The notes below the pieces were generated by a model that worked only from the letters and a program-made list of their open reading frames with translations, did no database searches and had not been told where the DNA came from. A program made the position numbers and the translations under genes. From an uncultured Anaeromyxobacter sp. (lineage in GTDB: Bacteria > Myxococcota > Myxococcia > Myxococcales > Anaeromyxobacteraceae), in assembly GCA_903904005.1 (NCBI GenBank), contig CAIVAR010000094.1, positions 1 to 39,273 on the forward strand: a DNA stretch of 39,273 nucleotides, given 5' to 3'. Of the stretch, positions 1 to 39,273 are shown in pieces; position 1 is the stretch's first letter, and the number at the start of each line of letters is the position of its first letter.

Positions 1-1
1 G

Positions 2-3000
2 GGCTCGGTCGCCACCTGGTCCTGGAACGGCGCCGCCGCCGACTGCGGCAGCTGCCACAAGTCGCCTCCCGGGACGGCCAACCACCACAACGCCGCCGCC
101 CTCACCACCTGCGTCTCCTGCCACGCCGGCACGGTCGATGCTGCCGGCGCGGTCCTCGTCGCCGGCGGTCTGCACGTGAACGGCGCCATCAACACCTCGA
201 CGCTCACCTGCACCACCTGCCACGGCAGCAAGACCCGCGTCGCGTCCGGCTTGCAGGACACGAACGTCGCAGCTGCCCCCACCGGCGCCGGAGCCCCCGA
301 CACCTTCGGCAACACCACGGTCGCCACCGCCAACGGCGTCGGCGTCCACGCCTCGCACGTCCTCGGTACCCGGTCCCGTCCGGTCCAGTGCAACGCCTGC
401 CACACGGTTCCTGGAACCCAGATCCACAAGACCGGCGTCGCCACCTCCGGCACGGTCGCGCTCGGCAACCTCTCCACCACCGGCGCCATCGCCAACGCCA
501 GCTACGCCGGCACGGGCGGCACCTGCTCCAACACCTACTGCCACGGCAACTTCGCCGGTGGCGTAGGCGGAGCGGCGACGGCCACCTGGAAGACGGCCGC
601 CACCCTCGCCTGCACCTCCTGCCACGGCAATCCGCCCGCCCTCACGGCCGCCTCGCACCACCCGTCGAACACGGCGTGCGCGACCTGCCACGGCACCGGG
701 TACACCACGGCGGCCGTCGTCCAGGGTACGCACGTCGACGGCGCCGTCACGCTGACCCGCACCGGCTGCACGCTCTGCCACGGTGACCTCACCCAGACCG
801 CGGTCGCGGCGACCTCGGGCGCGGTGGCCCCTGGCTTCAACGCCGCGTCGGCCGACACGGCGGGCAACACCGCGGCGACCTTCGCCGCCGTCGGCGCCCA
901 CGCCAAGCACCTCACCGGCGCCAGCCTGAGCAGCACGCCCATCGCCTGCAGCGCCTGCCACACGGTTCCCGGCGCCGGCGACACCAACCACGTCACGGGC
1001 ACCGGCTCCGGTGGCGCGCGCGCCACGGTGGTCTTCTCCGGCCTCTCCGTCACCGGCACCCCCGTCATCGCGACCGCCGCCTACGCGGGCAGCACCACCG
1101 CCGCGGCCGGCAACGTGGCCGGCACCTGCTCCAATACCTACTGCCACGGCAACTTCAAGAACGGGACCGTCGCCAACGCCCCGTCCTGGCTGGGCGGCGT
1201 CGCCGACGCGGCCTGCGGTTCCTGCCACGGCCTGCCCCCCGGCGGCACGCACCCGGCGAACGCCAACTGCGTGAGCTGCCACGCCGGCTACAGCGCCTCC
1301 TCCGTCAACCTCGCCACCCACATGAACGGCGCGGTCGACGTGGCCAACATGACCTGCACCTCCTGCCACGGCACCGCCGCTCGCGTGAGCGTCGCCGGTG
1401 CCGACGTGAACCAGGCCTCGGCGCCTCCGACCGACGCCAGCGGCCAGGCCGCCAGCGTCCTCGTCGGCGCGCACGTCGCGCACGTGAACCCGGCGGCGGG
1501 GCAGATCTTCAGGGCCATCGCCTGCACCGAGTGCCACCCGAACAACGCGGGGAACATCAGCCACTCGAACGGCACCGTGGACTTCACCTTCGCGGCCGCC
1601 ACGGGCGCGAACCTGGGTACGTACTCTCCCACCTTCACCCAGGGCAACGGAACGACCCCGACCACCTGCGCCACCTACTGCCACGGCGCGGGGCTGGCGG
1701 CGAGCTACGCCGGGTCGGTCGCCACCTGGGCATGGAACGGCGCCGCCGCGACCTGCGGCAGCTGCCACGGGTTCCCGCCGGGCACAGGTGGTCACTCCAG
1801 CGTGGCGCTGCCCGCGAGCGCCACGGCCTGCGCCTCCTGCCACCCCGACACGGTCAACGCCGACGGGTCGATCAACGTCGCCGGCGGCAAGCACATCAAC
1901 GGCGCCCTCGACGGCGGCGGCGAGCCGCCCAACGGCGGCTCCAGCTGCGGCGGCTGCCACGCCAGCTACTTCAACCAGATGACCGCGGTCACGGCTCCTG
2001 CCTCCCGCCACGGTCTCGGCAGCGACGTCCCCACCGACAACGGCGCCAACTGGACCACCGGGACCGACCTGAGCGGCGCGGTGACGGTGGCCAACCGCAC
2101 CTGCGTGACGATGTGCCACGCCGACCACCCGCACACGCTGACCAGCCCGGCGACGACGACGCACCAGAACAACGTCTACCTGGATCCCACGACCCAGGCG
2201 TCGCGTGCGAGCGGCTCGGCCACCCGCACCGCGGCGAACCGGGCCAGCACCGACTTCGACTCGACGCTCAACGCCGGGCTCTGCGCGGGCTGCCACGCGA
2301 AGCCCATCGTCGCGAACGGCGTAACCGTCGGCGCCGCCAACTTCGGCGCCTCCGCCCACGACTTCAACAGCAACACCGTGGGCGCCAACGTCTACACCTG
2401 GACCTTCCCCATCCACGACGGCAGCACCTTCGCCCGCAACTGCACGAAGTGCCACGCCAACCGGGTGGAGGGAAACACGCCCACCGCCACCACCACCCAG
2501 TCGGTCCACTACTCGACGACCGACGCGAACCTGCTCGCCGGCACGACCAACCCCGCCGGCAGCGCGGCCAACTTCGCCTGCTACAACTGCCACGGCTCGA
2601 CGGCGACGCCCGCCGCCGGCGCCCAGGGCAACCGCTCGGGCAAGGACATCCAGACCCAGATCCTGCACGCCACGACGGCGAACCAGTCGGGCCACCCGTC
2701 CAACACGGACACCGTCCACAACAGCGCGTCCGAGGCCACCAACGCCGTCTTCGGGAACGCGCTCGGCGTCGCCGCGGGCACGGGGCAGCGCCACGCGAAC
2801 TGCATGGACTGCCACGACCCGCACGAGGCGAAGGCCACCGCGGATGCAGCGCCGTACACCACGGGGACGCTCGCCATCCCGACGACCACCGCGACCTGCC
2901 CCGCCACCATGGGCGCCGGAACCGTCTGCGGAACGGCCACGGGCACCGGTACCACCTGGGCGGCCACTATGCTCGGCTGGAAGATCCAGGTCGGCACCGC

Positions 3001-4177
3001 CTGGTACACGGTGGTGCAGTTCAACAGCGCGACCTCGCTCATGATCTACCCGCGCCCGGCCACCGCGGTCGCCGCGGGCACCGCCTACTCGGTACGCCCC
3101 TTCTACCGGGCCACGAACGTCGCCGGCCCGGCCGTCGTGGGCGCCTGGGGCGCACAGCTCTCCAGCAACCCGGCCTTCTGGACCACGCCCGTCACTGGCA
3201 ACTTCACGAAGCAGACCCTCGCGGCGACGAGCCTCGAGGCGACCCTCTGCTTCAAGTGCCACACCGGCTACTACTGGGGCACTGGCACGACCCCGACGGC
3301 GCCGTCCGGCTTCACCTACTTGACCGGCAACGCCGCCTTCACCTCGGGTAGCGCGACGGTCACCGGTACGGGGACCACCTGGACGGCCGCCATGGTCGGC
3401 GCCAACATCAAGAACAACGCCGCCGGCGTCTGGTACAAGATCACCGGCTTCACGAGCGGCACCTCCATCACCATCAGCCCGGTTGCCGCGGCCTCGGCGG
3501 CGGCCAGCGCCTACACCATCCAGATGGCGGAGTCGGACGTGGCGAAGGAGTTCAACCCGGCCAACGTCGGCAACTACGCCACGACCGGCACGGCCAACGC
3601 CTGGTCGGCCAACGAGACGGCTGGCGGCTTCCACCCCATCCTGGCGACCGCGTCGGGCAACCTGGGCGCCACCGGCAACATCCTGCCGCCCTTCTCCCGG
3701 ACGTCCCTCATGCAGTGCACCGACTGCCACGAGTCGGACGCAGGGACGGACGCCAACGGCCCGCACGGGTCGGCCGCGAAGTTCATCCTGAAGGGACCGA
3801 ACACCACCTGGAACAGCACCATCGCCATTGGAAACGGCGGCATGCCCACGGGCACCTTCTGCGCCAACTGCCACCGCACCGACTTCGTGGGCGGCCGGTT
3901 CACCCAGCACACCAACGGCAGCCACAACATCGCCTGCATGAACTGCCACGCGGCCGTCCCGCACGGCGGTCCACGCCCGGGCATCCTCGTCGCCGGAGCC
4001 GGTTCGGCGACCGCGGTCGGAGCACCGGCCGCTGGAGGAGTGATCGCCGGCTGGGACAACGTCGCCCCGTACTGGCAGGGCGGGACGGCGGACCGGCTGT
4101 ACATCGTCTCCTACCCGACGAACAACACGTCGGCGTGGGCACGGGGCAACTGCGGCTGCGACGGCGCCGGACACTGA
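2..4177 (+). CDS. Giant multihaem c-type cytochrome, 5' end cut by window
   Basis: The reading frame is open from base 2, so the N-terminus and any signal peptide lie outside the window; 1391 residues are visible. By eye I count about 23 CXXCH haem motifs plus two CX4CH (CSNTYCH, near 532 and 1132) and two CX3CH (CATYCH, CVTMCH). The mix of CX4CH followed by CXXCH matches the Geobacter-type CxxxxCH/CXXCH cytochrome domain. The likely role is electron transfer outside the cytoplasm, with haems attached in the periplasm. The N-terminal two thirds is made of irregular Ala/Thr/Gly-rich modules. The C-terminal third is different: two beta-rich GTGTTW-type segments (about 2900-3110 and 3310-3530) sit between haem motifs. 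The last haem motif is CMNCH near 3950 and the tail ends in GNCGCDGAGH. It is followed by a strong hairpin and heads a run of four cytochrome genes. The family assignment is secure; the electron donor and acceptor are unknown. Confidence 0.93.
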   Translation, partial: GSVATWSWNGAAADCGSCHKSPPGTANHHNAAALTTCVSCHAGTVDAAGAVLVAGGLHVNGAINTSTLTCTTCHGSKTRVASGLQDTNVAAAPTGAGAPDTFGNTTVATANGVGVHASHVLGTRSRPVQCNACHTVPGTQIHKTGVATSGTVALGNLSTTGAIANASYAGTGGTCSNTYCHGNFAGGVGGAATATWKTAATLACTSCHGNPPALTAASHHPSNTACATCHGTGYTTAAVVQGTHVDGAVTLTRTGCTLCHGDLTQTAVAATSGAVAPGFNAASADTAGNTAATFAAVGAHAKHLTGASLSSTPIACSACHTVPGAGDTNHVTGTGSGGARATVVFSGLSVTGTPVIATAAYAGSTTAAAGNVAGTCSNTYCHGNFKNGTVANAPSWLGGVADAACGSCHGLPPGGTHPANANCVSCHAGYSASSVNLATHMNGAVDVANMTCTSCHGTAARVSVAGADVNQASAPPTDASGQAASVLVGAHVAHVNPAAGQIFRAIACTECHPNNAGNISHSNGTVDFTFAAATGANLGTYSPTFTQGNGTTPTTCATYCHGAGLAASYAGSVATWAWNGAAATCGSCHGFPPGTGGHSSVALPASATACASCHPDTVNADGSINVAGGKHINGALDGGGEPPNGGSSCGGCHASYFNQMTAVTAPASRHGLGSDVPTDNGANWTTGTDLSGAVTVANRTCVTMCHADHPHTLTSPATTTHQNNVYLDPTTQASRASGSATRTAANRASTDFDSTLNAGLCAGCHAKPIVANGVTVGAANFGASAHDFNSNTVGANVYTWTFPIHDGSTFARNCTKCHANRVEGNTPTATTTQSVHYSTTDANLLAGTTNPAGSAANFACYNCHGSTATPAAGAQGNRSGKDIQTQILHATTANQSGHPSNTDTVHNSASEATNAVFGNALGVAAGTGQRHANCMDCHDPHEAKATADAAPYTTGTLAIPTTTATCPATMGAGTVCGTATGTGTTWAATMLGWKIQVGTAWYTVVQFNSATSLMIYPRPATAVAAGTAYSVRPFYRATNVAGPAVVGAWGAQLSSNPAFWTTPVTGNFTKQTLAATSLEATLCFKCHTGYYWGTGTTPTAPSGFTYLTGNAAFTSGSATVTGTGTTWTAAMVGANIKNNAAGVWYKITGFTSGTSITISPVAAASAAASAYTIQMAESDVAKEFNPANVGNYATTGTANAWSANETAGGFHPILATASGNLGATGNILPPFSRTSLMQCTDCHESDAGTDANGPHGSAAKFILKGPNTTWNSTIAIGNGGMPTGTFCANCHRTDFVGGRFTQHTNGSHNIACMNCHAAVPHGGPRPGILVAGAGSATAVGAPAAGGVIAGWDNVAPYWQGGTADRLYIVSYPTNNTSAWARGNCGCDGAGH

Positions 4178-4209
4178 TCCGGATCCAGCCGCCGTCCTGA
4201 ACGGAGCGT

Positions 4210-4240
4210 GAGGCCCATCGGGGATCCCCCGGTGGGCCTC
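4210..4240 (+). terminator. Hairpin terminator after first cytochrome gene
   Basis: A GAGGCCCA arm is matched by TGGGCCTC, and the stem continues through a CGGGG/CCCCG core around a minimal loop, with one mismatch. It starts 33 nt after the stop codon. No long T tract follows (only ATTTCC), so it may act as a rho-assisted or T-poor terminator, as is common in very GC-rich genomes. Confidence 0.6.
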
Positions 4241-4247
4241 GCCATTT

Positions 4248-4296
4248 CCGGAAACGCCCTTACGTTCCCTCGAATGGACTAAACGGGCTTTTCCGG
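4248..4296 (+). promoter_or_regulatory. Inverted repeat upstream of second cytochrome gene
   Basis: CCGGAAACGCCC at 4248-4259 pairs with GGGCTTTTCCGG at 4285-4296: 12 positions with a single mismatch and a 25-nt loop. It lies in the 123-nt gap between the terminator and the next start, one of the few AT-richer stretches here. It could be a second terminator, an operator or part of a structured leader. I see no cyclic-dinucleotide riboswitch consensus in it. Confidence 0.3.
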
Positions 4297-4363
4297 TTAG
4301 AGCCGCACGTCGAGACATGGATTTCGTTGGTCCATTTTGACCCGGTACGGGCGGAGGTCGAAC

Positions 4364-7300
4364 ATGGCGTCGATGCGGTTCCCAACCATCGGTGTGGCGG
4401 CCTTCCTGGTGCTCGCCTCCGCCGCCTGCTCGAACTCCCGTGCCCCCGTCTCGGACGGGCCGCGCGTCGACACGGGCACCTGCGTCTACTGTCACGGCAC
4501 GGTCGGGAGGGTCGGCAACCTCCCCGGCACCGACCCGTTCCTGCCCTCCGCACCCCCGTCCGCGCCCTACGGAACGCCCGCGACGGTGGTCGGCGCCCAC
4601 CAGGTCCACCTGAATCCGCCCGTCGTCGGCCCCCTGCGTTCGCCCATCGCCTGCGACGAGTGCCACGTCGTCCCGGCGAACCTGACCCACGCGACCAACC
4701 CGCCGGCGAACCCGGTCCAGTTCGGCGTGCTCGCCCGCGCCCGCGGCGCCGCCCCCACCTTCGATCCCCTCACGCTCGGCTGCGCCGCCGTCTACTGCCA
4801 CGGCAACTTCGACTTCAACGGCGTGCGGGGCAAGGGCGCCTCGGTCACCTGGAACGGCGGCGTGGTCGGCTGCGGCGCGTGCCACGACCTCCCGCCCACG
4901 GGACACCCTCCCGTCACCGGCACCGTCACCCCGGCCACCTGCAGCCAGTGCCACCCGGACACCGTCAACCCGAACGGCAGCATCAACGTGGCGTCGGGCG
5001 CCCACATCAACGGGCAGGCGAACGTCGCCTACAGCTGCACCTCCTGCCACGGAACGGCGGGGCGCACCGGCTTCCAGCCGGGCACCGACGTCGACCTCGC
5101 CTCGGCGCCTCCAGCCGCGCCGACCGGCGCCCCGACGTACGCGGTGGGCGCGCACCAGTCGCACCTGAACCCGCCCGTCGCCGGCTCGATGGGCGCGCCG
5201 CTCGCCTGCTCGGAATGCCACGTCGTCCCCACGACGCCGGCCCACGCCACGAGCCCCCCGGCGCAGAAGGTCGTGTTCGGACCGCTCGCGCGGACCCAGG
5301 GCGCCACGCCGACGTGGACGTCGGCCAGCACCGGCTGCGCGGCCACCTACTGCCACGGCAACTTCGCGTTCAACGGCGTCACCGGCCTGAACGCCACACC
5401 GCTCTGGACCGGAGCGCCGCTCACCTGCGGCTCCTGCCACGGCATGCCCCCGGCCGGCCACCCGACGCTCACCGGCACGGTGACCGCCGCCACCTGCAGC
5501 GCCTGCCACCCCGACACCGTCGACGGGAGCGGGTCCATCAACCTGGCCGGAGGCGCCCACCTGAACGGGCAGGCGGACGTGCTCCTCGACTGCACCTCCT
5601 GCCACGGGACGGCGGGTCGGGTCGGCATCCTCCCCGGCACCGACGCGCAGCTCGCGTCCGCGCCGCCGGTCGCACCCCTGGGAGCACCGGCCTACGCCGT
5701 GGGCGCCCACCTGAACCACCTCAACCCGCCCGCCACCGGCTCCGTCCGAGGCCCCATCGCCTGCGCGGAGTGCCATGTCGTGCCGTCGTCCTCGGCCCAC
5801 GCGACGAGCCCTCCTGCCCAGCGGGTGGTCTTCGGACCGCTCGCCTCGGCGCGGGGGGCGGTACCGATCTGGACCTCCACGACCACCGGCTGCGCCGCCA
5901 CCTACTGCCACGGCAGCTTCGACTTCAACGGCGTCACCGGCACCTCCTCCGCGCCTCTCTGGACGGCCACCGGTCTCGCCTGCACGTCGTGCCACGGCAT
6001 GCCCCCCACGGGCCACCCGTCGATCGCCGGAACGGTGACCGCTGCGACCTGCAACCAGTGCCACCCATCGTCGGTGAAGGCCGACGGGACCATCGACCTC
6101 ACCACCGGCACCCACCTGAACGGGCAGGCCAACGTGAACTTCAACTGCACCTCCTGCCACGGCACCGCCGGGCGCACCGGGAACCTGGTCGGCACCGACC
6201 CGCAGCTGGCCGCCTCTCCGCCCGTCGCCACCCGGGGGTCCCCGGCGTCTGCGGTGGGCGCGCACCCGTCCCACGTGAATCCGCCCAGCACCGGCGCGTT
6301 CCGGGGCCCGCTGTTCTGCAACGAATGCCACGTCGTCCCCACCGACATCGCCCACGCCACGAACCCGCCGGCGAGCCCGGTGACCTTCGGGACGCTGGCC
6401 AAGACCCAGGGCAACGCGCCGACCTGGAACGGGACCACCCTCGGCTGCTCGGCGACCTACTGTCACGGCGGGTTCAACTTCGGCGGCGTCCGTGGCGCCG
6501 CCGCGGCGCCGCTCTGGACCGACGTCGGCCTGGCCTGCACGGGCTGCCACGGCCTGCCCCCCACCGGCCACCCGGCCCTCGCCGGAACGGTGACGGCGGC
6601 GACCTGCGCCCAGTGCCACCCCTCCACGGTGAACGCGAGCGGCACGATCAACGTGGCCACCGGCGCCCACGTGAACGGTCAGGCCAACGTGGCCGTCAAC
6701 TGCACCTCCTGCCACGGCGACCCTGCCCGGACCGTCCCCGCCGGCAATCCCAATGCGCTGCTCGCCTCCGCGCCGCCGGCCGTCCCGCCGGGCTCCGCGG
6801 CGTCGGCCGCCGGCACGCACCTCCTCCACCTCACCGACAGCGCCATCCGGTCCGCGATCACCTGCAACGAGTGCCACGTGGTCCCGGACAACCCCGACCA
6901 TTCCATCCAGTTCCCGCCGGTGATCGTGTGGAGCCCCGACACGCTCGCGACCACGCAGGGCGCCGCGCCGACGTACAACGCGACCACCCTCTCCTGCTCG
7001 GCGACCTACTGCCACGGCAAGTTCACGTTCGGCTCGGTCACCGGCAACACGGCCGCGACCCCGGCGTGGAACGCCACGCCGACGCTCGCCTGCACCGGCT
7101 GCCACGGGATGCCCCCCACCGGCCACCAGACCCTCTCCGGAACGGTGACGGCGGCGACCTGCTCCGGCTGCCACGCCGAGACGGTGAACGCCAGCGGCAC
7201 CATCAACGTGTCCGGCGGCAAGCACGTGAACGGGCTCGCCGAGTTCAGCGGCGGCCATCCGGCCGGGTGGGTAGCCCCCAGCCAGCACGGCTACGCCGCC

Positions 7301-8083
7301 AACCAGCAGGGGCTGCAGGGCTGCAAGTCCTGCCACCTCGCCTTCGGGACGGCCTCCGGCGTCACGGGGAGCTCCTGCAACACCTGCCACACCGCCGCGA
7401 GCCATCCGAACTGGCAGACCGAGTGCACGTTCTGCCACGGAACGGCCGGTGGAACGGCGACGCCGCAGGCCCCGCTCCTCGCCGCCCCCCCCGTCGACTC
7501 CCAGGGCAACTCCGCGAACACGGCGGCACGGGTCGGAGCCCACGCCCGCCACGTCGCCACGGCCACCCTCTCGAGCACGTTCGCCTGCACGAACTGCCAC
7601 GCCTCGACGCTGCCGACCAACGTCGACCACGTCGACGGCGCCCAGGCACCTCTCCCGTTCGGAGGGATCGCCATCACCGGGCCGGTCACCCCCGCCTTCA
7701 ACGCCACGACCCTCGGCTGCTCCGCCACCTACTGCCACGGGAACTTCAGGAACGGGAAGACGACGGCAGTCCCGGTGTGGAACGTTCCGCCGGCCGCGGG
7801 CGCCCACCTGGCCTGCAACGCCTGCCACAACATGCCCAACACCTCCACGGGTCGCCATTCCAAGCACTCGGGCGGTTCCTTCAACTGCTCCGACTGCCAC
7901 AACGGCATCGCCACCGGGACCGGATCATCGAACGCGGCCATCACCGGCCCGGCCCTCCACGTGAACGGCGTCGTGAACGTGGTCATCGCACCCGGCGACG
8001 CGATCACCACGACCGGGACGGGCACCACGAGGCGCTGCAACGGCACCTGCCATGGGACGGGGCACAGCAACTTCTCGTGGTGA
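4364..8083 (+). CDS. Lipoprotein multihaem cytochrome of tandem five-haem modules
   Basis: A 1239-residue predicted lipoprotein. The N-terminus has basic residue R5, a hydrophobic stretch and a lipobox ending at Cys22 (ASAAC). I chose ATG 4364 because GGAGG lies 6 nt upstream and the signal sequence begins there. I count about 26 CXXCH, 6 CX4CH (CAATYCH type) and one terminal CX3CH (CNGTCH), so up to 33 haems. Residues from about 40 to 965 are repeated modules of 185 residues. Each runs CTSCHGTAGR, GTD, ASAPP, GAH-x2-HLNPP, CxECHVVP, HATxPPA, GCAATYCHGNF, CxxCHGMPPTGHP, TAATCxxCHP, NGQA. The C-terminal part is less regular. Covalent haem attachment in the periplasm and a role in extracellular or outer-membrane electron transfer follow from the family. 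The partner proteins are not visible. It is flanked by cytochrome genes of the same type in the same orientation. Confidence 0.95.
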   Translation: MASMRFPTIGVAAFLVLASAACSNSRAPVSDGPRVDTGTCVYCHGTVGRVGNLPGTDPFLPSAPPSAPYGTPATVVGAHQVHLNPPVVGPLRSPIACDECHVVPANLTHATNPPANPVQFGVLARARGAAPTFDPLTLGCAAVYCHGNFDFNGVRGKGASVTWNGGVVGCGACHDLPPTGHPPVTGTVTPATCSQCHPDTVNPNGSINVASGAHINGQANVAYSCTSCHGTAGRTGFQPGTDVDLASAPPAAPTGAPTYAVGAHQSHLNPPVAGSMGAPLACSECHVVPTTPAHATSPPAQKVVFGPLARTQGATPTWTSASTGCAATYCHGNFAFNGVTGLNATPLWTGAPLTCGSCHGMPPAGHPTLTGTVTAATCSACHPDTVDGSGSINLAGGAHLNGQADVLLDCTSCHGTAGRVGILPGTDAQLASAPPVAPLGAPAYAVGAHLNHLNPPATGSVRGPIACAECHVVPSSSAHATSPPAQRVVFGPLASARGAVPIWTSTTTGCAATYCHGSFDFNGVTGTSSAPLWTATGLACTSCHGMPPTGHPSIAGTVTAATCNQCHPSSVKADGTIDLTTGTHLNGQANVNFNCTSCHGTAGRTGNLVGTDPQLAASPPVATRGSPASAVGAHPSHVNPPSTGAFRGPLFCNECHVVPTDIAHATNPPASPVTFGTLAKTQGNAPTWNGTTLGCSATYCHGGFNFGGVRGAAAAPLWTDVGLACTGCHGLPPTGHPALAGTVTAATCAQCHPSTVNASGTINVATGAHVNGQANVAVNCTSCHGDPARTVPAGNPNALLASAPPAVPPGSAASAAGTHLLHLTDSAIRSAITCNECHVVPDNPDHSIQFPPVIVWSPDTLATTQGAAPTYNATTLSCSATYCHGKFTFGSVTGNTAATPAWNATPTLACTGCHGMPPTGHQTLSGTVTAATCSGCHAETVNASGTINVSGGKHVNGLAEFSGGHPAGWVAPSQHGYAANQQGLQGCKSCHLAFGTASGVTGSSCNTCHTAASHPNWQTECTFCHGTAGGTATPQAPLLAAPPVDSQGNSANTAARVGAHARHVATATLSSTFACTNCHASTLPTNVDHVDGAQAPLPFGGIAITGPVTPAFNATTLGCSATYCHGNFRNGKTTAVPVWNVPPAAGAHLACNACHNMPNTSTGRHSKHSGGSFNCSDCHNGIATGTGSSNAAITGPALHVNGVVNVVIAPGDAITTTGTGTTRRCNGTCHGTGHSNFSW
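4481..7240 (+). repeat. Five tandem 555-bp coding modules in cytochrome gene
   Basis: The first Cys codon of the module-opening haem motif falls at 4481, 5036, 5591, 6146 and 6701, a spacing of exactly 555 bp (185 codons) four times in a row. Each module has four CXXCH and one CX4CH. The last module degenerates after about 7240, where the next comparable motif (CTFCHGTAG, 7424) is 723 bp on. These are protein-level repeats with diverged DNA, not recent identical duplications. Confidence 0.85.
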
Positions 8084-8109
8084 CCCCGCCCTGACGCAGC
8101 GTCCCTCCC

Positions 8110-8126
8110 CTGGCACTCCCCCCGCT
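8110..8126 (+). promoter_or_regulatory. Candidate sigma-54 promoter
   Basis: TGGCAC at 8111-8116 is followed, ten bases after its GG, by GC at 8124-8125. This is the GG-N10-GC spacing of -24/-12 promoters. The -12 half (CCGCT) is only a partial match to TTGCW. It lies 65 nt upstream of the start at 8190. One match in a C-rich spacer may be chance. Confidence 0.25.
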
Positions 8127-8189
8127 TCATCCTTCTTGGATGGCGCGGCCGGCATGGTACGTTCCCGGAATCCTCGCCCAGGGGGCACC

Positions 8190-9446
8190 ATGCGTCTCAC
8201 CAGAACTGCCATTCTCCTCGCTCTCACCTGCGTCGGCCTCGCCGCCTGCGACGCACGCAACGCCAACGAGGGCGGGAGCAACGGCGACCCCACGACCGGC
8301 GCCCACACCATCCACCTGACCGGCACCATCGCGCGGGCGATCTCCTGCGGCGAATGTCACAACAGCAAGTTCCAGGTGACGCTCGAGGGAAACCTGGCGC
8401 GGGCAAACGGCGCGGTGGGTTCCTTCGACACGACGAGGGTCACCTGCTCGAACGTCTACTGCCACGACGGCGGCCCCCAGCTGCAGATCGGCGGGGGGAC
8501 GGTACGGACCCCGGTCTGGAATCCCCCGTCGGTCGTCGCTTGCGGCGGCTGCCACGCCATTCCGGGCGGCGCCATCGCCACGCCGTGGCACCCGCAGGTT
8601 GCCCCCGGCGTGCAGTGCGCACTCTGCCACCCGGGCTACACGAACAGCACGGTGAACCGCGACCTCCACGTCAATGGCGTGGTGAACCTGACCCGGCCGA
8701 ACCTGGGGACGAGCTGCACCGCCTGCCACGGCGACCCGACGCGCGTCGTCGCCCCGGGAAGTGAGCTCGTCCAGGCCGCGCCGCCGCGCGACCGAAACGG
8801 CGGCGTCGCCACGACCCTGGTGAGCGTCGGCGCCCACCAGGCGCACCTTGCGCCCCCGCCGGGAGCCATCTCGAACCCGATCGCCTGCAACGAGTGCCAC
8901 GGCGTGCCCGGAACCGTACCGGGGATGGGCCCGCTGGCGCACGTCGGCCCCAACGCGGCGAGCGCCACCACCCTCGACTGGGGCTCGCTGGCATCGGCGG
9001 GAGACGCCACTCCCAGCTTCGACGCAGCGACCGCAACCTGCACCAACTACTGCCACGGTCAGACCCTCACCCCGATGGGCGGCATCGGGACCAACACGAC
9101 ACCCATCTGGACCCAGGTGGACGGCACCCAGGCCTCCTGCGGTTCATGCCACGGTTCTCCCCCGGGAGACATGGCCCACTACCTCCACACCTCGCCCACG
9201 GCCTCGGCCAGGCTCGCCTGCAGCGTCTGCCACCCGCCCGGGTACTCGAACGGGGCAGTCGGCCCTGCGGCTGTTCCCGTCCACGTGAATGGCGAGATCA
9301 ACCTGAACGTCACCCAGCTCACCCCCGACTTCCGGAACTGGAACCCGGACACCGTCGGCCCCACGCTGTGGCGCGGCACGGCCACCGGATGCCACGACCG
9401 GGGGCGCTACTGGACGGCTGGGCCCCCGGGGTCCGGCTGCTTCTAG
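8190..9446 (+). CDS. Small multihaem cytochrome lipoprotein
   Basis: A 418-residue predicted lipoprotein starting at ATG 8190, with AGGGGG close upstream. The signal runs from MRLTRT to a lipobox LAAC (Cys20). It contains about seven CXXCH motifs (CGECH, CGGCH, CALCH, CTACH, CNECH, CGSCH, CSVCH), one CX4CH (CSNVYCH) and one CX3CH (CTNYCH), so up to nine haems. It carries the same sub-motifs as its neighbours (CHGDPTR, GAHQAHL, CNECHGVP, HVNGVVNL) but only about two module equivalents. A C-terminal stretch without haem sites ends GSGCF. The layout suggests a shorter member of the same electron-transfer family, possibly an outer-membrane or periplasmic relay for the two larger lipoproteins on either side. 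That partnership is inferred only from gene order. Confidence 0.92.
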   Translation: MRLTRTAILLALTCVGLAACDARNANEGGSNGDPTTGAHTIHLTGTIARAISCGECHNSKFQVTLEGNLARANGAVGSFDTTRVTCSNVYCHDGGPQLQIGGGTVRTPVWNPPSVVACGGCHAIPGGAIATPWHPQVAPGVQCALCHPGYTNSTVNRDLHVNGVVNLTRPNLGTSCTACHGDPTRVVAPGSELVQAAPPRDRNGGVATTLVSVGAHQAHLAPPPGAISNPIACNECHGVPGTVPGMGPLAHVGPNAASATTLDWGSLASAGDATPSFDAATATCTNYCHGQTLTPMGGIGTNTTPIWTQVDGTQASCGSCHGSPPGDMAHYLHTSPTASARLACSVCHPPGYSNGAVGPAAVPVHVNGEINLNVTQLTPDFRNWNPDTVGPTLWRGTATGCHDRGRYWTAGPPGSGCF

Positions 9447-9465
9447 GCGCCCCGGATTGCGTGCA

Positions 9466-9488
9466 AAGGTGGGCAGGATGCCCACCTT
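9466..9488 (+). terminator. Hairpin after small cytochrome gene
   Basis: AAGGTGGGCA (9466-9475) and TGCCCACCTT (9479-9488) form a perfect 10-bp stem with a 3-nt loop, 19 nt after the stop codon. There is no T run after it. It is most likely the transcription end of the 8190-9446 gene. Confidence 0.55.
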
Positions 9489-9507
9489 CCTGAGAGTAGC
9501 GTCATAA

Positions 9508-9539
9508 CGACCTCGAGTATTTACGGGCACTTGAGGTCG
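9508..9539 (+). promoter_or_regulatory. Inverted repeat in leader of fourth cytochrome gene
   Basis: CGACCTC-G-AGT (9508-9518) pairs with ACT-T-GAGGTCG (9529-9539): an 11-position stem with one mismatch around a 10-nt loop. It sits 25 nt upstream of the proposed -35 box for the gene at 9602. A dyad in this place is compatible with an operator for a dimeric regulator. Confidence 0.35.
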
Positions 9540-9563
9540 GCGACCCAGCACATCCTTTTTACA

Positions 9564-9601
9564 TTGGAAGAGCCGCTGCCCCATGGATACAAAATGGGGC
9601 C
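9564..9601 (+). promoter_or_regulatory. Predicted sigma-70-type promoter, leaderless start
   Basis: TTGGAA (9564-9569) and TACAAA (9588-9593) are separated by 18 bp, and the ATG at 9602 is 8 nt after the -10 box. No clear Shine-Dalgarno sequence is present. The -10 region also lies within a 7-bp perfect dyad, GCCCCAT (9578-9584) with ATGGGGC (9594-9600). It may be an operator or start-site hairpin. Confidence 0.4.
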
Positions 9602-12600
9602 ATGCGCGCGCTCCACCAGCGGTCGCTCTTCGCCCTCGCCGCCGTGGCCGTCCTCTCCACGGCCTGCTCCAAGGCCGCGTCCACGTCCGGCCCCACGCCG
9701 GCGGGTGAGAACCACCGGGTCCACCTCCAGGCAAGCGCATTCTCCGCGCCGCTCGCCTGCGACGCGTGCCACTCCCCCACCGGGTTCGCCGTCGACTTCT
9801 CGCAGAACCCGACGATCCAGGCCGCCGGCGCCCACTTCGACCCGACGACCAAGACCTGCAGCAACGTCTCCTGCCACGGCAGCTTCACCATGGGTCCGGT
9901 GTCCGGCACGCACGCCACCCCGGCCTGGAGCGACGGGACGCCCCTCGTCTGCTCCTCGTGCCACGCGATGCCGCCGGCCGGCCACCCGAGGATGGCCGGC
10001 GCCCCCACGGCGATCTCCTGCGCGTCCTGCCACTCGGACACGGTCAACGCGGACGGCACGATCAACGTCCCCTCCGGCGCCCACATGAACGGCCAGGCCG
10101 ACGTGACGGGCGGAAGCTGCGCCTCCTGCCACGGCGACCCGGCCCGCCTGCCCAGCATGACCGGCGTCGATCCCAACGTCGCCTCGGCCCCCCCGGTGGC
10201 ACCCGCCGGGGCGCCCAGCTATGCGGACGGCGCCCACCTCGTGCACCTGAACCCCAATCCGTCCATCGCCGCCTCCACGCCCACCCTGTGCGTCGAGTGC
10301 CACGTGGTGCCCACCGACTCGACCCATGCCACCACCCCCCCGGCACAGCGGGTGGTGTTCTCGGCACGTGGCAGCGCGAACGGCGCGGTCCCCACCTTCG
10401 ACCCCACCACCTCCGGCTGCTCGGCCACCTACTGCCACGGCAAGTTCGACTTCTCCGGCATCACCGGCGCCACCACCACGATGCTGTGGACCGACACCAC
10501 CCGGATCTCCTGCACCTCGTGCCACGGGATGCCGCCCACCGGCCATCCTCCGGTGACCGCGAGTACGGCCGACGCGTGCTCGACATGCCACCCGACCACG
10601 GTCAGCCCATCCGGCGTCATCATCCCGGCGGGCGCGCACATGAACACCCGGGCCGACATCGCCGCCCTCGGCTGCACCGAGTGCCACGGCGACAAGACAC
10701 GCGTCGGGATCCTTCCGGGAACCGACGTGAACCTCCTGTCCTCCCCGCCCGTCGCCTCGACCTTGGCCTCGCCGTCCGTGGTGGGTGCGCACCTGGGGCA
10801 CGTGAACCCGGTCGCCGCCACCGCGCTCATGGGGCCGGTGGCCTGCGCCGAGTGCCACGTCGTCCCCGGCGACTTCGACCACGCCCGGAACCCGCCGGCG
10901 CAGCGGGTGATCTTCGGCCCGCTCGCGAAGACCGGCGGCGTCGTCCCCACCTACACGGCCGGCACCCTGGGCTGCGCCGCCACCTACTGCCACGGCAACT
11001 TCGACTTCAGCGGCGTCACCGGGTCGAGGGGCGCGCCGGTCTGGACCGACACGGCCGCCACGAGCTGCACCTCCTGCCACGGGATGCCGCCCACCGGCCA
11101 CCCGCCGGTGGCCGCGGGGGCGGCCGCCGCCAGCTGCGCGGGCTGCCACCCGAAGTCGGTGAACGCCGACGGCACCATCAACCTGGTGGACAAGGGACAC
11201 CTGAACGGCCTGCCCGACACCTCGGCGCTCGGCTGCACGTCGTGCCATGGAGACGTCAACCGCAAGGGGTTCCTCGCCGGCACCGACGCGAACCTGGCCT
11301 CGGCCCCGCCCGTACCTCCCGCCGGCGCCCCCGCCTACGCGACCGGCGTCCACGAGGGGCACGTGAACCCCACCGCCTCGAGCTTCCTCATGGCGCCCAT
11401 CTCCTGCGCCGAGTGCCACGTGGTCCCGCTCGACTCGGCCCACGCCAAGACACCCCCCGCGCAGAAGGTGGTCTTCGGGACCTTCTCCCGGACCGGCGGC
11501 GCCGCTCCGACCTGGACCACCACGACCGCAGGCTGCGCGTCCACCTACTGCCACGGCAACTTCGCCTTCGGTGTGGTGAGCGGCAGCAAGGCCACCGTGA
11601 CCTGGACCTCCACCACCCCGGTCAGCTGCACCTCGTGCCACGGCATGCCGCCCACCGGACACTTCGCCCTCACGGCGCCCGTCACAGCGGCCTCCTGCGC
11701 GCCGTGCCACCCGGATGCGGTGAACGGCGATGGCACCATCAACGCCACCGCCAAGGGGCACCTGAACGGCCTGGCCGACGTGAACACGCTCGCCTGCACC
11801 ACCTGCCACGGCGACGCGACCCGCAAGCCCAACCTGGCCGGGACCGACGCCAACCTGACCTCCGCCCCACCGATCGCCCAGCCCGGCGCCCCGTCCTTCG
11901 CCGTGGGCGCGCACATGGGGCACATGAACCCCACCGCGGCGAGCTACCTGATGCCTCCCGTGGCCTGCTCCGAGTGCCACCCGGTCCCGGCCGACGCGGC
12001 CCACGCCAACAGCCCGCCGGCGCAGAAGGTGGTCTTCGGGCCGCTCTCCCGGATGGGCGGCGCGATCCCCACCTTCGTCTCCACGACCGGCGGCTGCGCC
12101 GCCTCGTACTGCCACGGCAACTTCACCTTCGGTGTCGTGAAGGGCACGAACGCGACCGTGCTCTGGGACGACGCGTGGCCCACCACCGAGCTGCGATGTG
12201 CCAAGTGCCACGGCATGCCGCCCACCGGCCACCCGACCTACGCGGGCGCCCAGGGCGCGGCCAGCTGCTTCCAGTGCCACCCGCAGTCGGTGACCTCGAC
12301 CGGCGCCATCAAGGTGGCGGGAGGGCACATCAACGGGAAGGTGGACGGCGGGGGCTGCACGGGCTGCCACGGCGACCCGCCGACCACCGGCAAGCACACC
12401 ATCGCCGACCACCGCAACCTGCGCTGCGACAAGTGCCACCCCACCGGCTACACGAGCACCACGGCGGTCCCCGCCTTCCACAACAACGGGAAGACCGACA
12501 TCAACGCGACCGCCGGCTACAAGTGCAACAACGTGTCGTCGCTCTTCGCCTGCCCCACGGGGCAGACGCGGACCTGCGCCAACACCTGCCACGGCAGCGA

Positions 12601-12610
12601 GAGGTGGTAG
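9602..12610 (+). CDS. Lipoprotein multihaem cytochrome of tandem five-haem modules
   Basis: A 1002-residue predicted lipoprotein (signal MRALHQRSLF, lipobox LSTAC with Cys22). I count about 21 CXXCH, 5 CX4CH and a terminal CX3CH (CANTCH), so up to 27 haems. It is a paralogue of the protein at 4364-8083 with the same module: CTxCHGD, GTDxNL, SAPP, GAHxGHxNP, CAECHVVP, HAxxPPAQKVVFG, GCAATYCHGNF, CTSCHGMPPTGHP, CHPxxVNxDGTIN, HLNGLAD. Module spacing is 555, 561, 561 and 561 bp. The last module is shortened and the tail (KCNNVSSLFACPTGQTRTC) has extra cysteines that are not in haem motifs. The role is inferred as electron transfer at the cell envelope. The start has no convincing Shine-Dalgarno sequence; the lipoprotein signal supports it. 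Confidence 0.95.
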   Translation: MRALHQRSLFALAAVAVLSTACSKAASTSGPTPAGENHRVHLQASAFSAPLACDACHSPTGFAVDFSQNPTIQAAGAHFDPTTKTCSNVSCHGSFTMGPVSGTHATPAWSDGTPLVCSSCHAMPPAGHPRMAGAPTAISCASCHSDTVNADGTINVPSGAHMNGQADVTGGSCASCHGDPARLPSMTGVDPNVASAPPVAPAGAPSYADGAHLVHLNPNPSIAASTPTLCVECHVVPTDSTHATTPPAQRVVFSARGSANGAVPTFDPTTSGCSATYCHGKFDFSGITGATTTMLWTDTTRISCTSCHGMPPTGHPPVTASTADACSTCHPTTVSPSGVIIPAGAHMNTRADIAALGCTECHGDKTRVGILPGTDVNLLSSPPVASTLASPSVVGAHLGHVNPVAATALMGPVACAECHVVPGDFDHARNPPAQRVIFGPLAKTGGVVPTYTAGTLGCAATYCHGNFDFSGVTGSRGAPVWTDTAATSCTSCHGMPPTGHPPVAAGAAAASCAGCHPKSVNADGTINLVDKGHLNGLPDTSALGCTSCHGDVNRKGFLAGTDANLASAPPVPPAGAPAYATGVHEGHVNPTASSFLMAPISCAECHVVPLDSAHAKTPPAQKVVFGTFSRTGGAAPTWTTTTAGCASTYCHGNFAFGVVSGSKATVTWTSTTPVSCTSCHGMPPTGHFALTAPVTAASCAPCHPDAVNGDGTINATAKGHLNGLADVNTLACTTCHGDATRKPNLAGTDANLTSAPPIAQPGAPSFAVGAHMGHMNPTAASYLMPPVACSECHPVPADAAHANSPPAQKVVFGPLSRMGGAIPTFVSTTGGCAASYCHGNFTFGVVKGTNATVLWDDAWPTTELRCAKCHGMPPTGHPTYAGAQGAASCFQCHPQSVTSTGAIKVAGGHINGKVDGGGCTGCHGDPPTTGKHTIADHRNLRCDKCHPTGYTSTTAVPAFHNNGKTDINATAGYKCNNVSSLFACPTGQTRTCANTCHGSERW
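10118..12355 (+). repeat. Four tandem 555-561-bp coding modules in cytochrome gene
   Basis: The opening Cys codon of each module is at 10118, 10673, 11234, 11795 and 12356, giving unit lengths of 555, 561, 561 and 561 bp (185 or 187 codons). Module architecture is the same as in the 4364-8083 gene, so both genes grew from one ancestral five-haem unit. Confidence 0.8.
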
Positions 12611-12616
12611 TCGCGG

Positions 12617-12639
12617 CGGGCCCGGGCGCCGAGGGCCCG
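12617..12639. terminator. Candidate bidirectional terminator
   Basis: CGGGCCC (12617-12623) pairs with GGGCCCG (12633-12639) around a 9-nt loop. It lies in the 43-nt gap between the end of the fourth cytochrome gene and the end of the convergent DUF6132 gene. There is no T tract on either side. Confidence 0.4.
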
Positions 12640-12653
12640 GCCGCTGCGTTCCG

Positions 12654-12872
12654 TCAGCGGGTGGCGGCCCGCCCGGGGAAGCCCACGACCGCCGCCACCA
12701 GGGCGAAGTAGGCGGCGCTCCTCCAGGCCGACGACGTGATGGCGCAGCTTCCGCCGGCCCGACAGCCCACGAACTGGTAGTAGGCCACGCCGGCCAGGGC
12801 ACCCACGCCCGCGAAGAGGGCGGCACGCCACGGGGACCTCCACAGCCGCTTCCACCTGCCGTCGCCGCTCAT
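12654..12872 (-). CDS. Small DUF6132-type membrane protein
   Basis: A 72-residue protein starting MSGDGRWKRL. It has two predicted membrane segments, FAGVGALAGVAYYQFVGC and AYFALVAAVVGF. The segment YYQFVGCRAGGSCAITSS matches, from memory, the YYxFxGCxxGxCPITSNP signature of DUF6132 proteins (inner-membrane, function unknown, often near redox genes). The longer reading frame that continues upstream of ATG 12872 on this strand is out-of-frame-looking shadow of the peroxidase gene. It is convergent with the cytochrome cluster and divergent from the MauG-like gene, with a 124-nt gap to that start. Confidence 0.75.
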   Translation of the reverse strand: MSGDGRWKRLWRSPWRAALFAGVGALAGVAYYQFVGCRAGGSCAITSSAWRSAAYFALVAAVVGFPGRAATR

Positions 12873-12996
12873 GCCCGCTCCTCGAACCCACCCTGGCCCG
12901 TTTCGCCGCTTCCGGGTGCCGATTGTTGATGATACGGAAGTTGGAGCCCCGGCGCCCGGGAAGGATTCGGCGCCGTTCCACGGAGGGAAACACCTC

Positions 12997-14097
12997 GTGC
13001 GCCCTGCCCTCGCCGCCCTTCTCTGCCTCCTCGCCGCCTGCAGCACCGCCGAGAAGGCGGGTTCCGTCGCCTCCACCCCGGCCAGGGCCGCGCCGCCCTC
13101 CTGGGAGGCGGACAACCCGGTGAAGCCCCTGCCCGTGGCACCCCTGGGTGTGGCCGGCGAGCTCGCCGACCTCGTGCCCCAGGTCACGCCGGAGAAGGTC
13201 CGCCTCGGGCGCTGGCTGTTCTACGACCCCCGCCTCTCCGCCGACGGAAAGGTCTCCTGCGCCTCCTGCCACGAGCCGTCGGCAGGGTTCAGCGAGCGCG
13301 AGCCGGTGTCGACCGGCGTGGCGGGCAAGAAGGGGACGCGCAAGGCGCCCCCGGTGCTCAACGCCGCCTTCCCGATCTACCCGGTCTGGTTCTGGGACGG
13401 CCGGGCCGGCTCGCTCGGCGAGCAGGCCAAGGGGCCCATGGAGAACCCGGTGGAGATGGGGATGACCCATTCCGACATCGAGGGAACCCTCCGGTCCATC
13501 CGCGGATACGGTCGTTACTTCACGGAGGCCTTCGGGGACGACCGGATCCAGATCGACCGCATCGCCGGGGCCATCGCCGCCTACGAGGCGACCCGGATGT
13601 CGGGCAACTCCGCCTACGACCGCTGGGACGCCGGCGACCCGAAGGCGCTCGACGAACCGCAGCGGCGGGGCTTCCGTCTCTTCTTCGGGAAGGCCGGCTG
13701 CAACCAGTGCCACCTGGGCGCCAACCTCACAGACTCCCGGTTCCACAACCTCGGCGTGGGCTGGCGCCAACCCGCTCCCGGCGCCAACCCCGCCTCCGGG
13801 TTCGCCGACCCGGGGCGCGCCAAGGTGACGGGGAAGCCGGCCGACACGGGCGCCTTCAAGACCCCCACGCTCCGCGACGTCTCCCGACGGGCCCCGTACA
13901 TGCACGACGGGTCGGTCGCGACGCTGCGGGACACCATCCTCCTCTACGATCGCGGCGGGAACGCCAACCCGTGGCTGTCACCGGACGTGAAGCCGCTCCA
14001 CCTGACCTCCGCCGAGGTCGACGCGCTCGTCGCCTTCCTCGGCGCGCTCGACGGCGAGGGCTTCCTGGACGAGGCGCCGAAGAGCTTCCCGCGCTGA
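12997..14097 (+). CDS. Dihaem cytochrome c peroxidase / MauG-family lipoprotein
   Basis: A 366-residue predicted lipoprotein starting at GTG 12997. GGAGGG lies 9 nt upstream, and the start immediately gives a signal with lipobox LAAC (Cys15). Two CXXCH motifs are present, CASCH at residues 88-92 and CNQCH at about 235-239, as expected for the bacterial dihaem peroxidase family. Other family features include LGRWLFYDPRLS before the first haem, WFWDGRAGSLGEQA, and FKTPTLRDVSRRAPYMHDG near the C-terminus. The family reduces hydrogen peroxide with electrons from c-type cytochromes, or in MauG proper oxidises a protein substrate. Placement beside the multihaem cluster suggests periplasmic peroxide removal fed by those cytochromes. 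Peroxidase versus MauG-like oxidase cannot be decided from the sequence alone. Confidence 0.9.
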   Translation: MRPALAALLCLLAACSTAEKAGSVASTPARAAPPSWEADNPVKPLPVAPLGVAGELADLVPQVTPEKVRLGRWLFYDPRLSADGKVSCASCHEPSAGFSEREPVSTGVAGKKGTRKAPPVLNAAFPIYPVWFWDGRAGSLGEQAKGPMENPVEMGMTHSDIEGTLRSIRGYGRYFTEAFGDDRIQIDRIAGAIAAYEATRMSGNSAYDRWDAGDPKALDEPQRRGFRLFFGKAGCNQCHLGANLTDSRFHNLGVGWRQPAPGANPASGFADPGRAKVTGKPADTGAFKTPTLRDVSRRAPYMHDGSVATLRDTILLYDRGGNANPWLSPDVKPLHLTSAEVDALVAFLGALDGEGFLDEAPKSFPR

Positions 14098-14114
14098 CCG
14101 CGCGAGGTGCGGCG

Positions 14115-14474
14115 CTATCCCGGGCGCCCCACGAACCAGGAGAGGACCAGGTTCACGAGGCTCACCACCAGCGCCCCGAGGAAGGCCGCCCCGAACCCGC
14201 CGACCCGGAATCCCAGCCCGAGCGAGCCCGAGATCCCCGCCGTGATCCAGAGCGCGAGCGCGTTCACCACGAAGTAGAAGAGCCCCAGGGTGAGGAAGAT
14301 GGCGGGCAGGGAAAAGAAGAACAGGATCGGCTTCACCAGCGCGTTCACCAGGCCGAAGACGAGCGCCACGCCCAGGAAGCCCGCCCAGCCTCCCTGGTAG
14401 GTGATGCCGGAGACGAGGCGCACCGCCACCCACAGGGCGGCGGCGTTGAGCAGCATGCGGAGGATCAGTTCCAT
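14115..14474 (-). CDS. YvlD-like (phage holin 4 family) membrane protein
   Basis: A 119-residue hydrophobic protein with four predicted transmembrane helices. The motif FGLVNALVKPIL followed by LPAIFLTLGLFYFVVNALALWI is typical of the Phage_holin_4_2/YvlD family. Despite the family name these are usually chromosomal inner-membrane proteins of unknown function, and no phage genes surround it. The ATG at 14474 lies one base beyond the stop of the HdeD-like gene (14476), so the two are very probably one transcript and may be translationally coupled. Confidence 0.85.
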   Translation of the reverse strand: MELILRMLLNAAALWVAVRLVSGITYQGGWAGFLGVALVFGLVNALVKPILFFFSLPAIFLTLGLFYFVVNALALWITAGISGSLGLGFRVGGFGAAFLGALVVSLVNLVLSWFVGRPG

Positions 14475-14475
14475 G

Positions 14476-15054
14476 TCAGTGCTCCTGCGGCGCGACGACC
14501 GCCGCTCCCTTGCGCGCCACGAGCGCGAGCATCACGTAGTTCCATCCCTGGAAGAGCATGTCGATGGAGACGAACATCCCGATCACCCAGAGCGACGAGG
14601 ACGGCCAGCCGTTCCAGATGAGCAGGCCGAGCAGCACCGAGACGGCGCCGTTGAACAGGCCCCAGCCCCAGCCCGGGTGACGACTGCTCACCGCGCCCAC
14701 CATCCGGAAGGACCCGAGGACCAGGAAGTAGGAGGCCACGAGCAAGGTGAGCACCTCGAGGCTCGCCAGCGGCCGCATCCAGATGACCCCGCCCGCCACG
14801 ATGGAGAGGATGCCCCCGAAGAGGAAGAGGAAGAAACCCGACCAGCGCTGGTGCCGGAAGGCCTGCACCACCTCCATCAGGCCGTAGGCGACCATGAGCC
14901 CGCCCACGAAGATGGTCGTCACCACCGAGACCGCGAACGAGTACCCGAGCCCGAGGACGCCGGCGAGGACGAGCAGGGTGCCCCAGGCGAGCAGCCAACC
15001 CCACGCCTTCCGGAGTTCCCCGGCGACAGCAGCCCTCGTGTCCACCATGACCAT
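14476..15054 (-). CDS. HdeD-family (DUF308) membrane protein
   Basis: A 192-residue protein with about six predicted membrane helices in HdeD-like spacing: LLAWGTLLVLAGVLGLGYSFAV, IFVGGLMVAYGLMEVVQAF, FFLFLFGGILSIVAGGVIW, LTLLVASYFLVLGSFRMVGA, GAVSVLLGLLIWNGWP and IGMFVSIDMLFQGWNYVML. In Escherichia coli HdeD is an acid-resistance membrane protein; most homologues are uncharacterised. I chose ATG 15054 (MVMVDTRAAV) because a GGGAG element lies about 8 nt upstream; an in-frame frame-open extension reaches 15114 without support. It is the first gene of a two-gene unit and divergent from the exonuclease gene. Confidence 0.82.
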   Translation of the reverse strand: MVMVDTRAAVAGELRKAWGWLLAWGTLLVLAGVLGLGYSFAVSVVTTIFVGGLMVAYGLMEVVQAFRHQRWSGFFLFLFGGILSIVAGGVIWMRPLASLEVLTLLVASYFLVLGSFRMVGAVSSRHPGWGWGLFNGAVSVLLGLLIWNGWPSSSLWVIGMFVSIDMLFQGWNYVMLALVARKGAAVVAPQEH

Positions 15055-15180
15055 GTCGGTTCTCCCTTTCCAAGACTGATGCGCCGCGGGCGCGGCGGCC
15101 GATAGACCCCTCATGGGTCACACGGAGTGAACCGGGAGGGGCGCGCGCGGCTGTCAGACCGGCCCCGTATCGTCCCTTCC

Positions 15181-16029
15181 GTGACGCCGCGCCGCTTCCT
15201 CGCCCTCGACCTCGAGACCGTCCCCGACGAGGACCTGGTGGCGGCCGTCGACGGCGAGCCGGATCGCCCCTACCCGGAGAAGCTGCGCCGCCTCCTCGAG
15301 GAGCGCCGCTCCCGCAGCGGGGGGCGCACCGACTTCCTGCCCATCCCCTACCACCGCCCGGTGGTGGCCTGCACGCTCGAGGCCGAGGAACGGGACGGCG
15401 AGCTCCGGGTGGTCGGCGCCAGCGCCTGGACCGACCGGGCCGGCGACGAGGCCGCCTTCCTCCGGCGCACGTGGCAGCGCATCGCCGGGCGCACCGTGGT
15501 GTCGTTCCACGGCCGGGGCTTCGATCTCCCGGTGCTGGAGATGCGTTCGCTCAAGCTGGGCGTTCCGGCCCCTCGCTGGTTCCAGGGGGCACGGGCCGAG
15601 GGGGCCGAGGAGCATCTCGACCTCATCGAGCTGCTCTCCAACGGACGCGCCGCCCCGGCGGCCCCGCTCGATCTCTACGCCAAGCTGGTCGGGCTGCCCG
15701 GCAAGGAAGGCGTGGCGGGGCGGGATGTCCAGGTGCTCTACGGCGCGGGGGAGCTCGACCGCATCGCGGCCTACTGCATGACCGACGTGGTGCAGACCTG
15801 GCTGCTCTTCCTGCGCTACCGGCTGGTGGAGGGAAGCCTCGGCCGCGACGGTTACGAGGCCAGCGTGGCCTCGGTGCGGCGCGACCTGCCCGCGCTCGCG
15901 CGCCGGAGCCTGCCGCCCGAGGGGGCCCGGCTCCTCGACGCATGGATGGCACGGGGCGTCCGCTTCTTCGGCGAGCCGGAAGCGGCGCGCCAGGCGCGCG
16001 TTGGCGCGCCCGGCGCCCGGGATCGCTAG
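15181..16029 (+). CDS. 3'-5' exonuclease related to PolB exonuclease domain
   Basis: A DEDD-type ribonuclease-H-fold exonuclease. Exo I is FLALDLETVPD (Asp10, Glu12 from the GTG at 15181), Exo II is the SFHGRGFDLPVL region and Exo III is YCMTDVVQTW. The fold, the HRPV(V)ACTL strand and LDLYAKLVGLPGK fit the predicted PolB-related 3'-5' exonuclease family, with a metal-dependent nuclease role in DNA metabolism. The start is uncertain. GTG 15127 would add 18 hydrophilic residues. GTG 15181 puts the protein one short segment before the conserved strand and is preferred. Neither has a clear Shine-Dalgarno sequence. The stop overlaps that of the convergent small basic protein gene. Confidence 0.85.
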   Translation: MTPRRFLALDLETVPDEDLVAAVDGEPDRPYPEKLRRLLEERRSRSGGRTDFLPIPYHRPVVACTLEAEERDGELRVVGASAWTDRAGDEAAFLRRTWQRIAGRTVVSFHGRGFDLPVLEMRSLKLGVPAPRWFQGARAEGAEEHLDLIELLSNGRAAPAAPLDLYAKLVGLPGKEGVAGRDVQVLYGAGELDRIAAYCMTDVVQTWLLFLRYRLVEGSLGRDGYEASVASVRRDLPALARRSLPPEGARLLDAWMARGVRFFGEPEAARQARVGAPGARDR

Positions 16030-16178
16030 CGGGGGGCCTTCTTGGCCCTGCGCTTGCGCTTCTTGGAGAGCACGCCGGCCCGCTTGGCCGCGACGCGCTT
16101 CACCTTGCTGCGGTTCTTCACATTCCGCTTCGAGCGGTTCGACGTGCCCAGCTTGTTCGACAGGTTGGCCTTGGCCAT
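16026..16178 (-). CDS. 50-residue highly basic protein, unknown function
   Basis: Starts at ATG 16178 with GGAGG 9 nt upstream, which supports a real gene although it is very short. The protein is MAKANLSNKL... ending KKRKRRAKKAPR, with 12 Lys and 9 Arg in 50 residues and no Asp or Glu. The predicted pI is extreme and the chain is probably disordered or helical on nucleic acid. It lies 53 bp downstream of the topoisomerase VI A subunit gene on the same strand, so it is probably co-transcribed. A nucleoid-associated or ribosome-associated role is a guess from composition. I recognise no family. Its stop shares a CTAG with the stop of the convergent exonuclease gene. Confidence 0.7.
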   Translation of the reverse strand: MAKANLSNKLGTSNRSKRNVKNRSKVKRVAAKRAGVLSKKRKRRAKKAPR

Positions 16179-16231
16179 CTCGTTCGTCCTCCGTGGTCGG
16201 GAGTCTATTCGCGGCCTGAGGGGCGTCAACT

Positions 16232-17332
16232 TCAGGCGATCCAGTCCTTCTCCTTCAGCTTGGTGGGCAGGTACTCCTCGGTGATGAAGGAGATCCCGCG
16301 CCGGGACAGGGCCTCGAGCTCGTACTTCACGCCCGAGCGCACCATCTCCTGGATCTCGGCCTGCCACTGCTTGGCCTGGAACCAGGGGTAGGCGAGCATC
16401 TGCTTGGCCCGCGCCACGTCGCCGTCGTCCATCTTGATGGCCACGTTCGACGGGAGCCGGTAGGTCACCTTGTCGAAGGAGGAGAGGCCGATGAAGCGGG
16501 CGTCGGGGACCGCCATCCGCATCGACTCGAACGCCAGGTTGATCGACCCCTGCTTCACCACCGAGTAGATGTAGAAGCCCCAGGGATCGTTGTCCACGAG
16601 CACGTAGACCGGAAGTCCGAGCTCCCGGTGGAGCCGCTGCACCATGCGGCGCACGCCGCGCGGCGGCTGCCCTCCGCCGTGGATGATGATGGCGTTCTGG
16701 CGCTTCCAGAACTTGTCCTCGTTGAACCGGCTCCAGACCGCGTCCTTCTCCACGAGAAGCACGTACCTCGCCTCGTGCCGCCCGAACTGGATGACGTTCT
16801 CCTCGACGATGGAGGGCACGCCCCAGCCGCCCGATCCCATGCGGCGCAGGTCGATGGTGTCGCCCGAGTCGCGGATGGTGATGGGCCCGACCATGGTGCC
16901 CTTGCGGGAGGCGAAGAGGTGGAGCTCCTCGCGCAGTGTGTCGAGCGCCACCTCGATGTCCTCGATGATGGGGTCCGACTCGTCCTGCTCCTCGAAGGTG
17001 TTCTGCTTGGAGTCGCCGATGGTGTGCTTGGTGATGTAGTAGAGGTCGCGGATGCTGGTGGTCTTCCCCGACTCGATGAGCTCCTTGCAGGCGTCCGAGA
17101 CGAGGAAGGTCTGCATGAACTTCTTGGCCATCGCCACGTTGAAGAAGTAGCGCTTCTGGCGCTGGTTCCCGAGCTCCACCACCCGCTTCTTCTCGTTGAA
17201 GCGCACGTTGGCGAGGCTGCGCACCGGGATCTCGACGAAGGGGTTGCCGCCCCCCTTCACCGCCCGCAGCACCGACTCGGCCAGCTTCTCGATCTTCCCC
17301 ACCGTCTTCTTCGACACCGCGTCCATGCGCAC
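16232..17332 (-). CDS. top6A: DNA topoisomerase VI subunit A (Spo11-like)
   Basis: A 366-residue catalytic subunit. The winged-helix CAP domain carries the SIRDLYYITKH motif at residues 93-103, with the DNA-cleaving tyrosine at 98 or 99. The Toprim domain follows, with VLLVEKDAVW and the acidic pair in VLVDNDPWGFYIYS. Topoisomerase VI is an ATP-dependent type IIB enzyme that passes duplexes and relaxes or decatenates DNA. It is typical of archaea and plants and sporadic in bacteria, including myxobacteria. GTG 17332 directly abuts the TAA of the B subunit gene, with GGAGG 8 nt upstream. An alternative ATG at 17326 has poorer spacing. It is transcribed with the B subunit as one operon, and the A-B complex is expected in the cytoplasm. 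Confidence 0.95.
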   Translation of the reverse strand: MRMDAVSKKTVGKIEKLAESVLRAVKGGGNPFVEIPVRSLANVRFNEKKRVVELGNQRQKRYFFNVAMAKKFMQTFLVSDACKELIESGKTTSIRDLYYITKHTIGDSKQNTFEEQDESDPIIEDIEVALDTLREELHLFASRKGTMVGPITIRDSGDTIDLRRMGSGGWGVPSIVEENVIQFGRHEARYVLLVEKDAVWSRFNEDKFWKRQNAIIIHGGGQPPRGVRRMVQRLHRELGLPVYVLVDNDPWGFYIYSVVKQGSINLAFESMRMAVPDARFIGLSSFDKVTYRLPSNVAIKMDDGDVARAKQMLAYPWFQAKQWQAEIQEMVRSGVKYELEALSRRGISFITEEYLPTKLKEKDWIA

Positions 17333-19264
17333 TTATTCGTCCTCCTCGGAGCGCCGCGGGCGCTTCGCCGTCTTCTCGGCCGCCTCCTCGAGCTTCGCGT
17401 CCTGGCTCTCGAGATCGGCCTCGGTCACCTTCTCGGCCACCTTCATGAACTCCCGCCGGATGGGATCCGGGCTCCGGCCGACGATCTTGCCGATGGCCTC
17501 GGCCACCTCGTGGATGTAGAGCTCGAAGATGGAGCGGCGCTGGGACTGGTAGTCCGCGTGCTGCCGCTTGCGGATGTGGGCGGCCAGCTTCCTGCCGCAC
17601 TCCTGCGCGGCCAGCTGGATCTCCCGGATGATCTCCGGGTAGTGGGCCACCGCCTCCTTCGACTCGCTCGTGAAGGGCACCCAGACCGAGGCGATGTGCA
17701 CGAGCAGCGCCATGGGGCCCACCGGGAGCGATCCCTTGGGCTGCGAGAGCAGGTAGTTCCGCCAGTCGGTCTTGACCACCGCGTCGGTGATGCCGCAGGC
17801 GCTCCGCTGGAAGAGGAGCGGCACCCGGTTCGCGAAGCGGAACAGCTCGACCGGCTTGTCGGCCGGCCAGCTGCCGCCGAAGGCCAGCCCCACCTCCACC
17901 TGGAAGGGGTTGCCGCGGTACACCCGCGGCGGGCGCGTCACCGTGGCGATGAAGTAGTCGTGCCCCTTGATCTTCTCGACCCCCTCCTCGGCCTCGGCGT
18001 CGGCCGGGGCCGGCTCCGGCACGGGGGCCGCCTTCCCCTTCCCTCGGGTCTTCTTCTTCGCGACCTGGTCGAGGTCGAGCTGCCCGTCCTCGCCGTCCGG
18101 CCCGTCGGTCTCGATCACCGAGAGGAAGGAGACGAGCCCCCGGCGCATGAGCGCATCGCCGATGGGCGAGAGGCAGTTGGTGGGCGGCGCCATGATCTTC
18201 GTGGCCTGGATGCCCTTGTGGAGCTTCTCGGCCAGGTCGCGGTCCCCGGCGATATCGCGGGGACGGAGGCGGTCCTTCAGACCGGCGTTCTTCACGATCT
18301 CGCCGGCCACCTGGGCCGAGACCCGGCTGAAGGAGGACTGCAGGAAGCCGCGCACGTCGCGGCTCTTCGAGTCCCCCGCCATCGTCATGAGGGCGCCGAG
18401 CTCCACGCCGTGGGGGTGCGGCCGGATCTCCAGCGCCTCCTTGGGGAGCTCGCCGGTGGCCCGGGGGAAGCTGAGCCGCGCCTGCTTGGGGCGCAGGTAG
18501 TGGACGGTGCAGTGGGGGTTGGCGAGCGCGGTGTGCTCGACGTAGCGGTTCACGAACTTCTGCCCGGACTGCCAGTTGGCGACGATCTCCAGCTCGACCC
18601 GCGTGCCGTGCTCCTGGTGCCAGTCGTCGAGGGTCTCGTCCCGGTTCACCACCGGCGCGTTCTTGCGGGTGTCGATCTGGATGTCGAAGGAGTGGGTGGG
18701 CTTGCCCTTCCCGGTGCGGGAGACGACGCGGATGGGCTGGCCGGTGGTGAGCTGGCCGTACATGGCGGCCGCGCTGATCCCGATCCCCTGCTGCCCGCGC
18801 GACTGCTTCAGGCGGTGGAACTTGGAGCCGTAGAGGAGCTTGCCGAAGATCTTCGGCGCCTGGGCCTTCACGATGCCCGGCCCGTTGTCCTCGACCGCCA
18901 CCACGAAGCGCCCCTCGCCCTTGGTGAGCTCGCCCGAGCCCTCGAAGCCCAGGTCGCGGACCTCGATGGTGATCTCGGGGAGGATCCCGGCCTCCTCGCA
19001 GGCGTCGAGCGAGTTGTCGACCGCCTCCTTGATGGTGGTGAGGAGCGCCTTGGAGGGGTTGTCGAAGCCGAGGAGGTGCCGGTTCTTGGTGAAGAACTCG
19101 GAGATGGAGATCTCCCGCTGCCGCGAGGCCATCTCCTCGGCGGTGGCGCGGCGCTTCGGCTTGCGCGGCTCGGCGGCGGGCTCCGGCTCGGGGGGCGGGT
19201 TCGCCAACGCCACGAGCTCGAGCTGCCTCGTTCCCCTGTCCGCCTTCGCCGCCTTCGCCGCCAT
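17333..19264 (-). CDS. top6B: DNA topoisomerase VI subunit B
   Basis: A 643-residue ATPase subunit of the GHKL family. The N box is in TIKEAVDNSLDACE (Asn84), the glycine motifs are EDNGPGI and QQGIGISAAAMYGQLTTG, and a transducer domain follows, ending in a Lys/Arg/Glu-rich tail (EEAAEKTAKRPRR). ATP binding dimerises the B subunits and drives strand passage by the A2B2 enzyme. An Ala/Lys/Pro-rich N-terminal extension of about 45 residues comes before the conserved SISEFFTKNRHLLGFDNP. A charged insertion (about 410-450, VAKKKTRGKGKAAPVPEP) interrupts the transducer region. It is first in the top6B-top6A-small-basic-protein operon and divergent from htpX. Confidence 0.95.
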   Translation of the reverse strand: MAAKAAKADRGTRQLELVALANPPPEPEPAAEPRKPKRRATAEEMASRQREISISEFFTKNRHLLGFDNPSKALLTTIKEAVDNSLDACEEAGILPEITIEVRDLGFEGSGELTKGEGRFVVAVEDNGPGIVKAQAPKIFGKLLYGSKFHRLKQSRGQQGIGISAAAMYGQLTTGQPIRVVSRTGKGKPTHSFDIQIDTRKNAPVVNRDETLDDWHQEHGTRVELEIVANWQSGQKFVNRYVEHTALANPHCTVHYLRPKQARLSFPRATGELPKEALEIRPHPHGVELGALMTMAGDSKSRDVRGFLQSSFSRVSAQVAGEIVKNAGLKDRLRPRDIAGDRDLAEKLHKGIQATKIMAPPTNCLSPIGDALMRRGLVSFLSVIETDGPDGEDGQLDLDQVAKKKTRGKGKAAPVPEPAPADAEAEEGVEKIKGHDYFIATVTRPPRVYRGNPFQVEVGLAFGGSWPADKPVELFRFANRVPLLFQRSACGITDAVVKTDWRNYLLSQPKGSLPVGPMALLVHIASVWVPFTSESKEAVAHYPEIIREIQLAAQECGRKLAAHIRKRQHADYQSQRRSIFELYIHEVAEAIGKIVGRSPDPIRREFMKVAEKVTEADLESQDAKLEEAAEKTAKRPRRSEEDE

Positions 19265-19369
19265 GCCCGCCTCCGATATCGACCGAATTCGCGTGTACCA
19301 CGGACCGGCCCTCGGCGCTAACTCTTGGACCGTGTTCGGGAATTCCCAGGAGGGGCCTCCCGGATCGGT

Positions 19370-19404
19370 TTGACCGACGCGGCGGAGTGGTTAGATTGCC
19401 CCCC
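19370..19404 (+). promoter_or_regulatory. Predicted sigma-70 promoter of htpX, leaderless start
   Basis: TTGACC (19370-19375) and TAGATT (19392-19397) are separated by 16 bp. The proposed ATG at 19405 is 7 nt after the -10 box, so transcription would begin at or next to the start codon. No Shine-Dalgarno sequence is seen, which agrees with a leaderless mRNA. Confidence 0.55.
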
Positions 19405-20331
19405 ATGGCATGGAACGAACCCACCCCGACCCGCGGCACCTCGGCTCCCCGGGTCTCGGGCTCGAGCGGCTACCTCAAGACCTTCGTCCTCATGGCGGGG
19501 CTCATCGCCATCCTCGGCATCCTCGGCAACATGGTCGGCGGGGCCCAGGGGATGATGCTCTTCGGGGCCCTCGGCCTCGTCATGAACTTCGTCATGTACT
19601 GGTTCTCCGACCGGATCGCGCTGGCGACCAACGGGGCCCAGGCGGTGACGCGCGAGCAGCTCCCGGAGGTCTACGAGATCGTCGAGCGGCTCACGAAGAA
19701 GGAGGGGATGCCGATGCCGGCCATCTACCTCATCCCCTCCGAGACCCCGAACGCCTTCGCCACCGGGCGCAACCCGGAGCACGCGGCGGTCGCCGTCACC
19801 GAGGGCATCCTGCGCATCCTCGACCGGCGCCAGCTCGAGGGCGTGCTGGCCCACGAGCTCGCCCACGTGAAGAACCGGGACATCCTCATCGCCACCATCG
19901 CGGCGGGGCTCGCCGGCCTCATCGGCTCGCTCGGCCACATGATCCAGTGGGCCGGGATGTTCGGCAGCCTGGGCTCCCGCGACAGCGAGGGCAACGACAC
20001 CAACATCTTCGGCGCGCTGGCCTGGGCCATCCTCGCCCCCATCATGGCCATGCTCATCCAGCTCGCGGTCTCGCGCTCGCGCGAGTACGCGGCCGACGCC
20101 ACCGGCGCCGCGATGACCGGCGATCCCGAACCGCTGGCCCAGGCGCTGCTCTCCCTCGAGGGAGCGAACCAGGCGCAGCCCATGGCGCAGGCCGGGCCGG
20201 CGTCGGCCCACCTGTACATCGTGAACCCGCTGCACGGCCGGGCCTTCGCGAGCCTGCTGTCGACCCACCCGCCCATCGAGGAGCGGGTGAAGCGGCTTCG
20301 CGAGATGCGGCGCGGCGTCCGGATGGCGTAG
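19405..20331 (+). CDS. htpX: HtpX-like membrane zinc metalloprotease (M48)
   Basis: A 308-residue protein. HELAH at residues 150-154 supplies two zinc ligands and the catalytic Glu; SRSREYAAD (about 222-230) supplies the third ligand. Membrane helices are at about 24-47 and 50-68 and again flanking 165-220. The C-terminus has the family THPPIEERVKRL motif. HtpX degrades damaged or misfolded inner-membrane proteins with its active site in the cytoplasm. ATG 19405 (MAWNEP) is preferred over GTG 19387 because the latter overlaps the predicted -10 box. It is divergent from the topoisomerase VI operon. Confidence 0.93.
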   Translation: MAWNEPTPTRGTSAPRVSGSSGYLKTFVLMAGLIAILGILGNMVGGAQGMMLFGALGLVMNFVMYWFSDRIALATNGAQAVTREQLPEVYEIVERLTKKEGMPMPAIYLIPSETPNAFATGRNPEHAAVAVTEGILRILDRRQLEGVLAHELAHVKNRDILIATIAAGLAGLIGSLGHMIQWAGMFGSLGSRDSEGNDTNIFGALAWAILAPIMAMLIQLAVSRSREYAADATGAAMTGDPEPLAQALLSLEGANQAQPMAQAGPASAHLYIVNPLHGRAFASLLSTHPPIEERVKRLREMRRGVRMA

Positions 20332-20352
20332 TCCCCATCCTCCGGGAAGTGG

Positions 20353-20369
20353 GCGTCAACAGACGCTTT
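20353..20369 (+). terminator. Weak hairpin after htpX
   Basis: GCGTC (20353-20357) and GACGC (20362-20366) form a 5-bp stem with an AACA loop, followed by TTT. It is small and lies 21 nt after the htpX stop, so it is only a weak candidate. Confidence 0.3.
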
Positions 20370-20406
20370 CGTGGCGCCGGGGCCCGCCCCTCGCTAACGA
20401 CCCCCC

Positions 20407-20901
20407 ATGACCATCCCGATCCTGGCCGCGCTCCTCGGAGCGTCGGCTGCACTCAAGGTGGGGGACAAGGCGCCGGACTTCACTCTGCCCGGCACGGACG
20501 GCCAGCCCGTGACCCTCTCGAAGCTGCTCGCGAGGGGTCCCGTGATCCTGGCCTTCTTCCCCAAGGCGTTCACCCCTGGTTGAAACAAGGAAAATCAAGC
20601 GTACCGGGACCGGTATGCCGAGGTGGAGAAGAAGGGCGCAGAGGTCGTCGGAGTTTCCACCGACTCCGTGGAGAAGCTCGCGAAGTTCAAGGCCGAGTTC
20701 AGCCTGCCGTTCGTGCTCCTGTCCGACGAGAAGGGCACCGTCGTCGAGCAGTACCCGGGGAAGATCCCCATCCTCGGCGTCGCCAACCGGGCCACCTACG
20801 TCATCGGCCAGGACGGGGTGATCCAGCAGATCGTCACCGGTGGTGACGCGATCGATCCATCGTCGACCGTGGCGTCCTGCCCGATCGGGAAGAAGAAGTG
20901 A
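20407..20901 (+). CDS. Selenocysteine-containing peroxiredoxin
   Basis: Read through the TGA at 20581-20583, the frame from ATG 20407 encodes a 164-residue AhpC/TSA-type peroxiredoxin. The sequence runs [25 protein letters not shown], then the TGA codon at position 59, then [28 protein letters not shown]. The TGA sits exactly where the peroxidatic Cys of FTPGC is expected. Both halves are in one frame and are conserved family sequence, so Sec insertion is far more likely than a disrupted gene. The protein would reduce hydroperoxides. There is no Cys 5 residues after the active site, so it is not PrxQ-like 2-Cys; the only other Cys is in the tail ASCPIGKKK. The first 15 residues are hydrophobic ([14 protein letters not shown]) and may be an atypical export signal. 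A standard gene caller will split or truncate this gene at the TGA. Confidence 0.9.
20599..20618 (+). promoter_or_regulatory. Bacterial SECIS-like hairpin after the TGA codon
   Basis: GCGTACCG (20599-20606) pairs with CGGTATGC (20611-20618), 8 bp including one G-U, closing a GGAC tetraloop. The stem begins 15 nt after the TGA, and G occupies the first two loop positions. Distance, short apical loop and leading G agree with the known bacterial SECIS consensus recognised by SelB. The codons between TGA and stem (AAC AAG GAA AAT CAA) are AT-rich against their surroundings. Confidence 0.8.
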
Positions 20902-20904
20902 CCG

Positions 20905-20938
20905 GCGGGAGCCGGGGGTCCCCTACCCCGGCTCCTGC
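20905..20938. terminator. Bidirectional terminator between peroxiredoxin and ygfZ
   Basis: GGAGCCGGGG (20908-20917) pairs perfectly with CCCCGGCTCC (20926-20935), and the stem can extend three more pairs with one G-U. It lies directly after the peroxiredoxin stop and includes the ygfZ stop codon in its loop, so it could serve both convergent genes. Confidence 0.5.
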
Positions 20939-21837
20939 ACCATCACCCGGCGGACCACGGCCTCGCCCGCGGGCGTGCCTAGCCGCTCCCCCACACGCCA
21001 GTGGGCCCGGCGAAGGTAGCCCAGGCCGATCCGGCCGCCCGGGGCGTCGACAGCGCTCGTCACCCGGCCGACCTCCTTGTCCCCCGCGGTGAGGGTCGTC
21101 CCCGCGCCGGCCCCGGCCGGGAGATCGAGCTGCACCAGCCCGCGCTGGATGTGGCCGCGCACGGTGGCGCGCAGCACCACCTCCTGCCCCAGGTAGCAGC
21201 CCTTCTGGAAGTGGATGGCATCCCGGGTGAGCGCGGCCTCCATGGGGAGCCGCTCGCCGTCCACGTCGGCGCCGAAGCGGGCCATCCCCTCCTCGACCCG
21301 CAGCACCTCCAGGTCGCCGGCCGAGAGGTCGGCGGCGCCGGCGGCGAGCAGCCCGGCGCGCATCCCGGCGAGTTCGGGGCCCGCCCCGATCCCCTCGACG
21401 GCGGGGACGCCACGGCGCGGGGTCCCCGCCACCGTCACGCCGGCCCCGGCCGCGGCGCTCCCGGCCAGCCCGACGCCCCGCGGCCCGAGCACCGTCATCA
21501 CTCCAAGTGAATCGGAGACGTCGTCGACCTTGACCGGTGCGGCCAGGACGTACTTGCGGAGGTGGGGGACGAGGATGGCCACCTCGATCGCCTCGGTGAC
21601 GAGGAGGAGGTCGTCCGGGCGGGCCACCACGAGCCCCTCACCGACCACGTGCCCGCGCCCGTCGAGGAAGGCGGCGTAGGCGCTCCCGCCCGGCGGCAAC
21701 CCGGACAGGTGCTGGGTCGACATGCGGTGCAGGAAGTCCCGCGCGCCCTTGCCGGAGAGGCGCAGGACCCCGCGGGATTCCACCGGCCCGACGGCGGCGT
21801 CGGTCCGGGCGGCGGCGAGCTTTTGCAGGAGGGTCAT
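20923..21837 (-). CDS. ygfZ: YgfZ/GcvT-fold folate-binding protein
   Basis: A 304-residue protein of the YgfZ family. It has RGVLRLSGKGARDFLHRMSTQHL at the N-terminus and the family signature FQKGCYLGQE, with the conserved Cys in K-G-C-Y. YgfZ binds tetrahydrofolate and helps build or repair certain iron-sulfur enzymes such as the tRNA methylthiotransferase MiaB. The start ATG at 21837 overlaps the eamA stop by four bases (ATGA), so it is the last gene of the queG-eamA-ygfZ operon. QueG is itself an iron-sulfur enzyme for tRNA modification, so an iron-sulfur/tRNA theme fits, though this link is inferred. Confidence 0.92.
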   Translation of the reverse strand: MTLLQKLAAARTDAAVGPVESRGVLRLSGKGARDFLHRMSTQHLSGLPPGGSAYAAFLDGRGHVVGEGLVVARPDDLLLVTEAIEVAILVPHLRKYVLAAPVKVDDVSDSLGVMTVLGPRGVGLAGSAAAGAGVTVAGTPRRGVPAVEGIGAGPELAGMRAGLLAAGAADLSAGDLEVLRVEEGMARFGADVDGERLPMEAALTRDAIHFQKGCYLGQEVVLRATVRGHIQRGLVQLDLPAGAGAGTTLTAGDKEVGRVTSAVDAPGGRIGLGYLRRAHWRVGERLGTPAGEAVVRRVMVQEPG

Positions 21838-22727
21838 CGTCGGGTCTTATGCGCCCGCTGAAGCGGGCGCTGTTGCGTCATGGCCACGCCCACGATGACG
21901 AGCACGCCCCCGGCCACGAAGGAGGGGGTGAGCGGATCGCCGTACACGGCCCAGGCGAGGAGTGCGGTGAGCACCGGCTGGGTGTTGGACCAGATGGCGA
22001 CGCGGCTCGCGTCCTCCCGGGCGAGCGCCCAGTAGTAGAGGAGGTAGGAGACCACGCTGGTGAGGACGACCAGGTAGGCGACGCTCCCCCAGCCCGCAGG
22101 AGAGAGGGCCCGGAAGCTCGCCGCGCTCGAGAAGAGGAGGCCGACGGGCAGGTAGAGCAGGCTCCCGGTGACGATGGTGATCCCGGTGGTGGTGACCACC
22201 CCGTACCGCTCGGCGTAGGGCTTCCCCCACACCGCGTATATGGCCCAGGAGATCACGGCGAGGAGCACGAGCAGGTCCCCCACGAGCGCCCGGGAATCGC
22301 CGGCCTGGCCGGAGAGCTGTCCGCGCGCGACGAGCACCACCGCCGCGCCCGCGAAGGCCACAGCGATGCCGATGGTCTTCCAGGGGCTCGACCGCTCCTC
22401 GCCTCGCAGGATCGCCAGCACGAAGACGAAGATGGGCGTCATGGCGTAGAGCAGCGCCGCGTGCCCGGGCGTGGTGAGGGAGAGGCCGAAGAGGAAGAGC
22501 CCCTGGTTCAGGGGAATGGCGATGAACCCCAGCACCGCCATGGCGAGCAGGTCGCGGCGCGAGACCCGGCGGGGCCACCGGAGGAGGAGCGCGGCGTAGA
22601 CGAGCCCCGCAAAGCTGAAGCGGGCCAGGGCCAGCTCGAACGGGGAGAGCTCGCCGAGCGCCCGCTTGGCGGCCAGGTAGGTCCCGGCCGACAGGACCGA
22701 GTGGAGCAGCATGACGAGGTCGATCAT
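21834..22727 (-). CDS. EamA/DMT-family transporter
   Basis: A 297-residue inner-membrane protein with ten predicted helices in two EamA repeats. The first begins MIDLVMLLHSVLSAGTYLAAKRA and the second near LVGDLLVLLAVISWAIYAVWGKPYA. LNQGLFLFGLSLTTPGHAALLYAMTPIF is typical of the drug/metabolite exporter superfamily. The substrate cannot be read from sequence. The ATG at 22727 overlaps the queG stop by four bases, which fixes the start. A longer open frame upstream is a shadow of queG. The C-terminal tail (QQRPLQRAHKTRR) is basic, as expected for a cytoplasmic end. Confidence 0.9.
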   Translation of the reverse strand: MIDLVMLLHSVLSAGTYLAAKRALGELSPFELALARFSFAGLVYAALLLRWPRRVSRRDLLAMAVLGFIAIPLNQGLFLFGLSLTTPGHAALLYAMTPIFVFVLAILRGEERSSPWKTIGIAVAFAGAAVVLVARGQLSGQAGDSRALVGDLLVLLAVISWAIYAVWGKPYAERYGVVTTTGITIVTGSLLYLPVGLLFSSAASFRALSPAGWGSVAYLVVLTSVVSYLLYYWALAREDASRVAIWSNTQPVLTALLAWAVYGDPLTPSFVAGGVLVIVGVAMTQQRPLQRAHKTRR

Positions 22728-23725
22728 CGTCCGGCGCTCCCGAGCCGGCCGAGCGCCCACCGGGCCGCGGGCGCCACCCCGGGCAGGTCGCTCTCCGCGA
22801 GGACCCGGAGGCGGGGCTCGACCGCGGCGTCGCCCGCCGCACCGGCGACGAGGGCGCCGTTGCGGACCAGCCCTGCGTGGCCGGCCCGGGCGAGCGCGGT
22901 GCCGTGGAAGCGCTCCCGGAAGGCCTCGGGCGTGAGGTCGACCAGCTCGGCCAGGTCGAGCGACGGATGGCGCAGCGGACGGAGCTCGGGGTCGCTCTCG
23001 GCGCCCATGCCCCGGTTCCACGGGCAGACGGACTGGCAGTCGTCGCAGCCGAAGCCCCAGCGCCCCATGCGGCTCGCCACCTGCTCGGGCACGGCGCCGC
23101 GCCGCTCGATGGTCTGGAAGGAGATGCAGGCGCGCGCATCGACGAGGCCGGGCTCCACGATGGCACCGGTCGGGCAGGCGGGGATGCAGGCCTCGCAGGC
23201 GCCGCAGCGCTCCGGGTGAGGGGAGTCGGGCTCGAGTTCCCGGTCGAGCAGGACGACGGCGAGGAGCACCCAGCTCCCCAGCCTGGTGGTGACGAGGCAG
23301 CCGTTCTTGCCCACCCAGCCGATCCCGGCCCGCTCCGCCCAGGCCTTCTCCATGACCGGGCCGACGTCGGCGGAAGGGAGGGCCTGGACGGCGGGGTCCC
23401 GGTCCTTCAGCGCGGCGACGAGCACCTTCAGCCTCTTCTTCAGCACCGTGTGGTAGTCGCGCCCCCGGGCGTAGCGCGCCACGGCACCCTTCCCCGGGCC
23501 GCACTCCGGAGGCCGGCCGTCGTGGGGCACGGCGAGCGCCACCACGCTCCGGCAGCCCGGGAGCAACAGGCGCGGATCGAGCCGGACGTCGCGCTGCGTC
23601 CGCATCCACGCCATGTCGGCCTCGGCGCCGAGGGCCAGCATCCGGTCGAGCGGACCCGGGTCGAGCGCCGCGGCCCGGGCGATGCCCACCTCGCGGAAGC
23701 CGGCGGCGCGGGCCGCCTCCTTCAC
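22724..23725 (-). CDS. queG: Epoxyqueuosine reductase QueG
   Basis: A 333-residue cobalamin-dependent iron-sulfur enzyme that reduces epoxyqueuosine to queuosine in tRNA. Two [4Fe-4S] motifs are visible, CGACEACIPACPTGAI and CDDCQSVCPWN, with an extra Cys in ARACISFQ between them. GRDYHTVLKKRL, WAERAGIGWVGKNGCLV and RWGFGCDDC are QueG landmarks. A HEAT-like helical C-terminus follows. The assigned start GTG 23725 leaves the protein a few residues shorter than usual. In-frame codons upstream (ATC CTC GAC AGC GCG TTC) look like a natural N-terminal LDSAFVKEAA, but no ATG or GTG precedes them nearby. It is first in the operon with eamA and ygfZ. Confidence 0.94.
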   Translation of the reverse strand: MKEAARAAGFREVGIARAAALDPGPLDRMLALGAEADMAWMRTQRDVRLDPRLLLPGCRSVVALAVPHDGRPPECGPGKGAVARYARGRDYHTVLKKRLKVLVAALKDRDPAVQALPSADVGPVMEKAWAERAGIGWVGKNGCLVTTRLGSWVLLAVVLLDRELEPDSPHPERCGACEACIPACPTGAIVEPGLVDARACISFQTIERRGAVPEQVASRMGRWGFGCDDCQSVCPWNRGMGAESDPELRPLRHPSLDLAELVDLTPEAFRERFHGTALARAGHAGLVRNGALVAGAAGDAAVEPRLRVLAESDLPGVAPAARWALGRLGSAGR

Positions 23726-23760
23726 GAACGCGCTGTCGAGGATGCCCGGCGTGGCTCCCC

Positions 23761-24678
23761 CTACCCGCGCGACGCCGCCGTGGGCATGAACCGGCGAAGC
23801 ACGAGGCGGAGGACGACGGCGGCCGGCGCTCCGGCGATGGCGCCGAGCACGATGGCCCAGAGGGCGGGCACGACCGCGCGGCCGGGCGTCACGTTGTAGC
23901 TCACCACCAGCCCGAACCCGAGGGCCACGCCGGCGGCGATGGAGGCCCCGGAGTCGCGGCGGCAGCGGACCTCGCCCGCCGTGGCCAGCGCCAGGGCGAC
24001 GATGGAGAGGATCCAGGCCAGCCCGTGCGGCAGCCAGTCCCGGTAGAGCTCCACCCGCAGCGGCGCGCTGGAGAGCCCCTGGACCTTGTCGAGCCGGATC
24101 TCCTTGGCGCCCGCCGGGAGCTTCGCCTCGAACCAGTCGGCATCGTGGTCGTGCGTCACCTTCGTGCTGCCACCGCGCCCAACGCGGGCGAACCCGGTGG
24201 TGCGGCGAAGCTCCCCCTCCACCGGCCGGTCGAAGCCTCCCAGCCGGAAGTTCACCGTCGGCTCGGCCGCGCCGCCCAGCCGGGTCGAGACGAGCAGGAG
24301 CACGTCGCCGCTCCGCCCCTGGGGAACCGCCTGAACGTCTCCGACGCGGGAGAGCTCGGCGACGAACTGGGGCTCGCCGGGTCGAACCGCCTCGTAGGCC
24401 GGGACCGCGGCGACGGCGAACGACAGGAAGGCGGCGACGCCGAGCAGCCCCTTCGTGAGCCCGTCGACCGACGGGTCGATGGCCGGGCGGAGGACGAAGA
24501 GCCCGAGCACGAACGGAACGAGGACGGCCACGATCCCGCCGACGGCGGACTCGGTGAGCATCCCGCTCATCCAGAACACCCCCACCCCGACCAGCACGGT
24601 GAGGCCGAAGGAGGGCAGGAACCAGGGGCGGATGAGCCCCTCGAACGGGCTGGAAGGGGTACGGCCTTCATCGGACAT
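23761..24678 (-). CDS. Unrecognised membrane protein with periplasmic domain
   Basis: A 305-residue protein that I do not recognise. I take ATG 24678 (MSDEGRTPSS), which has GGGAG about 9 nt upstream. Two or three N-terminal helices (FLPSFGLTVLVGVGVFWMSG, VGGIVAVLVPFVLGLFVL, LLGVAAFLSFAVAAVPAY) are followed by about 110 soluble residues with beta character (VLLLVSTRLGG, VNFRLGGFDRPVEGELRRT, WFEAKLPAGAKEIRL). Two or three C-terminal helices then follow. The soluble domain may lie in the periplasm. It ends 35 nt before queG and on the same strand, so read-through is possible. It is divergent from the methyltransferase gene across 64 bp. Confidence 0.8.
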   Translation of the reverse strand: MSDEGRTPSSPFEGLIRPWFLPSFGLTVLVGVGVFWMSGMLTESAVGGIVAVLVPFVLGLFVLRPAIDPSVDGLTKGLLGVAAFLSFAVAAVPAYEAVRPGEPQFVAELSRVGDVQAVPQGRSGDVLLLVSTRLGGAAEPTVNFRLGGFDRPVEGELRRTTGFARVGRGGSTKVTHDHDADWFEAKLPAGAKEIRLDKVQGLSSAPLRVELYRDWLPHGLAWILSIVALALATAGEVRCRRDSGASIAAGVALGFGLVVSYNVTPGRAVVPALWAIVLGAIAGAPAAVVLRLVLRRFMPTAASRG

Positions 24679-24696
24679 GTTGCTCGACTCCCGGTG

Positions 24697-24717
24697 GATC
24701 GAAAAATGGACAGGATC
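24697..24717 (+). promoter_or_regulatory. Two GATC sites in methyltransferase promoter
   Basis: GATC occurs at 24697-24700 and 24714-24717, as direct repeats of GGATCGA 17 bp apart. One site is just upstream of the proposed -35 box and the other lies in the spacer. They would be substrates of the downstream enzyme if it methylates GATC. Confidence 0.5.
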
Positions 24718-24742
24718 GATATCGCCCATACCATGCGTTGCA
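24707..24742 (+). promoter_or_regulatory. Predicted sigma-70 promoter, leaderless start
   Basis: TGGACA (24707-24712) and TACCAT (24729-24734) are 16 bp apart, and the ATG at 24743 is 8 nt after the -10 box. No Shine-Dalgarno sequence precedes the ATG, which is consistent with a leaderless transcript. Confidence 0.5.
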
Positions 24743-25636
24743 ATGGCGCGACGGCTCGAATTGCACGACTGGGACGACCTTCCGGGCACCGGGGAACGCG
24801 GCGCGAACTGGGCCCTCGTCCTCGGCAACAGCATCGAGGTGCTGGAGAAGCTGCCCCCCCGATCGGTCGACCTGATCTTCGCGGACCCTCCCTACCACCT
24901 GTCGAACGGCGGCACCACCTGCCAGAGCGGCCGCCGGGTCCGGGTCGACAAGGGGGACTGGGATCAGTCGCGCGGCGTCGAGGCCGACCACGCCTTCCAG
25001 CGGGAATGGCTGCAGGCCTGCCGCCGCGTGCTCAAGCCCTCGGGCACCATCTGGGTGTCGGGCACCCAGCACGTCATCTTCTCGGTGGGCTACGCCATGC
25101 AGGAGCTGGGCTTCCACCTGCTCAACACGGTGACCTGGTTCAAGCCCAACGCGGCGCCCAACCTGGCCTGCCGCATGTTCACCCACTCCACCGAGATCCT
25201 GCTCTGGGCGGCGCCCATGAAATCCAAGCCGCTCGCCCACCGCTTCAACTACCGGGACATGAAGCAGCAGAACGGCGGCAAGCAGATGCGCGACCTCTGG
25301 GAGGTCGCCGAGCGGCCGGAGCCGGGCGGCGCCCAGGTGGTGTGGCCGCTCCCCACGCCCGGGCCGCGCGAGAAGCTGCACGGCCGCCACCCGACGCAGA
25401 AGCCCCTCTCCCTCCTCGAACGGGTCATCGCCGCCAGCTCCGCCGAGGGCGACCTCGTGGTCGACCCCTTCAACGGCTCGGGAACCACCGGCGTCGCGGC
25501 CGTGATGGCGGGACGCCGCTTCCTGGGCGTCGACCTGGACGGGACCTACCTCGACCTCGCCGCGCGCCGCATCCGCGCCGTCGAGGGCAGCCGTCCGGCG
25601 GGCACGAGCCCCGTCGCCGAGGCGCGCGCTCCCTAG
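24743..25636 (+). CDS. DpnA-like site-specific adenine-N6 DNA methyltransferase
   Basis: A 297-residue beta-class amino-methyltransferase: catalytic motif IV (DPPY, residues 48-51) precedes the S-adenosylmethionine motif I (DPFNGSGTTG, 241-250). HLSNGGTTCQSG followed by VDKGDWD, plus FTHSTEILLWA and HPTQKPLSLLERVI, closely resembles DpnA (M.DpnIIB), which methylates adenine in GATC on single- and double-stranded DNA. A GATC target is therefore the best guess. No restriction enzyme gene is nearby, so it is probably an orphan methyltransferase with a regulatory or replication-linked role. I chose ATG 24743 (MARRLELHDW) for its position after the promoter-like boxes. Its stop shares CTAG with the stop of the convergent regulator gene. 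Confidence 0.92.
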   Translation: MARRLELHDWDDLPGTGERGANWALVLGNSIEVLEKLPPRSVDLIFADPPYHLSNGGTTCQSGRRVRVDKGDWDQSRGVEADHAFQREWLQACRRVLKPSGTIWVSGTQHVIFSVGYAMQELGFHLLNTVTWFKPNAAPNLACRMFTHSTEILLWAAPMKSKPLAHRFNYRDMKQQNGGKQMRDLWEVAERPEPGGAQVVWPLPTPGPREKLHGRHPTQKPLSLLERVIAASSAEGDLVVDPFNGSGTTGVAAVMAGRRFLGVDLDGTYLDLAARRIRAVEGSRPAGTSPVAEARAP

Positions 25637-26427
25637 CCGAGCCGCTCGTCGGCGATCTCCCGCGCCCGGGCCACGAACGGCGCGATGGCGCGGAACCGGT
25701 GACCGTGCGCGGGGGGGTCGGGCCAGGGTCCGCTCCCGCCGAGCCCCAGCGCCACGCCCGAGGCGGCGCAGGCCTCCGCGAGCACCTCCGCCTGCCTCCG
25801 CAGCCCAACCTCGTCGACGGTCGCCGCCGACGCCGACACCGCGATCATCTCCGCGCCGCCCTGCCGGGCGACCGCGGCGAGCTCGACCGCCGGCGTGTCC
25901 TGCCCCACCCAGAGCGTCTCCCACCCGGCCTCGCGCAGCGCCACCTCGACGAGCGAGAGCCCGAGCGCGTGCCGGTCCCCCTCGGCGCAGGCGAGGATGC
26001 AGCGGGGAGCCCCCGGCTGCAGCGGCAGCGCTCCGGTGATGCGGGCCAGCGCGCGGGCGAGCCGCTCGGAGGCGAGGTGCTCCTGGTAGATGGAGACCTT
26101 CCCGGCCCGCCACCGCTCCCCCATGGTGGCGAGCGCGCCGCCCAGCATCTCGGTGACCGCCACCCAGGACCCGAGCCGGGAGCGCTCGGTCAGGAGCCGC
26201 GCCTCCACCCCGAGCCCGTCGGTCTGGAGGAGCAGGTCGACGAAGGCCTCGGCGGACGAACCCCGCGTCGCGTCGAGGAACTTCTGGACCTCGCGCCGCT
26301 CGAAGCGGCGGTGCCCGCCGGCGGTCTTCACGCAGGGGAGGATTCCCTGGTCGGCCCAGCGCTTCACGGCGGTGGGTCCTACCCCGGCGAGCTTCCCGAC
26401 GTCGACGGTGGAGAGTAAATCGTCCAT
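25633..26427 (-). CDS. MerR-type regulator with cobalamin-binding domain (CarH/LitR-like)
   Basis: A 264-residue transcription factor. An N-terminal MerR winged helix (about 6-70, VDVGKLAGVGPTAVKRWADQG and GGHRRFERREV) is followed by a four-helix bundle and a Rossmann cobalamin domain. The bundle has the W-x9-EH signature of CarH proteins (Trp106, Glu116, His117). The cobalamin domain has DxHxxG (Asp151, His153, Gly156), with His153 the likely lower cobalt ligand. CarH and LitR proteins repress light-inducible operons in the dark with adenosylcobalamin and release DNA on illumination. The residue after Trp106 is Arg, not the His that ligates cobalt after photolysis in Thermus CarH, so light sensing is not assured. 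It is divergent from the lipid-modification operon, its probable target, across 94 bp. Confidence 0.9.
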   Translation of the reverse strand: MDDLLSTVDVGKLAGVGPTAVKRWADQGILPCVKTAGGHRRFERREVQKFLDATRGSSAEAFVDLLLQTDGLGVEARLLTERSRLGSWVAVTEMLGGALATMGERWRAGKVSIYQEHLASERLARALARITGALPLQPGAPRCILACAEGDRHALGLSLVEVALREAGWETLWVGQDTPAVELAAVARQGGAEMIAVSASAATVDEVGLRRQAEVLAEACAASGVALGLGGSGPWPDPPAHGHRFRAIAPFVARAREIADERLG

Positions 26428-26445
26428 TTCGCCCCTTTCGTTCGT

Positions 26446-26474
26446 TTACTATTCTGGGTTCCTTTGTTTTGCAA
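26446..26474 (-). promoter_or_regulatory. Predicted promoter of the cobalamin-binding regulator
   Basis: On the minus strand TTGCAA (26474-26469) and TAGTAA (26451-26446) are 17 bp apart, a good sigma-70-type match. An AGGGG element just before ATG 26427 gives a normal leader. It lies in an AT-rich divergent intergenic region shared with the lipid operon. Confidence 0.5.
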
Positions 26475-26485
26475 TGTTCGATTCG

Positions 26486-26521
26486 CTTGCGGGGACGATT
26501 TCGACGATTTACACACCAACC
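26486..26521 (+). promoter_or_regulatory. Candidate promoter and operator of the lipid operon
   Basis: TTTACA (26508-26513) lies 8 nt before the ATG at 26522, with CTTGCG (26486-26491) 16 bp upstream as a weak -35 box. A 9-bp tandem repeat, GACGATTTC (26494-26502) and GACGATTTA (26503-26511), overlaps the -10 box. Head-to-tail repeats are how Thermus CarH binds, so this is a plausible operator, but the sequence itself does not match a known consensus. Confidence 0.35.
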
Positions 26522-27562
26522 ATGAGCCTGGGAATCGAGCTGGCAGAGAGAGGATTCGTCCCCGCCCCGGTCGTGCGCCTCGGCATCCGCCGGCTGCTGC
26601 GCAACCGGATCCGGGACGAGGAGCGGCGCCACGCCGACCGGGAGGGGGCGCTCGCCCGGTTCATCGCGTCCATGGAAGGGGCCGACATCGCCCCGGTGCC
26701 CGCCCTCGCCAACGAGCAGCACTACGAGGTGCCGGCCGCCTTCTACCGGACCTGCCTCGGCGCGCGGATGAAGTACTCGGGCGGCTACTGGCCGGCCGGG
26801 GTCGACACCCTCGACGCCTCCGAGGAGGCGATGCTTCGCCTCACCGCCGAGCGCGCCGGGATCGAGAACGGCCACCGCATCCTGGAGCTCGGCTGCGGCT
26901 GGGGAAGCTTCTCCCTCTGGGCGGCCGAGCACTTCCCCGCCTCCCGGGTGGTGGGGGTCTCCAACTCGGCCAGCCAGCGGGAGTTCATCCTCGGCGAGGC
27001 GCGCCGTCGCGGGCTCTCGAACGTCGAGATCCTCACCTGCGACATGAACCGCTTCGAGGCGCCGGGGACCTTCGACCGGGTGGTCTCGGTGGAGATGTTC
27101 GAGCACATGCGCAACTGGCCCGAGCTCTTCCGGCGCATCTCCGGCTGGCTGAACCCGGGCGGGAAGCTCTTCATCCACGTCTTCGCGAGCACCCGCTTCG
27201 CCTACCTCTTCGAGACCGACGCCGACGACGACTGGATGGGGCGCCACTTCTTCACCGGCGGGATGATGCCCTCGCACGACCTGCTGCCCCGGGTCTCCGC
27301 GCCCCTCGCGCTCGAGGAGCACTGGGTGGTCCCCGGGACCCACTACGCGCGGACCTCCGAGGCCTGGCACGCGAACCTCCTCGCGAACGGCGCGGCCGCC
27401 ACCGCCGCCCTGACCGGGCCGCTCTCCCCGGCCGAGGCCCGCATCCAGGTGCGCCGCTGGCAGATGTTCTTCCTGGCCTGCGCCGAGCTCTTCGGCTTCG
27501 ACGGCGGGCGCGAGTGGCACGTCTCCCACTACCGGCTCGCCAAGGCGGGAGGCTCCCGGTGA
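26522..27562 (+). CDS. Cyclopropane-fatty-acid-synthase-family methyltransferase
   Basis: A 346-residue S-adenosylmethionine-dependent methyltransferase. Motif I is ILELGCGWGSFSLWAAEHFP (about residues 119-138), followed by VVGVSNSASQREFI and VVSVEMFEHMRNW, both typical of the family. A helical N-terminal part has ALANEQHYEVPAAFYRTCLG in place of the usual NIxxHYDLGNDF. The divergence from the canonical CFA synthase later in the same operon (29528) suggests a different product, such as a methylated unsaturated fatty acid like that made by furan-fatty-acid pathways. That is inference. The stop overlaps the start of the next gene by GTGA. It is the first gene of the operon divergent from the CarH-like regulator. 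Confidence 0.87.
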   Translation: MSLGIELAERGFVPAPVVRLGIRRLLRNRIRDEERRHADREGALARFIASMEGADIAPVPALANEQHYEVPAAFYRTCLGARMKYSGGYWPAGVDTLDASEEAMLRLTAERAGIENGHRILELGCGWGSFSLWAAEHFPASRVVGVSNSASQREFILGEARRRGLSNVEILTCDMNRFEAPGTFDRVVSVEMFEHMRNWPELFRRISGWLNPGGKLFIHVFASTRFAYLFETDADDDWMGRHFFTGGMMPSHDLLPRVSAPLALEEHWVVPGTHYARTSEAWHANLLANGAAATAALTGPLSPAEARIQVRRWQMFFLACAELFGFDGGREWHVSHYRLAKAGGSR

Positions 27563-28797
27563 AGATCGCGGTCGTCGGCTCCGGGATCTCCGGCCTCGTC
27601 TCGGCGCACCTCCTGTCGCGCCGGAACGACGTCGTGCTCCTCGAGGCCGACGCGCGGGTGGGCGGCCACACCCACACCTTCGACGTCCCCGAGGACGGCC
27701 GCACCGTCCCCATCGACACCGGCTTCATCGTCTTCAACGAGCGCACATACCCGAACTTCCTCGCGCTGCTCCGCCAGCTCGGCGTCTCCTGGAAGGAGAG
27801 CGACATGAGCTTCTCGGCGCGGAGCGACCGGCGCGACTTCGAGTACGGCGCCCCGGCGGTCGGCGCGCTCTTCGCCCAGAAGCGGAACCTCCTCGACCCG
27901 GGCTTCTACCGGATGCTCGTCGACATCCCCCGCTTCTACCGGGAGGCGAAGGGGCTCCTCGACGAGGGCTCGGAGCTCCCCCTCCTCGAGTGGCTGCAGG
28001 CCCGGGGCTACTCGCGCCGCTTCGTCGACGACCACCTGCTTCCCCTGGTCGGTTCGGTCTGGTCCTCCTCCTCCGAGGGCGTGCGCGACTTCCCCGCCCG
28101 CTTCCTGGCCCGCTTCTTCGAGAACCACGGCTTCCTCGAGGTGAAGAAGGAGTTCCCCTGGCTCACCATCCGGGGCGGGTCCCGGGAGTACGTCCGGGCC
28201 ATCCTGGGCGGCTTCCAGGGCGAGGTGCGCACCGGGTCCCCCGTGGAGTCGATCCGGCGCGACGACGGCGTCGTCGTGAAGGTGGCTGGCCAGGCCCCCG
28301 AGCGGTTCGACCACGTGGTGGTGGCCGCGCACGCCGACCAGGCCCTGCGCATGCTCGCCGACCCGTCGCCGCTGGAGCGCGAACTCCTCGGCCGCTTCCC
28401 CTTCCGGCCCAACGCGGTCCGGCTCCACACCGATGCGCGGGTGATGCCCCGGCGCCGGAAGGCCTGGGCCTCCTGGAACTACCAGCTCGACGACCAGGGG
28501 CAGGACGGTGCCACCGTCACCTACTGGATGAACCGGCTGCAGACCCCGGACACCCGGCGCGACTACTTCGTGACCCTGAACCGCAACGCCGCCATCGCCG
28601 ACGACCGGACGCTGCTCGACATCACCTACGACCACCCGGTCTTCTCGCCCACCTCGGTGGCCGCCCAGAAGCGGCACGGCGAGCTCGTGGGCCACCGGGG
28701 CACGAGCTACTGCGGCGCCTACTGGCGCAACGGGTTCCACGAGGACGGCGTGGTGAGCGCGCTCGCGGTGTGCAAGGCTTTCGGGGAGACCCTGTGA
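27559..28797 (+). CDS. FAD-dependent oxidoreductase, amine-oxidase/desaturase type
   Basis: A 412-residue flavoprotein. The N-terminal dinucleotide-binding motif is VVGSGISGLVSAHLLSRRNDVVLLEAD (GxGxxG at about residues 7-12 with the terminal acidic residue), followed by RVGGHTHTF and DTGFIVFNERTYPNF. This group of NAD(P)/FAD-binding proteins is regularly found beside CFA synthases and DUF1365 in bacteria and is thought to act on membrane fatty acids. Substrate and electron acceptor are unknown. It starts at GTG 27559, overlapping the previous stop by four bases, with GGGAGG upstream. It ends with another GTGA overlap, so translation along the operon is tightly coupled. Confidence 0.88.
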   Translation: MKIAVVGSGISGLVSAHLLSRRNDVVLLEADARVGGHTHTFDVPEDGRTVPIDTGFIVFNERTYPNFLALLRQLGVSWKESDMSFSARSDRRDFEYGAPAVGALFAQKRNLLDPGFYRMLVDIPRFYREAKGLLDEGSELPLLEWLQARGYSRRFVDDHLLPLVGSVWSSSSEGVRDFPARFLARFFENHGFLEVKKEFPWLTIRGGSREYVRAILGGFQGEVRTGSPVESIRRDDGVVVKVAGQAPERFDHVVVAAHADQALRMLADPSPLERELLGRFPFRPNAVRLHTDARVMPRRRKAWASWNYQLDDQGQDGATVTYWMNRLQTPDTRRDYFVTLNRNAAIADDRTLLDITYDHPVFSPTSVAAQKRHGELVGHRGTSYCGAYWRNGFHEDGVVSALAVCKAFGETL

Positions 28798-29531
28798 CGA
28801 CGCTCGCGAGCGCCATATACGCCGGGACGGTGTCGCACGCGCGACGGGGGCCTCGGGCGCACGCCTTCTCCTACCGGATGTACATGCTCTACCTGGACCT
28901 CGACGAGCTGCCGGGGCTCGCGCTGCGCTCCTTCCGGCGCTCCGACTACCTGGGCGATCCCGCCCGCGATCTCGCCACCGAGGTCCGCGACCGCGTCGAG
29001 GCGGCGCTCGGCTTCCGCCCGGAGGGACCGGTGCGGCTCCTCACCCACGTGCGGTCGCTCGGTTACGTCTTCAACCCGGTGAGCATCTACTACTGCTTCG
29101 ATCGCGACGGCGAGACGCTCCGCGCCGTGGTGGCCGAGATCACCAACACCCCGTGGGGCGAGCGGCACGCCTACGTCCTGCCCGCCGGCGAGGGCGGCGC
29201 CTCCTCCTCGTTCGACAAGGCCTTCCACGTCTCCCCGTTCTACCCGATGGAGCAGACCTACCGCTGGGACCTGGGGCGTCCGGGCGACGCACTGCGCGTC
29301 GACATGGCCAACGTCGAGAAGGGCGAGGAGGTCTTCCGGGCCACGCTGGCGATGCGCCGGCACGCCTGGTCCACCGCCGCGCTGCGCCGGGCCGCGGTCC
29401 TCCAGCCGCTCATGGCCTGGAAGGTCCACGCCGCCATCTACTGGCAGGCTCTTCGCCTCTGGGTGAAGGGTACCCCGTTCCACGTCCACCCCGCCAAGCG
29501 GGCCACCGCCGCCCCGAGGAGCACGCCATGA
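28794..29531 (+). CDS. DUF1365 family protein
   Basis: A 245-residue protein beginning at GTG 28794 with the DUF1365 landmarks IYAGTVSHARRGPRAHAFSYRMYMLYLDLDEL, LLTHVRSLGYVFNPVSIYYCFD and FDKAFHVSPFYPMEQTYRW. The function is unproven; the family co-occurs with CFA synthase and the FAD enzyme and is therefore assigned to fatty-acid modification. No membrane helix or signal peptide is obvious. Both ends overlap neighbours by four bases (GTGA and ATGA), which fixes the start despite the non-ATG codon. Confidence 0.9.
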   Translation: MTTLASAIYAGTVSHARRGPRAHAFSYRMYMLYLDLDELPGLALRSFRRSDYLGDPARDLATEVRDRVEAALGFRPEGPVRLLTHVRSLGYVFNPVSIYYCFDRDGETLRAVVAEITNTPWGERHAYVLPAGEGGASSSFDKAFHVSPFYPMEQTYRWDLGRPGDALRVDMANVEKGEEVFRATLAMRRHAWSTAALRRAAVLQPLMAWKVHAAIYWQALRLWVKGTPFHVHPAKRATAAPRSTP

Positions 29532-30754
29532 CGACCCAGGTCCATACCGCAACCGCGCCCCCCTTCGGGCTCTCCTTCCGGGCGCTGGTGCTGCCCCGCC
29601 TCTCCGGCATCGCCGACGGACAGCTCACCCTGCGGGAAGGGGGCGCGAGCAGCACCTACGGCTCCCCCGCCGCCGACGGGATCGCCGCGGAGGTGGTGGT
29701 CCGCCACCCCGCCTTCTGGCGCCGCGTGGCGACCGGCGGCACGCTGGGCGCGGCCGAGTCCTACGCGGCCGGGGAATGGGACACGCCCGACCTCACCTCG
29801 GTGATCCGGCTCCTGACCCGCAACGTCGCCGCCATGGACGGGCTGGAGAGCGGCCTGGCGGCGCTGCGCCGGCCGGTGGACGCGCTCCGCCACGCGCTGC
29901 GGCGCAACACCCGCACCGGCAGCCGCCGCAACATCACCGAGCACTACGACCTGGGCGACGACTTCTTCCAGCTCATGCTCGACCCCACGATGACCTACTC
30001 CTGCGGCGTCTTCGAGCACCCGGAGGCCTCGCTGGAGGAGGCGAGCATCGCCAAGATCGACCGGCTCTGCCGGATGCTCCGGCTCGGCCCGGACGACCAC
30101 CTGCTCGAGATCGGCACCGGCTGGGGCGCCTTCGCCATCCACGCCGCCTCCCGGTACGGCTGCCGCGTCACCACCACCACCATCTCGGACAACCAGCTGG
30201 CCCGGGCACGCCGGCGGGTGGCCGATGCCGGGCTCTCCGACCGCGTCCAGGTGGTCCAGCGCGACTACCGCGACCTGACCGGGCGATTCGACAGGCTCGT
30301 CTCGGTGGAGATGCTCGAGGCGGTCGGCGCCGACTACTACGGCACCTTCTTCTCGAAGTGCGCCTCCCTGCTCGAGGACGACGGGCTCATGGCCCTGCAG
30401 ACCATCACCATCGCCGACGCCCGCTACGAGCAGCACGTCCGCGGGGTCGACTTCATCAAGCGCTACGTCTTCCCGGGGTCGAACATCCCGTCCATCACGG
30501 CCCTGCTCCAGGCTGCCACCCGGAACTCCGATCTCACGCTGCGCCGGCTCGAGGACATCGGCCCGCACTACGCGACGACGCTGGCCGCCTGGCGGGAGAA
30601 CCTGGCCCGCAACGCCGAGGCGGTCGCGGCCCTCACCGACGAGCGCTTCCGCCGCATATGGAACTTCTACCTCTGCTACTGCGAGGCCGGCTTCGCCGAG
30701 CGCTACCTGGGCGACGCCCAGATGCTCCTGGCGCGCCCCGGCGGGAGGGCGTGA
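29528..30754 (+). CDS. Cyclopropane-fatty-acyl-phospholipid synthase
   Basis: A 408-residue member of the CFA synthase family. It has the canonical NITEHYDLGDDFFQLMLDPTMTYSCGVF segment, the S-adenosylmethionine site LLEIGTGWGAFAIHAASRYG and VSVEMLEAVGADYYGTFF, then IKRYVFPGSNIPS. The enzyme adds a methylene or methyl group from S-adenosylmethionine to the double bond of acyl chains in membrane phospholipids. It has an N-terminal domain of about 130 residues, as in full-length CFA synthases. It is the second such enzyme of the operon; the gene at 26522 is shorter and more divergent. The ATG overlaps the DUF1365 stop. Confidence 0.93.
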   Translation: MTTQVHTATAPPFGLSFRALVLPRLSGIADGQLTLREGGASSTYGSPAADGIAAEVVVRHPAFWRRVATGGTLGAAESYAAGEWDTPDLTSVIRLLTRNVAAMDGLESGLAALRRPVDALRHALRRNTRTGSRRNITEHYDLGDDFFQLMLDPTMTYSCGVFEHPEASLEEASIAKIDRLCRMLRLGPDDHLLEIGTGWGAFAIHAASRYGCRVTTTTISDNQLARARRRVADAGLSDRVQVVQRDYRDLTGRFDRLVSVEMLEAVGADYYGTFFSKCASLLEDDGLMALQTITIADARYEQHVRGVDFIKRYVFPGSNIPSITALLQAATRNSDLTLRRLEDIGPHYATTLAAWRENLARNAEAVAALTDERFRRIWNFYLCYCEAGFAERYLGDAQMLLARPGGRA

Positions 30755-30755
30755 C

Positions 30756-31439
30756 GTGACCGGTGCACTCGCCGCCGTCGCCCTGCTCGTCCTGGCCGCC
30801 CCGACGGTGGAGCGCTTCCAGGGGATCGCCCGCTCGCGGGACGGCGCCGTGGCCTACGTCGAGTCCCACGAGGTTCACCTCGCCGGCGGGCGGGTCACCT
30901 CGGCCGAGACCCGCTACGCGCAGCCCGACGGACGCGCCATCGCACGGCTCGTGTCTTCCTACGCCGCCGGCTCCTTCGCCCCAGACTACGAGTTCCTCGA
31001 CCTGCGCACCGGCGCCCGCGAGATCGTCCGGCAGGAGGAGAGCGGTCTCCGGGTCCAGGACGGGGACCGGGTCAAGGTGCTTCCCCTTCCGGACGACGTT
31101 CCCCTCGTCGCCGGCCAGGGACTCGACCGGTACGCTCGCGCGCACCTCGAGGAGCTCTCCCGCGGCGAGACGCTGCGGGTCTCGCTCGCCCTGCCCGGCC
31201 GGCTCGACGCCTTCGGCTTCCGCATCCGCGGCGAGCGGATCGCCGGCGACCGGTTGCGCGTCCGCTTCGAGCCCTCGAGCTTCATCCTCCGCGTCCTCGC
31301 GCCGTCGATCGAGGGGGAGTACGAGCTCGCCACGGGCCGCCTCGTCCGCTACGTCGGCGTGTCCAACGTCGCGGCCGAGGATGGTTCCCCCCAGCAGGTG
31401 GAGATCGCCTATTCCTACGCAGACCCAGCCGCGCCCTGA
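30756..31439 (+). CDS. Predicted exported protein of unknown function in lipid operon
   Basis: A 227-residue protein that I do not recognise. GTG 30756 follows GGGAGG and lies one base after the CFA synthase stop. A short hydrophobic N-terminus (GALAAVALLVLAAP) may be an uncleaved or weak signal peptide; it has no basic residue before it. The rest is beta-rich with many charged residues (EVHLAGGRVTSAETRYAQPDG, FDAFGFRIRGERIAGDRLRVRFEP-like strands). The pattern resembles periplasmic lipid-handling folds, but this is a weak impression. Its fixed place in the operon suggests it serves the same lipid-modification process. Confidence 0.8.
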   Translation: MTGALAAVALLVLAAPTVERFQGIARSRDGAVAYVESHEVHLAGGRVTSAETRYAQPDGRAIARLVSSYAAGSFAPDYEFLDLRTGAREIVRQEESGLRVQDGDRVKVLPLPDDVPLVAGQGLDRYARAHLEELSRGETLRVSLALPGRLDAFGFRIRGERIAGDRLRVRFEPSSFILRVLAPSIEGEYELATGRLVRYVGVSNVAAEDGSPQQVEIAYSYADPAAP

Positions 31440-32067
31440 TCGCATCGCCGCCCTCCTCGGCCTCGTCGGCTTCGCCGGGAACGTGGCCGGCGTCGCCTTC
31501 CTGTGGAACGTCCCCGTCGCCTACCGTCCCACCGACATCGACCGGTGGGCGGCCCTCTCGCTCGCCCACCCGCAGGCCACGGTGGCCAGCGCGGTCTCCT
31601 TCATCCTGGGGCTCGCGGCGCTCGCCGGCTGGGCCTCCGCCCTGGGGAGGCAGGTGGGCACCCCCTGGGCCCGCTTCGCGGGCTCGACCATCGCGGTGGG
31701 CGCGCTCTTCAACGCCGTGGGGTGCGTGACACCGCTCGTGCTCGTGACCCATGTGCTGCCCGGGTGCACGGGCCCCGCATGCGCACCCGTCGCGCGGGCC
31801 CTGCTCGGCGTCACCCTCTCCCTCGATGCGCTCTTCAACCTGCTCCTCGGCATCGGTCTCGTCGCCCTCGGGGCGGCGCTCTGGACCCGGGGCTCCCGTG
31901 CCCTCGCCACCCTCGGCCTCGTCGCCGGACTGGCCTCGATCCCGGTGGCCGGGCAGCCCTTCTCCGAGGCGGCCGCGAAGCTCCTCGGCGTCGCCGGCCC
32001 GCTGTGGCTCCTCTTCGTGCTCGGGTCGAGCGTCCGGCTCTGGCGGGGCACCGGCGCCCGCCCATGA
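31381..32067 (+). CDS. Unknown polytopic membrane protein in lipid operon
   Basis: The hydrophobic protein begins around 31441 (IAALLGLVGFAGNVAGVAFLW) and has five or six predicted helices, including FAGSTIAVGALFNAVGCVTPLVLV and ALFNLLLGIGLVALGAALW. Two Cys lie in the loop LPGCTGPACAP. The nearest in-frame ATG is at 31381, inside the previous gene, which gives 228 residues with a 20-residue polar leader and a 59-base overlap. An in-frame GTG at 31483 would cut the first helix. The start is uncertain, but the membrane part is clear. The stop overlaps the next gene by ATGA. Function is unknown. Confidence 0.75.
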   Translation: MVPPSRWRSPIPTQTQPRPDRIAALLGLVGFAGNVAGVAFLWNVPVAYRPTDIDRWAALSLAHPQATVASAVSFILGLAALAGWASALGRQVGTPWARFAGSTIAVGALFNAVGCVTPLVLVTHVLPGCTGPACAPVARALLGVTLSLDALFNLLLGIGLVALGAALWTRGSRALATLGLVAGLASIPVAGQPFSEAAAKLLGVAGPLWLLFVLGSSVRLWRGTGARP

Positions 32068-32843
32068 CCACCGTGCTCGCCGGCTCGGCCGCGGCCATCG
32101 CGGCCTACATGGTCGTGGTGTGGGCCCTCTCCCTGCCGCTCGGGGACGCCTCCATCGCCGACGTGTTCTGGGGGCCCGGCTTCGCCTTCGTGGCCATCGT
32201 GGCTGCCTCCCTGTCGCCGCCGTCGTCGCGGGGCACGTTGCTCGTGGTCCTCGCCTCCGCCTGGGGGCTCCGCCTCGCCCTGCACATCGGGACGCGCTGG
32301 CGGAAGAAGAAGGAGGAGGACCGGCGGTACCAGGCCATGCGGGCCAACTGGGGGGACCGCTTCCCCCTGGTGAGCCTCTTCACGGTCTTCCTGCTCCAGG
32401 GGGCCCTCCTCTGGGTGGTGTCGCTGCCGCTCCAGGCCGGGGCGGCGCTGGGGGCCATGCAGCCGCTGGGGCTCCTCGACGCGGTCGGCGTGCTGGTCTT
32501 CGCGGTCGGGCTCGCCTTCGAGGCCATCGGCGACGCGCAGCTCTCCCGGTTCCTCGCCGACCCCTCGAGCCGGGGACGGGTCATGGAGACCGGGCTCTGG
32601 CGCTACACCCGCCACCCCAACTACTTCGGTGACTCCCTGGTCTGGTGGGGCATCGGCCTCGTGGGCGCCTCCACCGGCGCCTGGTGGTGCCTCGTCGGGC
32701 CGGCCCTCATGACCTTCCTGCTCGTCCGGGTCTCGGGGGTGTCGCTGCTCGAAAAGGACATCGCCGGCAGGCGCCCGGGGTACGCCGCCTACGTCCGGCG
32801 GACGAGCCCCTTCCTGCCGCTGCCACCCTCGCGGGATCCCTGA
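32064..32843 (+). CDS. DUF1295 membrane protein, steroid 5-alpha-reductase-like
   Basis: A 259-residue protein with six or seven predicted helices and the C-terminal signature GLWRYTRHPNYFGDSLVWWGIG, which places it in the DUF1295 / steroid 5-alpha reductase C-terminal / isoprenylcysteine methyltransferase-like superfamily. HIGTRWRKKKEEDRRYQAMRANWG in a cytoplasmic loop is also typical. Members reduce or methylate lipidic substrates; the substrate here is unknown. It overlaps the previous gene by four bases and is the last gene before carD, whose own promoter-like boxes follow. Confidence 0.9.
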   Translation: MTTVLAGSAAAIAAYMVVVWALSLPLGDASIADVFWGPGFAFVAIVAASLSPPSSRGTLLVVLASAWGLRLALHIGTRWRKKKEEDRRYQAMRANWGDRFPLVSLFTVFLLQGALLWVVSLPLQAGAALGAMQPLGLLDAVGVLVFAVGLAFEAIGDAQLSRFLADPSSRGRVMETGLWRYTRHPNYFGDSLVWWGIGLVGASTGAWWCLVGPALMTFLLVRVSGVSLLEKDIAGRRPGYAAYVRRTSPFLPLPPSRDP

Positions 32844-32855
32844 GGGATCGCGGCG

Positions 32856-32892
32856 TTGCCGCCCCCCGGGCCGCGTGGTAACGGTGGGCGCC
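32856..32892 (+). promoter_or_regulatory. Predicted promoter of carD, leaderless start
   Basis: TTGCCG (32856-32861) and TAACGG (32879-32884) are 17 bp apart, and GTG 32893 begins 8 nt after the -10 box. No clear Shine-Dalgarno sequence is present. Separate transcription of carD from the lipid operon is implied. Confidence 0.45.
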
Positions 32893-33984
32893 GTGAGAAC
32901 GCCGGGAAAGCGCGAGCGCAGCGAGAAGACGGAAGAGGTCCCGTCCACGGGCGGAACCATTGCCTCGTCGTCCGACCTCAAGGCCGGCGACCGCGTGGTC
33001 TACCCGAAGCAGGGTGTCTACCGGGTCACCGGGCTCGAGCAGAAGGACATCGCCGGGCAGCGGCTCGAGTTCGTGAGGATGTCCCGGGAGGAGGACGGCG
33101 CCTCGGTGCTCGTCCCGCTCGGGAAGGTCGCCACCATCGGGCTGCGGCGCGTGGCCTCGGCCGACGACATCGAGGGGGTCTTCCACTACCTCGGAGCCAC
33201 GTACGGCGACCCCGAGCTCGACTGGAAGGTCCGTCACCGGGACAACGTGGAGCGGCTCATCGCCGGCGGGGTGCTGGGCGTCGCCGAGGTGGTGAAGGGG
33301 CTTCACTCCTTGTCACGGCTGCGCCCGCTGCCCGCCAAGGAGCGGGAGCTCTACGACAGCTCCCGCCACCTGCTCGTCAACGAGATCTCGGTCTCGCTCG
33401 GCGTCCCCGACGTCATCGCCGAGGACTACGTCGACTACGCGCTCATGCCCCCCGCCGGCGTGAAGCTGCCCTTGAAGACTCCGCCCACCCCGGTGGAGCT
33501 GAAGGGGCCACCCTGGAAGCGCAAGAAGCCGGTCGCCGCCGAGGAGGAGGACGACCTCGGGCTCGCCGATCTGGGCATCGACCTCGGCGCGCTCGAGGGG
33601 GTCGGCGTGGGCGCCACCGACTCCGAGGAGTCGGAGGAGGGCGAGTCGGAGGGCGAAAAGCCATCCGAGGAAGCGGCCGAGGAGGCCGCCGTCCCGGCGA
33701 AGCCCGTCGCGCCCGTGAAGGCCGCCGCGGCCGTCAAGACCGCTGCGCCCGCGAAGAAGATCGCGCCGGCGAAGGCGCCCCCGGCGCCGCGGAAGGCGGA
33801 GCCCGTGAAGAAGCCGGAGGGCGCGAAGAAGGCGACCGCTCCCGCCAAGAAGGCCGCCCCCCCGCCGAAGAAGGCGGCGCCTGCGAAGAAGGTCGCGCCG
33901 CCTGCGAAGAAGGCCGCGCCCCCGCCGAAGAAGGGCGCTCCTGCGAAGAAGCCGGTGAAGCCGGCCAAGGGGAAGAAGAAGTGA
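32893..33984 (+). CDS. carD: CarD global transcription regulator with histone-H1-like tail
   Basis: A 363-residue protein. Residues about 29-95 form the CarD/CdnL RNA-polymerase-binding domain (LKAGDRVVYPKQGVYRVTGLEQKDI and LVPLGKVATIGLRRV), followed by a helical segment to about 185. A Glu/Asp-rich stretch (about 205-265) leads to a C-terminal tail of roughly 95 residues made of Lys-Lys, Ala and Pro repeats (AAPAKKVAPPAKK pattern). There is no RGRP AT-hook. In Myxococcus xanthus CarD has an HMGA tail, and published work on the Anaeromyxobacter protein described a histone-H1-like tail that can replace it; this sequence fits the latter. CarD regulates light-induced carotenogenesis and development together with CarG. 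GTG codons at 32875 and 32884 are alternative starts. It overlaps carG by GTGA. Confidence 0.92.
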   Translation: MRTPGKRERSEKTEEVPSTGGTIASSSDLKAGDRVVYPKQGVYRVTGLEQKDIAGQRLEFVRMSREEDGASVLVPLGKVATIGLRRVASADDIEGVFHYLGATYGDPELDWKVRHRDNVERLIAGGVLGVAEVVKGLHSLSRLRPLPAKERELYDSSRHLLVNEISVSLGVPDVIAEDYVDYALMPPAGVKLPLKTPPTPVELKGPPWKRKKPVAAEEEDDLGLADLGIDLGALEGVGVGATDSEESEEGESEGEKPSEEAAEEAAVPAKPVAPVKAAAAVKTAAPAKKIAPAKAPPAPRKAEPVKKPEGAKKATAPAKKAAPPPKKAAPAKKVAPPAKKAAPPPKKGAPAKKPVKPAKGKKK

Positions 33985-34526
33985 TCCGCATCGTGACGCT
34001 CGCCTCCTTCGACCCGGGGGACATCACCTTCCTCTCGAAGACCCTCTACCGGTCCTTCGGCGTGGGAACGGAGCACGCCGGCGAACGGCCGCTGCCGCGC
34101 AAGGCCGAGCAGGACGACGGCCGCTTCGACGCGCTGGCGCTGCTCGACGACGCCCCCCCGGTGCGCGCCTACGCCGACGACAAGGTGCTCTACCTCTGCG
34201 ACGTGGATCTCGCGAACCCGGAGGGGCCGCTCGGCGAGCCGCCGGCCTGGGGCTACGCCATCCAGGGAGGGGAGCGGGCGCTCGTCTCCACCTTCCGGTT
34301 CAAGCCACGGGGAGTGACCGAGGCCTCCATCGAGATCTACCGGCGTCGCCTGGCGCGGGAGTCGATCCACTTCCTCGGCCACCTCTGGGACCTCCACCAC
34401 TGCTACGACGCGCGCTGCGCCATGCACCCCTCCTGGTCGCCCGCGCTCCCCGACGACCCGGAGTTCGAGCTGGACGCCTTCTGCCGCGACAAGAGCGAGC
34501 GGCGCATCCGGCTCGCCAAGACCTGA
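33981..34526 (+). CDS. carG: CarG-like archaemetzincin-fold partner of CarD
   Basis: A 181-residue protein with the archaemetzincin His/Cys motif but altered: HFLGHLWDLHHCYDARCAM at 130-148. The three zinc-binding His (130, 134, 140) and C-x4-C-x-M remain. The catalytic Glu of HExxH is Phe131, and the usual Gly after the second His is Asp. It is therefore not expected to be a protease. This is the known condition of CarG, a zinc-binding protein without protease activity that binds the CarD N-terminal domain. Position, with a GTGA overlap after carD, strongly supports the assignment. A lone Cys168 replaces the C-terminal CxxC of true archaemetzincins. Confidence 0.9.
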   Translation: MIRIVTLASFDPGDITFLSKTLYRSFGVGTEHAGERPLPRKAEQDDGRFDALALLDDAPPVRAYADDKVLYLCDVDLANPEGPLGEPPAWGYAIQGGERALVSTFRFKPRGVTEASIEIYRRRLARESIHFLGHLWDLHHCYDARCAMHPSWSPALPDDPEFELDAFCRDKSERRIRLAKT

Positions 34527-34536
34527 TTCACCGTCC

Positions 34537-35508
34537 GTGAACGAGCATCCGGACCCCCGCGGGCCGACCTACCGCCTCCCCTCCCCGCCGCCCCCGGACC
34601 CCACCGGCTGGTACGAGCTCCGCCGGCGCGCCCGCACCGTCTGGCCCCCCGGCGACCGCGCCTGGGCCTCCCTGTTCGCCCTGGCCGTCTCCGCGGCCGG
34701 GCTGTTCGGCCTCTGGTTCCAGGCCACCCTCCCGGGGCGCCTGCCGTCGCCGACCGACTGGAAGGCCGCCGCCGCGGTGATCACCCGCGAGGCCCGCCCC
34801 GGGGATGCGGTGGTGCTCGCACCGCCCTGGGCGGAGCGCGCCCGCGAGATCCTCCCGGAGCGCATCCCGGCCCGGCCGGAGGTCGCTCTGCCGATCCTGG
34901 CCTTCCCCTCCCTCGACCCCGAGGAGGACCTGCGCGGGGTCCGGCGCGTCTGGCTCCTGTCTTTCCCCGGCGCGCCGGGCGGCACCGGCCCCGTCGCCTC
35001 GCGGCTCGCCCCCCGGGCGGCGTCGGTCGAGGGGCCGATGCAGCTCGGGCAGCTCGAGCTGACCCGGTACGACCTGGAGACGCCGGTCCTGCCCCTCTGG
35101 TCCCTCGTCGATCGGCTGCCGTCGGCCTCGGTCCAGACCCGCGACGCGAGGGTCACGGCGGAGACGCGGGAGGTCGGCTTCCTCCCCCGGAGTTGCGTCG
35201 TCGCCCGCTGGTCCGGCCCGGGCCTGGACCCGGTGGTGATCCGGCTGGCCAGCCTGCCGCTGGGGATCTCGCTGGTGGGACGGGTCGCCCTCGCCGGGAA
35301 CGCCCCCGGCGGCGGCGCCTCGGTCCGCGTGAAGGTGGACGGCGTCGAGGTCGCGCGCGCCGACGCCACCCCGGGACGGCCCGCCGGGCAGCCGCTCCGC
35401 TTCGACGCCTCCCGGCTCCCGCCCGCGAGCCACGAGGTCACCGTCGAGATCGTTCCATCGGGCCCGGTGCCCGGGGGCGTCTGCATCGACCTGGCGGCGC
35501 TGCCGTGA
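34537..35508 (+). CDS. Membrane-anchored protein of glycosyltransferase operon, unknown
   Basis: A 323-residue protein I do not recognise. One helix (ASLFALAVSAAGLFGLWFQATL, about residues 44-65) anchors a large external part. TDWKAAAAVITREARPGDAVVLAPPWAERAREILPE and VWLLSFPGAP recall the extracytoplasmic domain often attached to GT39-like membrane glycosyltransferases. The C-terminal 110 residues are beta-rich (VRVKVDGVEVARADATPG, LPPASHEVTVEIVPSG) and may be a carbohydrate-binding-type sandwich. GTG 34537 starts 10 nt after carG. Its stop overlaps the next GTG by four bases, so it belongs to the glycosyltransferase operon. Confidence 0.82.
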   Translation: MNEHPDPRGPTYRLPSPPPPDPTGWYELRRRARTVWPPGDRAWASLFALAVSAAGLFGLWFQATLPGRLPSPTDWKAAAAVITREARPGDAVVLAPPWAERAREILPERIPARPEVALPILAFPSLDPEEDLRGVRRVWLLSFPGAPGGTGPVASRLAPRAASVEGPMQLGQLELTRYDLETPVLPLWSLVDRLPSASVQTRDARVTAETREVGFLPRSCVVARWSGPGLDPVVIRLASLPLGISLVGRVALAGNAPGGGASVRVKVDGVEVARADATPGRPAGQPLRFDASRLPPASHEVTVEIVPSGPVPGGVCIDLAALP

Positions 35509-37151
35509 CCGCCCGCAGGATCATCTCCCTCTCCTGGGCCGCCGGCGTGCTGGCCCTCGCCGCTGCCACTTCACCCGCCGTGGGCATCTCCCGGGACGAG
35601 AGCGTCTACGTCGAGGCCGCGGCCTCCTACGCGCGGTTCTGGCCGGAGGCGATCCGCGACCCGGCCCGGGTCCTCGCCACCGCCGATCGGCGCTACGCGC
35701 CGAACCACGAGCACCCCGGATTCGCGAAGGGGCTCTTCGGACTCACCCGGACCGCCCTCTTCGACATCGCGGGCGTGACCGGGGAGGTGCAGGGCTCACG
35801 CGCCGGCGCCTGGCTCCTCGCTTCCTTCCTCGCCCTCCTGCTCTCCCTGTGGGGATGCGAGCTGGCCGGGACGCTCGGCGGCGCGCTGGCGCCGGCCTTC
35901 TTCTTCCTCGTCCCCCGGAACTTCTGGCACGTGCACCCCGCGGTGCTCGACCTGCCGGTGACGGCGCTCATGCTGGCGACGACCTACGCATTCTGGCGCA
36001 GCACCAGCGCCTCGCGGGGACGGCTCTCCACGGCCGGCTGGGCCTTCGCCTCCGGGCTTCTCCTCGGCGCCGCGCTCGGGACCAAGCACAACGCCTGGTT
36101 CCTGCCCCCGGTGCTCGCCTGCGCCTGGCTCGTCGGCTCCTTCCGCGGGCGGCAGGAGAGCCATGGTCCGGCCTCGGAGGGGGCGGTGGGGACGGTGAGA
36201 GGCCACCGCTTCCCCTGGGCGCTCGTGGCCATGGCGGTGCTCGGCCCGGTGGTCCTCGTCGCCACCTGGCCCTGGCTCTGGCACCACACGCTGCCCCGGG
36301 TCCAGGCCTGGCTCGGGTACCACCTCCACCACGAGAACTACCCGTGGATGTACATGGGCACGCTGCTCCGGGAGCCTCCCTTCCCGGTGGCCTATCCGGT
36401 CGTGGTCACCGCCCTCACCGTCCCGGCGGCGATCCTCGTCGCCATGGTCGGAGGGCTCCTCCAGTCCGCGGCGCGCATCGTCGCCGCCTGGCGGGGACGG
36501 GCACCGGCGGTGTCGATCCCCACCGAGTGGCTGCTCCTCCTCTCCTCCCTCTTCCCGATCGCCCTCATCGCCTGGCCCAGCGTGCCCCACTTCGGCGGGG
36601 TGAAGCACTGGCTCCCCGCCATGCCCTTCCTGGCGCTCCTCGGCGCGCGGGCGCTCGTCACCACGGGGCGGCTCCTCTGGCCGGCCCGTGCCGGTGCGGT
36701 CACCGGGGTGCTCGCGCTCCTCGCGCTCGCCCCGGCGGCCTGGCAGGTGGCGCACGTCCACCCCTTCGGGACGGCAGCCTGGAACGAGATCGCCGGTGGG
36801 GCGCCGGGGGCCGCGACGATGGGGATGCAGCGCCAGTTCTGGGGCGACTCGACCGTGGCGGTGCTCCCGGCGGTGAACGCCCACGCGGCGCCGGGCGCCC
36901 GGGTCTGGTTCCAGGAGACGACGGCGCTCGCGGCGCGCCAGTACCAGCGGGACGGTCGCCTGCGGCGCGACCTCGCGGTGGCCGCCGGACCGGAGGACGC
37001 CGACGTGTCGATCTGGCAGTATCATCAGGAGTTCCGCGATCGGGAGTTCCGCACCTGGACCGAGTTCCGAACCGCACGCCCCGTGGCCGGGGTCCTTCTC
37101 GACGAGGTCCCGCTGGTGCAGGTGTACGCGCGCCCGGGAGCCTGGCGATGA
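35505..37151 (+). CDS. GT39/ArnT-like membrane glycosyltransferase
   Basis: A 548-residue protein with about ten or more helices. The N-terminal ISRDESVYVEAAASYARFW carries the acidic DE pair in the first external loop, as in GT-C (PMT/ArnT) enzymes that use lipid-linked sugar donors. APNHEHPGFAKGLFGL is also family-like. The C-terminal 150 residues are soluble and presumably periplasmic (WNEIAGGAPGAATMGMQRQFWG, ISIWQYHQEF-like). The acceptor, whether protein, lipid or polysaccharide, is unknown. It overlaps genes on both sides (GTGA and ATGA) in a three-gene operon. Confidence 0.85.
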   Translation: MTARRIISLSWAAGVLALAAATSPAVGISRDESVYVEAAASYARFWPEAIRDPARVLATADRRYAPNHEHPGFAKGLFGLTRTALFDIAGVTGEVQGSRAGAWLLASFLALLLSLWGCELAGTLGGALAPAFFFLVPRNFWHVHPAVLDLPVTALMLATTYAFWRSTSASRGRLSTAGWAFASGLLLGAALGTKHNAWFLPPVLACAWLVGSFRGRQESHGPASEGAVGTVRGHRFPWALVAMAVLGPVVLVATWPWLWHHTLPRVQAWLGYHLHHENYPWMYMGTLLREPPFPVAYPVVVTALTVPAAILVAMVGGLLQSAARIVAAWRGRAPAVSIPTEWLLLLSSLFPIALIAWPSVPHFGGVKHWLPAMPFLALLGARALVTTGRLLWPARAGAVTGVLALLALAPAAWQVAHVHPFGTAAWNEIAGGAPGAATMGMQRQFWGDSTVAVLPAVNAHAAPGARVWFQETTALAARQYQRDGRLRRDLAVAAGPEDADVSIWQYHQEFRDREFRTWTEFRTARPVAGVLLDEVPLVQVYARPGAWR

Positions 37152-38881
37152 CCGGGCTCCTGCGCCGCGCCTGGATCCTGGTGGCGCTCGTCGCCATCCT
37201 GCCCTTCGCCCAGACCCTCCCGAACCCCCCGGTGCTCGACGACGGCTGGGTGGTGGTGGACAACCCGCTCGTCCAGGGGGGGCTCCGGAACGCCGCCCGC
37301 ATCCTCACGGCCCCCTACAACTACGGCGGTCCCGGGACGACGGGAGGGCTCTTCCGCCCGGTCACGACCCTCACCTTCGCGGCGAACTACGCGCTGCACG
37401 GTCGCTCGCCGTTCGGCTACCACCTCGTGAACCTGCTCCTGCACATCGCGGCGTCGCTCCTCGTCCTGTCGCTGGCGCGGCGGCTGGCCGAGGCGACGAT
37501 GCCCGACCGGGCGCCCTGGGTGGCGCTCGTGGCCGGCCTCCTCTTCGCCGTCCACCCCGTGCACGTCGAGGCGGTGGCGCCCATCGTGGGGCGAAAGGAG
37601 CTGCTCTCGACGGTGTTCGCCCTGGCCGCGCTGCTCGTGGCCTTCTCCGGGCGGGGCGCGGCCCGCAGCCTCGGCCGCCTCGCGTCGTCGGTGGGGCTCG
37701 GCGCGCTCGCCATCCTCTCCAACGAGGGGGCGGCGGTCTTCCCGCTCCTCTACGGGATCGTCGCGGTGGCGGTGCCGGGAGCGGCGGGCATCGTCGACGA
37801 GCCCGGCTTCCGGGACGGCAAGGCGCGGCGCGCCCTGCTCCGCGCCGTGGCGGTGGCGGGCCTGCTCCTGCTCTCGCTCGTCCCGTACCTCGTGCTGCGG
37901 GGAATGCCGCGCGGCGTACCGCTCGAGGCCCAGTGGCTCGCCGGCGTGCCGCGATCGACGGTGACGCTCACCACCGGGCGCATCCTCGCCGAGTACGTCC
38001 GGATGCTCGTCTTCCCGGGATTCCTGGGTACCGACTTCGCCTACGCGGCGCGGGTCCTGCTCGTTCCCCGCATGACCCTGGACCTCTTCCTCGCGCTGCT
38101 CGTCTGGGTACCGCTCGTGGTGGGGTCGCTCCTCTTCCTGCGCCGCTTCCCGCTGCCCTCGGCGGGGATCCTCTGGACCTTCGGCGCGCTCCTCCCCGTG
38201 CTGCACGTCATCCCCATCGGCGTGCTCATGGCGGAGCGGCTCACCTACCTGCCCTCGGCGGGGTTCTGCATCGCCGCGGCCGCGGTGATCGGCTCGCTGC
38301 GCCGGACGCCGCTCGTGGTGGGTGCGGTGTTCGCGCTGGTGGGGGTGCTGGGGGTCCGATCGGCGGTCCGGGCCGCCGACTGGCGCAGCGATCTCGCGCT
38401 CTGGGAGTCGGAGTTGCCCAAGGCGCCGCGCGACGTGGTGGTGAACAACAACCTCGCGGTGGCCTACTCCGCCCGCGGGGAGTACGCGAAGGCCATCCCG
38501 CCGCTCCAGACGTCGATCCGGGTGGCGCCCGGCTACTGGCGGGCACACGTGAACCTGGGCATCGCCGAGCAGGGGCTGGGGCGGCCGGACCGTGCCCGCG
38601 ACGCCTACCAGCAGGCCATCCGCATCGCACCCGGCCTGTCCGATCCGTTCTATTTCTACGCCCGGTTCCAGACGTCGCAGGGGGACCTGGGCGGAGCCCT
38701 GGCGACGCTCGCCCAGGCGCGGCGGCTCGCCCCGGAGCAGGCACGGCTCGCGACCGCGCAGGGGCAGAACCTCGCCAGGCTCGGGCGGGTGGACGAGGCG
38801 CGGGCGGCGTTCCGGGCAGCGCTGGCGATCGACCCATCTGACGGGGATGCGCGCTCCGGGCTCGCCGCGCTGCCGCCGTAG
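37148..38881 (+). CDS. TMTC-like membrane glycosyltransferase with TPR repeats
   Basis: A 577-residue protein. The N-terminal 400 residues are polytopic and resemble the GT-C domain of TMTC-type O-mannosyltransferases: LDDGWVVVDNPLV (acidic pair), FRPVTTLTFAANYALHGRSPFGYHLVNLLLH, VHPVHVEAVAPIVGRKELL and ERLTYLPSAGF. The C-terminal 150 residues hold about four TPR units (NNNLAVAYSARGEYAKAIPPLQTSIRVAP, HVNLGIAEQGLGRPDRARDAYQQAIRIAP and so on). This two-part layout is known from TMTC and related bacterial proteins. It probably glycosylates exported proteins, with TPRs guiding substrates; this is inferred. The ATG overlaps the previous stop by four bases. Confidence 0.88.
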   Translation: MTGLLRRAWILVALVAILPFAQTLPNPPVLDDGWVVVDNPLVQGGLRNAARILTAPYNYGGPGTTGGLFRPVTTLTFAANYALHGRSPFGYHLVNLLLHIAASLLVLSLARRLAEATMPDRAPWVALVAGLLFAVHPVHVEAVAPIVGRKELLSTVFALAALLVAFSGRGAARSLGRLASSVGLGALAILSNEGAAVFPLLYGIVAVAVPGAAGIVDEPGFRDGKARRALLRAVAVAGLLLLSLVPYLVLRGMPRGVPLEAQWLAGVPRSTVTLTTGRILAEYVRMLVFPGFLGTDFAYAARVLLVPRMTLDLFLALLVWVPLVVGSLLFLRRFPLPSAGILWTFGALLPVLHVIPIGVLMAERLTYLPSAGFCIAAAAVIGSLRRTPLVVGAVFALVGVLGVRSAVRAADWRSDLALWESELPKAPRDVVVNNNLAVAYSARGEYAKAIPPLQTSIRVAPGYWRAHVNLGIAEQGLGRPDRARDAYQQAIRIAPGLSDPFYFYARFQTSQGDLGGALATLAQARRLAPEQARLATAQGQNLARLGRVDEARAAFRAALAIDPSDGDARSGLAALPP

Positions 38882-39273
38882 GGGGCCCCTGGTTCCCGGG
38901 CCCGCGACACACTACGGGTGAATAGATCCATCACGTCGTCGCCGTATTCCCTCCGCGCGGCTTCCAGATTATGGGCGCGGCAGAGGACCCTGCAGTTCTC
39001 CACCGTGGAAGGGCCGCCCTTCCCGCGGGGTTGCACGTGGTCGACCTCCAGCCTCGCCTCCGAGCCACAGACTCCACCCGAGGCCAGGGGCCACTGGCAC
39101 TTTCCGCCATCGCGGGCCCGCACCTCCCGCTTCACCTTCGCCGGCACCGAGGCCTTGCGCTTCTCCTGCTTCTCGACGAGCAGTTCCAGCGCCGCCGTCA
39201 GCACCTGCTCGTCGGTCGCGTTCGGTTGCACGTGCGACTGCCCCGCCTTGGCCTTCTTCAGCAACGCCACGAA
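38656..39273 (-). CDS. HNH endonuclease, 5' end cut, aberrant C-terminus
   Basis: The frame is open to the window edge, so the N-terminal part is missing. The visible part has KREVRARDGGKCQWPLASGGVCGSEARLEVDHVQPRGKGG, then NCRVLCRAHN. This is a classical HNH nuclease motif (His of VDH, Asn of ENC, His of RAH) with zinc-binding Cys pairs. The homologous ending RREYGDDVMDLFTR is reached at 38914. After that the frame continues for 85 more residues antisense to the TPR gene (226 bases of overlap), in Ala/Ser/Arg-rich sequence with no family character. The natural stop may have been lost by a frameshift; a TAG lies just out of frame at 38912-38910. Related HNH proteins are often multicopy in myxobacteria. 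The HNH call is firm and the 3' boundary is doubtful. Confidence 0.8.
   Translation of the reverse strand, partial: FVALLKKAKAGQSHVQPNATDEQVLTAALELLVEKQEKRKASVPAKVKREVRARDGGKCQWPLASGGVCGSEARLEVDHVQPRGKGGPSTVENCRVLCRAHNLEAARREYGDDVMDLFTRSVSRAREPGAPYGGSAASPERASPSDGSIASAARNAARASSTRPSLARFCPCAVASRACSGASRRAWASVARAPPRSPCDVWNRA
38876..38917. terminator. Possible dyad between glycosyltransferase and HNH genes
   Basis: CCGTAG (38876-38881, including the stop) and CTACGG (38912-38917) are inverted repeats enclosing two self-complementary GGGCCC blocks. A nested stem could form on either strand. There is no T tract, so it is a weak bidirectional terminator candidate. Confidence 0.3.

Follow-up and report, generated by a model that had tools for sequence, protein, structure and literature searches.

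Closest described systems

PrxU, of the Eubacterium acidaminophilum type (NF040737), is a peroxiredoxin family that includes selenocysteine (Sec) enzymes. For a close relative of the present organism, Anaeromyxobacter dehalogenans, three Sec-peroxiredoxins have been listed (Zhang et al. 2006, PMC1794560), in a table that does not say which genes these are, where the proteins are located or whether they have a second cysteine. A genome that is apparently A. dehalogenans (G014) contains exactly three TGA-bearing peroxiredoxin genes (L025, L168 and L175). One of these is the ortholog of a gene in the window, by which we mean the whole 39,273-nucleotide stretch of uncultured Anaeromyxobacter DNA that was analysed. 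This ortholog has TGA at the same codon and is about 66% identical. The kind of gene described below is already known from this close relative, and our findings are mostly a confirmation that adds a new member.

The window protein is a peroxiredoxin of the BCP/PrxQ-AhpE fold group. It carries the PxxxTxxC/U motif (P52-KAF-T56-PG-U59), wherein T56 and the active-site residue, along with R128, are invariant in a 23-row alignment. The structure model has a mean pLDDT of 88 and matches BcpB and AhpE. BCP/PrxQ proteins (Mycobacterium tuberculosis BcpB, 5epf; A. pernix PrxQ, 2cx3/4gqc) give the best sequence and fold matches, but the window protein has Sec where they have Cys, lacks a resolving Cys close to the active site and instead carries a Cys 99 residues further on. 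It scores 97.3 bits against the BCP/PrxQ equivalog PRK09437.1 (NCBIfam), below the cut-off of 140. M. tuberculosis AhpE shares the fold, with a TM-score of up to 0.82 (query-normalised). However, AhpE is described as a 1-Cys enzyme, whereas the family of the window protein retains a second Cys. A PrxU label was rejected because the score of 56 bits against NF040737, for which the cut-off is 270, does not indicate membership. The subfamily does not exceed the cut-off of any curated NCBIfam model.

The reading frame and its TGA codon

The gene and its internal TGA are located as follows.

20407-20901, forward strand: coding sequence of the predicted Sec-peroxiredoxin, 164 residues, with an ATG start, a TGA stop at 20899-20901, and AhpC-TSA and Redoxin matches
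20581-20583, forward strand: TGA, predicted selenocysteine codon (Sec59), at the peroxidatic position of KAFTPG-U, from the comparison of ortholog codons

With standard gene calling, this gene comes out split or truncated. The ORF caller breaks it at the TGA, and the only ORF listed is 20623-20901. The original prediction placed the TGA at the peroxidatic residue, in frame within 20407-20901 and with peroxiredoxin sequence continuing on both sides. Translation bears this out, and the read-through product matches AhpC-TSA (PF00578) at 3.5e-37 and Redoxin at 2.4e-23. A start upstream of the ATG at 20407 is impossible because an in-frame TAA precedes it, with three codons between. Translation from the internal GTG of codon 18 was rejected, since it would delete a conserved LKV segment at the beginning of the fold.

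A search of 145 genomes of the order, plus further loci, yielded 98 orthologous rows. Codon 59 is TGA in 53 of these and TGC or TGT in the other 45. As judged from this alignment with Cys homologues, which had been proposed as a check, the alternation is the classical signature of a Sec/Cys pair. The gene is present in two genomes of the same genus, and both carry TGA. In same-genus pairs, dN/dS is 0.10-0.24 for the part that precedes the TGA and 0.19-0.23 for the part that follows. Thus, the segment after the TGA is translated and under selection.

TGA is an ordinary stop in the code of the organism and the ORF caller treats it as such, as would be expected if the codon were a true stop that reflects a pseudogene or a sequencing error. 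This explanation is extremely improbable given that purifying selection persists 3' of the TGA, that a SECIS hairpin is conserved and that independently sequenced genomes have TGA at the identical codon position. An error that substituted TGA for TGC or TGT had been named as grounds for abandoning the proposal, and it is excluded because independent genomes, two of them from the same genus, carry the same TGA. Comparative data therefore make it almost certain that UGA 20581 is a sense codon and that 20407-20901 encodes a selenocysteine peroxiredoxin.

Selenocysteine machinery of the host genome

The host genome (G000; 4.56 Mb, 98% complete) carries selA, selB, selC and selD, the absence of which had been offered as another way to refute the proposal. 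The tRNA-Sec gene (selC) scores 80 bits and has the anticodon TCA. Profile searches of the genome recovered selA, as well as selB at 307 bits summed. The selD gene (387 bits; G000:C7:13565-14491, L013) has an in-frame TGA of its own, and its product is probably a selenoprotein too, which brings the predicted selenoproteins of the genome to at least two.

SelA is found in 50 of the 52 genomes that bear a TGA copy of the peroxiredoxin gene. The two genomes without detectable SelA are drafts (80% and 87% complete), and the gene is probably missing from them through incompleteness.

A candidate SECIS hairpin

The following element was assigned from its fold, its conservation and counts of paired positions.

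20599-20618, forward strand: candidate bacterial SECIS stem-loop, with the 5' arm at 20599-20606, the GGAC loop at 20607-20610 and the 3' arm at 20611-20618

The hairpin (GCGUACCG-GGAC-CGGUAUGC) has 8 base pairs and a predicted energy of -12.3 kcal/mol. It begins 15 nucleotides past the TGA, exactly as originally described, and its loop lies 23 nucleotides from that codon. Published bSECIS criteria (PMC13188914) include a loop of 3-9 nucleotides, an upper stem of 4-16 base pairs, 16-37 nucleotides between UGA and loop, a G in the first two loop positions and an MFE of at most -7.5. The loop, stem length, distance and energy of this hairpin all fall within these published constraints. The hairpin sequence is unique within the window, where 0 matches are expected. 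An Rfam scan at the locus returned no SECIS and no other meaningful match.

The stability of the hairpin by itself is unremarkable (z -0.6 versus dinucleotide shuffles; p 0.23 versus synonymous recoding of the same peptide). It is not above chance because a hairpin tends to arise wherever the peptide AYRDRYA is encoded. Since the single-sequence fold is not significant, the case for a SECIS element rests on comparison between species. Among 36 distinct TGA rows, 97.6% of cells pair across the eight pairs, and pairing is at most 37% when the partner is slid by 1-3 bases. Across 11 distinct Cys rows, only 58.0% of the cells pair. Three TGA rows (L037-L039) have U-A in place of A-U at one pair. 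Several hairpin codons in the TGA rows show excess synonymous constraint (GCG 100% versus a background of 53%), which is much weaker in the Cys rows. Part of the hairpin may be kept by constraint on the protein, as the region also encodes the conserved AYRDRYA. Judged by the between-species comparison, the hairpin 15 nucleotides downstream is conserved in the way that a SECIS element should be.

Codon choice is also distinctive immediately before the TGA. The Gly codon at 20578-20580 is GGT in 43 of the 53 TGA rows (about 80% versus a background of 14% among Gly codons) and in 4 of the 45 Cys rows.

The codons between the TGA and the hairpin had been called unusually AT-rich. This holds in the window, where 4 of the 15 spacer bases are G or C, but the composition is peculiar to the genus. 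Only two genomes of the same genus have it in common, whereas the spacers of other TGA orthologues are GC-rich (e.g., ACGCGCGAGCTCTCA). A functional AT-rich spacer was therefore rejected, as it is not found beyond the genus.

A distant second cysteine

One further residue is relevant to the catalytic mechanism.

20878-20880, forward strand: TGC, Cys158, candidate resolving cysteine, conserved and just after the C-terminal helix

The original prediction held that the enzyme lacks a nearby resolving residue. This is literally true, but it overlooks a distant cysteine. The window protein has no Cys other than Cys158, which lies just past the last helix predicted in the structure model. Exactly one Cys past the active site is present in 98 of 98 orthologues, at a distance of 99 residues in 89 cases and of 96-105 residues in the rest. 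This conservation makes Cys158 a likely resolving residue, and the enzyme is probably of the 2-Cys type with a distant resolving residue.

Established selenoprotein biology suggests that SelB would bind the stem-loop and deliver Sec-tRNA(Sec), such that Sec59 is inserted. Following peroxiredoxin chemistry, peroxide would then oxidise Sec59 to a selenenic acid (Sec-SeOH), and attack by Cys158 on the oxidised Sec59 would yield a Sec59-Cys158 selenenylsulfide. A thiol reductant, either thioredoxin or a Dsb-type protein, would regenerate the enzyme.

The lack of a Cys near the active site and the presence of the 1-Cys peroxiredoxin AhpE among the best fold matches would also suit a 1-Cys-type (1-Sec) enzyme. 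In such an enzyme, Sec59 would be the sole redox residue and, as in AhpE, an external thiol would reduce it directly, leaving Cys158 with a structural or other use. We consider this arrangement unlikely because the single additional Cys of the window protein has a counterpart in every orthologue and because Acidobacteriota Sec relatives retain a C-terminal Cys as well. The 2-Cys arrangement with Cys158 as the resolving residue is our preferred model.

The N-terminus and predicted location

A segment at the start of the protein bears on where the enzyme might act.

20407-20451, forward strand: hydrophobic N-terminal segment of 15 residues, candidate short signal peptide, from hydrophobicity across orthologues

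The N-terminus was originally proposed to be hydrophobic and able to send the enzyme to the periplasm. It is indeed hydrophobic, but it is short and has no basic residues. The window protein has a hydrophobic core and A-S-A, lacks a basic n-region and is short for a signal peptide. The structure model has confidence under 50 for residues 1-13.

If the segment is no signal peptide, then the protein would be cytoplasmic. This is quite conceivable for a stretch that spans just some 15 residues and contains nothing basic after the Met, where only some relatives have a Lys. However, almost every orthologue is hydrophobic over its first 15 residues even though the letters vary, and the BCP paralogue of the same host (L165), which starts MALEIGRKAPDF, lacks this segment. 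Moreover, classical signal peptides are found in Acidobacteriota Sec relatives (L069, L092, L096, L108, L114 and L115; e.g., MRKRIAFSICALALLWLAMPAPAQ in L092). On balance, these comparisons moderately favour export of the enzyme to the periplasm by its short hydrophobic N-terminus. The suggestion that the periplasm would be an unusual place for a Sec-peroxiredoxin needs revising, as the clear signal peptides of the Acidobacteriota relatives indicate that the case is not singular.

Genomic neighbourhood

Topoisomerase VI is of archaeal and plant type and is uncommon in bacteria. Adjacent genes for its subunits A and B occupy window positions 16232-19264 on the reverse strand. A gene for a GCV_T-domain (YgfZ-like) protein lies at 20923-21837, also on the reverse strand, and is convergent to the peroxiredoxin gene in most genomes of the family.

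Many family orthologues share an upstream pattern (window positions 20360-20406 and the corresponding region of L018-L039) that consists of TTGC, about 17 nucleotides, and CTA(A/G) ending about 10 nucleotides before the ATG. Several have no clear ribosome-binding site upstream. The TTGC/CTA(A/G) pattern is promoter-like and may give rise to a leaderless mRNA.

Relatives beyond the order

TGA-containing peroxiredoxins occur in 16 Acidobacteriota loci (L059, L062, L064, L065, L067, L069, L072, L081, L091, L092, L094, L096, L104, L108, L114 and L115) and also in Gammaproteobacteria (L111 and L113) and Chloroflexota (L134). All 16 of the Acidobacteriota proteins have the C-terminal Cys, and most have signal peptides. 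Their genes carry a hairpin at the same place after the TGA (UACCA-GGC-UGGUA), which has the same architecture in other letters. The five upper pairs are present in almost all rows, whereas the lower stem is less well kept. Pairing differs in the two gammaproteobacterial relatives.

Repeated exchange of selenocysteine and cysteine

The tree of the 98 rows requires at least 8 Sec/Cys changes, 4 of which are forced by well-supported branches. L179 has TGT and is placed among close relatives with TGA. A full hairpin is still present in several Cys copies (L040, L180, L185, L206 and L207). These observations suggest repeated change from Sec to Cys, where the direction is one we infer and the counts are unrooted. 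Zhang et al. 2006 (PMC1794560) observed few Sec-to-Cys changes other than in formate dehydrogenase and SelD.

A literature search, with most subscription journals outside its reach, found no exported Sec-peroxiredoxin subfamily and no myxobacterial Sec-peroxiredoxins beyond the counts in PMC1794560. We see about an even chance that these genes represent an unnamed subfamily of exported Sec peroxiredoxins in Myxococcota and Acidobacteriota. Its members would have an AFT-x-G-U site and a C-terminal Cys that forms a selenenylsulfide with Sec, and in Myxococcales the Sec would have been repeatedly lost for Cys, leaving fossil SECIS hairpins. The details that are new are the second conserved cysteine, the probable export and the repeated switches to ordinary Cys.

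The family is a good natural series for Sec-to-Cys conversion, as the codon differs between close species and the hairpin lingers in some Cys copies. If the enzymes are exported, then many soil and sediment bacteria would use Sec-based peroxide removal outside the cytoplasm.
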